DNA from: Candidatus Desulfaltia sp.
GTDB lineage: Bacteria; Desulfobacterota; Desulfobacteria; Desulfobacterales; ETH-SRB1
Assembly (NCBI GenBank): GCA_030656555.1
Contig: JAUSPN010000081.1
Location: 1-49,014, forward strand
Length of the DNA: 49,014 nt
Direction: 5' to 3'
Shown: positions 1-49,014 of the stretch, piece by piece
How positions within the stretch are numbered: position 1 is the stretch's first letter
Layout: each line of letters opens with the position of its first letter
Notes under the pieces: generated by a model
Database searches by the model: none
What the model saw: only the letters and a program-made list of their open reading frames with translations
What the model was told of the DNA's origin: nothing
Translations under genes and position numbers: made by a program

Positions 1-2
1 AT

Positions 3-221
3 GCTATTCTCACCAATATCATTCATCAGGAATGGAGTAGTTTTTCTGTCAAAAAACATAAGGATATCAAAGGTATCAAAACGCAGAACCTGCGCGACCA
101 CATGAGCGAAGCAGAACTGATTTTTACGGCGCTTGCAGAACTCTCCACCAGGCAGATTGCCGAAAGCGTGAATGCTACCGGAATCTGCAGTAAAAAAACG
201 GCTAACCAGTACTCTGATTAA
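3..221 (+). CDS. dinD: C-terminal fragment of DinD-like protein (partial, enters from left edge)
   Basis: An open frame runs from the window edge to a TAA at 219-221 (72 codons). The translation contains ILTNIIHQEW, KTQNLRDHMSEAELIFTALA and LSTRQIAES, which I recognise as the conserved C-terminal part of the DNA-damage-inducible protein D family (BRO/DinD-like), proteins of uncertain biochemical role carried on mobile and accessory DNA. After LSTRQIAES the family normally continues with a longer basic tail; here the frame ends soon after, at SKKTANQYSD, so the tail is shortened or replaced. The start lies outside the window. Its position next to the 3' ends of two tRNA genes is consistent with an accessory insert ending here. 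Confidence 0.75.
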   Translation, partial: AILTNIIHQEWSSFSVKKHKDIKGIKTQNLRDHMSEAELIFTALAELSTRQIAESVNATGICSKKTANQYSD

Positions 222-236
222 CCATTTAATTCTTAG

Positions 237-314
237 TGGCGTCCCCAACCGGATTTGAACCGGTGCTGCCGGCGTGAAAGGCCGGTGTCCTGGGCCAGGC
301 TAGACGATGGGGAC
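237..314 (-). tRNA. tRNA-Glu (anticodon TTC)
   Basis: On the minus strand the sequence folds as a cloverleaf: acceptor GTCCCCA pairing with TGGGGAC, a discriminator G and an encoded CCA, an anticodon stem CCGGC/GCCGG around the loop CTTTCAC (anticodon TTC), and a T arm with GGTTCAAATCC. The 5' half strongly resembles E. coli tRNA-Glu. The 3' end faces the DinD fragment. Confidence 0.95.
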
Positions 315-321
315 GCATATA

Positions 322-397
322 TGGTGGGCCGTGCGCGACTTGAACGCGCGACTCTCTGCTTAAAAGGCAGATACTCTACCAACTGAGTTAACGGCCC
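322..397 (-). tRNA. tRNA-Lys (anticodon TTT)
   Basis: Minus-strand cloverleaf with acceptor GGGCCGT/ACGGCCC, discriminator A and encoded CCA, D arm AACTCAGTTGGTAGAGT, anticodon stem TCTGC/GCAGA around the loop CTTTTAA (anticodon TTT), and T arm GCGCGTTCAAGTCGCGC. It lies 7 bp upstream of the tRNA-Glu gene in the same orientation, so the two are probably co-transcribed. Confidence 0.95.
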
Positions 398-453
398 TGT
401 TAAAAAACTAAACACCTAATCATAAATTTTATTCTTGTCAATAAAAATAGTTG

Positions 454-1902
454 TTATTTGCGCCAGAACTCAGGCACAAGAAAAATTATTACCGTGTAAA
501 TTTCGAGTCTTCCCAAAAGCATGCACCATATAAGCAGCCACTTGCCAAGAAATGGTATTTGCGCGTAGTTGCCAGCCGGCCCGACAATCCCAAACCCGGG
601 TCCTATGTTTCCGATAGTGGCTGCAACTGCGCCAAAAGAGGTAATAGAATCCACCCCCATGCCCGCAAGCAGGATAGCGCAAAAAGCAAAAAGGCTCATA
701 TAAAGAGCGAGAAACCCTAAAATACTTCTCATTATATCATCTGAAACCGGTTTGCCTCCTATTTTTATTTGTTTAACCGCATGTGGATGAATAAGGGCAA
801 ACAGTTCTTTGTAACAATACTTAAAACAAAGCATGACACGGATGCATTTCATACCTCCGCCGGTCGAACCTGCTGAGGCCCCTATAAACATGCAAAATAA
901 AAGGATAAGCTGGGACATGGCAGGCCATTTTTCGTAATCGGCTGTCGCATAGCCCGTAGTCGTAATAATAGAGACAACTTGAAAAGCTCCAAAGCGCAAT
1001 GCATCCCCGATTTTTTCATATATTGAGCCATAAACATTAAATGACACGACAACAATCAACAGAAAAACAGAGGCGAGAAAAAACCGGCATTCTGAATTGC
1101 GCCAGAAAGCAAGCGGTTTCCCTTTGAGCATTTGGTAATGAAGCGAAAAATTTATCCCGGCAAGCAGCATAAAGAAAATAATTACAATATCAAAATACAG
1201 GCTGTTGTAGTGGGCAATCGAAGCGTTTTTTATTGAAAATCCACCTGTCGGCATTGTTGTGAATGTATGGCACAAAGCTTCATAAAGATTCATTCCCCCT
1301 ATCAACAAAAGAATAACTTCAGCCAGAGAAATGATGGCATAAACCTTCCACAGAACCATGGCCGTATCCCTTATTCGTGGCTTTAGCTTGTCCGGGACAG
1401 GGGTTGGAACCTCTGCCTTGTAAAGCTGCATACCGCCGACCCCTAAAAATGGAAGAATTGCTATAGACAAGAGTATGATACCCATACCGCCAAGCCACTG
1501 GATAAAACTTCTCCAGAAAAGGAGCCCTTTTGATACAGCCTCTATGTTGGTTAAAATCGATGCTCCGGTTGTAGTAAACCCGGAAACCGATTCAAAAAAA
1601 GCATCCACAAAACAACTTATTTCGCCGCCCAAATAAAACGGTAATGCTCCGAACAGTCCTACAACCGTCCACCCGACAGCCACGATTGCTATCCCTTCCC
1701 GCTGACTGATAAATTCCGCCTTGGCTTTCCTGAAAGCTATATGAAGCAAAAAACCTGAACATATCGTTATTCCAATAGACTTTAAAATAGGAATGACGCT
1801 TTGGTCATTGAAATAAAAACCAACCATAAGGGGCAATATCATGGTTAGCCCCAAAAAAAAGACCAATACACCAACGATACTAAATATATACCGCCAACGC
1901 AT
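454..1902 (-). CDS. trkH: TrkH-family potassium uptake membrane subunit
   Basis: 482 residues, the usual length for TrkH, with about ten hydrophobic segments. The four pore-loop signatures of the SKT superfamily are visible: SGFTTTGAS near residue 107, TMPTGGFS near 218, TTTGYAT near 316 and GNIGPGFG near 433. It forms the K+-translocating pore in the inner membrane and works with the NAD/ATP-binding regulator TrkA encoded immediately upstream. The ATG follows the trkA TAA directly with no spacer, so the two genes are translationally coupled. Nothing looks degenerate. Function rests on family knowledge plus the intact filter residues. Confidence 0.95.
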   Translation of the reverse strand: MRWRYIFSIVGVLVFFLGLTMILPLMVGFYFNDQSVIPILKSIGITICSGFLLHIAFRKAKAEFISQREGIAIVAVGWTVVGLFGALPFYLGGEISCFVDAFFESVSGFTTTGASILTNIEAVSKGLLFWRSFIQWLGGMGIILLSIAILPFLGVGGMQLYKAEVPTPVPDKLKPRIRDTAMVLWKVYAIISLAEVILLLIGGMNLYEALCHTFTTMPTGGFSIKNASIAHYNSLYFDIVIIFFMLLAGINFSLHYQMLKGKPLAFWRNSECRFFLASVFLLIVVVSFNVYGSIYEKIGDALRFGAFQVVSIITTTGYATADYEKWPAMSQLILLFCMFIGASAGSTGGGMKCIRVMLCFKYCYKELFALIHPHAVKQIKIGGKPVSDDIMRSILGFLALYMSLFAFCAILLAGMGVDSITSFGAVAATIGNIGPGFGIVGPAGNYAQIPFLGKWLLIWCMLLGRLEIYTVIIFLVPEFWRK

Positions 1903-3267
1903 TTAAAAATACTCCAGTTTAACTGTGAGAATTTTCTCAACCTCCGGGATGGCCTGTTTTCTTGCAAATATTATTATCTTGTCACCTGGATTTACAATGG
2001 AATTGCCGGTAGGAATAATAAAATTCTTTTCGTGTATTATGCCGGCAACAAGCACCCCTTTTGGAAAGGAAATATTCTTTAGGGGTTTGCCCACTATTTC
2101 TGAAGTTTCAAGAGCCACCGCCTCCATAAATTCAGCCTGCTCACCTTTAATTGATATGGAGGAAAGCACCTTGCCGCGACGAATATGCTGCAAAATTGTA
2201 TTGATAGCAGAAAGTCTGGGGCTGACAACCTGTTCAATCCCGATGGTCGCCATCAAGGGGAAATAGCTGAACTTGCTGATCTTTGTGATTGTTTTGCGAG
2301 CTCCCATTTGTTTGGCAAGTAGCGAAGCTAAAATATTAACCTCCTCATCGTTTGTCAGCGTAACAACCACATCAATATCCTGGATATTTTCCTCTTTCAG
2401 GAGTTCCTGGTCGGAACCGTCTCCATGAAGCACAACAACCTTATTCAATTGCTCGGCTAACTTGGCACATCGGTCGGGATTTTTTTCAATTATTTTGGTA
2501 TAAATAGATTTTTTATCGAGCAATCTGGCCAGTCTTGTTCCTATTTTTCCTCCTCCTATTATAAGAACGCGCTCTACCGGCTCTGCATGCTTATCAAAAA
2601 CAGCCAGAGTATCTAATAGTTTTTCCTCTTCACAAATAAAATATACAAGGTCGCCGCCCAATAACGTGTCATCTCCTCTGGGGATAATCAGCTTTTCCCC
2701 GCGGATAACGGCAACAATAAGAGGCCTTTGTTTTTCTGATATGCTGGAAAGTTCTGATAGGCTTATTCCGGCCAATCGCGCATTCTTATCTAAAAAAATC
2801 CCAATAAATTTGATACGACTATCTGAAAATTCTCCGACATCAACGACACCCGGCGTATGCATCATTCTGTCAATTGTTTTTACAACCTCGACCTCAGGGT
2901 TGATTAAGGTGTCTATATGAGGAGCATGTTTGCGGAAAGTATCATGGTATTGATCAAAATCGGCATTCCGTATCCGGGCAAGCTTTTTTGTTGATGGAGA
3001 AAGTATGTCAGCGACAAGACATGCCACAAGATTTGCTTCATCACTGTTCGTTACGGCCAGGAGTATCTCAGCATCTTTGATGCCGGCTTCATTCAGTGAC
3101 ATCGGGTTGCTTCCCGACCCGGTTACAACCTGGGCATCTATATTATCGGATACGCGACGGATTGCTTCATGATCTTTGTCAATAACAACCACATCTTTAT
3201 TTTCATTAACCAGGCGGCTGGCAACATTAAAACCAACCTCGCCTGCACCTATAATTACGACTTTCAA
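1903..3267 (-). CDS. trkA: Trk potassium uptake regulator TrkA, TTG start
   Basis: 454 residues with the duplicated RCK layout of TrkA. A first Rossmann domain begins with GAGEVGFNVASRL and a first TrkA_C region lies around residues 140-220. A second Rossmann domain begins with IIGGGKIGTRLARLL near residue 236 and a second TrkA_C follows at the C-terminus. It is a peripheral cytoplasmic ring that binds nucleotides and gates TrkH. The start is TTG (AATTGAAAGTC on the minus strand), chosen because AAAGGAG lies at normal spacing and the N-terminal MKVVIIGAGEVG matches the family; no upstream ATG fits. First gene of a two-gene operon with trkH. Confidence 0.94.
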   Translation of the reverse strand: MKVVIIGAGEVGFNVASRLVNENKDVVVIDKDHEAIRRVSDNIDAQVVTGSGSNPMSLNEAGIKDAEILLAVTNSDEANLVACLVADILSPSTKKLARIRNADFDQYHDTFRKHAPHIDTLINPEVEVVKTIDRMMHTPGVVDVGEFSDSRIKFIGIFLDKNARLAGISLSELSSISEKQRPLIVAVIRGEKLIIPRGDDTLLGGDLVYFICEEEKLLDTLAVFDKHAEPVERVLIIGGGKIGTRLARLLDKKSIYTKIIEKNPDRCAKLAEQLNKVVVLHGDGSDQELLKEENIQDIDVVVTLTNDEEVNILASLLAKQMGARKTITKISKFSYFPLMATIGIEQVVSPRLSAINTILQHIRRGKVLSSISIKGEQAEFMEAVALETSEIVGKPLKNISFPKGVLVAGIIHEKNFIIPTGNSIVNPGDKIIIFARKQAIPEVEKILTVKLEYF

Positions 3268-3406
3268 TTATAAATACTCCTTTACAAAACGTGTTAGGTA
3301 TTAAGAATCCGGTTGATAAAACAAGATGTCTGTAATGAGATATAGCATCGTATGCCAAAAACCGGTATTTAATTTTGAGATGGTTTACTACAGATAGGCT
3401 CATGTG

Positions 3407-3589
3407 TCAATTGTTGACGAACAGGAGGTTAAGACCAATGACTGCAAAAAGGGTTATCCAGTCGCTTCTACCCAATAAAAGACCTGCGAGAAATACAAAT
3501 AAATTCTCAAGGACGATGGGAACCAGCCCTATGGGTATTGAAAGATATGCGCCTGCAGCGGTTAAGGCTGCAAAAAGTGAAGCATATTA
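3407..3589 (-). pseudogene. bioY: Decayed bioY (biotin transporter S component) N-terminal remnant
   Basis: Directly behind the birA stop codon, and in the same reading frame, the minus strand reads YASLFAALTAAGAYLSIPIG followed by LVPIVLENLFVFLAGLLLG. This is the first two membrane segments of BioY, the substrate-binding component of biotin ECF transporters. The frame has no start codon of its own and stops after about 60 residues (WITLFAVIGLNLLFVNN, then TGA), whereas BioY is normally about 180-200 residues. An ATG (ATGTGTAATATG) overlaps the birA stop in a neighbouring frame, so a one-base indel near the start plus loss of the 3' part would explain the remnant. The linkage to birA supports the identification. 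Confidence 0.72.
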
Positions 3590-4507
3590 CACATGAAAAC
3601 AGTCGCCATATATAACCTTTTTAATTGATCCGTCTGCGAGCTCCAAAATCAGCGTTCCGTTTTCATCAACATCTATTGCGACGCCTTCAGATATATCATG
3701 ATGTGTTATTATCTTTACGCGCCGGTTAAGGGTTGTTGTATATTTTTTCCATTCAGGAATTACGTTGTCAAGGTTCGTATTATCAATATAGCTTTCGAAC
3801 TTATCCAGAAACTCAGACAGGAGCTGTTTTCTTGATATTTTCTTGCCAAGAATACACCTTAATGAAGTGGCTGTGGGTTCTTTGGAGGCTGGATCGTTAT
3901 TCACATTTATACCAAAACCGATATTTATAAAAGAGACCCTGTCCGATTCAGCCTCTATTTCAGACAGCATCCCGGATATTTTTCTGTTATTGACCAGTAT
4001 GTCGTTTGGCCACTTAACCATAGCATCGACACAAAACATTTGACGTAATAATTTAGCAAGAACAAGTGAAGCTGCAAAATTGAGCCTCAAGCTTAATAAA
4101 GGAGGTATCTGCGGCCTGAGCACAATGGTAAAATAAAGACCCCCTTCTGAAGAATGCCAGATTCTCTTTAAACGACCTCTGCCCTTTTTCTGGCATCCGG
4201 CTATTACAACAGTAAAATGTGAACACCCCTTCCTGGCAAGCTCTCCGGCAATATCCATTGTTGATGTTACTTCCGGAAAAAAGTGGATCTTTGATTCCCT
4301 GTCTGGAAATTCCCACGGGAAAAGGGCATCAATAGATTCTATAAGCTGGTATCCCCTTGTGGTGGCAACAATATTATACCCGAAATCCTGAAGTTTGCGG
4401 ATATGTTTCCATATAGAAACTCTTGACACCCCAAGCTCAGAACTCAGCTTCTCGCCTGAAACAATCCCTTTTTCTCTTTTGAATATTTTAAGTATCTGTC
4501 CCTTCAT
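3587..4507 (-). CDS. birA: Bifunctional biotin--protein ligase / biotin operon repressor BirA
   Basis: 306 residues. The N-terminal 60 form a winged helix (GVSRVSIWKHIRKLQDFGY), so this is the group II, DNA-binding form. The ligase core carries GRGRLKRIW near residues 109-117, which binds biotinyl-5'-AMP, and KWPNDI near 165-170 with the following KISGMLSEIE. A small C-terminal SH3-like domain ends at GDCFHV. It activates biotin with ATP and transfers it to a lysine of biotin carboxyl carrier proteins, and probably represses biotin genes. The bioY remnant follows in frame directly after its stop codon, suggesting a former birA-bioY operon. Confidence 0.95.
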   Translation of the reverse strand: MKGQILKIFKREKGIVSGEKLSSELGVSRVSIWKHIRKLQDFGYNIVATTRGYQLIESIDALFPWEFPDRESKIHFFPEVTSTMDIAGELARKGCSHFTVVIAGCQKKGRGRLKRIWHSSEGGLYFTIVLRPQIPPLLSLRLNFAASLVLAKLLRQMFCVDAMVKWPNDILVNNRKISGMLSEIEAESDRVSFINIGFGINVNNDPASKEPTATSLRCILGKKISRKQLLSEFLDKFESYIDNTNLDNVIPEWKKYTTTLNRRVKIITHHDISEGVAIDVDENGTLILELADGSIKKVIYGDCFHV

Positions 4508-4581
4508 TCCGGTTAACCCTTTAAATTTATAAGGCTAACCAAATGCTGGCTATGTGTCAATAATATTCGACGCATATAATG

Positions 4582-4633
4582 TTGAACCGCAAAAGCGAGC
4601 GCATTCCCCGCTGCTTGCGGCGGGGAGCTTCAA
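4582..4633 (+). repeat. REP-like palindromic repeat, copy A
   Basis: A 52 bp unit bounded by TTGAACCGCAAAAGCGAGCG and GGGGAGCTTCAA, with a central hairpin CCCCGCTGCTTGCGGCGGGG. The same unit recurs, in either orientation, at 39464-39515, 44451-44495 and 45923-45974. It lies in the gap between birA and the cooC-like gene (4508-4762), where I see no gene. Confidence 0.85.
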
Positions 4634-4762
4634 TATAAATTTGAGCAGATTAGTTTTTTACTAAAAATCTATATCAAATTTTAGGTTGACTGTTTTATTT
4701 ATCTGGCCTACTTAATTTAAAAGTTTGTTGCGGTTTGTTGAAGCACAAGGAAAGCGGATAAT

Positions 4763-5506
4763 ATGCCTTTTTTAATCGCTCTTGCAGGAAAGGGAGGCAC
4801 AGGAAAAACAACTTTAGCGGGTATGCTGATTAAATATTTAGTCAGCAAGGGGAAAACCCCTGTCCTTGCTATAGATGCCGATTCTAATGCCAACTTAAAT
4901 GATGTGCTTGGCCTTGAAGTTGCCGACACCCTCGGTAATGCCCGCGAAGAGATGAAAAAAGGCAACATCCCAATCAATATGAGCAAGCATGTTTTTATGT
5001 CAATGAAAATGGAACGTGCTATAGTTGAAGCAGACGGATTTGACCTGTTGGTTATGGGACAGCCTGAAGGTGCAGGCTGTTATTGTGCTGTAAATAATCT
5101 TCTTGCAGGATTTATGGACCGGCTGAGCGACAATTATCCTTATATTGTCATGGATAATGAGGCTGGAATGGAACATATAAGCCGACTGACCACAAAAAAT
5201 GTTGATCTCCTTCTCGTTGTTTCCGATACATCAAGACGTGGTCTTCAGGCTGCCTCAAGAATCAATGCCCTCGCAAAAAATCTCAGCGTAGTATCCGGCA
5301 AAAGCTATCTTGTTATAAACAGAGCAAGTAAGGCTTTACCCGATCATGTCCTTAATATGATTAAAAACAATGAGGTTATGGGGACAATACCTGAAGATGA
5401 CGCAATATATAAATACGACTTAAATGGACGTCCGACAATCGAACTGCCACATGATAATCAGGCCGTAAAAGCGGCATTTAAGATATTTAATACAATTATC
5501 AACTAA
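4763..5506 (+). CDS. cooC: CooC-like ATPase (CO dehydrogenase nickel-insertion factor family)
   Basis: 247 residues, ParA/MinD-like fold. A deviant Walker A motif GKGGTGKTT sits at residues 9-17 and a Walker A'/switch region AIDADSNANL near 36-45. A CxC pair (C106, C108 in GAGCYCAVNN) matches the metal-binding pair that CooC dimers use for Ni or Zn. CooC/AcsF proteins hydrolyse ATP to help load nickel into CO dehydrogenase or acetyl-CoA synthase, fitting an organism with a Wood-Ljungdahl pathway. No CODH/ACS gene is in the window, so the client is inferred. It is first in a plus-strand run with the deacetylase-like and CBS genes; whether that linkage is functional is unknown. Confidence 0.85.
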   Translation: MPFLIALAGKGGTGKTTLAGMLIKYLVSKGKTPVLAIDADSNANLNDVLGLEVADTLGNAREEMKKGNIPINMSKHVFMSMKMERAIVEADGFDLLVMGQPEGAGCYCAVNNLLAGFMDRLSDNYPYIVMDNEAGMEHISRLTTKNVDLLLVVSDTSRRGLQAASRINALAKNLSVVSGKSYLVINRASKALPDHVLNMIKNNEVMGTIPEDDAIYKYDLNGRPTIELPHDNQAVKAAFKIFNTIIN

Positions 5507-5515
5507 GGATCTGTT

Positions 5516-5563
5516 ATGAAATATTCGATTAGGGCTAACCGCAATTTGAAGAAAAGCATATGA
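5516..5563 (+). CDS. Possible 15-codon coupled ORF before the deacetylase gene
   Basis: ATG at 5516 opens a 15-codon frame (MKYSIRANRNLKKSI) whose TGA overlaps the ATG of the next gene in an ATATGA arrangement. A short AAGGAT lies 5' of it. It could serve only to couple translation from the cooC-like gene to the next gene, or be chance. No family is recognised. Confidence 0.25.
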   Translation: MKYSIRANRNLKKSI

Positions 5564-6513
5564 AAAAAACAGGTTTTTTATTTGACGAAAGATATCTGCT
5601 TCACGAGACCGGTTCCTATCATCCGGAAGTGCCTGCAAGACTTCAGGCTGTTTATCAGGGGATAAAAGAGGCCGGCCTTCTTGCCAGGCTTACTTTGATT
5701 CGTGCCGGCCTTTCTGATTTAAAATGGATCGAGGCTGTACATGATAAAGAATATATTAAGCGTTTTGAAATGGCTTGTGTTACAGGCAAATCAACATTCG
5801 ACTGCCCCGATAACCAAATATGTCCGGCAACATATGAGACAGCGCTTCTGGCTGTCGGAGGTATCCTTGATGCAACACGTCTTGTCATGAACGCCGAAAT
5901 CGACAATGTCTTCTGTGCTGTGCGGCCTCCAGGGCACCATGCTGAAATCAACAAGGCAATGGGATTTTGCTATTTCAATAATGTAGCGATTGCAGCAAGG
6001 TATCTGCAAAAAGAATGGGGTATAAAAAGGGTTGGAATCGTTGATTTTGATGTTCATCATGGCAATGGTACGCAGCATATATTTGAAGATGACCCAAATG
6101 TCTTTTATTATTCAATTCACCAGCACCCTTCATTTGCTTATCCAGGCACAGGAAGGGAATTTGAAGAAGGGGAAGGGGCTGGATTGGGATTTACCAAGAA
6201 TTCTCCGGTATTACCTGGCAAGGAGGATAGTGAGTATAAACGCCTTATAAAAAAGGACCTTTTTCCTGCCTTTGAATCATTTAAGCCCGAGGTAATTATT
6301 GTATCGTCCGGCTTTGATGCTCATGTTGATGATGATATGTCGGATATCAAGCTGTCAACTGAAGCGTTTTCATGGATAATAAAAAGTGTGGTCGAAATGT
6401 CTGATAAATATTCAAACGGAAGGTTGATCTCCGTTCTTGAAGGTGGATACTCCCTTAAACGTCTTCCAGAGCTTGCAAAAAACCATGTTGAAATTTTGCT
6501 GGATTATAAATAA
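5560..6513 (+). CDS. Histone deacetylase-like amidohydrolase (AcuC/HDAC superfamily)
   Basis: 317 residues. Active-site elements of the class II zinc deacetylase fold are all visible: RPPGHHA near residues 122-128, GFCYFNNVA near 135-143, VDFDVHHGNG near 161-170 with zinc ligands D164 and H166, the third ligand in SSGFDAH near residue 253, and a final LEGGYS. Bacterial members deacetylate lysines, as AcuC does on acetyl-CoA synthetase, or acetylpolyamines. The next gene is an AcuB-like CBS protein, which favours the acetoin-utilisation/AcuC-type reading, although acuA is absent. The start ATG overlaps the stop of the preceding 15-codon frame. Confidence 0.9.
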   Translation: MKKTGFLFDERYLLHETGSYHPEVPARLQAVYQGIKEAGLLARLTLIRAGLSDLKWIEAVHDKEYIKRFEMACVTGKSTFDCPDNQICPATYETALLAVGGILDATRLVMNAEIDNVFCAVRPPGHHAEINKAMGFCYFNNVAIAARYLQKEWGIKRVGIVDFDVHHGNGTQHIFEDDPNVFYYSIHQHPSFAYPGTGREFEEGEGAGLGFTKNSPVLPGKEDSEYKRLIKKDLFPAFESFKPEVIIVSSGFDAHVDDDMSDIKLSTEAFSWIIKSVVEMSDKYSNGRLISVLEGGYSLKRLPELAKNHVEILLDYK

Positions 6514-6610
6514 TAATGGAATTAACTTTTAAACAAAACTTAATAGTTCAGCTACAAAGGCGCTCAGGCAACAAAACAAGATATTTTGAACAAAAGTAGT
6601 GGAGGGGAAA

Positions 6611-7279
6611 ATGTTTGTCAGCAAATCGATGACTACAAAGGTTATCACAATAAACAAAGATGCTGATATTTTTGAGGCAAGAGAGAAAATGGCCGAGCAT
6701 CAAATACGTCATCTTCCGGTTATAACCAAGGATTATCAACTGATTGGAATCGTTTCGGATCGTGATATTAGAAGCGCCATGCCTTTAAGCGATTACAACA
6801 GCAAAAAAACAAGTGCTAAGATTGCAAAGCTGAAAATAAAGGACATCATGACAATAGATCCTATTACCATTTCTCCATTACATACCATTCAAGATGCCCT
6901 TGTGCTTATGCAGAAAACACGTGTTGGAGCGTTTCCTGTTGTAGATGAAAAGGGAAAGCTAAGAGGTATTATCTCTGTGCGCGATCTTCTTCGCGCGTTT
7001 ATCAATGTTATGGGCATGGAAGACCCTGGAATATTAATGTGCATCATTGTGGAAGAAAAGCTCGGCCAGATGAAAAAAATTGTCGACGCAATAACTGAAG
7101 AACATATTTCTTTTGGAAGTATTATGGTGGCAAGATACTGGGATGAAGAAAAACGGGCGGTTTTTCCATATCTATTGACTCAAAACATAAACCCTTTAAA
7201 GAAAAAATTTAAAAACATGGGCTATGAAGTGCTCGACCCTATGAAATGGTATATTGATCAGCTGCCGAAAAACGACTGA
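6611..7279 (+). CDS. Tandem CBS-domain protein with C-terminal ACT-like region (AcuB-like)
   Basis: I chose the ATG at 6611 because GGAGGGG lies four bases upstream; a GTG in frame at 6599 is an unlikely alternative. Two CBS domains fill roughly residues 1-140: the first begins VSKSMTTKVITINKDA and includes GIVSDRDIR, the second begins IKDIMTIDPITISP and includes GIISVRDLLRAF. The remaining 80 residues (GILMCIIVEEKLGQMKKIVDAI onward) look like an ACT-type regulatory module. CBS pairs bind adenine nucleotides. Proteins of this layout are annotated AcuB next to AcuC deacetylases, as here. Probably an energy-state sensor of unknown target. Confidence 0.8.
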   Translation: MFVSKSMTTKVITINKDADIFEAREKMAEHQIRHLPVITKDYQLIGIVSDRDIRSAMPLSDYNSKKTSAKIAKLKIKDIMTIDPITISPLHTIQDALVLMQKTRVGAFPVVDEKGKLRGIISVRDLLRAFINVMGMEDPGILMCIIVEEKLGQMKKIVDAITEEHISFGSIMVARYWDEEKRAVFPYLLTQNINPLKKKFKNMGYEVLDPMKWYIDQLPKND

Positions 7280-7345
7280 ATCATGCGGTTTTATGTAAAA
7301 TCAAACTTGGTTCGCTTTGCTCACAATTGGGCAACTGGTTGATTT

Positions 7346-7401
7346 GTCGAGTAGTTCAAGAATCCTTACAACTCGACAACTCGACCATTTAACTACTCGA
7401 C
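7346..7401. repeat. Intergenic short-period repeat with inverted ends (ACTCGAC type)
   Basis: GTCGAGTAGTT (7346-7356) and AACTACTCGAC (7391-7401) are exact inverted arms. Between them AACTCGAC is repeated in tandem with an 8 bp period. The same AACTACTCGAC string recurs near 42471. It occupies the gap between the CBS gene and the MBL-fold gene and has no coding potential. Confidence 0.7.
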
Positions 7402-7488
7402 TAAAATCACAGAAATTTCAATAAGTTGTAGAAATTCCGAAACGTTTTAATTAAATCTGGTTTTACTGAAAAGATTCCAAAGGTTAAA

Positions 7489-8328
7489 ATGCTTATAAGA
7501 TGCTGGGGGTCGAGAGGTTCCATTCCTGTTTCAGGCAAAGAATATCTCAAATATGGCGGTGACACCGCATGTATAGAAATCAGGGCAAAAAGTAATGATA
7601 TCATAATTATTGATGCCGGAACAGGGATTCGAAGGCTCGGCAATCAATTGATGGGAAAGAAAAACTCTACCTATAACATCATCTTTACCCATGCCCATTG
7701 GGATCACGTAATGGGACTTCCCTTTTTCAAACCTTTATATTCTAAAAGCACAACGTTACGGATGCACAAATGTCCCTTTCACGGTAAATTCGTGGAAAAC
7801 ATACTTCCCAAGCTAATGTCTCCTCCTAATTTTCCTGTAAAATTCTCCAATTTAAAGGCAAATATATATTACGAAGAAGCGTGCTCTAAAGAATTTAAGA
7901 TCGGATCAGTATCGATAATCCCTATCCGTATCAGCCACCCCAACGGCGGCAGCGGATATAAATTCATTGAAAATAATAAAACTTTTGTTTTCCTGACAGA
8001 CAATGAACTTGGTTTTGTCCATCCAGGAGGTCTTTCATATAAAGACTATATGGAATTTTCTTCGGGGGCTCATCTGCTTATTCATGACGCTGAATACACG
8101 CCTGACGATTATAAAAACTGTATAGGATGGGGTCATTCTGAATATACTCGTGTGCTGGATCTGGCCTTTGAAGCCGGAGTAAAAAATTTGGGTCTGTTCC
8201 ATTTAAACCAGGAAAGAACAGACAGGGAAATGGATGATATTGTCAAAAAATGCAAAACCATCATAGCTCAAAAAGGAGAAAACCTTGAATGCTTTGGTGT
8301 TGGCAGCGATATGACCTTTGAGCTATAA
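7489..8328 (+). CDS. MBL-fold metallo-hydrolase
   Basis: 279 residues of the metallo-beta-lactamase superfamily. The zinc-binding motif THAHWDH is at residues 67-73. Further ligands are expected in RISHPNGGSGY near 146, FLTDNE near 166 with LLIHDAEY near 200, and GWGHSEY near 213. The N-terminus MLIRCWGSRGSIPVSG and the GGDTACIEI segment are typical of a PhnP-like/response-regulator-associated subgroup that hydrolyses phosphodiesters such as cyclic nucleotides, but the substrate cannot be read from sequence. It stands alone, flanked on both sides by short-period repeats, and is transcribed towards the convergent ntrX-like gene. Confidence 0.88.
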   Translation: MLIRCWGSRGSIPVSGKEYLKYGGDTACIEIRAKSNDIIIIDAGTGIRRLGNQLMGKKNSTYNIIFTHAHWDHVMGLPFFKPLYSKSTTLRMHKCPFHGKFVENILPKLMSPPNFPVKFSNLKANIYYEEACSKEFKIGSVSIIPIRISHPNGGSGYKFIENNKTFVFLTDNELGFVHPGGLSYKDYMEFSSGAHLLIHDAEYTPDDYKNCIGWGHSEYTRVLDLAFEAGVKNLGLFHLNQERTDREMDDIVKKCKTIIAQKGENLECFGVGSDMTFEL

Positions 8329-8340
8329 TTTGTGAAAAAG

Positions 8341-8433
8341 CTATTAGCCATTAGCTGTTAGCTCTTAGCTAAAGGTGTTATCTGTTTGATTTTTTAAGCT
8401 AAAGGCTAATTGCTAAAAGCTAAAAGCTAAAAG
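8341..8433. repeat. Heptad short tandem repeat (TTAGCTN / GCTAAAA), inverted halves
   Basis: The left half is TTAGCCA TTAGCTG TTAGCTC TTAGCTA (period 7). The right half is GCTAAAA repeated three times (period 7) and is the complement of the left, so the unit can fold on itself. It lies in the convergent gap between the MBL gene and the ntrX-like gene and could act as a two-way terminator, though no clear T-run is present. Confidence 0.75.
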
Positions 8434-8498
8434 TCCTCAATTTAAGAATAGAATCCAACTAACTATAATTTCAGGTGTTTTGAGTTTTCGTCCAAAAA

Positions 8499-9854
8499 CT
8501 AATTGATACTTTTAAGCTTTTTATACAGGTAGCTTTGCTTAACCCCTATTGATTCGGCTGTTTTTGCAACATTATTATCGTATTGCAAAAGTTTTTTTTG
8601 GATAAATGCTTTTTCAAAGGCTGTTTTTGCATCCTTTAAGCAATCGATTATAAATAACTGCGATTCAACAAGCCCCAAACCTTCCCCAATGTTTGAATTA
8701 TATGGCGCAGGTATATCGGAAACATCAATTATATCGTTTTCCGTCATGATAGCCATCCGCTCCACAAGATTCTTCAGTTCTCTGACGTTTCCCGGCCATG
8801 AATAAGAACATAAGATGTCGAGCGCTTTCGTGGTTATCTTCTTTCTTTTGCTGTGATTTTGTTTTATGCTTTCATCTAAAAAGGTTTCAACAAGAAGCGG
8901 AATATCCTCGCGACGATTCTTAAGGCTTGGGACTTCGACAGGTATTACATTCAGCCGAAAGTAAAGATCCTCTCTAAAACTTCCCTTTTCAATCTCCTTT
9001 TCAAGATCTTTGTTGCTGGCAGCAATTACCCTGGCATTGAAACTTAATGTTCTGCTTCCTCCGACACGCTGGAATTTTTGTTCCTGCAAAACTCGAAGAA
9101 TTTTGGCCTGAGTCTTTAAACTCATATCCCCTACTTCATCAAGGAAAATAGTTCCATTGCTTGCCAGCTCAAATTTGCCTCTTTTCTTGCTGGTCGCTTC
9201 AGTAAACACCCCTTTCTCGTGGCCAAACAGCTCGCTTTCAATCAGTTCTTCCGGAATTGCGGCGCAACTGACATCAACAAAGGTTTGATCCGCTCTTGGG
9301 CTTAACTGGTGAATTGTACGCGCGACAAGCTCCTTGCCTGTGCCGTTTTCTCCTGTGATAAGGATCCATGCCTCTGTCGGGGCTGCAATCGCTATCTGCT
9401 TTTTCAGAGCCACTGTTGGAGAGCTGTCTCCGTTTATCGAGTGCTTTTCTATTGTCTTTTTCCGAAGATATCTGTTTTCCTCTTCAAGCCTCCTGAAATT
9501 TAGCGCATTATTAATCGCAACAATCACCTTATCAATCGAAAGCGGTTTTTCAATTAAATCAAACGCTCCAAGCTTTGTGGCTTTAACAGCGGTCTCTATT
9601 GTCCCGTGTCCCGATATTATTATTACCTGAATAAAGGCATTGTTTTTTTTTATCTCTTTTAATGTCTCAATTCCATCCATACCCGGCATCCATATATCAA
9701 GCAAAACAAGATCCGGCGACTCGCTATCGATAATCTTTAAGGCTTCATAACCATTGGTGGCTGTTATGACCTCAAAACCTTCATCATAAAGCAGACCGCT
9801 TAAAGACTGGAGTATGGATGGTTCGTCGTCAACAATTAGAACAGATGGGAACAT
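8499..9854 (-). CDS. ntrX: NtrX-type response regulator with variant GAFTGA loop
   Basis: 451 residues: a receiver domain (1-120) with the phospho-acceptor D53 in LVLLDIWMPGMD, an AAA+ domain with Walker A GENGTGKE (169-176) and Walker B FLDEVGD, and a C-terminal Fis-type helix-turn-helix (TAESIGVKQSYLYKKL). It follows the kinase gene ntrY on the same strand, so it is the partner regulator of NtrY. ATG preceded by TAGGAGTTTT. Oddity: the sigma-54 contact loop, GAFTGA in canonical activators, reads GVFTEA (residues 215-220). NtrX proteins in other lineages do not always act through sigma-54, so this one may work as a conventional DNA-binding regulator. The other NtrC-family regulator in the window (39583-40986) keeps GAFTGA. 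Confidence 0.9.
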   Translation of the reverse strand: MFPSVLIVDDEPSILQSLSGLLYDEGFEVITATNGYEALKIIDSESPDLVLLDIWMPGMDGIETLKEIKKNNAFIQVIIISGHGTIETAVKATKLGAFDLIEKPLSIDKVIVAINNALNFRRLEEENRYLRKKTIEKHSINGDSSPTVALKKQIAIAAPTEAWILITGENGTGKELVARTIHQLSPRADQTFVDVSCAAIPEELIESELFGHEKGVFTEATSKKRGKFELASNGTIFLDEVGDMSLKTQAKILRVLQEQKFQRVGGSRTLSFNARVIAASNKDLEKEIEKGSFREDLYFRLNVIPVEVPSLKNRREDIPLLVETFLDESIKQNHSKRKKITTKALDILCSYSWPGNVRELKNLVERMAIMTENDIIDVSDIPAPYNSNIGEGLGLVESQLFIIDCLKDAKTAFEKAFIQKKLLQYDNNVAKTAESIGVKQSYLYKKLKSIN

Positions 9855-9880
9855 ATTGTAAAACTCCTATATAAAAATTA

Positions 9881-9966
9881 GTAGCCGTTCACGGTTGTCG
9901 GTTCACGGTTCACGGTTCACGGTTTTTTCAACCGTGAACCGATAACTGTAAACCGTGAACAGTTAC
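9881..9966. repeat. GTTCACG heptad element, collapsed form
   Basis: 86 bp between the ntrX and ntrY genes, bounded by GTAGCCGTTCACGG and its near-complement CCGTGAACAGTTAC. The left half holds GGTTCAC in tandem with period 7, then GGTTTTTTCA, then ACCGTGAACCGATAACTG and the right end. The outer parts nearly match those of the element at 29921-30141, but here nothing lies between them. It separates two genes that are usually tightly linked. Confidence 0.8.
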
Positions 9967-9970
9967 AAAA

Positions 9971-12205
9971 TTACACAGGCAGCTCTATTACAAATTTGGC
10001 TCCCTGAGGCTGGTTATCCTGCACCTGTATCATGCCGTTATGATCAGCAACAATCGTGCTGACAATTGTCAGGCCTAATCCCATGCCTGTCTTTTTTGTT
10101 GAAAAATAGGGTTCAAAAAGACGTGTCTTGTCTTCATCGGAAATGCCCGGACCATTATCGGCAATCTCTATCCTAACAATCTTTAAGATAGGATCGTTGG
10201 TTAATGTAATCGAAATTTTGCCGTTTGCCTTAATCGAAGCAATTGCATTATCAACAAGATTAATCATTGCCTGCTTAATCTGCCTGCGATCAATATTTAA
10301 AGGCGGAATATCCTCATTCATGCTGATTTTGAAATTTATATTTTGAGGCCCTTCTTTGTATAGCGCCACGGTCTCTTCAATAATGGGCGGCAGGTCGCAA
10401 AGCTCTGGATTTGCCGCCGGAAATCTTGCAAACGCGGAGAACTCATTTACCAAGTCCCGAATCAAATCCACCTGATCAATTATCATCTGAATGCATTCCT
10501 CAAAAACCGGTTCATTTATCTGCTTTGAATATCTTCTTTTTAGACGCTGAGCCGAAAGAGAAACAGGAGTTAAAGGGTTTTTGACTTCATGGGCAATCCT
10601 GCGCGCGACTTCACGCCATGCAGCAATGCGCTGGGCCTTTTCCAGCTCCGTAAGGTCATCAAAAACCATTACTATGCCCACATGGTTTCCCGCATCGTCT
10701 TTAAGCGCATTAACATGCATCATAAAACTACGCTGCCCTCCTTCTATTGTTAATCTAAGAGGAAGGGTAACATGATCCTCACGGGAGCTGGTCAGATTGT
10801 CGATTATTTCTTCAACAAGGTTCAGATGCTGCCCTCTAAGCAGCTTTTTATAGTTTTTATTCAGCATATCCTTTGGTATAAGGTTGAGCATCTTTTCAGC
10901 AGACTTGTTTATCGTTGATATAAGCCCGCCTGGACCAAGAGTTATTACGCCGGCAGAAACATTCTTTAATACTATTTCCATATACTGCCGTCTTTTTTCT
11001 ATCTCAACATTTCGTTCTCGAAGCATACCCGCGGAAAGCTCCAGTTGTTCTCTGCTGACCCGCAAATCTTTTGTCATCTTATTAAATGAATCAACAAGAG
11101 TGCCGATTTCAGTATCAGCCACAGGGCCGATGCTGAAGCCCAAATCTCCTTCCGCAACTCTTCGTGTCCCCTCTGCAAGCTCCATGATCGGTATTGTGAT
11201 AGATTTCGCCAGAAAAAACCCAAACCATATAGCGCAAAAAACAACAAGCAGCGCCACTATTGAAAGGGTTATATAATAGGTTGTCTGGATCGGTTGCTTA
11301 AGAAGTATTATCTGTTGATATTCCTCAAAAGCTCTTGATATGGATGCCATCTTTTCAGAAAGATCAGGAGCAAGCAATACCGACAACACAACAAAGCCTT
11401 CGGCATCTGTGTATTTTGTGCCAAAAGGAATAGTTCCGATCGTTCTTATAAGCTCCCCTTCCGGAATTTTTTCAAAAACCGACCTTACCCCTTTTGGCCC
11501 TATATCCTTTTGAAAATTATCAGCAGAAACAACGCTAAAAGGCTTGTCTTCCAGCTCCCTAACCAGGGCAAATGTTAGGCGGTTTGCATTCAAGCTATAA
11601 ATTTCAACAGCATCAACATTAAATGCCCGGTGAACAACCTGTACATAGTGGGAAAGAGCGTTCATGTTTTGTTCAGCCAGAAGTTTTTTGGTGTTTATCT
11701 GGTAGGCTATTCTTTCCAGATAAAACCGGTTGTTTTCTTCTGCATGATCATACAAGCGCCTTCCTACAACCAATGAGTTTTCAAGAGACTGCTCTACGGG
11801 AACATTAAACCAAAATTCAATGCTGGTTGTAATAAAGCTGATTGAAAAGAAAAAAAGGACAATCGTAGGCAAAAGAGTAAGGGCAACAAAGGCGGCAACA
11901 AGTCTCGTGCGAAGCTTTGCCCCCATCACCTTGCGCTTTCTATCATAGAGCAACTTTACCAGATTTCTAAACACAAGAAATATCAATAAGATAAGCAGCA
12001 GCAAATTGATGTTGATTAATATAAACATCAATATTGTGTTAGAAATCGGAATCCCTGCCCCAAAATGTATGACCTTGTGCTCAGCATAGGTCATGAGGGT
12101 AATGGCAAAGGCAACTATGACAATCAGAACGCCTTCTCGTTTCCGCCTTTTGCGTTCCTCTTCTAAGATATGAGGTTTTGAACTTTTGAATATATTGTCG
12201 CTCAT
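9971..12205 (-). CDS. ntrY: NtrY-type membrane sensor histidine kinase
   Basis: 744 residues. Two N-terminal membrane segments (about 24-42 and 52-82) are followed by a third near 105-130, an extracytoplasmic region, and a further segment near 310-335. A HAMP domain (ELAEGTRRVAEGDLGF) and a PAS domain (GVITLGPGGLISTINKSAEKML) come next. The phospho-acceptor histidine, near residue 539, is in RRIAHEVKNPLTPVSLSAQR, and the HATPase domain shows N, G1 and G2 boxes (NLVDNAIAS, IADNGPGIS, GMGLGLTI). The layout is that of NtrY. It phosphorylates the downstream NtrX-like regulator; NtrY signals are linked to nitrogen and redox state in other phyla, while the signal here is unknown. A repeat element separates it from its partner. 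Confidence 0.92.
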   Translation of the reverse strand: MSDNIFKSSKPHILEEERKRRKREGVLIVIVAFAITLMTYAEHKVIHFGAGIPISNTILMFILININLLLLILLIFLVFRNLVKLLYDRKRKVMGAKLRTRLVAAFVALTLLPTIVLFFFSISFITTSIEFWFNVPVEQSLENSLVVGRRLYDHAEENNRFYLERIAYQINTKKLLAEQNMNALSHYVQVVHRAFNVDAVEIYSLNANRLTFALVRELEDKPFSVVSADNFQKDIGPKGVRSVFEKIPEGELIRTIGTIPFGTKYTDAEGFVVLSVLLAPDLSEKMASISRAFEEYQQIILLKQPIQTTYYITLSIVALLVVFCAIWFGFFLAKSITIPIMELAEGTRRVAEGDLGFSIGPVADTEIGTLVDSFNKMTKDLRVSREQLELSAGMLRERNVEIEKRRQYMEIVLKNVSAGVITLGPGGLISTINKSAEKMLNLIPKDMLNKNYKKLLRGQHLNLVEEIIDNLTSSREDHVTLPLRLTIEGGQRSFMMHVNALKDDAGNHVGIVMVFDDLTELEKAQRIAAWREVARRIAHEVKNPLTPVSLSAQRLKRRYSKQINEPVFEECIQMIIDQVDLIRDLVNEFSAFARFPAANPELCDLPPIIEETVALYKEGPQNINFKISMNEDIPPLNIDRRQIKQAMINLVDNAIASIKANGKISITLTNDPILKIVRIEIADNGPGISDEDKTRLFEPYFSTKKTGMGLGLTIVSTIVADHNGMIQVQDNQPQGAKFVIELPV

Positions 12206-12231
12206 AATCAGGTGCGGAAAGATTCCGGCTT

Positions 12232-12801
12232 TCAGTAGATAAAGTCTATTGTATACCAGTCTGTTTCAACGTCCCATAAAGAAACAAAAAACAGGATATA
12301 ATGCAGATAAAAGGGAAGGGTTAGTTTGCCGAGCTCTGCCTTGGCTCTTATTTGATACTGGCTGCCTTTCTGCAGACTGCCAAGCGGAATAATTTTTAAG
12401 CTGTTAATTTCGGTCATCAGGTTTTTGGCCTCTTCAAAAGATTGTGCAACAAACGGCTTATCCTTTTCCCATGACCGTGTAACAACAAATTCCTTCTTCA
12501 GGTTGTTGTATTTAATCGTATGGATTATTTTTATATCAGCCATCTTACTGTCAAACCACATATTACGGGTCTGGTACAGGGTAATATAGAAGGAAAATGT
12601 TGCCGGCACCCCTTTTAGAACAGCTTGTTTTATCTTATCATTAAAAGCATCTTCAACATTAAGAAAAACCAGAAGATCATCGCGTGTGTTGGTGACAATT
12701 ATATTGGTCAGCCTTGCCTCAGAGGCAAAAACTGCATTTTGCATGACCAGTAATATGCAAAGAAATATGATACTAATTTTGCGGCAAATCAATGATAACA
12801 T
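12232..12801 (-). CDS. DUF4390 family protein
   Basis: 189 residues. A hydrophobic N-terminal signal (residues 5-26, ending VFASEA) predicts export. The mature part contains NVEDAFNDKIKQAVLKGVPATFSFYITLYQ and ends WDVETDWYTIDFIY, features I associate with DUF4390. The family is conserved immediately upstream of ntrY in many Proteobacteria and Desulfobacterota, and here the gene lies 26 bp before ntrY on the same strand. Its biochemical role is unknown. A periplasmic accessory protein to the NtrY sensor or to the envelope is a reasonable inference from the conserved linkage, not something the sequence shows. Confidence 0.8.
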   Translation of the reverse strand: MLSLICRKISIIFLCILLVMQNAVFASEARLTNIIVTNTRDDLLVFLNVEDAFNDKIKQAVLKGVPATFSFYITLYQTRNMWFDSKMADIKIIHTIKYNNLKKEFVVTRSWEKDKPFVAQSFEEAKNLMTEINSLKIIPLGSLQKGSQYQIRAKAELGKLTLPFYLHYILFFVSLWDVETDWYTIDFIY

Positions 12802-12837
12802 AATATATAAGCGGTAATTTAAAAATCAGGGTGACAA

Positions 12838-12863
12838 TTAACTGTAAACCGTAACCGGTTACC
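12838..12863. repeat. Degenerate piece of the GTTCACG-family element
   Basis: TTAACTGTAAACCGTAACCGGTTACC resembles the right end of the element at 9881-9966 (ATAACTGTAAACCGTGAACAGTTAC) with substitutions. It lies in the lpxC to DUF4390 gap (12802-12943), which holds no gene. Confidence 0.45.
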
Positions 12864-12943
12864 AATTGAGGAAGAAGGTTTTCTATTAGTAATGGATATC
12901 TTCTTAAATGGCAAGTGATTTTAGGAAATATGAGCTTTGTGCC

Positions 12944-13825
12944 TCATTTGGGCATTTCGACAACATCCTGTATTATACTGGTTTCCCATGATTTTTTTTG
13001 GGCAAAGAATTTTTTCAGGAATGCATGATGAAAAAAATGGCCTGATTTGCGCACCTTAATATGACCTAAAACCGGCATGCCGAGGAGAGCAAAATCGCCT
13101 ATGCAATCAAGGAGTTTATGCCGCACAAACTCATCCTTATACCGTAAACCATCTTTGTTAAGTATGTTTTCCTTATCTATTACAACAACATTATCCAGCG
13201 AACCGCCGCGTGCAAGCCCAAAACTTTTCATCTCTTCATATTCATGCAAGAAACCAAAAGTTCTGGCTCTGCATATTTCGCGCTCAAACACTTCTTCGCA
13301 AAGTTCTATGGTATAAGATTGTTTTTTAATCAGAGGATGATCATAATCTATGTCGCAGGTTATTTTAAATGAAGACTCAGGATATATGCCGACAAATTTC
13401 CCGTTTTCTTTCAACTCAATCGGCTCTTTTACCACAAAAAAACAGCGTTGACCGGCTTGCTCCTTTATGCCTGCCGCCATTATTGATGAGGTAAATACTT
13501 CGGCGCTACCATCCATTATCGGCATCTCGTAGCCGTCAATTTCAACCAGGGCATTATCAATTGATAAACCCGCAAAAGTCGCCATAAGATGCTCTATGGT
13601 TGAAACAATAAATCCATTATACCCTATTACTGTTGCAAGGCTTGTGTCCACGACCATATTAAAATGTGCGGATATGCTCGGACTGTCTGGAAGATCTATT
13701 CTTTTGAATTTGATGCCATGATTTATCGGCGCAGGTTTGATTGTCAGATTAACCTTTTTGCCTGAATGAATGCCTACGCCGGAGCAGTTAATCAATCCGG
13801 CAACAGTTCTTTGCTTGAAATGCAT
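12944..13825 (-). CDS. lpxC: UDP-3-O-acyl-N-acetylglucosamine deacetylase LpxC
   Basis: 293 residues, near the usual 300-305. LpxC catalyses the committed step of lipid A synthesis, removing acetate from UDP-3-O-acyl-GlcNAc with a zinc ion. Visible signatures: GVGIHSG near residues 16-22; zinc ligand H79 in STIEHLMA; MPIMDGSA around 101; RARTFGF around 187; H and D ligands in VRHKLLDCIGDFALLG near 232; and the general-base histidine in SGHFFHHAF near 262. The gene implies a Gram-negative outer membrane with lipopolysaccharide. It lies in a same-strand run after carB; the spacing (about 90 bp) allows a separate promoter. Confidence 0.96.
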   Translation of the reverse strand: MHFKQRTVAGLINCSGVGIHSGKKVNLTIKPAPINHGIKFKRIDLPDSPSISAHFNMVVDTSLATVIGYNGFIVSTIEHLMATFAGLSIDNALVEIDGYEMPIMDGSAEVFTSSIMAAGIKEQAGQRCFFVVKEPIELKENGKFVGIYPESSFKITCDIDYDHPLIKKQSYTIELCEEVFEREICRARTFGFLHEYEEMKSFGLARGGSLDNVVVIDKENILNKDGLRYKDEFVRHKLLDCIGDFALLGMPVLGHIKVRKSGHFFHHAFLKKFFAQKKSWETSIIQDVVEMPK

Positions 13826-13917
13826 ATATTACTCAATTATCCATAAAATTGGTTATAAGTTTATCTTGTGTCTGTAGCATTGTTATGACAATTACGCTAT
13901 TTTTTTTCTAACCGGTC

Positions 13918-16900
13918 TTATTTGATGTCCGCATGATAAGCCTGAAGAGATTTTACACTGGTTTTCCCGGCTCTTCGCGCAGTAATTCCTTTTGCAGCTG
14001 CCAGCGCTGCGGCCGTAGTGGTAATATTTAAAATTTTATACTCGATCGCCGCCTTTCGGATATATGAATCATCATCCTTGCTATCTTTTCCACTGGGCGT
14101 ATTGATAATCAGTTGGATCTCTCCATTTTTGACAGCATCCACAATGTCCGGCCTGCCATATCCCAGTTTGCGGATAGTTTCCGATTCAATGCCGTGTTCC
14201 TGCAGAAAGTTGTGTGTTCCATTTGTAGCCAGGATCTTGAATCCTAAATCACCAAACAACCTGGCCGGTTCCAGAACACTCGGCTTGTCTTTATCAGCAA
14301 CGGTAATAAGAAGAGTTCCATTAATCGGCAGTGATAGTTGGGTTGCTTTCTGAGCTTTAAAAAAAGCAAGGCCAAATGAATCCGCCAGCCCCAAAACTTC
14401 TCCGGTAGACCGCATTTCCGGCCCCAGAAGAGGATCGACTTCAGGAAACATTTTAAATGGAAGCACAGCCTCCTTAACACCAAAATAAGGGATATGTTTG
14501 GGTTTTAGATTGAGATCAGAGATTTTTTTGCCCAGAACCACCTGGGTGGCAAGCCGTGCCATAGAGATATTGCAAACTTTGGAAACAATCGGCACGGTGC
14601 GCGAGGCCCTGGGATTGGCCTCCAGAATATAAACAGTGTCGTTTGCGATAGCATACTGGATATTCATAAGACCGACCACCTTGAGTTCAATGGCTATCTT
14701 TTTTGTGTATTCGCAAATTGTCTCCATGTGTTTCAAAGGGATGCTCACCGGAGGAATCACGCACGCGGAATCTCCGGAATGCACACCTGCCAGTTCAATA
14801 TGCTCCATAACCGTGGGAACAAAGGCATCGGTTCCGTCGGCAATCGCATCTGCTTCAACTTCAATGGCATTTTCCAGGAATTTGTCAATCAGTATGGGGC
14901 GCTCCGGTGAAACATCTATGGCTGCCGACATATAATGTAAAAGCATTTCCTCATCATAAACAACTTCCATGGCGCGTCCGCCAAGAACGTAAGATGGCCT
15001 GACCATTAATGGATATCCGATTCTTTCGGCTATTTCAAGAGCCTTTCCCGTGGTACTGGCCATGCCGGATTTGGGTTGTGGAATTCCCATCTCGTACATA
15101 ATCTTACAAAACCGGTCCCGATCCTCTGCCAGATCTATTGTTTCAGGAGAAGTCCCTAAAATTTTGACTCCTGCTTTTTCCAGATCTCTGGCAATATTCA
15201 GGGGTGTTTGTCCACCGAACTGAATAATAACCCCTTCTGGTTTTTCCTTCTCATAAATACTTAAAACATCTTCAACGGTAAGCGGTTCAAAATAAAGCTT
15301 GTCCGAAGTATCGTAATCCGTAGAGACGGTCTCGGGATTGCAATTAACCATTATCGATTCATACCCTGCATCACGGATGGCAAATGCAGCATGCACGCAG
15401 CAGTAGTCGAACTCAATTCCCTGACCTATACGATTGGGGCCTCCGCCAAGCACCATAATTTTTTTGCGATCGCTTACCTTGATTTTGCATGGCGCATTAT
15501 AGGTGGAATAGTAATAGGCGGCGTTTTCAACACCGCTGACCGGCACAGGTTCCCACGCTTCGATAATGCCAAGCAAAATACGCTTTTCCCTGATATCCTT
15601 TTCTGAAATCCTGAGAAGAAGGGAAAGATATCTGTCTGCAAATCCATCCTTTTTCGCACGGATTAGCAGATCATCCGGAAGCATCTTTCCGTTGTATATT
15701 AGAATCTCTTCTTCAATATCCACCAGTTCCTTCATCTGTTTAATAAACCAGGGTTTAATATGTGTAAGTTCGTAAAGATCCTGGATGTCGGCTCCCTTGC
15801 GCAGAGCCTCGTACATAATAAACTGGCGTTCGCTTGAAGGGATAACCAGCATATTCATTAATTCAGTTAGAGACTTTTTGTTGAAGTCCTTGGCAAAACC
15901 AAGACCATAGCGGTTTATCTCAAGGGATCGGATTGCTTTTTGAAACGCCTCCTTGTAGTTTTTGCCGATGCTCATGACTTCGCCGACAGCACGCATCTGG
16001 GTTCCAAGCTTATCCTCAACCCCCTTGAATTTTTCAAAAGCCCATCTGGGAAATTTTACTACCACATAATCACCGGAAGGTGTGTATTTCTCAAGGGTAC
16101 CGTCACGCCAGTAGGGGATTTCATCCAGAGTCAGACCACAGGCAAGCATGGCGGAAATAAAGGCGATCGGAAAACCGGTTGCCTTGGATGCCAGGGCGGA
16201 TGACCTGGAAGTTCTCGGGTTAATCTCGATAATAACAACCTTGTCTGTCTTAGGATCATGTGCGAATTGCACATTTGTGCCGCCGATAACTTCAATCGCT
16301 TCGACAATGGTATAAGCATATTCCTCAAGACGCTTTTGCAGCTTGGGATCAATAGTCATCATCGGCGCCGTGCAAAAAGAATCGCCGGTGTGAACGCCCA
16401 TGGCATCGACATTTTCAATAAAGCAAACAGTAACCATCTGGTTTTTAGCGTCCCGTACCACTTCCAGTTCAAGTTCTTCCCATCCCAGGACCGACTCTTC
16501 AACCAGAATCTGGTTTACGAGGCTTTCAGAGAGACCGCGTTTAGCAATAGTGCGAAGCTCTTCAACGTTATACACCAGGCCGCCGCCGGTGCCGCCCATT
16601 GTATAGGCAGGACGAATTACAACAGGGTAACCCAGCTTTGCTGCGACTTTTTCAGCATCTTCAATTTTATTTACCGTTTGACTCTTCGGCATTTCAATGC
16701 CAAGCCGCTCCATGGTTTCCTTGAAGGCCGTACGATCTTCTCCCCGCTTAATGGCATCGACATTTACACCGATAACCTTTACGCCGTATTCATCCAGCAC
16801 GCCTGCCTGCGCCAGTTCAGATGATAAATTAAGGCCCGACTGACCTCCTAAATTAGGCAGCAAGGCATCCGGCCGTTCCTTTTTGATAATCTCTGTTAAT

Positions 16901-17118
16901 ACTTTAAGGTTAAGAGGTTCGATATATGTAACATCAGCCGTTCCCGGATCAGTCATGATTGTTGCAGGATTCGAGTTCACCAGAACGATTTCATAACCAA
17001 GAGAACGCAGAGCTTTGCAGGCCTGGGTGCCGGAATAATCGAATTCACATGCCTGACCAATGATGATAGGGCCTGAACCGATTATAAGTATTTTTTTCAC
17101 ATCGTCGCGTTTTGGCAT
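13918..17118 (-). CDS. carB: Carbamoyl-phosphate synthase large subunit
   Basis: 1066 residues with the duplicated ATP-grasp architecture: KKILIIGSGPIIIGQACEFDYSG opening the first half and KKIMVLGGGPNRIGQGIEFDYCC opening the second, each followed by ATP-grasp motifs (RPAYTMGGTGGG; RPSYVLGGRAMEVV). A C-terminal MGS allosteric domain (LFGDLGFKILATNGT) binds pyrimidine and purine effectors. It makes carbamoyl phosphate for arginine and pyrimidine synthesis, normally with CarA, which is not in the window. I start at ATG 17118, because AAAGGAG lies 7 bases upstream, rather than the in-frame TTG at 17124. The ribosome site directly abuts the CACAAAGACACAAAG repeat. Confidence 0.96.
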   Translation of the reverse strand: MPKRDDVKKILIIGSGPIIIGQACEFDYSGTQACKALRSLGYEIVLVNSNPATIMTDPGTADVTYIEPLNLKVLTEIIKKERPDALLPNLGGQSGLNLSSELAQAGVLDEYGVKVIGVNVDAIKRGEDRTAFKETMERLGIEMPKSQTVNKIEDAEKVAAKLGYPVVIRPAYTMGGTGGGLVYNVEELRTIAKRGLSESLVNQILVEESVLGWEELELEVVRDAKNQMVTVCFIENVDAMGVHTGDSFCTAPMMTIDPKLQKRLEEYAYTIVEAIEVIGGTNVQFAHDPKTDKVVIIEINPRTSRSSALASKATGFPIAFISAMLACGLTLDEIPYWRDGTLEKYTPSGDYVVVKFPRWAFEKFKGVEDKLGTQMRAVGEVMSIGKNYKEAFQKAIRSLEINRYGLGFAKDFNKKSLTELMNMLVIPSSERQFIMYEALRKGADIQDLYELTHIKPWFIKQMKELVDIEEEILIYNGKMLPDDLLIRAKKDGFADRYLSLLLRISEKDIREKRILLGIIEAWEPVPVSGVENAAYYYSTYNAPCKIKVSDRKKIMVLGGGPNRIGQGIEFDYCCVHAAFAIRDAGYESIMVNCNPETVSTDYDTSDKLYFEPLTVEDVLSIYEKEKPEGVIIQFGGQTPLNIARDLEKAGVKILGTSPETIDLAEDRDRFCKIMYEMGIPQPKSGMASTTGKALEIAERIGYPLMVRPSYVLGGRAMEVVYDEEMLLHYMSAAIDVSPERPILIDKFLENAIEVEADAIADGTDAFVPTVMEHIELAGVHSGDSACVIPPVSIPLKHMETICEYTKKIAIELKVVGLMNIQYAIANDTVYILEANPRASRTVPIVSKVCNISMARLATQVVLGKKISDLNLKPKHIPYFGVKEAVLPFKMFPEVDPLLGPEMRSTGEVLGLADSFGLAFFKAQKATQLSLPINGTLLITVADKDKPSVLEPARLFGDLGFKILATNGTHNFLQEHGIESETIRKLGYGRPDIVDAVKNGEIQLIINTPSGKDSKDDDSYIRKAAIEYKILNITTTAAALAAAKGITARRAGKTSVKSLQAYHADIK

Positions 17119-17126
17119 TAACAACT

Positions 17127-17151
17127 CCTTTGTGTCTTTGTGCCTTGGTGG
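17127..17151. repeat. Short-period repeat ACCAAGGCACAAAGACACAAAG
   Basis: On the minus strand the carB leader reads CACCAAGG CACAAAGA CACAAAGG with a period of 8, and its end merges with the carB ribosome-binding site. It fills most of the 50 bp between the purF-like gene and carB. Confidence 0.65.
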
Positions 17152-17169
17152 CTATCTGAACAGTTGTTC

Positions 17170-18576
17170 TTATTTAAAATAACTGGATCCATCCCAGCAA
17201 TGGGTGCATAATTTGTTTTTCGGCAGACCAACAGCCTTAACAAGGTCTTCCAGTTTTTGAAATTTTAATGATGTAAGCTTTAATCTTTTTCTTATTTTAT
17301 CTATCATTGCCATATTTCTTTCTGATCCTGCAGTGGCATATTCATCCAGAAATTTATCATCACTTTCTTCAAGCTCTCTAATTGCTTTTCGACCGGCAAG
17401 ATCAAGTGTTGATCGCGATGTTGAAAAATTAAGAAAGGTGCAGGGATGAATTAAGGTTGGACAGGCAGGACGCATGTGCACCTCCAGTGCTCCACAATCG
17501 AATAATACTTGAACATTATCCTGCAACTGGGTGCCTCTTACAATTGAATCTTCACAAAAAAGAATCTTCTTGCCCTCTATAATAGATTTAACGGGAATCA
17601 GTTTCATTTTTGCAACAATGTCTCTTTTGTGTTGGCTTTGCGGCATAAAGCTTCTGGGCCAGGTTGGTGTGTATTTAACAAATGGACGTTTATACGGAAT
17701 TTTTTTTTCATTTGCATAGCCAATTGCATGGGCGATTCCAGAGTCCGGCACCCCTGCTACAAAATCTACTTTTGTTGTGTCATTTTTTGCAAGGGAGTAT
17801 CCACACCTGTACCTGACCGACTCCACATTGATTTCTTCGTAATCAGATGCTGGATAACCATAATAGACCCACAGAAAAGTGCATATTTGCATTTTGTTTT
17901 CAGGCTTTTTTCTCTGCTCATATCCATCCGGCGTCAGGAAGACGATTTCGCCCGGCCCAAGATGTTTTTCAATATCATATCCAAGGTTGGGAAATGCGCA
18001 TGTTTCTGAAGAAGCTGCATAAGCGCCTTCTTTCTTTCCAATAGCAACAGGTGTTCTCCCTAATCTGTCCCTTACGGCAAAAATTCCGTTTTCAGTAAGC
18101 AAAAGCATTGAACATGAACCTTGAATAAGTTGTTGAGCATTTTCAATTCCCTCTTCAAAGGATCCTTTTTCACAAATTAACATTGCCGCCAGTTCCGTCG
18201 GGTTTGTAACGCCGCCGCTGATCTCGGAAAAATGCATTTTTTTTGCAAATTCTTTCCTGACCAGCTCCTCAATATTGTTGATTTTCCCAACTGTAACGAT
18301 TGCGAATGTTCCCAAATGGGACCCGATAATAAGCGGCTGAGAATCGTTGTCACTGATAACTCCGATTCCCTTGTTTCCCTTTAATGTCGGAAGATCAGGC
18401 TCAAACTTGGACCGGAAATAGTCGTTTTCAATGTTATGGATAGATCTTGTAAATCCTTTAGAATTTTTAACAGCCATGCCACCTCGTTTTGTGCCGAGAT
18501 GGGAATGATAATCGGTTCCGTAAAACAGATCATTGACACAATCTTCTTTTGAAACACTTCCAAATAAACCGCCCAT
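17170..18576 (-). CDS. PurF-like phosphoribosyltransferase lacking the N-terminal cysteine
   Basis: 468 residues from ATG 18576, chosen because AAAGGAG stands 7 bases upstream and the sequence MGGLFGSVSKEDCV matches the family start; an in-frame ATG at 18627 has no such support. The N-terminal half is an Ntn-hydrolase glutaminase-like domain (HLGTKRGGMAV near 36). The C-terminal half is a type I phosphoribosyltransferase with the PRPP motif FCEDSIVRGTQL near residue 340. In true PurF the residue after Met is the catalytic Cys (MCGI); here it is Gly, with no Cys at the mature N-terminus. Glutamine hydrolysis by the usual mechanism is therefore doubtful. It may use ammonia or do another PRPP reaction. 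Similar MGGxFG proteins are, as I recall, annotated as amidophosphoribosyltransferases. Confidence 0.8.
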   Translation of the reverse strand: MGGLFGSVSKEDCVNDLFYGTDYHSHLGTKRGGMAVKNSKGFTRSIHNIENDYFRSKFEPDLPTLKGNKGIGVISDNDSQPLIIGSHLGTFAIVTVGKINNIEELVRKEFAKKMHFSEISGGVTNPTELAAMLICEKGSFEEGIENAQQLIQGSCSMLLLTENGIFAVRDRLGRTPVAIGKKEGAYAASSETCAFPNLGYDIEKHLGPGEIVFLTPDGYEQRKKPENKMQICTFLWVYYGYPASDYEEINVESVRYRCGYSLAKNDTTKVDFVAGVPDSGIAHAIGYANEKKIPYKRPFVKYTPTWPRSFMPQSQHKRDIVAKMKLIPVKSIIEGKKILFCEDSIVRGTQLQDNVQVLFDCGALEVHMRPACPTLIHPCTFLNFSTSRSTLDLAGRKAIRELEESDDKFLDEYATAGSERNMAMIDKIRKRLKLTSLKFQKLEDLVKAVGLPKNKLCTHCWDGSSYFK

Positions 18577-18675
18577 GACGGACAACTCCTTTTTCTGCCT
18601 GTTCAGATCGCAGCTTTGTTTAATCAAACCCCGTAAATCCCAAAGAAGAATTTTTACTTAAAGCATAGATAACAC

Positions 18676-18767
18676 TTTTGTGTCAATTTTTCTGCATTCA
18701 ACATCAAACATTAAAGCGAAAGTTAATTATATCCCCATCCTGCACCTCGCAGGTTTTACCCTCGAGC
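18676..18767. repeat. Duplicated ychF 3'-end segment, outer copy
   Basis: 92 bp that match 20652-20743 without gaps and with about four mismatches (for example ACCTCGCAGG here, ACCTCGTAGG there). The inner copy is the real 3' end of ychF plus 28 bp beyond its stop. This copy is detached from any gene and lies between the acyl-CoA synthetase stop and the purF-like start, with homology ending abruptly at CTCGAGC. On the minus strand its outer end reads TTGACACAAAAG, a perfect -35 hexamer that may now serve the purF-like gene. Confidence 0.9.
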
Positions 18768-18795
18768 TTCGCTTCTTCTGTTTTGCAGGTCGCTG

Positions 18796-20484
18796 TTACC
18801 GCAATTCCGGAAAATCTTTTTCCCAGAACTCGTGTTCCCCGCGTGTATCGCTCTTATGACGCTCGATTTCAATCCCGCGCAGTTGTACCCGGCGGATCTT
18901 GCCGGAGATAGTCTTAGGCAGGTCAAAGAACTCAATTCGACGAATGCGTTTATACGGCGACAGCTTCTTTCGTGTAAATTGCAGGATCGATAGAGCTGTC
19001 TCACGTGACGGTTCGATGCCTGGCTTGAGCACCACATAGGCTTTGGGTACGTTTAGGCGCAGGGGATCCAGGCCGGGCACGACGGCTGCTTCAGTCACGG
19101 CTTCGTGCTCGATCAAGACGCTTTCCAATTCAAACGGGCTGATGCGATAATCGGAACTCTTGAACACATCGTCAGTTCGACCGATATACCAGTAATAGCC
19201 GTCCTCGTCACGTGAGGCTGTGTCAGACGTGCGATAGAAGCCGCCGCCCAAGGCTGCGGCAGTGAGTTTTGGGTCGTTGGCATATTCTGCCATTAAGCCT
19301 GTCGGTCGTGGTTTTAAGGATAATGAGATTTCACCGTCGCTGCCCTCATGACCGTCAAAATCTAAAAGAACCACTTGATATCCTGGCAGAGGCCGCCCCA
19401 TTGAACCCAGCTTGACTTTCTGCCCTGGCGAATTGCCGATCTGGGCTGTAGTTTCGGTTTGGCCGTAGCCGTCGCGGATGGTGATGTTCCATGCCGTCCG
19501 CACCTGTTCAATCACTTCGGGGTTAAGCGGTTCGCCCGCGCTGATTGCCTCGCGCAGTTTTACAGGGTAGGCTTTAAGGTCTTCGAGGAGAAAATTGCGC
19601 CATACGGTAGGTGGCGCACACAATGTTGTTACTTCGTACTTGACGATAGCTTGTAACACTTTCTTGGCGTTGAAGCTTTCATAATTATAAACAAAGACAC
19701 AGGCTCCAGCATTCCAGGGTGCGAAAAAATTACTCCACGCGTGTTTGGCCCAACCTGGCGAGCTGATGTTGAAATGGATATCGCCTTCCTGTACACCAAT
19801 CCAGTACATGGTGGAGAGATGGCCGACCGGATAGGTTTGATGCGTATGCATAACCATCTTGGGCTTGGCGGTCGTGCCGGATGTGAAATAAAGAAAGAGG
19901 GGATCATCGGCATGAGTTGGGCCATCGGGCGTAAAAGATGTTGAGGCCGTATCAGAGTCTGCATATGATGTCCAGCCCGAAGCAGCGCCTCCGATCAGCA
20001 CTCTGGAAACCAATCCGTTAATTCCTGATAGTTTTTCCAGACCAGACATATCGGTAATCACGTGGCGGATGTTGCCGCGGTCTATCCGCTCCCGTAGATC
20101 ATCCGGTGTTAGCATGGTAGTGGCAGGACTCACGACAGCTCCCAGCTTCATGGCGGCCAGAGTAATTTCCCAAATCGGTACCACGTTTGGCAACATGACG
20201 AGCATGGGATCACCACGGCGTATTCCTAAACTACGCAGGAAGTTTCCCGCTTGATTGGAACGTTGACTCATCTCAGCAAAGCTCATTTTCACCTCGTCGC
20301 CAGATTCGTTCACCACCCACAGTGCAGGATGATGGTTGTCGCGAGCATAGACATCGAAGTAGTCCAGCGCCCAGTTGAACAAGTCGAGCTTAAGGCAGCG
20401 AAACCCCTTATAAGCGGTTTCATAATCTTTGCGGTGAGTGATCAAAAAATCACGAGCCTGGATAAATTTTTCTATAGAACTCAT
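18796..20484 (-). CDS. AMP-forming acyl-CoA synthetase, probably horizontally acquired
   Basis: 562 residues of the ANL superfamily. The ATP-binding loop is FTSGTTAKPKMVMHTH (about 196-211), the adenylate motif DGYGQTETTAQIGNS (about 336-350), the hinge region YRTSDTASRDEDGYYWYIGRTDDV and the C-terminal catalytic lysine in PKTISGKIRR. It activates a carboxylic acid to acyl-AMP and then the CoA thioester; the layout resembles medium-chain or acetate/propionate-type ligases, but chain length is not readable. ATG preceded by AAGGAG. The gene is visibly richer in G+C than its neighbours and is bracketed by 92 bp direct repeats of the ychF end, both signs of insertion between ychF and the purF-like gene. 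Confidence 0.9.
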   Translation of the reverse strand: MSSIEKFIQARDFLITHRKDYETAYKGFRCLKLDLFNWALDYFDVYARDNHHPALWVVNESGDEVKMSFAEMSQRSNQAGNFLRSLGIRRGDPMLVMLPNVVPIWEITLAAMKLGAVVSPATTMLTPDDLRERIDRGNIRHVITDMSGLEKLSGINGLVSRVLIGGAASGWTSYADSDTASTSFTPDGPTHADDPLFLYFTSGTTAKPKMVMHTHQTYPVGHLSTMYWIGVQEGDIHFNISSPGWAKHAWSNFFAPWNAGACVFVYNYESFNAKKVLQAIVKYEVTTLCAPPTVWRNFLLEDLKAYPVKLREAISAGEPLNPEVIEQVRTAWNITIRDGYGQTETTAQIGNSPGQKVKLGSMGRPLPGYQVVLLDFDGHEGSDGEISLSLKPRPTGLMAEYANDPKLTAAALGGGFYRTSDTASRDEDGYYWYIGRTDDVFKSSDYRISPFELESVLIEHEAVTEAAVVPGLDPLRLNVPKAYVVLKPGIEPSRETALSILQFTRKKLSPYKRIRRIEFFDLPKTISGKIRRVQLRGIEIERHKSDTRGEHEFWEKDFPELR

Positions 20485-20651
20485 AGTATCTCCTTGTAAT
20501 TCAAGAACAATATCTCAAGTTTTTGGCTAACCAACTAATATCTTTAGTTTTTCAATGGGTTATCTCTTTAAAGAGCTGATAAATAACATACTAAACTTCT
20601 TGCCGCAACCCGTTTGCGCTCTTTGCCTGGCACAAGATAGACTTGTAGCGG

Positions 20652-20743
20652 TTTTGTATCAATTTTTCTGTATTGAACATCAAACATTAAAGCGAAAGTT
20701 AATTATATCCCCATCCTGCACCTCGTAGGTTTTACCCTCGAGC
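20652..20743. repeat. ychF 3'-end segment, inner (in situ) copy of the direct repeat
   Basis: This copy comprises the last 21 codons of ychF (from 20743 to the stop at 20680) plus 28 bp downstream. It is the in-gene partner of 18676-18767. The pair brackets a segment of roughly 1.9 kb whose only gene is the acyl-CoA synthetase. Confidence 0.9.
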
Positions 20744-21714
20744 CTTACAGTAGCCTTTTTTCTTGCTTCATGATATGTGCCGGCATTTATCAAATCATCA
20801 TACGAAACTACCTCTGCGCGTATGAATCCTTTTTTTATGTCCGTATGGATAACGCCTGCCGCATCAACGGCCTGAGTTTCTTTCTTTATTGTCCATGCCC
20901 TTACCTCATCTTCACCAACTGTAAAAAAGGAAATAAGTCCCTGGAGTTCATATGACCGGCTGATTACCCTGTCCATGGCAGATGCAGTAATATTAAATTC
21001 GGAAAGAAAGTCTTCTGCCTCTTCGTCAGACATATGGGCAAGCTCCTGTTCTAATTTTCCCCTTATTATCATGCAACTTTCCTTAGAAGTTATATCTTTC
21101 AGATCAGGCAGGCTGTCATCATCATCTTCGTTATTAAAGAGAACAAGAATGGGTTTGGCTGAAACAAAGGCAAATCCTTTAAGAGCAGGCGCAGAAACAA
21201 AATCCGGATTTTTTCTAAGAGGGATTTCGTTTTCGAGACTTTTTTGGCATTGAGTGAAAAGATCAAGTTCTTCCTGGTCGATTTTTCTGTGCCTTTGTTT
21301 TTCTAATTCAATCCGTTCAAGACGCTTTTCCACAACAACAAGATCGGCAAGAATCATTTCCTGCTCGAAATTGAAAAAATCGTTGTATGGATCAGGGTTT
21401 TCAAAACCGTATCCCCCGAAATTCCGCACCACATGTATCAAAGCATCGCAATCCCTTACTTCATTCCAGATATTATAATCTTTTGCCGGTTCTTTGCCGT
21501 GTCCTTGAAACCCTGGAAGAAAGTATGCGACCTGAGCATAAATAGTCTTTTTGGGTTTATACATATTGCTTAATATGTCGACACGTTTATCAGGCACCTT
21601 GATTGTGCTTAGACGGGTTTCCCCTTTATGCTCAGCATCAATTATATTGTGGGTTAATGCTTCAAATATAGTTGTTTTCCCTGTTCCGGGAAGACCGATA
21701 ATCCCTATTTTCAT
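20680..21714 (-). CDS. ychF: YchF/OLA1-type P-loop ATPase with TGS domain
   Basis: 344 residues. The P-loop GLPGTGKTTIFEAL lies at residues 7-20, where classical YchF has GLPNVGKST, so this is a divergent subgroup. A switch-like region and a helical coiled-coil insertion rich in Glu/Lys follow (about 130-180). The C-terminal TGS domain includes FFTVGEDEVRAWTIKKET, AAGVIHTDIKKGFIRAEVV and ends YEVQDGDIINFRFNV, as in the family. YchF proteins are ribosome-associated ATPases affecting stress responses. RBS AAAGGA precedes the ATG. Its final 21 codons are duplicated beyond the adjacent acyl-CoA synthetase. Confidence 0.9.
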   Translation of the reverse strand: MKIGIIGLPGTGKTTIFEALTHNIIDAEHKGETRLSTIKVPDKRVDILSNMYKPKKTIYAQVAYFLPGFQGHGKEPAKDYNIWNEVRDCDALIHVVRNFGGYGFENPDPYNDFFNFEQEMILADLVVVEKRLERIELEKQRHRKIDQEELDLFTQCQKSLENEIPLRKNPDFVSAPALKGFAFVSAKPILVLFNNEDDDDSLPDLKDITSKESCMIIRGKLEQELAHMSDEEAEDFLSEFNITASAMDRVISRSYELQGLISFFTVGEDEVRAWTIKKETQAVDAAGVIHTDIKKGFIRAEVVSYDDLINAGTYHEARKKATVRLEGKTYEVQDGDIINFRFNV

Positions 21715-21770
21715 TATTTAATCCTTTTGCATGTGGTTTGTATTGTCGTTTCGGTAGGATGTGGAAAAGT

Positions 21771-22760
21771 TTATTGCCTGCGAGACTGTCCGAGAATGTC
21801 TCGAACAGCCTCCTGATCAATGATCTGTACAACATCTGAGGCGGGAACAAGGCGTACCTTTTTTTGAAGTTCGGGGAGCTCTTCACGAAAAACCTCATAT
21901 GTTATTTCATGCGGATGCGCAATCCCTACGGCTGTGCCATGAATTTCAGCAATGCGAATCAATTCTTTTATTTGTCTGCGAATAAAGTCAGGCTCCTGCA
22001 AATGATCAATAAAAACATCCCGTTGAGCAAAAGGAATCTGAAGCAAACGAGCCGATGGCTTGCAAAGGCTTTCAGGCGTTGTAAAACTATCAACAAAAAA
22101 AAGCCTTCTTTGTTTCAGCACGGAAAAGATTTGATACATTTGGGGGGATTCGCTTGTCATTTTTGAACCCATATGGTTGCTGACCCCTTTAATTGAAGGA
22201 ACGGCATCCAGGTGTTTATTGAGCTGATCGATAAGTTCATCAGGAGACATGGATATAAGTAAAGCGTCAGGCCCGGGGTTAACCTCAGGATATTCATTAG
22301 GCTCCATTGGCAGATGAAGCATAATTTCAAACCCTTTTGCCTGGGCTTTTCTGATAATTCTTTGCTGAAAAGGGCTGTGCGGAAACACGGAAAAGCTAAG
22401 CACAGCGTCAAGACTTAAAAATTTTTCAGCAACCCTGTGTTCATAGCCAATATCATCTATAATAATTGCCACTTTTGGCAAAGCTTTTGACAGAGGCTTT
22501 GGTTTATAATCCGGTTTGCGTAATACCTTGTCAGGTTTGTGATATATTTCAAAAACAGGTGTTTTAAATATCTGCTTTTTTGGGGCCGGCTGCACAGGTT
22601 GCTTGCGCAACAATAAGTGATACGCCAGAAAACCGGCAACAAGGACCAGAAACACCAACAGGGACAGCCCTGCAATCGCCTTTATTAAATATGTTTTTTT
22701 AGCTTTATTCTTGCTGAAAAATACTTTTTTTTGTTTTGTTTTCTTTCTTTTTATAGTCAT
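21771..22760 (-). CDS. Divergent polysaccharide deacetylase (YibQ-like)
   Basis: 329 residues. A basic N-terminus (KRKKTKQKKVFFSKNKAKK) precedes a single membrane anchor (about 25-47) and a proline-rich linker, then a NodB-related domain: VAIIIDDIGYE near 98, FSVFPHSPFQQ, EIMLHLPMEPNEYP, SNHMGSKMT, FFVDSFTTPES and VGIAHPHEITYE. This matches the divergent deacetylase family (former DUF610, YibQ in E. coli), which is commonly encoded downstream of EnvC- and CtpA-type genes. Its start ATG follows the ctpA TAA directly, so the genes are coupled. It is probably a periplasmic cell-envelope protein; its substrate is unknown. Confidence 0.88.
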   Translation of the reverse strand: MTIKRKKTKQKKVFFSKNKAKKTYLIKAIAGLSLLVFLVLVAGFLAYHLLLRKQPVQPAPKKQIFKTPVFEIYHKPDKVLRKPDYKPKPLSKALPKVAIIIDDIGYEHRVAEKFLSLDAVLSFSVFPHSPFQQRIIRKAQAKGFEIMLHLPMEPNEYPEVNPGPDALLISMSPDELIDQLNKHLDAVPSIKGVSNHMGSKMTSESPQMYQIFSVLKQRRLFFVDSFTTPESLCKPSARLLQIPFAQRDVFIDHLQEPDFIRRQIKELIRIAEIHGTAVGIAHPHEITYEVFREELPELQKKVRLVPASDVVQIIDQEAVRDILGQSRRQ

Positions 22761-24095
22761 TTAACTGTTTAAAATCTCATAACTTCTAAGAATCTCAAGG
22801 GCGCGCATAACCTGGTTATCTTCAAGCAGCCCTTCAAGCGTAAGGGATTCATGTATGGATGGGTGCCTTTGTTTCTTTATGGCATCCTCTTTTTCGCCGG
22901 CATCTTTTTTTGTATCCGGCTCTGCTTTAAGATGATTTTTTAAATCCTTTTCCTTCATTAAGCCCTCATCAGCCTCTTCCTTCTCTATAGTTCTCTGTTT
23001 TACCTCTATATCAGGTATAATACCCTGGGCCTGAATAGATCTTCCGTTTGGGGTATAATATCTGGCGATTGTAAATTTAAGCCCATATCCGTCTCTTAAA
23101 GTTTCTACTGTTTGAACAGATCCTTTGCCGAAAGATGTGGTCCCGATAATAATGGCTTTTTTATGATCCTGAAGCGCGCCTGCCACAATTTCGGACGCAC
23201 TGGCGCTTCCCCCGTTAATCAGCACAACAATAGGATAGTTCCTTTTTGCCTCGTTTGGATGAGCTCTGAAAATTTTTGTATGTTCTCTCAGCCGTCCTTT
23301 GATGGATACGATTTTACCCTTTTCAAGAAATAAGTCTGTCACTGAAATTGACTGATTAAGAAGTCCGCCCGGGTTGTCTCGAAGATCAAGAACAAGACCT
23401 TTTAAGGGAACATCACCGGATTCAAGCTTTGCCAGGGCCAGTTTTAGCTCATCAGTTGTGTTGTCCTGAAAATTGGTAATCCAGATGTATCCGTATCCGG
23501 GCTGTAAAACAAACGACTTTACGCTTATAACCGGAATAATATCACGAATCATCTTGAAATCTATCGGTTTTGATATTCCGTTCCTTATTATTGTTATAAC
23601 TACCGGATTTCCTTTCGGGCCTCTCATCTTCTTAACAGCTTCCCAGAGCATCATGTCCTTGGTTAATTCTCCGTCTACCTTGATAATTTTATCTCCAGCC
23701 TTTATTCCTGCTTTGTAAGCAGGGGTGCCTTCGATTGGAGATATAACGGTAACAACGCCTTTTTGCATGGTTATAACTATACCAATGCCGCCGAATTCAC
23801 CATGGGTACCGATCTGCAACTCTTCAAAAGCCTCGGGTGGAAGCAATGCAGAATGAGGGTCAAGGCTGCTTACCATTCCCTGAACAGCCTTTTGAATTAA
23901 TTCTTTTGTGTCAACCTCATCAACATAGTTTTTTTCAAGCAGTTCAATGACATCGGAAAACAGTTTAAGCCCTTGGTATGTCTCATCGCTGCCTGCTGAA
24001 AGATCGTGGTAAAATCCGGTCCCGATCGACCAGAATATTAAGGCAATTATCATTACAAACCAAAGTTTAATGTTTTGTTTTTTCTTTATTGTCAT
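22761..24095 (-). CDS. ctpA: C-terminal processing serine protease (S41, CtpA/Prc type)
   Basis: 444 residues from ATG 24095; I prefer this to an in-frame ATG at 24164 because AAAGGAG sits just upstream and the signal anchor KLWFVMIIALIFWSIGTGF follows directly. A PDZ domain (about 90-160, GGIGIVITMQKGVVTVISP) is followed by the S41 core with LDLRDNPGGLL, the nucleophilic serine in NGGSASASEIVAGAL and the general-base lysine in GTTSFGKGSVQT. A charged Lys/Glu-rich stretch precedes the C-terminal helix. Exported proteases of this kind trim C-termini of periplasmic and peptidoglycan enzymes. It belongs to the envC-ctpA-yibQ envelope cluster. Confidence 0.93.
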   Translation of the reverse strand: MTIKKKQNIKLWFVMIIALIFWSIGTGFYHDLSAGSDETYQGLKLFSDVIELLEKNYVDEVDTKELIQKAVQGMVSSLDPHSALLPPEAFEELQIGTHGEFGGIGIVITMQKGVVTVISPIEGTPAYKAGIKAGDKIIKVDGELTKDMMLWEAVKKMRGPKGNPVVITIIRNGISKPIDFKMIRDIIPVISVKSFVLQPGYGYIWITNFQDNTTDELKLALAKLESGDVPLKGLVLDLRDNPGGLLNQSISVTDLFLEKGKIVSIKGRLREHTKIFRAHPNEAKRNYPIVVLINGGSASASEIVAGALQDHKKAIIIGTTSFGKGSVQTVETLRDGYGLKFTIARYYTPNGRSIQAQGIIPDIEVKQRTIEKEEADEGLMKEKDLKNHLKAEPDTKKDAGEKEDAIKKQRHPSIHESLTLEGLLEDNQVMRALEILRSYEILNS

Positions 24096-24139
24096 ACAGT
24101 TGCTCCTTTTGATTTCAAAAAACCAACGCTTTTTATATT

Positions 24140-24344
24140 CACCGCAGAGTCGCAAAGGACGCAAAGAAATCTATTTTTTTAAATTGTCGTGAGAGGCGAC
24201 AATTTAAAAGACTAAGCTGTCTAAAATAAATGTAATATGTATTCGAAACGACAATTTTAATAATGCGTTTCTTTTTGTTTTCCGTCCTCTCAACGGAAAA
24301 CAAAAAAACACTTAATCTTTGCGTGCTTTGCGACTCTGCGGTGT
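24140..24344. mobile_element. MITE-like intergenic element with 28 bp inverted ends
   Basis: Left end CACCGCAGAGTCGCAAAG plus GACGCAAAGA (24140-24167); right end is its complement with one mismatch (24317-24344). Between them lie two hairpins, AAATTGTCG/CGACAATTT (24181-24205) and one built on TTTTCCGT/ACGGAAAA (24278-24301). About 205 bp in all, with no open frame. It fills the gap between the ctpA and envC-like genes, which are otherwise clustered. Confidence 0.6.
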
Positions 24345-24360
24345 TTTTTATAATGTTTTA

Positions 24361-25770
24361 TCAATTTTTAAGCCACTCAAGCGGGTTAACCGGTCTTCCG
24401 TGATGACGAAGCTCAAAATAGAGTTTCGGGCCGATCATTGAACCTGTATCGCCAACCGTGGCAATAACTTCACCCGCCTCGACATAATCGCCCTTTGCCT
24501 TAAAGAGCTCTTCAGCATGCGCATAGACCGTGCAGAAACGATCTCCATGATCTACGATAATCATATTCCCATAACCTTTAAACCAGCTGGAAAAAAGTAT
24601 CTCTCCATCATATACCGAACATATTGGTTCGCCTTTATCGGCTTTAATATCAATACCTGTTTTGAAATTTACTGTTTTACCCTGGCTGTCGGCCTGTAGG
24701 CCAAAAAAATATATTATTTTACCCTTTACAGGCATTTTAAGCAACCCCTTAAAGGAGCTAAAAACTCCATGTGATATGTTTTTAACCTTGTCAGGCATCT
24801 GGCTCAAGGATTGAATTGTCCGGTCCAGAGCTGCTGCCGTCTGTTTTAATGCTTCAATTGCGGCTAATCCAAGCGCTTTTTCGCTTTGTATATCAACAAG
24901 AACTTTCGAGCGTTTTTCATTTTCATTAGACATAATACCGACTTGTTTGTTTAAGTCTGTTTCAAGCAAAAGCTTTTTTGTTTTTTGAGCGTTCATTCCG
25001 TCCAACATCTGTTGCAGCCTATCCTTGTTTTTTACAAGTTTTTCCCAGATCTTTCCGTCATAAGCAAGGATATGTTCCATGGTGATTTTACGTTGAAAAA
25101 AATCACTGATCGATTCAGCAGAAGCCAGAACATTCATTTTGCCGAGCATATTTAGTTTATAAACAGCAACAAGGCGATTGGATGCATAATCTTCGCTTGT
25201 TTTAATCCTTTGCCGGAGGTTATTGAATGCATGGGTTGCTTCCTGAATATCTGTTTCAAGTAAAGCAAGATCGGATCGCAAGGCTGAAACACGTTTTCCT
25301 GCATTGTTTAGAGCAATATCTGTTTCATTTAAGCTGTTGATAATGGCAACTTCTTTTTCGGTAAAGGTTTGCAGTGCGATCTCTTGTTTTTCCAGTTTGC
25401 GGTCGATATCTTTTGCCTTTTGTTTGGCTGTTTTGATTTTAGCGTCAACATTGCTCGGGGTCTCAACCGCTTTGTCGTAAACAATCCGAATATAACTCTT
25501 CTGATATCTAACATAACCGATCTGACTATTATGCTGGATTTTAAGCCAGTTATTATGATGCGTTAGAATTGTAACCTTTGACCCTTTTTTGAGTATCTTT
25601 ACTGGAGGTTTATCGATTCCGGGTTCCGGTCGCACATTAAGCTTCGACACGGTTACAATGCCTGTTTCATTTGATTGAAAACCAACAGATAGAGCAGAAT
25701 GCAAAAACACAATACTGCCGGCAACAATAAAAATTATAAAAACAGGCGATATAAAATGAGCATTTTTCAC
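24361..25770 (-). CDS. EnvC-like murein hydrolase activator (SH3, coiled coil, degenerate LytM)
   Basis: About 469 residues from a GTG at 25770, five bases after the ftsX stop; an ATG at 25839 would overlap ftsX by 64 bp. A signal segment (FISPVFIIFIVAGSIVFLHSALS) precedes a bacterial SH3 domain (VSKLNVRPEPG ... WLKIQHNSQIGYVRY), a coiled coil of about 200 residues, and a C-terminal LytM/M23 fold ending GRPVNPLEWLKN. The zinc ligands of active M23 peptidases are lost: HxGID is KTGID, and GPHLHFE reads GPKLYFELR. That is the EnvC condition, in which the LytM domain activates amidases while FtsEX recruits it. The adjacent ftsE-ftsX supports this. Confidence 0.88.
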   Translation of the reverse strand: MKNAHFISPVFIIFIVAGSIVFLHSALSVGFQSNETGIVTVSKLNVRPEPGIDKPPVKILKKGSKVTILTHHNNWLKIQHNSQIGYVRYQKSYIRIVYDKAVETPSNVDAKIKTAKQKAKDIDRKLEKQEIALQTFTEKEVAIINSLNETDIALNNAGKRVSALRSDLALLETDIQEATHAFNNLRQRIKTSEDYASNRLVAVYKLNMLGKMNVLASAESISDFFQRKITMEHILAYDGKIWEKLVKNKDRLQQMLDGMNAQKTKKLLLETDLNKQVGIMSNENEKRSKVLVDIQSEKALGLAAIEALKQTAAALDRTIQSLSQMPDKVKNISHGVFSSFKGLLKMPVKGKIIYFFGLQADSQGKTVNFKTGIDIKADKGEPICSVYDGEILFSSWFKGYGNMIIVDHGDRFCTVYAHAEELFKAKGDYVEAGEVIATVGDTGSMIGPKLYFELRHHGRPVNPLEWLKN

Positions 25771-25775
25771 GCAGT

Positions 25776-26654
25776 TTATTCTTTTAAAAATTGTCTCAGA
25801 GAAATAAAACAGCCTAACCATCCAACAAGCATGCTGCACAATATTATTGCGCCGGACAGCCTGAGCGAAAAAAACCTGACGTGTAACAAATCAAAAGACA
25901 GGCTCTGTTCAACATTGATCGATATATATATATAAGCGGCAAATAATGCGGCAAGCCCGATGATTCCTCCAAGCGCACCCTGGATAACGGCTTCAATGTA
26001 AAAAGGGGTCTTGATAAATCGGTCGGTAGCTCCAATTAGACGCATTATTTCAATCTCTTCACGCCTTGAATATATTACAAGTCTGATAGTGTTGGCCACA
26101 ATAAAGACAGCGGCCATGAAGAAAATACCGCTCATAGCATATCCTGTTAATCTGAACAGATCAAAGAGCTTAATAAATCGTCCGATCCATCTCCGGCCAT
26201 ATTCAACATCATCTATTTCAGGAAGTGCTTCAATCTGAACCGCCAGATTTTCAATCCTTTCACTGTTTGAAAACTGCTCTGTAAGACGAATTTCAAAGGC
26301 ATCGGGAAGTGGATTCTCCTTAAATCCGTTAAGAAGGGAAGATTGTCGTTTCATCTGCTCTCTAAGTCGCTTCATGGCTTCCTCTTTTGATATGAATTCA
26401 GCCTCGGCAACTCCATAGAGCCCATGAATTTTGTTTTTTATATCAACAAGATTTGTTTCAACTATATCTGGTTTAAGGTATGCTATTATTTTTATCCCCT
26501 TTTTCCAGGAATTCATATAGTCGTTTGTGTTAAGAAAAAAAAGAACAAGAGTGCTGACTATAAGTACTGACAGAAATATTGTAATAATTGTGACTGCGCT
26601 CAGAAAGCTGTTGGTTCGGATATCCTGAAAGGCCCTTTTAAAAAAGAAAATCAT
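25776..26654 (-). CDS. ftsX: Cell-division ABC transporter membrane subunit FtsX
   Basis: 292 residues from the ATG that overlaps the ftsE stop in a TAATG junction; the N-terminus MIFFFKRAFQDIRTNSFLSA then matches the family, whereas an in-frame start at 26672 adds six residues. Topology is that of FtsX: a first membrane helix (AVTIITIFLSVLIVSTLVLFF), a periplasmic loop of about 120 residues containing EAEFISKEEAMKRLREQM, then three further helices. The periplasmic loop of FtsX binds EnvC or NlpC/P60 partners; the EnvC-like gene follows five bases downstream. With FtsE it converts ATP hydrolysis into activation of septal peptidoglycan hydrolysis. Confidence 0.93.
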   Translation of the reverse strand: MIFFFKRAFQDIRTNSFLSAVTIITIFLSVLIVSTLVLFFLNTNDYMNSWKKGIKIIAYLKPDIVETNLVDIKNKIHGLYGVAEAEFISKEEAMKRLREQMKRQSSLLNGFKENPLPDAFEIRLTEQFSNSERIENLAVQIEALPEIDDVEYGRRWIGRFIKLFDLFRLTGYAMSGIFFMAAVFIVANTIRLVIYSRREEIEIMRLIGATDRFIKTPFYIEAVIQGALGGIIGLAALFAAYIYISINVEQSLSFDLLHVRFFSLRLSGAIILCSMLVGWLGCFISLRQFLKE

Positions 26655-27334
26655 TACTTCAAAACCTGACATCCATCTTTAAGATAGATTGCTCTGCAGC
26701 CTGTTTTGCGTATTAATTCCTGATCGTGGGTTGCAACAAGGATTGTGGCTCCTCGCGCGTGGAACTCTTTAAGAAGATCAAAAACAGCGCCTGCCGATTC
26801 CGGGTCAAGGCTGCCGGTTGGTTCATCGGCTAAGATTATCTTAGGCATCCCTACAACTGCTCTGGCCACTGCGATTCTTTGCTGTTCTCCGCCTGACAGG
26901 CTTTGAGGCATGGCATTAAACCTTTTTTCCATTCCTACCATTCTCAGCACGCTGTTTACTTTTTTCTGGACAAACTGCTTTTTTTTACCCATTGCCTCAA
27001 GCACTAAAGCAACATTATCAAATACTGTTTTCGTGGGTATCAGCTTGTAATCCTGGAATATTATCCCTAACTTTTGCCTTAAAAACGAAATCCGTTTGCG
27101 GGGAATTCTGGAAAGATTCATTCCGTCGATTAATATTTGACCCTCTGATACAGGTTCTCCAAGATAAAGGAGCTTCAGTAGAGTGGATTTGCCTGCCCCG
27201 CTGGGACCGGTGATAAAAAGGAATTCATTTTTGGATACATCGAGGTTTATATTGCTTAAAGCCTTTTTTGAGCCGTAATTCTTGTGGACATGGAACATTC
27301 GAATTATTGTGCTTTTCTCGTTTTTGTCGATCAT
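26654..27334 (-). CDS. ftsE: Cell-division ATP-binding protein FtsE
   Basis: 226 residues with all ABC ATPase elements: Walker A GPSGAGKST, Q-loop FQDYKLIPTKTVFDNVAL, signature LSGGEQQRIAVARAV, Walker B IILADEPTGSLDP and the switch histidine in LVATHD. FVQKKVNSVLRMVGM before the signature motif is typical of FtsE. The ATG overlaps the tolC stop (ATGA) and its own stop overlaps ftsX, so tolC-ftsE-ftsX-envC are read as one transcript. Coupling of a TolC-type channel gene to ftsEX is the less usual part of the arrangement. Confidence 0.95.
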   Translation of the reverse strand: MIDKNEKSTIIRMFHVHKNYGSKKALSNINLDVSKNEFLFITGPSGAGKSTLLKLLYLGEPVSEGQILIDGMNLSRIPRKRISFLRQKLGIIFQDYKLIPTKTVFDNVALVLEAMGKKKQFVQKKVNSVLRMVGMEKRFNAMPQSLSGGEQQRIAVARAVVGMPKIILADEPTGSLDPESAGAVFDLLKEFHARGATILVATHDQELIRKTGCRAIYLKDGCQVLK

Positions 27335-28677
27335 TCCAAGCCGGCCTCAACCTCTTGCGCCCGGCCCATTGCCCAATACAGATAGGCTTTTGATATTTTG
27401 AAATCATATAATGCATTGTAATAATTAGTCATGGTTCTGGAAAGAAGCGTTTGCGCATCCAGGACATCTGTTGAAGTGTCCATCTGTTCTTTATAGCGTT
27501 CTTCGCTTATTCTAAAGTTCTCCCTGGCCTGTTCAATGGCTTGTTTTACAGCCATAATGTTTTGTTCGGATTCTTTGGTGTTAAGATATGCCTGTTTTAC
27601 CTCAAGATGGATGTTGTCAATGATCTCGGCGAGTTGATATCGAGACTGTGCAAGAGCGCTTAGTTTTTCCTTTACGCCGTATCTGGTTTTGCCCCATTCC
27701 CAGAAATTCCATGAAGCTGTGGCTGTAATATCCCAACTTTCAGGATCGCTTATCCCCTCTCCGCCATCAGCATCAAAATCGGTCCCAATTTTATAATAAT
27801 TACCCTCCAATGTTATTGATGGATAATAGTCTGTTTTCCCAATTTCTAATTCTTTTTGTGCGATTTCAACCTGCAGTTCTGCTGCGTTTATTTCCAGACG
27901 GTTTTTTTCAGCCATATCAAAGCAAAAATCGATTTTCTTTTCAAAAAAATAATAATCAACAATATCCGTGAGTTCGACAGGGGCATTAATTTGCCTGCGC
28001 AATAAAATATTAAATTTCGATTTTGCTGTTTCCATGTTGTTTTGAGCAACAATAAAATCCTGCCGGGCATTGGCCAGTTCAACCTGAGCTTTCAACAAAT
28101 CGTTTAAAGGGGTCATTCCGACTTCATAGAAATCTTTTGCCACATCTTTGTGCGCTGAAATCTGCGTAACCGCTTCTCTTGCAATTGCCGCCAGCTTTTG
28201 CGCCTTTAATAGAGTAAAATATACTTTATTTGCTTCAAAGACAACCGCCTGGACGGCAGTCTTTTCATTAAGCCGCGCAACGGCAAGATCAATGGCCGCA
28301 ACCTTATACTTGTTAACAAGGGAAAACCCTTTAAATACAGGCTGTGTGAATGTGCCGGTAAAAGTATACTTGTTTTTTGGATCCGTTACGCCGTTAGCAA
28401 CCGTGGCTTCCTCTTCATAGTTACGCCTGTATTTATAGGTTGCGCCCAGGGTTGGAAGAAAATTGCTTCGTTGTTTCAACCTGGCTGAAGCTGCGGCGGT
28501 TACATCCTCTCTGGAGGACTTAAGCCCGAGATTAGCCTTTATTGCCTGCTTTATTGTCTGTTCAATGGTAAAGACCTCTTTAGCTTCATTATCTTCGGCA
28601 AGGCAGGGGAAAACCAGAAAACACCCGATAATTACAAAAACAAGTAAACATTTATGGCAAAAATCGTTAAAATACAA
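27331..28677 (-). CDS. TolC-family outer membrane channel protein
   Basis: 448 residues with a signal peptide (CLLVFVIIGCFLVFPCLAED) and two repeats of the outer-membrane efflux domain, rich in long amphipathic helices: the first begins FTIEQTIKQAIKANLGLKSSREDV, the second EKNRLEINAAELQVEIAQKEL. The strand segments LGATYKYRRNYEEE and ITATASWNFWEWGKTRYGVKEK are typical. TolC-type proteins form a trimeric outer-membrane duct used with inner-membrane exporters. It is the first gene of the ftsEX transcript, and no dedicated efflux pump lies next to it. Confidence 0.9.
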   Translation of the reverse strand: MYFNDFCHKCLLVFVIIGCFLVFPCLAEDNEAKEVFTIEQTIKQAIKANLGLKSSREDVTAAASARLKQRSNFLPTLGATYKYRRNYEEEATVANGVTDPKNKYTFTGTFTQPVFKGFSLVNKYKVAAIDLAVARLNEKTAVQAVVFEANKVYFTLLKAQKLAAIAREAVTQISAHKDVAKDFYEVGMTPLNDLLKAQVELANARQDFIVAQNNMETAKSKFNILLRRQINAPVELTDIVDYYFFEKKIDFCFDMAEKNRLEINAAELQVEIAQKELEIGKTDYYPSITLEGNYYKIGTDFDADGGEGISDPESWDITATASWNFWEWGKTRYGVKEKLSALAQSRYQLAEIIDNIHLEVKQAYLNTKESEQNIMAVKQAIEQARENFRISEERYKEQMDTSTDVLDAQTLLSRTMTNYYNALYDFKISKAYLYWAMGRAQEVEAGLE

Positions 28678-28704
28678 TGTGTTGCCTATCTCTTTTTTTT
28701 TAGA

Positions 28705-28732
28705 TTGACCAAAATTAATTTTCTATGATATT
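28705..28732 (+). promoter_or_regulatory. Candidate sigma-70 promoter of pyrE
   Basis: TTGACC (28705-28710) and GATATT (28727-28732) are separated by 16 bp. The predicted start site near 28740 falls just before the attenuator-like leader. The -10 matches only four of six positions. Confidence 0.4.
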
Positions 28733-28740
28733 GATTTTTT

Positions 28741-28832
28741 GAGGTTAGGGAGTGCTGTTGCCAGTTTTCCTTACTCAAAGCCTCCACTGAATCCCATAAA
28801 CAGGCTTCTTCCAATTCAGTGGAGGTTTTTTA
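28741..28832 (+). promoter_or_regulatory. Attenuator-like leader of pyrE (alternative hairpins)
   Basis: CCTCCACTGAAT (28781-28792) pairs perfectly with ATTCAGTGGAGG (28814-28825) and is followed by TTTTTTAT, an intrinsic terminator placed about 80 bp before pyrE. Upstream, GAGGTT plus GAGT (28741-28754) can pair with ACTC plus AGCCTC (28774-28784), which overlaps the 5' arm of the terminator. The two folds exclude each other, as in transcription attenuation. A pyrR gene is present at 43891-44433, but I see no clear match to the PyrR-binding loop, so the effector is open. Confidence 0.6.
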
Positions 28833-28909
28833 TCTTATATTTGTCATAAAATCAACAAATACTTAAAAAACAGGAATGGTTCAGCAACAAAATCATGAGG
28901 ATACAGACC

Positions 28910-29473
28910 ATGAAACAGGAACTCGTTGAAATGCTTTGTCGAAAATCTTTTAAATATAGCGACAGACCAACCTTTAAGCTTGTTTCAGGCAACATGAGTT
29001 GCTTTTATGTTAATTGCAAACCAACTATCCTGAGCCCAAGAGGCATGTTTTTAATCGGTCACCTTGTTTTTGATGCGATTAAAGATCTGAATGTTGCGGC
29101 AATCGGCGGGCTTACCTTCGGCGCTGATCCTATTGCTGTCGCAACCGCTTTTGCCTCTGAATTAAATCAAAAACCAATAAACGCCTTTTCAATACGAAAG
29201 ACAAGGAAAGATCACGGAATTGTCAGATGGATCGAAGGGGATGTAAAACCCGGCGACAGAGTTGTAATAATAGATGATGTGGTTACAACAGGAGGCTCAA
29301 CGATCAAGGCGGTTGAGCGGGCAAGGTCTGAAGGATTAGAGGTGGTTAAGGCTGTAATACTGGTTGACCGCCAGGAAGGGGGCATGGAAAATATTCGCAA
29401 ACAGGTACGAGATGTTTCTGCAATTATTTCAAGGGATGAACTTGTAAGGCAGGCGGAAAAATTTAGAATATAA
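28910..29473 (+). CDS. pyrE: Orotate phosphoribosyltransferase
   Basis: 187 residues from ATG 28910, preferred because GAGGATAC lies upstream; the earlier ATG at 28895 has no ribosome site. The PRPP loop is [19 protein letters not shown], and the mobile loop with catalytic lysine is [17 protein letters not shown]. The N-terminal [20 protein letters not shown] resembles the SGxxSxFYxDxK segment of OPRTases. It converts orotate and PRPP to OMP in pyrimidine synthesis. Together with carB and pyrR it shows de novo pyrimidine capacity, with the genes scattered. The attenuator-like leader suggests control by pyrimidine supply. Confidence 0.93.
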
Positions 29474-29506
29474 AACGTCGGTCTCGTATTGAGACCATGT
29501 TTCATA

Positions 29507-29878
29507 TTAAAGCGGTTTATATGTTGCGCATGCGTCCTCTGTTTCCCATGCTGTTACACTTGTAACTTTTATGTCGTTGTTTTCTATTGTTCCTTGTAGT
29601 TTTTTTGCAATATAGAAGGCGATATTTTCAGAGGATGGATTGTTATCACGAAAAAAATCAAGTTCATTGAGGACACAGTGATCAAGCTTTGCTATAATTT
29701 CGGAAACTTGCTTCTTTATCTCTCCAAAATCAACTATAATTCCTGCGCTGTTTAAGCTTTTACTTCCCACACAAGCCTCAATTTTCCAGTTATGACCATG
29801 CATATTTTCACATTTTTTTGCTACCATCTTGAGCCGGTGGGCTGCTGCAAAATAGGTGATAACCTTTAACTCAAACAT
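29507..29878 (-). CDS. queD: 6-pyruvoyl-tetrahydropterin synthase family, QueD type
   Basis: 123 residues, the usual QueD length. Zinc ligands are in FAAAHRL (His near 14) and MHGHNW (two His near 28-30). A Cys in MVAKKCENMHGH matches the catalytic cysteine. DFGEIKKQVSEIIAKLDHCVLN carries the Asp/His dyad, and the C-terminal SVTAWETEDACATYKP holds the substrate-anchoring Glu. QueD makes 6-carboxy-tetrahydropterin from dihydroneopterin triphosphate on the way to queuosine. AAGGT precedes the ATG. It is convergent with pyrE. A small hairpin, GGTCTC/GAGACC, lies between the two stops. Confidence 0.9.
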   Translation of the reverse strand: MFELKVITYFAAAHRLKMVAKKCENMHGHNWKIEACVGSKSLNSAGIIVDFGEIKKQVSEIIAKLDHCVLNELDFFRDNNPSSENIAFYIAKKLQGTIENNDIKVTSVTAWETEDACATYKPL

Positions 29879-29920
29879 GTTTACCTTATATTGTAATGGT
29901 TTATGGTTCAGATGTTAAAT

Positions 29921-30141
29921 GGTTCACGGTTCACGGTTCACAGTTTTTTCAGTGAACTATACAAGGATTGAAGCATTTTGGATATTGATTTCAACTCTTG
30001 AATTAATTCTTTCGCATCTAAATCAGAAAATATATTAACCCCTCGTGAAATATTAATCTGTGTTCTCATATCCGCAGCCGATCCTTGTGCAATCTGTTTT
30101 TTTCAACCATAAACCGATAACTGTAAACCGTGAACAGTTAC
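29921..30141. mobile_element. GTTCACG-family element carrying a four-helix-bundle gene remnant
   Basis: The left side has GGTTCACGGTTCACGGTTCAC (period 7) followed by AGTTTTTTCAG. The right side has TTTTTTTCAACCATAAACCG, ATAACTGTAAACC and the end GTGAACAGTTAC. The outer parts match the collapsed element at 9881-9966. The interior holds the remnant at 29938-30102. Direct repeats of GTTTTTTCA border the interior, so slippage or recombination between them would yield exactly the shorter form. Confidence 0.65.
29938..30102 (-). pseudogene. Remnant of a four-helix-bundle protein (23S rRNA intervening-sequence protein family)
   Basis: The minus strand reads KKQIAQGSAADMRTQINISR, then GVNIFSDLDAKELIQELKSI and SKMLQSLYSSLKKL before TGA. 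IAQGSAADMRTQ followed by LIQELKSISKMLQSLYSSLK matches the third and fourth helices of the S23/IVP-like four-helix-bundle family (consensus of the type AKGSAAEVRTQ ... MLNGLIKSLK). The N-terminal two helices and the start codon are missing, and a TGA stands directly in front, so it is a fragment. Such proteins occur inside 23S rRNA intervening sequences and as orphan intergenic genes. Here the fragment is embedded in a short-period repeat element. Confidence 0.7.
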
Positions 30142-30150
30142 TCTTTATGT

Positions 30151-31263
30151 TTATCTGGAAACTGTTGTGTTAGTGCTTTTGAATATATTTTTTAATTTTG
30201 TCGACAGCTTGCTTGATTCGAGTTTCGCAAATTCCTTGAGAAGCTCTTCCTGTTTCCCGGAAAGATTAGTTGGTGTATTAATGACAATTTGCATTATCTG
30301 GTCGCCGCGGCTGCCATTTCTGAGAGAGGGTATGCCAAGGCCTGAAAAGCGCAGTATATCACCAGGCTGTGTGCCTTTGGGGATTTCGAGTTTCTTTTCA
30401 TGGTTTAATGTAGGCACCTTTATTTTATCTCCAAGCGTGGCTTGTATAAATGATATCGGTATCCGGCATATAACGTCCGTATTGTTGCGTTCGAAAAATT
30501 CATGGGGTTCTACACCAATAAAAACATAAAGATCTCCTGGAGGACCGCCGTAAAGCCCGGCCTCTCCTTCGCCGGTCAGACGAAGCCTGGAGCCTGAATC
30601 CACGCCTGCCGGTATTTTAACAGAAACCTTTTTGCTGACCATCACCTGTCCTGTCCCCTTGCAATTAGAGCATCGATGAGGTATGGACTGGCCGTGGCCG
30701 TGGCATGTCGGGCAGGTAGTCCTTACTGTAAAAAAACCCTGAGACCTGGAAACCTGGCCTGTGCCGCCACAAGGCCTGCAATTTTCCGGCTGTGTGCCCG
30801 GCTTGCAAGCATTGCCGTTACATGTAGAGCATACCTCCATCTTTTCAATGTTTATCTCCGTGTCTATCCCAAAGGCCGCTTCCATGAAGCTTAAGTTTAA
30901 ATTATAACGAAGATCCGCCCCTCTCTGAACCCTTGTTCTGGAACCTGTTGTTCTGAATCCGAAAAAATCTTCAAAAATATCCCCAAAACTTGAAAAAATA
31001 TCATCAAAACCACCGAACCCTGAAAAACCGGTTCCTTCAATGCCCTGGTGTCCATATTGATCATAAATATTACGCTTCTGTGGATCATGAAGCACCTCAT
31101 AAGCTTCGGCAGCCTCTTTGAAGCTTTCTTCCGATGCTTTGTCGCCGGGGTTTCTGTCAGGATGGTATTTAAGGGCCATTTTGCGATAGGCAGCCTTTAT
31201 TTCACTTGCAGAGGCATTGCGGTCTATGCCAAGAATTTCATAGTAATCACGTTTAGCAGTCAT
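30151..31263 (-). CDS. dnaJ: Chaperone protein DnaJ
   Basis: 370 residues: J domain (1-70) with the HPD motif in [11 protein letters not shown], a Gly/Phe region ([25 protein letters not shown]), a zinc-finger region with four Cys pairs ([38 protein letters not shown]) and the C-terminal substrate-binding domains. It stimulates DnaK ATPase and delivers unfolded clients. The first zinc repeat is slightly irregular, ending NGNA instead of xGxG, but all eight cysteines are present. dnaK and grpE are not adjacent. The repeat element 31283-31420 lies just upstream. Confidence 0.95.
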
Positions 31264-31282
31264 TTAGATTCCTGATATTATA

Positions 31283-31420
31283 AGCGTTCACGGAACGTTG
31301 AAATTAGAAAATGGAAATTGGAAATTTGGCCTTCATGTTTTTGTATTGTTCTCGTAAACTCGTTTCATCTCTTCCCAATTTCTACTTTCCAATTTCAAGT
31401 TTCAAGCCATGAACAGCTAC
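31283..31420. repeat. Nested heptad-repeat element (GTTCACG outside, GAAATTG inside)
   Basis: The outer ends AAGCGTTCACGGAACG and CATGAACAGCTAC are degenerate forms of the GTTCACG-family ends. Inside, GAAATTA GAAAATG GAAATTG GAAATTT (period 7, 31301-31326) faces the complementary CAATTTC TACTTTC CAATTTC AAGTTTC. About 50 bp between them show no gene. It lies between the dnaJ start and the ubiE start, so promoters of both genes must lie in or beside it. Confidence 0.7.
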
Positions 31421-31525
31421 CTGATGTTTTTACGGCTCTCATGTTGTCATAGCCTTTTTGATATGATAGATATATGTAACTTGAGTATTTAACTTAAAAA
31501 CATAATACATAAGGCATACTTGTCA

Positions 31526-32239
31526 ATGAAGAATGTAGAACTTCGCTTTATAAGGGAGATGTTTGACCAAATAGCGCCAAGGTATGATCTGTTAAACCGT
31601 CTTTTAAGCTGCAGGCAGGATGTTTACTGGAGAAGGATGATGGTGTCTGAAATAAAGGTCCCTGCCGGCGGCCTGTTGCTGGATGTGGCCTGTGGAACCG
31701 GCGATGTTGCCATTGAAATAATCCGGCAAAAAGGGTCTTCTGTAAAGGTTTGCGGAATCGATTTTTCAACATCCATGCTCATGCTTGCCAGAGACAAAAT
31801 AAGAGATATGCATGACGGCTCAAATATTCATCTGCTTTCCGGAAACGCATTGAATCTTCCGTTTAAGGCAGAAACCTTTGACGCGCTTACAATTGCATTC
31901 GGCATCAGAAACATTGTTGACAAGTTGTCGGCTCTGCAGGTTTTTTATAGAACATTAACCACAGGCGGAATGGTTCTTGTGCTTGAACTGGCTTTTCCTG
32001 AAAAAGGATTGCTGCCGGCCTTTTACCATTTTTATTTTAGGAAAATTCTCCCTCTTATAGGAGCGTTGTTTTCAAAGAATCTAATAGCATATCAATACCT
32101 TCCCTGTTCTGTTGAAAGTTTTCCAGATCCTTATTCCTTTGCCGCAATAATGCGTAAAGCAGGGTTTCAAGATATCAGATGGAAAAAACTGGCGCTTGGA
32201 ATTGCGGTATTATATGTTGGATATAAGAAAAAACCATAA
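31526..32239 (+). CDS. ubiE: Demethylmenaquinone/ubiquinone methyltransferase UbiE family
   Basis: 237 residues from ATG 31526; a TTG at 31520 is an alternative that sits closer to the AAGG ribosome site. SAM-binding motif I is LLLDVACGTGDVAIEI (about 48-63). Family signatures include FDQIAPRYDLLNRLLSCRQD at the N-terminus and FDALTIAFGIRNIVDK. It C-methylates demethylmenaquinol (or demethoxyubiquinol); in an anaerobe the menaquinone reaction (MenG) is the likely one. It stands alone and ends in a bidirectional terminator shared with ppaC. Confidence 0.9.
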   Translation: MKNVELRFIREMFDQIAPRYDLLNRLLSCRQDVYWRRMMVSEIKVPAGGLLLDVACGTGDVAIEIIRQKGSSVKVCGIDFSTSMLMLARDKIRDMHDGSNIHLLSGNALNLPFKAETFDALTIAFGIRNIVDKLSALQVFYRTLTTGGMVLVLELAFPEKGLLPAFYHFYFRKILPLIGALFSKNLIAYQYLPCSVESFPDPYSFAAIMRKAGFQDIRWKKLALGIAVLYVGYKKKP

Positions 32240-32283
32240 AAAAAGCCCTGCATGTAAAGCAAAAACATGCGGGGCTTTTTTTA
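32238..32283. terminator. Bidirectional intrinsic terminator between ubiE and ppaC
   Basis: AAAAAAGCCCTGCATG and CATGCGGGGCTTTTTTT form a stem with A-runs on one side and T-runs on the other, so it works for either convergent gene. Confidence 0.9.
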
Positions 32284-32304
32284 AAGATTTCTGTTTGTAA
32301 TTAT

Positions 32305-33228
32305 TTAGCCGGCAAAGGCTTTTTCAAAATTGGGTACAACCTGTTTTTTGCGGCTCATAACGCCGGCCAGCCAGACTTTTCCTCCAGCAGGAGCTACGCC
32401 AAATGCCTTTTCCACTACAGAAGGATCATCAGAAATAATCAGCATTTCAGTGCCTTCTTTTATGATATCTGTCAGCAGCAGAAAGACAGAGTGTCTGTTT
32501 CCTTCTGCTTTAAGAGCCTTGATATCTTCAACCAGAGCCGGTTTAACATCATCCAGAAGAGACAGGTCTACAACTTCAAGCTGACCAATCCCTACCTTCT
32601 TTCCGCTCATATTAAAGTCTTTATAATCGCGTAATACCAATTCTCTGACAGGAGTGCCTTCAATAGCAGATTTTACCTTGAACATCGCCATGCCAAGAGA
32701 TTTTAAATCAGATTGACCGGCAATCTTTGCCAGAACTTCGCATGCCTCTTTATCCTTATCTGTACAAGTAACCGATTTGAAGATAACTGTATCGCTCAAG
32801 ATTGCGCAAAGCATAATCCCAGCGATGTTTTTGGGAATTTCAACTCCAAAGAAATCATACATGGACTTTATCACCGTACAGGTACAACCAACCGGCCAGA
32901 TCCATGCTTCAAGCGGATTAGGGGTGGTTACATCACCAAGCTTGTGATGATCCACGATTCCCACGATTTCAGCTTTCGCCAGATCGTCCAGGCTCTGAGC
33001 AAGGTCGGAATGATCAACAAGAATAACCTGCTTGCCGGCGCCGCTGCTTAATAGCTCGGGAGCGTTAACACCGAATTTCCCCAGAACAAACTTTGACTCA
33101 GGATTGAGCTCACCCTGTACCGCAGCTACAGACTTCACACCAAGCTTGTTTTTCAGATCAGCCAGAGCGATAGCGGCACACACAGAATCGCTGTCAGGAT
33201 TTTTATGCCCGAAAATATAAACTGCCAT
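32305..33228 (-). CDS. ppaC: Manganese-dependent inorganic pyrophosphatase (family II, DHH)
   Basis: 307 residues, typical for PpaC. N-terminal metal motif FGHKNPDSDSVCAAIAL, the second metal site in VILVDHSDLAQS, the DHH motif in GIVDHHKLGD, and the DHHA2-type C-terminal domain with the SRKKQVVPNFEKAF signature. It hydrolyses pyrophosphate to phosphate in the cytoplasm. In sulfate reducers this removes the PPi released when sulfate is activated to APS, fitting the inferred lifestyle. GGAGG lies at good spacing before the ATG. Confidence 0.95.
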   Translation of the reverse strand: MAVYIFGHKNPDSDSVCAAIALADLKNKLGVKSVAAVQGELNPESKFVLGKFGVNAPELLSSGAGKQVILVDHSDLAQSLDDLAKAEIVGIVDHHKLGDVTTPNPLEAWIWPVGCTCTVIKSMYDFFGVEIPKNIAGIMLCAILSDTVIFKSVTCTDKDKEACEVLAKIAGQSDLKSLGMAMFKVKSAIEGTPVRELVLRDYKDFNMSGKKVGIGQLEVVDLSLLDDVKPALVEDIKALKAEGNRHSVFLLLTDIIKEGTEMLIISDDPSVVEKAFGVAPAGGKVWLAGVMSRKKQVVPNFEKAFAG

Positions 33229-33417
33229 ATTAAACCTCCAAAAATTACAAAATTAATATTAACTTCACCTCTTGCCTGTTTTTTTATAAATTTTGTTATA
33301 GCTAGCAAAACACGCGGATTCTGTCAAGAAACAAAAGCGTAAACAAAGAACCTGCGCTCAATGAAGTTAGCAATTTAATGCATCCCCAACGATTGTATTC
33401 TGGATAGAGATTTCCAT

Positions 33418-34252
33418 TTATTTAGTCAACGGATGGTCCTTGAACTTATTTTGGCTGTTCTTGTCTCCAGAGTGACAGGGAGCGCAGTCCATCTTTCCTT
33501 TGAGGATGGGGCTTTCTTTGTCTTTGTCATGGCAAGCACCGCAAGTTTTTCGTGAATCGCTCTTTCCAAACCCTGCGATGGTCTTACCCTGCATCTTGGC
33601 CTCAATAATTTCCCAGGTCTTGCTGGCCACATCGCTGGTCAAACGTGCGCAACGCTCTTGACGCTGATCGGATGCCGCAGAAAGGCCCGAGGAATAAGCC
33701 CACTTGCTCACGGACACGTGGCAGAGTACGGAATCGCTCTGGCTGGTGGGCAAATCTCCTTCAAATTTGACTGCCTTGCCCGTTGGCTTGTAGATAGGGA
33801 AAGCGGTGGTTTCGTACCAGCTGAACAGCTGGTCCACTAGAGGATCGCGTTCCTTCCTGCCCCAGAACAAAGACAAAGCCGAAACTGATCCCAGAAGCGC
33901 TCCGCAGATGGTTCCCCAGTCGGAGATACCGCTTTTTCCCACTTCCATCATAGTGAACGGGAACTCCGAATAGGGCTTGCCATATTTTTCGCCCATCAGT
34001 CCGATGATAGAATAGAAAGTGCCGAATGCGCATCCATAACCTTTGTAGGCATAGCCATGGTAAGCTACAGATGCAATCTCCTTGGTATCCAGCGTCTTGG
34101 GGGTCCAGGAAAAGGGTTTTTGTGCCAGTTTGAATGGTCCAGGGGGGGGTATCCTCAGCAAAACTTATGCCTGAACCGGCCATGGCAAGGGTTGTTCCGG
34201 CTAAAGAACCGCCCATTATTAACAACATTTTTCTCCTGCTAATTTTGTTCAT
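33418..34252 (-). pseudogene. Tat-exported C_GCAxxG / diheme protein, frameshifted in a poly-C tract
   Basis: Frame 1 begins at ATG 34252 (AGGAGA upstream) with a twin-arginine signal, SRRKMLLIMGGSLAGTTLA, and reads to AEDTPPWTIQT. The homologous reading then continues in another frame as PPGPFKLAQKPFSWTPKTLD. The switch lies in a run of eight C on the minus strand (34142-34149); losing one C joins the frames into about 277 residues. The body holds the C_GCAxxG_C_C redox signature region (YGCAFGTFYSIIGLMGEKYG ... WGTICGALLGSV), and the C-terminus has two c-type heme motifs, CGACH and CAPCH. It is last gene of the YeiH operon. Probably a periplasmic redox protein. The break could be mutation, phase variation or sequencing error. 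Confidence 0.8.
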
Positions 34253-34291
34253 AATGCTTTCTCCTTGTTTTTTGATATCTGGATTTTAAAA

Positions 34292-34876
34292 TCATATAGA
34301 AAATATCCTTGTCGCCTGATCTTTTCGAAGCGCTTCGGAACATTTTCCCATTCGAGTGATGGTTTCATCAACACGTTCAGCCGTTTCCTCAATATAGGCT
34401 GTTAATGCAACACTGAACTGTCTTTCAACCTCATTAAGTTTGTTAAGAAAAAGAAGATAATTCGCGCGATTCTTATATGATGATCGAATGAGCGCATCAT
34501 AGCTATCCCCTTCGGCACTAAACAGATGCTGATAATGACTCACTATCGTTTCAAGCCAGGCATTACACTGTTTTGCCGTACCATTCGGGACATTGGACAT
34601 CTTAATTAGTTTGGCAAAATCAGGTTTACGGTTGCCGGCAAACGAAGTGTATGCTTCCTCGAGCGCCTGTCTTCGCATGATAAGATAGTTTTCAGTAAAC
34701 GAGTTGCGGTCTTTGACGTATCTTTGGTAACGATACATGTGATAAACAAGGATGATCGGGATAAGGATCATCCATACAGTCATCTGCGGTTTTTCAAAGA
34801 TGCTTTCCGAAACTGCATGAGCAAAACGCTTTTCATCTTCGAGAATCAGTATTTTTTTTGACTGTTGTAAATTCAT
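34292..34876 (-). CDS. Membrane-anchored helical protein of the YeiH operon
   Basis: 194 residues from ATG 34876 (AGGAA upstream; a TTG at 34879 is the alternative). One membrane segment (MTVWMILIPIILVYHMY, about 32-49) follows a short N-terminal part, LEDEKRFAHAVSESIFEKP. The remaining 145 residues are charged and helical, ending in a likely coiled coil (LLFLNKLNEVERQFSVALTA). I recognise it only as a conserved hypothetical family found in Desulfobacterota beside YeiH-type transporters (I believe NF038143). No catalytic motif is visible. Cotranscription suggests a partner or regulator of the exporter. Confidence 0.6.
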   Translation of the reverse strand: MNLQQSKKILILEDEKRFAHAVSESIFEKPQMTVWMILIPIILVYHMYRYQRYVKDRNSFTENYLIMRRQALEEAYTSFAGNRKPDFAKLIKMSNVPNGTAKQCNAWLETIVSHYQHLFSAEGDSYDALIRSSYKNRANYLLFLNKLNEVERQFSVALTAYIEETAERVDETITRMGKCSEALRKDQATRIFSI

Positions 34877-34898
34877 CAATGTTCCTGTTTTTTAGCAA

Positions 34899-34934
34899 AC
34901 GACGGGGGCGCGATTAAATACGCTCCCCCGTCGT
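34899..34934. terminator. Strong hairpin between the second and third operon genes
   Basis: ACGACGGGGG and CCCCCGTCGT are perfect 10 bp arms around a 16-base loop, in the 67 bp gap of the operon. On the minus strand only three T follow, so it may attenuate or protect the upstream mRNA rather than terminate fully. Confidence 0.6.
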
Positions 34935-34943
34935 GTTTTCATG

Positions 34944-35231
34944 CTAAGGAGACCTTGGCGGATAGGCCATTGTATTATTCATGTTGATGTTGGCTTCGGA
35001 GAATTCTTCCACCTCCGTATAGAAATACATGTTGGCGTTAATGCCCCTTTCATCGATGACCTGCATAATAGGCTTCAGCGCCGGTGTCTGTTCCAGCGCC
35101 GGGCCTATGTAAAACATAAACAGAGCGATCGCCAGGATACAGGCCAGAAGACCTGCGAGGCGTTTCACAACATCAGCTGTTTTTTCACTGATACGGGGCA
35201 TAATAGTCATAGCAACACCGCATCTCTTCAT
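34944..35231 (-). CDS. Small single-pass membrane protein of the YeiH operon
   Basis: 95 residues, starting 2 bp after the exporter stop with AAGGATAT before the ATG, so it is translationally linked. A basic N-terminus (RISEKTADVVKRLAG) precedes one membrane helix (LLACILAIALFMFYIGPAL, about 27-46) and a soluble tail, PIMQVIDERGINANMYFYTE, which would be outside the cytoplasm by the positive-inside rule. No known domain is recognised. Its position suggests a small subunit of the transporter. Confidence 0.65.
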   Translation of the reverse strand: MKRCGVAMTIMPRISEKTADVVKRLAGLLACILAIALFMFYIGPALEQTPALKPIMQVIDERGINANMYFYTEVEEFSEANINMNNTMAYPPRSP

Positions 35232-35233
35232 GC

Positions 35234-36958
35234 TTATATCCTTGCCGTGATTTCAGGAAACACCAGGTAAAACATGATGTATGCCATTAACAGGGTCAAA
35301 ATAAGGTTGAATGTTTGACCGCAAACATAGAGGATAAGCGGTTTGCCCCCGGCAAAATGATGCTTCAGTTCACGAAAGTTTGTTGCCAGTCCAATACTGA
35401 CAAAGGCCAGGCAGAAAAACCAGCCTCTGAAGATTTTGGACATACCCCGAATAGCGCCATGATCCATAAGCGCATAGGACACATCCTTTCCCATACTTTG
35501 GTCTATCAGAGAGAAAAGGATCGAGGCAGCCATAAAACCGATAACGAATTTGGGGAATCTGTACCAGATTTCCATCTTGCTTACTTTTTCACCCGGCACA
35601 CAATCTACCTTGGCGCACCAGTATACGGCCACAGCAAAGGCGATAACGCCGATAAGAACATTTTGAATCATTTTCACCGTCGCAGCAACATAAAGAGCTT
35701 TGTCGCTGAGAAAAGCCCCTGCGGCAGCCACTGCGCCGGTAGCATCAATTGTTCCGCCCATCCATGCGCCCCCAAGCACATGGGGCATGCCAACTGCCTT
35801 GATAAACGCCGGCATAAGAATCATCATGATAGAGGTAAAGACCAAAGACAGGCCGACAGCCAGCGTCAACTCCTCTTTCTTGGCCCGACAGGCCGCGGCA
35901 GTAGCAATCGCAGCCGAAACACCGCAAACCGACATGTCTGCGGAGATGGTTATGTTAAGAGTTTTTGATGGCATTTTGACGATTTTCTGGCCGAAAATGT
36001 AAGTACTAATCAATACAATGGGAGTAACTACCCATGCGACAAAAATGCCCGGCACCCCGATGGAGAGGATTTTTCCGAACAGAATTTCAGCACCCAGAAT
36101 GACCAGGCCGGTTTTAATGTAATATTCGGTCTGAACGGCAGGCATCACCCATTTTGGCGTCCCGACGGTGTTGCTGATAATCAGGCCGAATAGAATTGCC
36201 CAGGCAGCGTAACCAATGCCCAAACTCTTCATGGTGGCATTCGTGCCAGCGGCAAAGGACAACACGGCAATAAGAAAAACAAACCCAAACCCGACCATGA
36301 ATTTGATCGTGGGCTTGCCCATGCCCTTCATACCGATACCAAAGAAAATGGCCAGAAAGATACACAGCCCGATCAGATAAGGAATCTGGTTATACGGTTT
36401 GGCCCCGGCTTTTTTCTTAGCTTTGGATGCTTTTTCATGCGCAGCCCGCCACGCATCAATGGCTGTGACGGCCGCGGTGTTGAGGGTTTCATTGGTGAAA
36501 TCGCCTGCAGCAGCCTCCGCTGATTTGGCCGCTTCCAGCGCAGCAGCTGCCTTGGCCTCGGCTGCTTCATACTTTGCCAGCGCTTTCTCTTTTATTGCTT
36601 CGGCATCTGACTTTCCCATCATAAAGGCGTCCAGAGGGTTGCTTTTCCAGCCATGCGGTTCTTTAGTGTACAGCGCGATTTTTTTGCCGGCCTCTGAACT
36701 GGTGGCCTTGAGCTTCTTCTTTGCATCAACCGCCTTGTGCCAGGCCACGGTTTTAAACGGCGCTCGGGCTGATTCAGCAGCCAGGATCCCATTTGCCTTG
36801 GCTATTTTCTGATGTAAATCAGCCGGCGCGTTGTTAATGTAAATAAAAAGTCCAAACAACAACATGGCAAAACCCAGCCAAATGGCCCACCAGTCTTCCT
36901 TTTTCCACATTTCCGACCATTCCCATTTGCCCACATTTTTAACAATTTCCTCTGCCAT
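35234..36958 (-). CDS. YeiH-type putative sulfate exporter with long N-terminal extension
   Basis: 574 residues, against about 340-350 for ordinary YeiH. Residues 24-44 form a first membrane helix (WWAIWLGFAMLLFGLFIYI). Residues 50-185 are an Ala/Lys/Glu-rich helical region (YEAAEAKAAAALEAAKSAEA) that would sit outside the membrane core. From about 190 the YeiH core begins, with roughly ten helices and the conserved NTVGTPKWVMPAVQTEYYIK, SADMSVCGVSAAIATAAAC and GGAWMGGTIDATGAVAAAG segments. YeiH proteins are annotated as sulfate exporters, but substrates are poorly established. AAAGGAGG precedes the ATG and a sigma-54 promoter lies about 100 bp upstream. First gene of a four-gene operon. Confidence 0.85.
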   Translation of the reverse strand: MAEEIVKNVGKWEWSEMWKKEDWWAIWLGFAMLLFGLFIYINNAPADLHQKIAKANGILAAESARAPFKTVAWHKAVDAKKKLKATSSEAGKKIALYTKEPHGWKSNPLDAFMMGKSDAEAIKEKALAKYEAAEAKAAAALEAAKSAEAAAGDFTNETLNTAAVTAIDAWRAAHEKASKAKKKAGAKPYNQIPYLIGLCIFLAIFFGIGMKGMGKPTIKFMVGFGFVFLIAVLSFAAGTNATMKSLGIGYAAWAILFGLIISNTVGTPKWVMPAVQTEYYIKTGLVILGAEILFGKILSIGVPGIFVAWVVTPIVLISTYIFGQKIVKMPSKTLNITISADMSVCGVSAAIATAAACRAKKEELTLAVGLSLVFTSIMMILMPAFIKAVGMPHVLGGAWMGGTIDATGAVAAAGAFLSDKALYVAATVKMIQNVLIGVIAFAVAVYWCAKVDCVPGEKVSKMEIWYRFPKFVIGFMAASILFSLIDQSMGKDVSYALMDHGAIRGMSKIFRGWFFCLAFVSIGLATNFRELKHHFAGGKPLILYVCGQTFNLILTLLMAYIMFYLVFPEITARI

Positions 36959-37059
36959 AAATTTTCCTCCTTTTTTTGTAATTAATTCTTCCGAACGGCC
37001 TGACCGCCATGAAAGCCGTAATAACCGGTAGTAAAAAAGTATCTATCTCATATTTAGAT

Positions 37060-37075
37060 AGCAAATGGCGTGCCA
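37060..37075 (-). promoter_or_regulatory. Sigma-54 promoter of the YeiH operon
   Basis: The minus strand reads TGGCAC GCCAT TTGCT, an exact match to the -24/-12 consensus TGGCAC-N5-TTGCW. Transcription would begin near 37048, about 90 bp before the exporter ATG. The adjacent response regulator (39583-40986) is a sigma-54 activator with an intact GAFTGA loop, so activator, promoter and operon fit together. Confidence 0.85.
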
Positions 37076-37148
37076 TCTCCGGTCAAATTGCACAAAGCTA
37101 TGTTTTTACTGGTAATTTATGTTCTGATATTAGAGTGCTGTAGTACGA

Positions 37149-37168
37149 ATGCCGCCATAAAGCGGCAT
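37149..37168. promoter_or_regulatory. Candidate upstream activator site for the sigma-54 regulator
   Basis: ATGCCGC-CATAAA-GCGGCAT is a perfect inverted repeat centred about 110 bp upstream of the predicted start, a normal enhancer distance. Related strings AGTACGAATGCC (left) and GGGCGTCCGTACT (right) flank it as an imperfect outer inverted repeat, and CTACTTTTGG is directly repeated at 37181-37200. Confidence 0.5.
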
Positions 37169-37225
37169 AAAGCTTTCTATCTACTTTTGGCTACTTTTGG
37201 GCGTCCGTACTGAGAAAAAGGAGGG

Positions 37226-37339
37226 ATGTCCAAGCATTACAAAGCCTTCTGCAACAGGAAGGTTGTTTTGTCAGAAAAAAAGAGCTGCTGCCATCTTGAG
37301 TTGGCAGTGTCGCCTGATAAAGGCGGCTTTTTTTCTTAA
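37226..37339 (+). other. Possible small RNA or 37-residue Cys-rich ORF ending in a terminator
   Basis: This stretch of the 510 bp gap between the exporter and kinase genes holds an ATG with AAGGAGG almost touching it, and a frame MSKHYKAFCNRKVVL ... SCCHLELAVSPDKGGFFS. The spacing is too short for a good ribosome site, and the frame's end overlaps the terminator at 37309-37334. An untranslated RNA ending there is at least as likely. No family recognised. Elsewhere in 36959-37469 I see only the promoter and activator site described separately. Confidence 0.25.
37309..37334 (+). terminator. Intrinsic terminator in the exporter-kinase gap
   Basis: CGCC-TGATAAA-GGCGG followed by seven T on the plus strand. 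No recognised gene ends here, which suggests either an upstream small transcript or attenuation of the kinase leader. Confidence 0.6.
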
Positions 37340-37469
37340 ACCCGTGCTTTGCTTCAAGTTTATAACAACCTCTTATTTCCTGATTGTTTTTGCGATATCC
37401 TCATGATAATAAAAGGTTGTCTTTTACAAGCCGATAAAAATTTATTTACTGCTCTTGACCTGTATCTCT

Positions 37470-39440
37470 ATGAAAAAACCAGCATTAAAAACCCAGTTTT
37501 ATATGGGAACCGCTTGCATCCTTCTGCTGTTTTGCGGTGGTGTATCTACCTTTGAGTATTTATATCTAAAAAAGATGGTTGCCAATTCCATATACAAAGA
37601 AACCGAAATCTATCTGGCTGCTGCTGAGGCATCGCGCACTTATGTCAAAGATATTTTAAGGCCCAGCATGAAAAAAATGCTGCCTCCGAATCAATTTCAT
37701 CTGCCTTCCATGTCCACATCCTTTGTAACACGAAATATTATGAGCAGAATTCAGGAACAATTCCCTGAATTCCAATATATAAGGGCTGCAAACAACCCGA
37801 GAAATCCTATCAATCAGTCGGACAGTTTCGAGCATAAGATGCTGCAATGGTTTACGGATAATAAAGACGAAGATCAATGGTCCGGAATTGTGAAGAAAAA
37901 CAGCGAATCGTTTTATGCTCGATTAAAACCTATCTATGTAGAAAAAGGATGTCTTTATTGTCATGGAAAACCTGAGGATGCTCCTCAGGAACTAAAAAAC
38001 ATATATGGTACCAGCAGGGGATACGGTTATGTTGTTGGAGATATCGTGGCTGTTGAGTCTATATACATACCTGTGGATGTGGCCTTTGTTAGAATAAAGG
38101 AAAAAGTCTGGTGGGATTTCCTGTTGGTGGCATTTTCCTTTTTCGTCCTTTTCGGACTTATGTACATCCTCTTCAACAATACGGTTGTATCTCAGCTCAA
38201 GGGTTTATTAACTACTTTCAGAAACATTCCAGGCAAAGACGAACATCTTGCAAAAGATGCAAAGCCGGAATCTGCCGATGAGATGGGTCAGCTCAGAAAA
38301 GAGTTTGAGAATGTCGCAAGCCACTTAAAACAGATTCATGAGGAATTAAAGGATTCCGAAAAAAAATATCGTTCTCTTTTTGAGGCTTCTCAGGACACTA
38401 TATTTATTTGTGATGTGGACACACGTATTATTGATATTAATGAGGCAGGGCTGAAGCTTTTCAAATTTGTTAGTCGAGCAGAGGTGCTTGCCGTTGAATC
38501 GTTTTATCAGCTTTTCTGGGATGCGCGCGATGCCTCTGCTCTTTTTGCAACCATTCAAAAAAAAGGTTTTGCCAGAGAACGAGAATATAACATGGTGGAT
38601 CGTGACGGAAAACGGATGCATGTTATGATAACGGCCAACGTGCGCATTGATGACAACGGTATGCCATGCGGATTTGAAGGAACGCTTCGAGATGTTACAG
38701 AAAAAAGGAGGCTTGCAAGATACCTTGCACAAGCTGAAAAAATGTCGTCCATCGGGCAGCTTGCAGCAGGCGTGGCTCACGAAATCAATAATCCTCTGGG
38801 AGTGATAGAGTGTTATGCAAATCTTATTCGGAAAGAATCGCGACCAGATTCCCAGGCGATAAAAGATATTGAAATTATAAAAAAACATACCTTGCAATGC
38901 AAATCCGTGGTGGAAGATTTGCTGAACTTTGCTCGTGTTTCTGAGCCAAAGATGGTCCAGTCGGATATCAATGCATGCATAGAAGACATTTTGTCTGTTG
39001 TGGAACGACAAATGAATAAAGAGAATATCACTGTGCAGCGAAAATTCTCTCCTGATATTCCATTAATAACGATGGATGTTCAAAAGATGAAACAGGTATT
39101 TATGAATCTTATCATGAATGCGGGACAGGCTATAGAAAAAGACGGGGTAATTATTATTGTCACAGAATTTCAAAAAAAAGACAACCTTGTTGTCATTCAT
39201 GTTGAAGATACCGGATGTGGTATAGCTAAAAAAGATATTGATCAAATATTTGATCCTTTCTTTACCACTAAGGAGGTAGGAAGCGGAACAGGTCTTGGGC
39301 TTTCGGTAAGCTACGGGATCATAGAACAGCATCGAGGACAAATACGTGTAAAGAACGCTCAAGGCAGGGGGAGCGTCTTTACAATCATTCTTCCTGCAAC
39401 CGATACGGAAAATGGCAGCCGTTCACGGTTTGAAACTTGA
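37470..39440 (+). CDS. Sensor histidine kinase with c-type-heme DUF3365-like sensor domain
   Basis: 656 residues from ATG 37470 (the frame also opens at a TTG at 37455). A first membrane helix (FYMGTACILLLFCGGVSTF) precedes an extracytoplasmic domain of about 175 residues resembling the Tll0287/DUF3365 type, with IRAANNPRNPINQSDSFE and a heme-c motif CLYCH near 161-165. A second helix (FLLVAFSFFVLFGLMYILF) leads to a HAMP-like linker, a PAS domain (FEASQDTIFICDVDTRIIDI), the H-box AAGVAHEINNPLGVIE (His near 437) and an HATPase domain (NLIMNAGQAI, GTGLGLSV). It should sense redox state or a heme ligand outside the membrane. The last codons lie inside a repeat element. Confidence 0.9.
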   Translation: MKKPALKTQFYMGTACILLLFCGGVSTFEYLYLKKMVANSIYKETEIYLAAAEASRTYVKDILRPSMKKMLPPNQFHLPSMSTSFVTRNIMSRIQEQFPEFQYIRAANNPRNPINQSDSFEHKMLQWFTDNKDEDQWSGIVKKNSESFYARLKPIYVEKGCLYCHGKPEDAPQELKNIYGTSRGYGYVVGDIVAVESIYIPVDVAFVRIKEKVWWDFLLVAFSFFVLFGLMYILFNNTVVSQLKGLLTTFRNIPGKDEHLAKDAKPESADEMGQLRKEFENVASHLKQIHEELKDSEKKYRSLFEASQDTIFICDVDTRIIDINEAGLKLFKFVSRAEVLAVESFYQLFWDARDASALFATIQKKGFAREREYNMVDRDGKRMHVMITANVRIDDNGMPCGFEGTLRDVTEKRRLARYLAQAEKMSSIGQLAAGVAHEINNPLGVIECYANLIRKESRPDSQAIKDIEIIKKHTLQCKSVVEDLLNFARVSEPKMVQSDINACIEDILSVVERQMNKENITVQRKFSPDIPLITMDVQKMKQVFMNLIMNAGQAIEKDGVIIIVTEFQKKDNLVVIHVEDTGCGIAKKDIDQIFDPFFTTKEVGSGTGLGLSVSYGIIEQHRGQIRVKNAQGRGSVFTIILPATDTENGSRSRFET

Positions 39441-39458
39441 AATCCGTAAACGCTTACC
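39415..39458. repeat. Degenerate GTTCACG-family element overlapping the kinase 3' end
   Basis: GCAGCCGTTCACGGTTTGAA and ATCCGTAAACGCTTAC match the two ends of the element at 9881-9966. The kinase's last eight codons (GSRSRFET, stop) are read from its left arm. Confidence 0.55.
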
Positions 39459-39463
39459 AAAAC

Positions 39464-39515
39464 TTGAAGCTCCCCACCGCAAGAAGCGGGGAATGCGCTC
39501 GCTTTTGCGGTTCAA
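39464..39515 (-). repeat. REP-like palindromic repeat, copy B
   Basis: Inverted copy of the 4582-4633 unit: TTGAAGCTCCCC, central CCCCACCGCAAGAAGCGGGG, then AATGCGCTCGCTTTTGCGGT and TCAA. The loop differs slightly from copy A (AAG in place of AGC). It lies between the kinase and regulator genes, directly after a degenerate GTTCACG-family element. Confidence 0.85.
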
Positions 39516-39582
39516 ACAACTAAATTGTTACGAAAATGATATGATAATATCACATATTCTTGATTATAAGTGAGGCTAAACT

Positions 39583-40986
39583 ATGACGGATACTATACTG
39601 ATTATAGACGACGAAGTTGACCTTTTGCATGGCTTGCAGCGCACAATCGCCATGGAAATAAACTGTGACGTATTTGTGGCGAAAAACAGCTTCGAAGCTA
39701 TTAAACTGCTCAAAGATAGAGATGTGGACGTAGTGCTTTCAGACGTCTGCATGCCTGAAATGGACGGCATTAGTTTTTTGAACACCATTAAAGAATATGA
39801 TCCTCTTATAACCGTTATCATGATGACGGCTTACGGCACCATTGAAATGGCTGTCACGGCCATAAAGCACGGAGCGTATGATTTCATCCGGAAGCCCCTT
39901 GAGGAAGAAAGGCTGATTCATCTTTTAAAAAAAGGTTTGGAGAGGAATCGCCTGATGCGGGAAAACAATCGGCTTGCGGCTAAAATCTGTGAGAAGTCAC
40001 CGTTTGAAAACATGGTGGGAAAAAGCGCTCCAATGCTAAAGGTTTTCCAAACCATCAAAATGCTTGCAAAAACAGATGTGACTGTTTTAATTCTTGGGGA
40101 GACAGGCACAGGAAAAGAATTGGCCGCTCATGCAATCCATGCTGTTAGCGACCGTTCTAACAAACAGATGGTAACCGTGAATTGCCCTGCTCTGCCTGAA
40201 ACTATCCTGGAAAGCGAACTCTTTGGTTATCGCAAAGGCGCATTTACCGGCGCCTATAATGATAAAAAAGGCCTTTTTGATCAGGCCGACGGCGGCACCA
40301 TATGTCTTGATGAAATAGGCGATCTTCCCTTTTCCGTGCAAACCAAACTGCTGAGGGTTTTGCAGACCAAGGAAATCAAGCCGCTTGGCGATAATAAGAG
40401 TCATACAGTGGATGTTAGAATCATTACGGCCACCAATCGGGATCTTCAAAAAAAAATAGCGGATCATTCTTTCCGGCAAGACCTTTATTATCGTCTTAAT
40501 GTGGCATCCTTAACCATGCCTCCACTGCGGGATATAAGGGAGGACATCCCACTTCTTGTAAAACATTTTTTAAAAAAAACAGCATGCGAACTAAAGGTTC
40601 CGCCTAAAAAGATATCTCCGGAAGTCATGAATTACATCCTTGAAAAAGATTGGCCTGGCAACGTTCGCGAACTGGAAAACACCATCCAGGGTTGGACTGC
40701 TATAACGCAGGAAGACATGATTAGCGCGCAGGTAATTCCGGATATGGAAAGGGCAAAGAATAAAGGATCGCTGGATTTTGATATTGCCCGGCCATATAAA
40801 GGGATTAAAGAAAATGTTATCAAAGGATTCACCGTAAGTTATCTGCACCGTCTTCTGGAGCATACAGGCGGCAATATTACTCTGGCCGCACAGATCAGCG
40901 GGATCAAGCGCCAGTCTTTGCAGAAAATTATCAAGAGATACAAAATTTCTGTTGAAAGTTTTCGCTCTCCCAAAATGCCCGTTTAA
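39583..40986 (+). CDS. Sigma-54-dependent response regulator (NtrC family)
   Basis: 467 residues: receiver domain with acidic pocket ILIIDDEVD and phospho-acceptor D54 in VLSDVCMPEMDG; AAA+ domain with Walker A GETGTGKE (172-179), the sigma-54 contact loop GAFTGA (219-224) intact, and Walker B CLDEIGDLP; and a Fis-type DNA-binding helix-turn-helix (GNITLAAQISGIKRQSLQKI). GAGG precedes the ATG. It lies 142 bp behind the heme-sensor kinase and is its obvious partner. Its likely target is the sigma-54 promoter at 37060-37075 of the divergent YeiH operon. Confidence 0.94.
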   Translation: MTDTILIIDDEVDLLHGLQRTIAMEINCDVFVAKNSFEAIKLLKDRDVDVVLSDVCMPEMDGISFLNTIKEYDPLITVIMMTAYGTIEMAVTAIKHGAYDFIRKPLEEERLIHLLKKGLERNRLMRENNRLAAKICEKSPFENMVGKSAPMLKVFQTIKMLAKTDVTVLILGETGTGKELAAHAIHAVSDRSNKQMVTVNCPALPETILESELFGYRKGAFTGAYNDKKGLFDQADGGTICLDEIGDLPFSVQTKLLRVLQTKEIKPLGDNKSHTVDVRIITATNRDLQKKIADHSFRQDLYYRLNVASLTMPPLRDIREDIPLLVKHFLKKTACELKVPPKKISPEVMNYILEKDWPGNVRELENTIQGWTAITQEDMISAQVIPDMERAKNKGSLDFDIARPYKGIKENVIKGFTVSYLHRLLEHTGGNITLAAQISGIKRQSLQKIIKRYKISVESFRSPKMPV

Positions 40987-41006
40987 GCGGGCAAATCATA
41001 ATTTTT
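40977..41006 (+). terminator. Weak terminator over the response-regulator stop codon
   Basis: GCCCG-TTTAAG-CGGGC spans the stop codon, followed after several bases by TTTTTT. The distance to the T-run makes it a weak candidate. Confidence 0.4.
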
Positions 41007-41070
41007 TACATTAGCACGATTAGATGCTCCGGAAGTGTTGCAAGGCTTTCGCTGAGAGGTAAAATAGGAT

Positions 41071-42366
41071 TTAATTTAGTGTCTCAGCATAAATTTCTAC
41101 AGGATGTTTAACAATAATTTTGCTTTGCGACCTGGAAAGCATGTCTGAAATCTGGATCATGCAGGCAGGACATCCTGTGGCAACTATTGAACACCCTGTG
41201 CTTAAGATGTTTGCTAATTTCCGTTTTCCAATTTGAGATGAAAGGGCATAGTGCTGCAAATTAAAGCTTCCGCCCGACCCGCAACATCTGTCTGCTTCGG
41301 GCATCTCCTGCAGACGGTATCGAGGGTTGGCCTTAATGAGCGCCCTGGGTTCGACCGACACCCCAAGAGACTTTGAAAGATGGCATGGGTCGTGATATGT
41401 TGCGACAATAGATTGGTTGCTATTGCTTTCTCTGGTTTTAATGCCGACTTTTGACACAAGGAATTGATTAATATCCATGGTTTTATCCGCCATTTTTTCG
41501 ACCCTGTCCTTGAGATCGGACATCTCTTTGCAAAACATCATGGGCCACAGCTTTTTTATCGTATAAGCACAGGTAGCACATGATGTAACCAGATAATCAA
41601 ACTCCTGTTTGTCAAATATTTCGAGATTTAAATTAACCAGGCGCTCAAAGGTATCTCTGTCACCTGAAGTCAGTGCCGGAGCACCGCAACATCCTTGACC
41701 TTCCGGTATAAAAAGGCCCACGCCATGATGATCCAAAACATCGCAAACAGCCTGAGCAACTCCTGGAAAAATTTTGTCTGTAAGACAGCCGACAAAAAAT
41801 CCTGCTTTAATGCCTGAATGACCGGATTCTGTTCGCTGAACTGGCAGTAATCTGTGAAACGGTTTGTCAGCCAGAGGCATAAAATGACGGTTTCTCAGCA
41901 AAGGTGAGGCAAACCTTGCGCAAGATGTCCCAAGAAATTTGTCTGCAGGTTTAGTAAAAAGTCTCTGTGCCCATATAGACCATTCCAAAAAACGGTTAAA
42001 TGTTTCAGGGCTGGCCAACACACCTCTTAATATCAGCTTTTGTACTGAAGAAAGACCCATAAAGGAGGTAAGGATCATACGGGATTTAATAAAGATTTCC
42101 AGAATGCTTACCCGGCTGGGGCAGTTTTCCGCACAGGAACCGCAAAAAAGACAACGGGTCAAACGCTTGTAAACACCTTTTGGGTCTTTGAACATTTCAT
42201 GCGCAAGCCCGTCGAGAAGCGCCAGTTTTCCGCGAGCCACATCAGCTTCGCGTCCTGTTTCCGCAAAGACAGGGCATACTGCCTGGCACATCCCGCAACG
42301 CATGCAGATTTTGAGCTGGTTTTCAAGCTCCTTCATAAGCAGCGTAAGTTCTTTTATATCATGCAT
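41071..42366 (-). CDS. (Fe-S)-binding oxidoreductase subunit, GlcF-like
   Basis: 431 residues. Two 4Fe-4S motifs stand near the N-terminus, CMRCGMCQAVCP (about 17-28) and CLFCGSCAENCP (about 73-84). Two CCG domains follow: one with GFFVGCLTD and GCCGAPA, the other with YHDPCHLSKSLGV and CCGSGGSFN. This is the layout of GlcF, the iron-sulfur subunit of glycolate or D-lactate oxidation. Its usual flavoprotein partner GlcD/Dld is not in the window, so partner and substrate are unknown. It is likely a soluble or peripheral electron carrier subunit. Confidence 0.85.
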   Translation of the reverse strand: MHDIKELTLLMKELENQLKICMRCGMCQAVCPVFAETGREADVARGKLALLDGLAHEMFKDPKGVYKRLTRCLFCGSCAENCPSRVSILEIFIKSRMILTSFMGLSSVQKLILRGVLASPETFNRFLEWSIWAQRLFTKPADKFLGTSCARFASPLLRNRHFMPLADKPFHRLLPVQRTESGHSGIKAGFFVGCLTDKIFPGVAQAVCDVLDHHGVGLFIPEGQGCCGAPALTSGDRDTFERLVNLNLEIFDKQEFDYLVTSCATCAYTIKKLWPMMFCKEMSDLKDRVEKMADKTMDINQFLVSKVGIKTRESNSNQSIVATYHDPCHLSKSLGVSVEPRALIKANPRYRLQEMPEADRCCGSGGSFNLQHYALSSQIGKRKLANILSTGCSIVATGCPACMIQISDMLSRSQSKIIVKHPVEIYAETLN

Positions 42367-42437
42367 TTAATAAATTCCCTGCGATTGCCTTTGCAGTTCA
42401 AAAAGTTCGTGGTATTAATATGGTATAAATGATAACT

Positions 42438-42493
42438 ATAACCGTGAACCTAACAACCACTTTGCCAGTCAACTACTCGACCGCTTGACTAAG
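42438..42493. repeat. Fused pieces of two short-period repeat families
   Basis: AACCGTGAACCTAACAACC (a GTTCACG-family end) is followed by AGTCAACTACTCGACCGCTTG, the ACTCGAC family of 7346-7401. It lies in the gap between the divergent glcF-like and glycosyltransferase genes (42367-42523), which must also contain their promoters. Confidence 0.5.
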
Positions 42494-42523
42494 TTTTTGT
42501 AGCCTATGATATGGATTTTGTAA

Positions 42524-43372
42524 ATGAACAAAAAAAGAGAAAATCCACTTGTAAGTGTAATCATCCCGACTTTCAACCGTGGCTGGATACTTAAAGAGGC
42601 CATTGATTCGGTCTTGACCCAGCATTTTGAAGATTTTGAGCTGATTGTCATAGATGACGGTTCAACCGACAACACCCAATCTATCCTTAATTCATATAAA
42701 AATGATATTATAGCTTTCACTCAAAACAATAAAGGGGTAAGCGCTGCAAGAAACACGGGGATTGCTCTGTCGTCAGGCCGATTTATTGCCTTTCTTGACT
42801 CAGATGATCTCTGGATGCAAAACAAGCTGTCAACACAGGTTGATTTTTTTAATGAAAATCATGATGCCCTGATTTGCCAGACTGATGAGATATGGATTAG
42901 AAACAATGTAAGGGTCAATCCAAAAATGCGGCACAAGAAGTTGTCAGGAATGATTTTTGAACATTCTTTAGACCTTTGCATGGTAAGCCCTTCCGCTGTA
43001 ATGATCAGGCGCAAACTCTTTGACGAAGTCGGCCTGTTTGATGAAGACCTGCCCGCATGCGAAGACTATGACCTGTGGCTCAGGATAAGCTGCAACTATC
43101 CTGTATACCTTATAGATATTCCTCTTATTATAAAGCGCGGCGGACATGGTGATCAGCTTTCAAGATTGCCGGTACTGGACAAATACCGGATTAAGGCGCT
43201 AAACAAAATAATTGCAAGCGGCCTGCTTTCAGAAGGGCAGCATAGGGCGGCCGTAAAAACCCTGAAAGAAAAATGTGAAATCTATGCTAACGGATGCCTT
43301 AAACGGGGACGCACAGATGAAGCCCTTTTTTACAAAACCATCTCATCTTCAGCCATCGGCATGTCTTCATAG
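42524..43372 (+). CDS. Family 2 glycosyltransferase
   Basis: 282 residues, GT-A fold. The N-terminal VSVIIPTFNRGWILKEAIDS and DFELIVIDDGSTDNTQ bind the nucleotide sugar, and FIAFLDSDDLWMQNKLSTQ carries the DxD metal site. The acceptor region includes GLFDEDLPACEDYDLWLRIS. It is a soluble inverting transferase for a surface glycan, though donor and acceptor are unknown. No other glycan genes are near. Its last 43 bp overlap the 3' end of the convergent moaB gene. Confidence 0.9.
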   Translation: MNKKRENPLVSVIIPTFNRGWILKEAIDSVLTQHFEDFELIVIDDGSTDNTQSILNSYKNDIIAFTQNNKGVSAARNTGIALSSGRFIAFLDSDDLWMQNKLSTQVDFFNENHDALICQTDEIWIRNNVRVNPKMRHKKLSGMIFEHSLDLCMVSPSAVMIRRKLFDEVGLFDEDLPACEDYDLWLRISCNYPVYLIDIPLIIKRGGHGDQLSRLPVLDKYRIKALNKIIASGLLSEGQHRAAVKTLKEKCEIYANGCLKRGRTDEALFYKTISSSAIGMSS

Positions 43373-43866
43373 ACATGTTTGACAAGGTGCCCCAGTTCAG
43401 GGAAAATAAGAGCTTTGCAGGCAAGTTTACATGCTTTAAGGCTTCCCGGCATACAAAAGATAATAGTTCCTTTAACAACTCCGGCAGTAGCGCGGGATAA
43501 AAGGGCGGCCGAATCTATCTCTTCAAAGCTCAGCTGGGCAAAAAGAGGGCCGAAGGCCGTAAGCTCCTTATCAAACATTGGGCGCACAGCTTCAATGGTA
43601 ACGTCTTTGCTGCTTATGCCTGTGCCGCCTGTAAGCAAAATAACATTAGGCTTGTAATCACTTATAATTTCAATGATGGTTTGCTCTATTGCTTTTGTGT
43701 CATCTGGAACAACGCGGTGAAACACCACCTCGTGCCCCTCCTTTTTAACCCGCCCGCTTATCCAAAGGCCGCTTTTATCATCCACGATTGTTCGGGTAGT
43801 TGAAACCGATATTATGCCTACCTTTACACTTTTTGGGGCCTTTTTTTTGTGTTCTTTTGTGCCCAT
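43330..43866 (-). CDS. moaB: Molybdenum cofactor biosynthesis protein MoaB/Mog family
   Basis: 178 residues with the MoaB/Mog fold: VGIISVSTTRTIVDDKSG, the molybdopterin-binding motif LLTGGTGISSKDVTIEA and a C-terminal FCMPGSLKACKLACKALIFP followed by ELGHLVKHVYED. The family adenylylates molybdopterin before metal insertion, or in some MoaB subgroups has an uncertain role. AAGGTAATATT precedes the ATG. Linked to mobA and a moaE-like gene at 44879-45856, although pyrR and repeats lie between. Its end overlaps the glycosyltransferase end by 43 bp. Confidence 0.9.
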   Translation of the reverse strand: MGTKEHKKKAPKSVKVGIISVSTTRTIVDDKSGLWISGRVKKEGHEVVFHRVVPDDTKAIEQTIIEIISDYKPNVILLTGGTGISSKDVTIEAVRPMFDKELTAFGPLFAQLSFEEIDSAALLSRATAGVVKGTIIFCMPGSLKACKLACKALIFPELGHLVKHVYEDMPMAEDEMVL

Positions 43867-43890
43867 AATATTACCTTATTACCTCAAATC

Positions 43891-44433
43891 TCAGCATGAA
43901 AGCTTTGCAATAGCCACCTGGTCTTTGCCGTCATGTTCGGCCAGTAAAACATTTACTGTTTCAGAAAGCCTTGTTTCAACAAATTTGCCGACATAATTTG
44001 CCTGAATCGGAAGTTCCCTGTATCCCCGATCAACAAGCACAGCCAGCTCAATACGGTCAGGCCTTCCAAAATCTACAATTGCATCCATTGCCGCCCTTAT
44101 GGTCCGACCTGTAAACAGAACATCATCGATTAATATGACCTGCTTCCCATCTACGGAAAATGTTATATCTGTAGACTGAACTATGGGATTATGGCTAATT
44201 TTTGTCCAGTCGTCACGGTACATCGTAATATCCATATCACCTGTTGGAATTGAAACCCCTTCGATCTTATCAATTATGGCCTGAATACGCTTTGCAAGAT
44301 AAACGCCGCGTGTGTGAATGCCGATCAGAGTGAGGTTCTCAACCCCTTTGTGCTTTTCAAGTATTTCATGGCTGATCCTTGTTATTATTCGATCTATATC
44401 TGCCGCATCCAAAATAATATCATACTGGTTCAT
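43891..44433 (-). CDS. pyrR: Bifunctional pyrimidine regulator / uracil phosphoribosyltransferase PyrR
   Basis: 180 residues from ATG 44433, chosen because GAGAGG lies just upstream and MNQYDIILDAADIDRIITRI is the family start; an in-frame upstream ATG (44520) would run through a REP repeat. Motifs include LTLIGIHTRGVYLAKRI, MYRDDW and the PRPP loop VILIDDVLFTGRTIRAAMDA. PyrR binds UMP and pyr leader RNA to favour termination, and has UPRTase activity. The attenuator-like leader of pyrE at 28741-28832 is a possible target. It lies 25 bp upstream of moaB and may be cotranscribed with it. Confidence 0.92.
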   Translation of the reverse strand: MNQYDIILDAADIDRIITRISHEILEKHKGVENLTLIGIHTRGVYLAKRIQAIIDKIEGVSIPTGDMDITMYRDDWTKISHNPIVQSTDITFSVDGKQVILIDDVLFTGRTIRAAMDAIVDFGRPDRIELAVLVDRGYRELPIQANYVGKFVETRLSETVNVLLAEHDGKDQVAIAKLSC

Positions 44434-44450
44434 TAATCCTCTCCGATTTT

Positions 44451-44612
44451 TTGAACCGCAAAAGCGAGCACATTCCACGCTGCTTGCGGCGGGGTTAGAA
44501 AGCGAATCCAAAAACAGCAAACTTCCTTACGGTCAAAGATTCCACGCTGCTTGCGGCGGGAAATCTTCAATAACCATGCAGTCTGCCTCAGACAGGCATG
44601 GAATCTTCAACT
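44451..44612. repeat. REP-like copy C with adjoining partial copies and a palindrome
   Basis: TTGAACCGCAAAAGCGAGCA followed by the hairpin core (44451-44495) matches copy A. A second partial unit, GATTCCACGCTGCTTGCGGC to AAATCTTCAA (44539-44570), repeats the core with changed flanks. A third palindrome, CCATGCAGTCTG-CCT-CAGACAGGCATGG (44576-44602), also ends in GAATCTTCAA. The rest of the 445 bp gap 44434-44878 is AT-rich and shows no gene; it must contain the pyrR and mobA promoters. Confidence 0.7.
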
Positions 44613-44878
44613 ATAAGAAGGTTTACATTTTTTAGACTCAACATATTATGTATTTATATCATGAAACATGCCTTGATCAATATATATATCTTTGCATTTA
44701 AATGCCTGCCAAAAACGTGGCTGCAAACTGATTCGAATTGCCTTGATTTTGCATGACATTTTTGTTTATCATATTATTTTTTAGTAAGTCAATGTTGATG
44801 GCGTCGTAAAAAGTCCCATCTAAAGTAACATCATGGATTTTTTACAAAAACATCAAACTTTATAGCGAGACTCTTAAC

Positions 44879-45487
44879 ATGAAATATCCATGCAGCGGTG
44901 TAATACTGGCCGGCGGACTAAGCACCCGCTTTTCAGGACAAAACAAGGCTTTTATATCCATTAGCGGAAAGCGCATACTGGATCATATATATGAAGTTTT
45001 TAACAAACTGTTTGCAGAAATTATTCTGGTTACCAATGATCCGATTAAATATCTGGAATGGGATTTGAATATAGGTTCAGACCTTTTTTCCATTAGAAGC
45101 TCCTTGACAGGAATACATGCAGGCCTGTTTTATTCAACCAATCCTTATTCCTTTTTTATAGCATGTGATACCCCGTTTCTAAAAACAGAAATGGCCGAGA
45201 CAATCGTAAACAGTATCGAACCTGGTGTGGACATTGTTTTACCTGAAACATCGGAAGGAATTCAGCCTCTTTGCGCTGTCTATTCAAAACAATGCCTGAA
45301 ACATATTGAAACGCAACTATCCAAAAAGGAGCTTAAGATCCGGCAGTTTTTTAAAAAAGTTAGCGTAAAAAAACTTCCGGAAAATCTGCTGCAAAAAAAC
45401 GATCCTGATTTGTTGTCGTTTTTTAATATTAACACTCCTGACGATCTCGCTAAAGCAGAAAAAATTATCCAAAATACTTTTAAATAA
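44879..45487 (+). CDS. mobA: Molybdenum cofactor guanylyltransferase MobA family
   Basis: 202 residues. The nucleotide-binding start is GVILAGGLSTRFSGQNKAFI, with the GTP-contacting K in NKAF; the metal site is in FIACDTPFLKTEM; and QPLCAVYSKQCL matches the family's (Q/G)PL.A.Y segment. MobA attaches GMP to Mo-molybdopterin, making the MGD form used by DMSO-reductase-family enzymes such as formate dehydrogenase. It is followed 10 bp later by a moaE-like gene, so the two form an operon. Confidence 0.88.
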   Translation: MKYPCSGVILAGGLSTRFSGQNKAFISISGKRILDHIYEVFNKLFAEIILVTNDPIKYLEWDLNIGSDLFSIRSSLTGIHAGLFYSTNPYSFFIACDTPFLKTEMAETIVNSIEPGVDIVLPETSEGIQPLCAVYSKQCLKHIETQLSKKELKIRQFFKKVSVKKLPENLLQKNDPDLLSFFNINTPDDLAKAEKIIQNTFK

Positions 45488-45496
45488 GAGGTGGCT

Positions 45497-45856
45497 ATGA
45501 ATCTAAACAATCTTATCGATGTTATAAAAAATCATCCTGATTACAGCAAGACAGGGATGATCCTTTGCCATAACGGAGTCGTGCGCGGCACATCGCGTGA
45601 TGGCCGTCAAGTATCAGGGCTTAGAATTACGGTAGATCATGAAAAACTGCGTAAAGTGATAACAGAAAATAAAAAAAGAAAAGGTATTATAGAAATACTG
45701 ATTGAAATCGCTGAAAACAAAGACCTGTCTGTCGGCGATGATGTTATGTTTCTGGTTGTTGCCGGCGATATACGCGACACTGTTATTGAGGTGCTGAAGA
45801 AAACTCTTGATGAAATTAAAACTACCGTCACTACAAAAACAGAGTTTTTTGTATAA
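45497..45856 (+). CDS. Short MoaE-like molybdopterin synthase large-subunit homologue
   Basis: 119 residues from ATG 45497 (AGAGG six bases upstream; a GTG at 45491 is less well placed). The order HNGVVRGTSRDGRQVSGLRI, then IIEILIEIAENKDLSVGDDV and MFLVVAGDIRDTVIEVLKKT resembles MoaE, which is about 150 residues and transfers sulfur from MoaD to precursor Z. The C-terminus TTVTTKTEFFV lacks the usual PIWKKE, where an active-site lysine lies, and the N-terminal part is short. It may be a regulatory or diverged homologue. Linked to mobA. Confidence 0.7.
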   Translation: MNLNNLIDVIKNHPDYSKTGMILCHNGVVRGTSRDGRQVSGLRITVDHEKLRKVITENKKRKGIIEILIEIAENKDLSVGDDVMFLVVAGDIRDTVIEVLKKTLDEIKTTVTTKTEFFV

Positions 45857-45922
45857 CTGTTTTAGCGAAGTGCCTTAAATTATTAAATGTGTTGCTGTTT
45901 TGCTGAAATTACAAATTGTGAC

Positions 45923-45974
45923 TTGAAGCTCCCCTCCGCAAGCAGCGGGGAATGCGCTCGTTTTTGCGGTTCAA
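45923..45974 (-). repeat. REP-like palindromic repeat, copy D
   Basis: Inverted copy of the 4582-4633 unit: TTGAAGCTCCCC, core CCTCCGCAAGCAGCGGGG, AATGCGCTCGTTTTTGCGGT, TCAA. It lies immediately upstream of the ORF6N gene, 20 bp before its start. Confidence 0.85.
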
Positions 45975-45993
45975 AGGTTTGGAGGTATAGAGT

Positions 45994-46566
45994 ATGATGG
46001 AGGGAAAAGCACTGATTCCAATTGAACGAATTGAAAACGTTATTATCCAAATACGAGAGCATAAAGTTATTATTGATACGGACTTAGCTAAAATCTATGG
46101 TGTGACTACAAGAAAATTGAATCAAGCCATAAAGCGGAACATTGATCGATTCCCTCCTGATTTCTTGTTTCAACTGACTCAAAAAGAAAAAGAAGAGGTG
46201 ATCACAATTTGTGACCACCTCGAAAATCTTAAATATTCCCCATACCTACCATTTGCTTTTACAGAACATGGCGCCATTATGGCAGCCTCGGTTTTAAATT
46301 CCGAGCGAGCTATTCATGTAAGTGTATATATTGTCAGAGCATTTGTAAAATTGCGGGAAATGGTATCAACTCATAAAGAACTCGCGCTCAAGCTTTTGGA
46401 ACTGGAGCAACGATTAGAAAGTCATGATGAGCAGATTCAGGCTGTTTTTGAGGCGATCCAGCAACTTATGACACCGCCTGCGAAACCACGCAAGAAGATT
46501 GGGTTTGTGGTAAAGGAAAAGCAAGCTGCCTATGGCCGTAGAAGCATAAAACACAAAAAAGGCTAA
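45994..46566 (+). CDS. ORF6N-domain DNA-binding protein
   Basis: 190 residues. The N-terminal domain (about 8-95) is ORF6N: IERIENVIIQIREHKVIIDTD followed by LAKIYGVTTRKLNQAIKRN and RFPPDFLFQLT, then LPFAFTEHGAIMAASVLNSE. The middle is a coiled coil (LALKLLELEQRLESHDEQIQ) and the C-terminus is basic (KPRKKIGFVV). ORF6N proteins are frequent in phages and mobile islands and are thought to bind DNA. GGAGGT precedes tandem ATGs. This is the first clearly accessory gene of the right-hand island. Confidence 0.88.
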   Translation: MMEGKALIPIERIENVIIQIREHKVIIDTDLAKIYGVTTRKLNQAIKRNIDRFPPDFLFQLTQKEKEEVITICDHLENLKYSPYLPFAFTEHGAIMAASVLNSERAIHVSVYIVRAFVKLREMVSTHKELALKLLELEQRLESHDEQIQAVFEAIQQLMTPPAKPRKKIGFVVKEKQAAYGRRSIKHKKG

Positions 46567-46630
46567 CCATGCTTGATAATGTAACAAAAAAGCAGGGGCA
46601 AGGCCACCCCACCCAAAAACCCTTACGCGG

Positions 46631-46710
46631 CTATTGCTGGTGAAAAAATCGCAAAGGAAAACCAATAGTTACTTCTTGACAATACAAACTGAGAAACGTT
46701 CCATAGAATC
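46631..46710 (+). repeat. Repeated leader module, copy 1
   Basis: CTATTGCTGGTGAAAAAATC, GCAAAGGAAAAC and TTACTTCTTGACAATA recur with few changes at 48716-48804. Each copy stands upstream of an accessory gene and includes TTGAC, a possible -35 element. Confidence 0.7.
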
Positions 46711-46744
46711 ATAGAATCTTTCCAGAGGAACACCAAGGTAACAT

Positions 46745-46787
46745 ATGTTTTGCACAATAACGTAATGTGTGTTACTGTGCAAAACAT
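46745..46787. promoter_or_regulatory. Large palindromic operator before the AbiE-like pair
   Basis: ATGTTTTGCACA (46745-46756) and TGTGCAAAACAT (46776-46787) are perfect 12 bp inverted arms around a 19 bp centre that itself contains TAAC and GTTA. It ends 23 bp before the start of the AbiEi-like gene. AbiEi antitoxins are known to repress their own promoter through inverted repeats, so this is the probable autoregulatory site. Confidence 0.75.
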
Positions 46788-46810
46788 ACTTTAACATTAA
46801 GGGAAGTATC

Positions 46811-47797
46811 ATGATGAAAGATTTAGTTAATCGTTTTAAAAGATATTTATCGGATACGCTTGGCATAACGGTCACATTCTCGAAACCGGCAAATATGGAA
46901 TCGCTTCCTTTTTTTCTTCGGGATATTTATGATGTGTTCCAGATCAGGTTGTTGAATGAAGAATTTATTGTTTTGACCTCAAGAAACGACAGCGAGCTTA
47001 CCCCTGCGACAATTCATAAACATATCGATATCGTGAGCCAACAGCTTAAAATCAAAGCTGTTTTTGTGCATTCCACCATTTCATCGTTTAACAGAAAACG
47101 GCTGATCGAGCACAAAGTTCCTTTTGTCATACCGGGGAACCAGATGTATCTCCCTGATTTGGGTATTGATTTGAGGAAATATTTTATTAAAAAAAGATCA
47201 AAAACAACTATTTTTGGACCATCCACTCAGGCTGTTATTCTTTATGCGCTTACAAAAAAAATGAATGAGCCTGTAACCCCAACGCAATTAGCAGAAGTGC
47301 TTGGGTATTCACGGATGGCGATGACCAGATCGCTTGATCAGATTGAATCCCTGGGGCTGGCTGAGGTATCGATCAAGGGCAGGAACAGATTGGTTTCTTT
47401 CGACAAAAACCGCAGGAATCTATGGGAAAAAGCGCTTCCTCACTTGAGATCGCCGGTAAAGGAAAGTGTGTGGCTGAAAACTATGATCGATGAGTTCCCA
47501 GTCTGTGAAGCCGGTCTGACAGCCTTGGCCTGCTATTCAATGTTGACTCCACCCCAAAAGCAGGTTTGCGCGGCTTCCGCGAAAGACTGGAAAGCCATAA
47601 AGCGTAAATATCCCCTTGAAATTATATCTTATCCGGATGAGGCAGGATATGAGCTGGAGGTCTGGAGCTACTCTCCGGGTTTATTTGCGAACGGTAAAAT
47701 AGTTGATCCATTCTCTCTGTATCTGAGTTTAAGAGATATTAAGGATGAACGCGTTGAATCCGCCATGAAAAAGATGATGGAGGATTTTGAATGGTAA
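46811..47797 (+). CDS. AbiEi-like antitoxin with central winged helix
   Basis: 328 residues from ATG 46811 (AAGGGA upstream; the frame also opens at a GTG at 46769 inside the palindrome). Residues 1-130 form an alpha/beta domain of no recognised family (SVTFSKPAN-like start, then FFLRDIYDVFQIRLLNEEF). A winged helix follows: STQAVILYALTKKMNEPVTP, TQLAEVLGYSRMAMTRSLDQ and GLAEVSIKGRNRLVSF. The C-terminal 100 residues (VSVWLKTMIDEFP-type region) are unassigned. It overlaps the nucleotidyltransferase gene by 7 bp. By arrangement it is the antitoxin and repressor of an AbiE-like pair, but it is larger than classical AbiEi. Confidence 0.65.
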   Translation: MMKDLVNRFKRYLSDTLGITVTFSKPANMESLPFFLRDIYDVFQIRLLNEEFIVLTSRNDSELTPATIHKHIDIVSQQLKIKAVFVHSTISSFNRKRLIEHKVPFVIPGNQMYLPDLGIDLRKYFIKKRSKTTIFGPSTQAVILYALTKKMNEPVTPTQLAEVLGYSRMAMTRSLDQIESLGLAEVSIKGRNRLVSFDKNRRNLWEKALPHLRSPVKESVWLKTMIDEFPVCEAGLTALACYSMLTPPQKQVCAASAKDWKAIKRKYPLEIISYPDEAGYELEVWSYSPGLFANGKIVDPFSLYLSLRDIKDERVESAMKKMMEDFEW

Positions 47798-48546
47798 GGG
47801 GGCTTGATCTTTTCCGGGATTATTTCAAAGATTATACTGACAAATATATTCTGATTGGCGGAACTGCATGTGATTTAGCGATGGAAAATATGGGGCTTGA
47901 TTTCAGAGCAACAAAAGATATGGATATTGTCTTAGTCTTAGAAGCCCTGGATGTTGAATTCGTAAATGCCTTTTGGACTTTTATTAAAGAAGGGCAATAT
48001 AAAAACAGACAGAAAAGTACCGGCAAGAAGCTGTTTTATCGTTTTTACGATCCAGAGGAGGAAGCCTTTCCTTATATGATAGAATTGTTTTCTCGAAAAC
48101 CAGATGTATTCGAATTGCCTTTCGAGAGTCATTTAACCCCGATTCCCATCGATGAGACTGTTTCCAGCTTATCGGCTATTTTGATGGACAACGATTACTA
48201 TGATTTTATTAAAAACGGGCAAAAGGTCACAGATGATCTTTCGATAATATCGCAAGAATATCTGATTCCATTGAAATCAAGGGCCTGGTTGGATTTATGT
48301 AAGATCAAAAGTTCGGGTGAGACTATCGACAGTAAAGATATAAAGAAACACAAAAACGATGTTTTCAGGCTTTATCAAATCTTGTCTCTGGACACAGATA
48401 TTGCATTGCCTCAATCCATAGCAGATGACATGCGGATGTTTTTGGATAAGGTATCTGATGAGCCGCCTGATTTGAAAAATCTTGGAATACGCAATACATC
48501 GCTGGCAGAGATAATCGGTAATCTTAAAAAGATATATAAGCTTTGA
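47791..48546 (+). CDS. AbiEii-like nucleotidyltransferase, probable toxin
   Basis: 251 residues. The nucleotidyltransferase signature is ILIGGTACDL followed by RATKDMDIVLV, that is a GG(T) turn and a DxD metal pair about 20 residues later. A second region, EYLIPLKSRAWLDLCKIK plus DIKKHKNDVFRL, resembles the K..A...R..KD..D segment of AbiEii proteins. AbiEii toxins transfer nucleotides to tRNA ends or similar targets in several studied cases; the target here is unknown. The ATG overlaps the antitoxin stop (ATGGTAA), with GGAGG inside the upstream gene, giving tight coupling. Confidence 0.72.
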   Translation: MVRGLDLFRDYFKDYTDKYILIGGTACDLAMENMGLDFRATKDMDIVLVLEALDVEFVNAFWTFIKEGQYKNRQKSTGKKLFYRFYDPEEEAFPYMIELFSRKPDVFELPFESHLTPIPIDETVSSLSAILMDNDYYDFIKNGQKVTDDLSIISQEYLIPLKSRAWLDLCKIKSSGETIDSKDIKKHKNDVFRLYQILSLDTDIALPQSIADDMRMFLDKVSDEPPDLKNLGIRNTSLAEIIGNLKKIYKL

Positions 48547-48715
48547 TGACGGAGAAAGTGGATTGTCGTCATTATTGATAGGTAGGCGTGACAGCGGAAG
48601 AGGTGAAGGAGGACTTCGACTTCGAGGAAACAATGCGCGCGATACAGAACACAAATGATGTCAGGGGTAAACAAAAAAAATCCTCGACAAATTAGACAAA
48701 TACTGAACTCTACAT
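48547..48715. other. Gap with possible gene debris
   Basis: After the AbiEii-like gene the plus strand contains a short frame GVTAEEVKEDFDFEETMRAI, ending soon at TAG (48692-48694), with no start codon of its own and a composition richer in G+C than its surroundings. It looks like leftover coding sequence, but I cannot assign a family. Confidence 0.3.
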
Positions 48716-48804
48716 CTATTGGCGGTGAAAAAATCGCAAAAGAAAACAAATATTTACTTCTTGACGATATAAACTTATAAACTGAGGAGCGGCCCATAGA
48801 TTCC
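48716..48804 (+). repeat. Repeated leader module, copy 2
   Basis: CTATTGGCGGTGAAAAAATC, GCAAAAGAAAAC and TTACTTCTTGACGATA align with 46631-46710, with an extra 8 bp (TTATAAAC region) in the second half. It ends about 40 bp before the PLD-like gene. Confidence 0.7.
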
Positions 48805-48842
48805 ATTTGTATCTTATTCAAAGATGATAACAAAGGATATAT

Positions 48843-49014
48843 ATGAACACCGATTTATCATTTATTACAAACGAAGAAAATCAAACCCTTAAAGAGCGGT
48901 TTGAAGTCCTTATTAAAGACACTTCATTCTTTGACTGCCTTGCAGGTTACTTCTATTCCAGCGGATTTCACGCTATCTATCACTCTTTGGAACACACGGA
49001 AAAGATAAGAATTC
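48843..49014 (+). CDS. Start of a PLD-like protein, probably a helicase of a defence island (partial)
   Basis: 57 codons before the window ends. FITNEENQTLKERFEVLIKD, then TSFFDCLAGYFYSSGFHAIY and HSLEHTEKIRI resemble the N-terminal phospholipase-D-like domain of large bacterial helicases found in restriction and defence islands (pattern: LxxRFxxLIKDTxFFDxLxGYFYxSGF). Only the beginning is visible, so the helicase part is an inference. AAAGGATATAT precedes the ATG. The leader module at 48716-48804 lies just upstream. Confidence 0.6.
   Translation, partial: MNTDLSFITNEENQTLKERFEVLIKDTSFFDCLAGYFYSSGFHAIYHSLEHTEKIRI

Follow-up and report, generated by a model that had tools for sequence, protein, structure and literature searches.

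The spacer between dnaJ and a queD-like gene in the stretch of DNA analysed here (the window, 49,014 nucleotides) contains a short coding remnant of the S23/IVP four-helix-bundle family enclosed by arrays of the heptad GTTCACG, raising the question of what kind of structure this is and whether it belongs to a wider family. An earlier note on this DNA had described such a remnant between GTTCACG arms with complementary ends, and this was confirmed by profile matches (PF05635, TIGR02436) together with a reading of the arms. The interpretation favoured here, with a probability of roughly 0.7, is that positions 29882-30142 hold the degraded remains of a mobile element, small and widespread, in which an S23 gene lies between inverted heptad arrays.

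Table 1. Positions of the insertion, its neighbouring genes and related elements in the window
Feature	Position	Strand	Remarks
queD-like PTPS gene (PF01242)	29507-29878	-	Gene family match
Whole insertion	29882-30142	-	Flank matches in congeners G002 and G005: 9 bp against 261 bp in the window
Heptad arm GTTCACG, 3' arm of the minus-strand gene	29921-29946	.	
S23/IVP four-helix-bundle gene remnant, C-terminal half	29938-30102	-	PF05635 E 1.9e-6, TIGR02436 E 5.6e-7
Direct repeat GTTTTTTCA bordering the cargo	29943-29951	+	Matched by GTTTTTTTCA at 30096-30105, which is longer by one T
Complementary heptad arm ending ...GTGAACAGTTAC, 5' arm of the gene	30111-30141	.	
dnaJ	30151-31263	-	Gene family match
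Arms-only element, unit TTAGCTG / GCTAAAA	8339-8433	.	Unoccupied site in G002 and G005; G001 and G003 carry GTCGAGT arms
Arms-only element GTAGCCGTTCACGG..CCGTGAACAGTTAC	9881-9966	.	Between sigma-54 response regulator and histidine kinase genes; site empty in G004
Degenerate single arm (AATTAACTGTAAACCGTAACCGGTTAC)	12836-12862	.	
Internally deleted S23 element of the L008 subfamily, GGAAATT arms	31280-31420	-	Aligns to L008 by blastn as two blocks (E 1e-23, 1e-17)
Short degenerate copy GCAGCCGTTCACGG..CCGTAAACGCTTAC	39415-39457	.	
Degenerate GTTCACGG fragment adjoining a GTCGAGT-type half arm	42438-42450	-	

The insertion and its counterparts in the window and in congeners

The open frame of the remnant encodes 54 amino acids and matches positions 63-105 of the 106 in the PF05635 profile, and was thus identified as the C-terminal half of an S23 protein; as the N-terminal half is absent, this copy is taken to be dead. 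Its PF05635 score of 28.5 bits lies under the curated cut-off of 33.8, and its TIGR02436 score of 29.7 bits lies over the cut-off of 24. Sequences within two mismatches of GGTTCACGGTTCA number 11 in the window, where 0.60 would be expected, and none of 100 shuffles reached this count. On the host draft genome of the window (G000; 2.73 Mb, 107 contigs), 13 PF05635 matches were identified at 12 places, with 11 of the 13 above the PF05635 cut-off. The remnant element lies outside 23S rRNA, and at Rfam gathering scores only two tRNAs were identified in the window.

Comparison with congeners showed the dnaJ-queD spacer to be empty in two of seven (G002 and G005). The extent of the element, given in the earlier note as 29921-30141, was accordingly revised to that of the whole insertion in Table 1. 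The others were found to be occupied in different ways, with GTTCACG-type elements in G003 and G004 (the copy of G003 being interrupted by a contig end), GAAATTA arms within GTTCACGG ends along with the tail of another S23 subfamily in G006, and GTCGAGT-type arms with no gene in G001. The site of the 9881 element, empty in G004, is nearly so in G002 (26 bp), and holds GGTTCAG-type arms with the same ends in G003, GGGATTGA-type arms in G001 and G005 and CATCGAA-type arms in G006. At the 8329-8505 site a one-sided remnant was found in G004. Empty orthologous sites, the search for which the earlier note had suggested, were therefore found at the dnaJ-queD, 9881 and 8329 spacers. The TTAGCTG element at 8329-8505, which the earlier note does not list, sits between two genes, and similar stretches occur elsewhere in G001, G002 and G006.

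A further spacer, next to a queA-type gene (PF02547), contains an S23 gene with GGGGTCA arms in G004, and also in G005 as far as the contig reaches; the same spacer holds other repeats in G000, G002 and G006. By the queA-type gene of G006 (L277, G006:C162:12760-13380), several heptad units were observed in a row, as if spacers gather elements. No empty site was identified for locus L006, for which a neighbouring match was present in a single congener and was occupied. Among S23 proteins at least 70% identical, 44% of 43 pairs have outer flanks in common (e.g. Flavobacterium L103, L111 and L141), indicating that some S23 loci are old and have been inherited in place across species, which speaks against rapid movement everywhere.

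The element at 9881-9966 has a right arm nearly identical to that of the 29921 element and carries no cargo, as previously noted. It is flanked by AAAATTA at 9874-9880 and 9967-9973 (7 bp; 5/8 if read as 8). The repeats proposed to border the cargo of the remnant were confirmed (GTTTTTTCA and GTTTTTTTCA, Table 1), and the single GTTTTTTCA at 9922-9930 fits a deletion between them; judged by its sequence, the 9881 element is the product to be expected of a GTTTTTTCA-type repeat deletion in a 29921-like copy. The route from a full to a shorter form by simple deletion is displayed at the L006 site, where the element is intact in G000; in G003, by reading, the two arms persist and the interior of the gene has been lost between 8-bp GAAAAGTG repeats. 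Recognisable S23 DNA was found at 6 of 22 GGTTCACGG sites in G000 (from 30 of 57 matches); a seventh S23 match at such a site, L033, may belong to its neighbour.

The degenerate copies that the earlier note had listed at 12838, 39415 and 42438 were recovered as short fragments. The one at 31283 was found to belong to another S23 subfamily with GGAAATT arms rather than to the same family. In this element (31280-31420) the first 6 codons are fused in frame to the last few (MKRVYENNTKT*); both arms and both ends are present, and the middle is gone. It is bordered by the target duplication CTGATATT (31272-31279) and CTGATGTT (31421-31428), which agree at 7/8 positions, and at 8/8 at the orthologous site in G001 and G003.

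Inverted heptad arms, selection and orientation of S23 genes

The flanks of S23 genes were then compared for inverted 7-mer arms, as the earlier note had proposed. Loci were sampled from the 12 places in G000, from relatives (29), from viral contigs (29) and from the best 80 of at least 590 relatives in the genome_contigs set, the last spanning many phyla, including archaea, and being best matches rather than a random sample. The arm score was obtained by aligning the 250 bp upstream of a gene to the reverse complement of the 250 bp downstream, and 142 of the 150 loci were scored, with eight left out for short flanks. The median score of S23 loci was 22, against 10 (maximum 24) for 710 mismatched pairs and 10.5 (maximum 18.5) for 253 control windows. 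Enrichment was evident in that 95 of the 142 loci exceeded the 99th percentile of the pooled controls (7/12 in G000, 22/27 in relatives, 44/74 in genome_contigs and 22/29 in viral contigs), with same-strand flank similarity above threshold in 17/142. Of the 47 loci under this strict threshold, 11 were inspected by eye and at least seven of these keep degenerate heptads. A threshold on tandem score proved uninformative (15/142 exceed it) because control windows hold heptads too, and the complementarity score was used instead.

The periodicity of the arms was clear, with self-match at lag 7 of 0.383 against 0.274 when shuffled (z 41), further peaks at lags 14 and 21 (z 29.5 and 21) and a small peak at lag 8 (z 7.6). 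The G-rich arm, on the coding strand, lies 5' of the S23 gene in 91 of the 95 loci above threshold. By reading, the tandem units in G000 flanks are mostly inverted and differ by gene (GTTCACG, TTGGTCA, GAGGTCA, GGAAATT, GAATGTC and 8-base variants), and locus L004 of this genome has 9-base units in direct orientation. The units TAACTGA and TTGGTCA were also found as S23 arms (L067, L080, L005). Of 27 S23-matching plasmid records, ten were fetched, each of them cyanobacterial, and an arm score above 19 was obtained for eight of these, with two-sided heptads visible by eye in nine. A single S23 query of phage records gave no match. The earlier note had allowed that intact S23 genes elsewhere might lack such arms, or that the arms might occur solely without the gene; intact genes elsewhere were found to carry them, and some arms enclose the gene whereas others are free of it.

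Two arrangements were observed besides. On plasmid pANA02 of Anabaena sp. 90 (L272), cas6 and cas4 are separated by an S23 gene, which a long array of GGTGACA adjoins. At L218 and L228, heptad elements are apparently nested within other S23 elements.

Relatedness of proteins was compared with that of their arms for 135 of the 142 loci after deduplication, using pairs with unrelated outer flanks. Arm sequence was common to the pair (score of at least 18) in 47% of 45 protein pairs at 65% identity or more, dropping to 6.5% at 55-65% identity and to 1-2% below 55%. Similarity of the arms to those of the nearest relative (at least 55% identity, unrelated outer flanks) averaged 14.1, against 9.4 to others (n=119, p 7e-7). 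The correlation over the whole matrix is weak (Spearman 0.118, permutation maximum 0.067), so that the tie between protein and unit is strong among near relatives only, and some close S23 proteins differ in unit (e.g. L044/L110). In 121 of 129 pairs, the two arms of an element resemble each other more closely than they resemble those of related elements, including pairs with different units, and the same holds for 30 of 37 unit-sharing pairs (mean 22.8 against 18.6), these pairs sharing loci in both counts. This indicates that arms tend to remain complementary as the unit drifts.

The ratio dN/dS was 0.03-0.16 in nine intact S23 pairs with finite dS (of 18 pairs, seven of which were synonymously saturated) and 0.42-0.47 in two pairs including a broken copy (L011, L010); on these ratios, the S23 gene is under purifying selection. 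Among 106 cellular S23 loci with both neighbours called (from mechanical ORFs), 84 lie in sense and five antisense to a co-directional pair, with 17 between genes on opposite strands. The S23 genes of viral contigs (L153-L181) were seen in one sense and 11 antisense positions among the 19 with both neighbours called, several of these being related; codon-position G+C backs the antisense phage genes as real in several viral contigs. In the fold predicted for the sense strand of the insertion, the arms pair and enclose the coding remnant (29882-30142, z -2.7), and the arms-only element at 9881-9966 gave z -8.0.

Insertion, proposed mechanism and alternative carriers

Direct repeats at the borders were counted for 27 copies of this lineage chosen by the ends GTAACCGTTCACGG..CCGTGAACGGTTAC, all of them GTTCACG-ended. 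An excess was found at length 8 only (z 8.4; absolute z of 1.1 or less at 4-7, 9 and 10), with six perfect copies and 11 copies at 7/8 or better, against 0.54 expected and a maximum of 4 in 500 shuffles. Four of the 27 represent an insertion already counted in a different species; with each insertion taken once, the 23 independent ones gave z 6.8-7.1, with eight at 7/8 or better and 3-4 perfect (shuffled 0.33-0.38, maximum 3). A looser set of overlapping candidates, 232 in number, had given z 3.0 at this length and was superseded by the strict one. Four strict copies carry an S23 gene of full length, and their duplications agree at 7/8 in L008 (452 bp), 6/8 in L197 and 4/8 in L001 and L204. 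S23 loci in general gave exact 8-bp duplications with strong ends in 0/37, 0/72 and 1/29 cases, the single one being a heptad-phase match, and the wider S23 sets were slightly enriched at 5-7 bp, for the most part in genome_contigs. With no 8-bp signal in those wider sets, the 8-bp mode of insertion is established for this lineage only. In this lineage, GTAACCGTTCACGG-type terminal inverted repeats, the 8-bp duplication and empty sites in relatives together correspond to what is seen for MITEs. A second end type (GTAACTACTCAGG / CCTGAGTAGTTAC) was observed to cap arms of several units in the genus and its relatives (L006, L049, L051, L219).

The full element consists of an S23/IVP gene of about 120 codons between inverted arrays of a 7-base (at times 8- or 9-base) unit, as a rule approximately 0.5 kb in total. 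Cellular copies mostly lie between co-directional genes and are read in their sense, so that in the transcript the arms can form the stem of a long hairpin whose loop holds the S23 frame. The S23 protein would serve the element, and its probable action is to bind the element's own arms in the form of hairpin RNA or single-stranded DNA, a role suggested by purifying selection and by the tendency of close relatives to have a unit in common. In this genus, insertion takes place at the DNA level with a stagger of 8 bp. Full and gutted copies alike may be inserted by a transposase that recognises their common end GTAACCGTTCACGG and acts in trans. Two S23 subfamilies have the outer ends GTAA[CG]CGTTCA in common, which suggests such action in trans.

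S23 was identified in 49 of 58 relatives, and none of the candidate motors tracks it (RVT_1 in 31/58, Y1 in 54/58 and IS66 in 22/58); as drafts under-represent IS copies, absences of motors are soft. IS66 elements have ends starting with GTAA[CG]CG-like sequence and make an 8-bp duplication. An IS66-family transposase acting in trans in this genus would accordingly suit elements that start GTAA[CG]CG and have an 8-bp duplication, and three IS66 loci of relatives (L255, L256, L257) have GTAAGC ends. However, both IS66 copies of G000 (L264, L265) are without GTAACCG terminal repeats, and the family was not found in G001, G003-G006, G013, G030, G032, G052 and G056, drafts being prone to lose IS copies. 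With suggestive ends but no end-matching copy in G000 and a patchy presence, IS66 was not retained as the motor, and its involvement is regarded as doubtful. The shared outer ends of the two subfamilies would also fit arms that are REP- or MITE-type palindromes mobilised by a transposase of the host, Y1 (RAYT) or another, with S23 as an accidental passenger of some copies. This would agree with the frequency of Y1_Tnp genes in the relatives, with arms in G000 that lack recognisable S23 DNA outnumbering those that have it, with a GTTCACG element a few hundred bp from one G000 Y1 gene (L213) and with a one-sided tandem signal (16-17.5) at two Y1 loci. Against this, S23 is under purifying selection and is accompanied by inverted heptad arms across phyla, with units tending to be common to close relatives. 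Of the nine G000 Y1 matches, the six examined were without inverted arms (scores 10-15) and so without the flanking palindromes of REPIN/RAYT systems, and the S23-bearing genomes G024, G027 and G038 gave no Y1 match. Y1/RAYT was rejected as the carrier on these six matches, and an accidental association is considered unlikely.

The orientation of cellular loci (84 against 5), the hairpin predicted for the sense strand and the co-variation of the arms would also be explained by an IVS-like RNA element whose transcript hairpin is reverse transcribed by a host enzyme and inserted, with S23 as partner of the reverse transcriptase. Avd, a relative of S23, is the partner of the reverse transcriptase of DGRs. 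Against this, RVT_1 was not found in G001, G003, G004, G009, G018, G030, G032, G052, G056 and G057 (drafts may miss genes), ten genomes that hold 5 to 23 S23 matches each, and fixed 8-bp duplications suit DNA transposition. Dependence on a reverse transcriptase was rejected on account of these S23-rich relatives, and retro-insertion is judged improbable. Least credible is that heptad arrays arise first, by replication slippage, and then receive or tolerate S23 genes. One-sided arrays free of S23 are common in viral contigs (see below), but empty sites are without both arms and gene, S23 arms are inverted pairs of fixed polarity, and the target duplications of GTTCACG-ended copies lie outside the arms. 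The mobile S23-heptad element remains the preferred reading of the insertion.

Heptad arrays without S23 and relation to known elements

Exact triple arrays in viral contigs were identified as 31 stretches of TTGGTCA, 104 of TAACTGA, 15 of GTTCACG and three of GGGAATC. S23 was present within 700 bp of none of these 153 stretches and in none of 401 distant windows, and the pipeline recovered all six known S23 loci used as a check. An inverted partner was found for 11 of the 150 TTGGTCA, TAACTGA and GTTCACG stretches. The TAACTGA stretches (L313-L416) are common in viral contigs, with no S23 nearby and an inverted partner in four only. Among 395 genomes of the phylum, a TTGGTCA-type triple was found at five sites in four genomes, with S23 at one of the five, this being L005 itself. 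The notion that all heptad arrays are S23 footprints was thus rejected for viral contigs and is weak in the phylum genomes; none of the 138 viral-contig stretches of the TAACTGA, TTGGTCA and GGGAATC families, nor the 15 of GTTCACG, had the S23 gene that a footprint would imply. There are, then, heptad arrays free of S23, be they relics or products of another process. The earlier inference that the intergenic repeats are footprints of an S23-bearing element is supported here by arms, empty sites and internal deletion, and cannot be extended to all heptad repeats given the viral result.

The label of IVS-like element holds for the layout and the protein family and fails for location, the element lying between protein genes. 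The 23S rRNA IVSs that carry an S23 ORF, such as that of Coxiella burnetii, resemble it in protein family, in complementary ends over the ORF and in small size, and have long been suspected to be mobile or selfish (PMC4990558). Ends that are complementary and close a stem above the ORF were likewise found here, by both arm scores and folds. The S23-heptad element differs from these IVSs in its place between protein genes and in arms made of tandem heptads. One exact 23S motif, run without a positive control, gave no match in 181 S23 loci. Warrier 2016 described the function and origin of IVSs as unclear and cited hypotheses of a mobile element (PMC4990558). Orphan genes annotated as "four helix bundle protein" (TIGR02436 / PF05635) are of the same family as the remnant, and the solved S23 relatives 2gsc and 2rld were each deposited with five chains. 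The IVP domain is named in a figure legend of PMC10910872, and four helix bundle genes are mentioned among strain-specific genes in PMC8700078.

Cyanobacterial STRRs are among the heptameric repeats of bacteria. The 7-bp intergenic units of two further reports, GGGAATC from Xanthomonas (PMC4692102) and the TAACTGA of Beggiatoaceae (PMC4679880), are also similar to the S23 arms; arrays of such units in viral contigs differ from these arms in being mostly one-sided and S23-free. Rehm 2015 reported inverted GGGAATC pairs numbering 70 in one Xanthomonas species and 75 in another, without a general association with mobile elements, and 90% of the heptad repeats lay between the same genes in both species, which counts against mobility (PMC4692102). 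MacGregor 2015 considered that a TAACTGA-binding protein might itself be the mobile element (PMC4679880). Neither "four helix" nor "23S rRNA" occurs in the text of PMC4692102 or PMC4679880. MITEs and REPINs are comparable in being short, with inverted ends and no transposase gene, and the copies of this lineage have 8-bp duplications; they are dissimilar in that full S23 copies encode a conserved protein under purifying selection. Among the literature matches listed (titles, openings of abstracts and passages, a body of text with preprints and most subscription papers outside it), no link between S23/four-helix-bundle genes and heptad arms was found, in agreement with the earlier note, which had not seen it described.

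The results support the view of the S23-heptad element as an IVS-like element outside rRNA, and extend the earlier reading to a general rule that joins S23 genes and heptads. Tentatively, and with odds slightly short of even, S23/IVP genes may encode the protein of a large, formerly unrecognised class of small mobile elements in bacteria and archaea, in which each subfamily has a heptad "address" of its own, recognised by the protein in the mirrored arms, and the arms are kept matching as the unit drifts, with rRNA IVSs being those members that landed in rRNA. S23 genes are common, with at least 590 relatives in one scan of genome_contigs, and to our knowledge no job is known for these "four helix bundle protein" genes. 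If the general rule is true (a gene with inverted heptads, a unit common to close relatives and a package that is present or absent), S23 genes and rRNA IVSs would be seen as one mobile element, and some of the inverted heptad repeats between bacterial genes would be explained by S23 elements.
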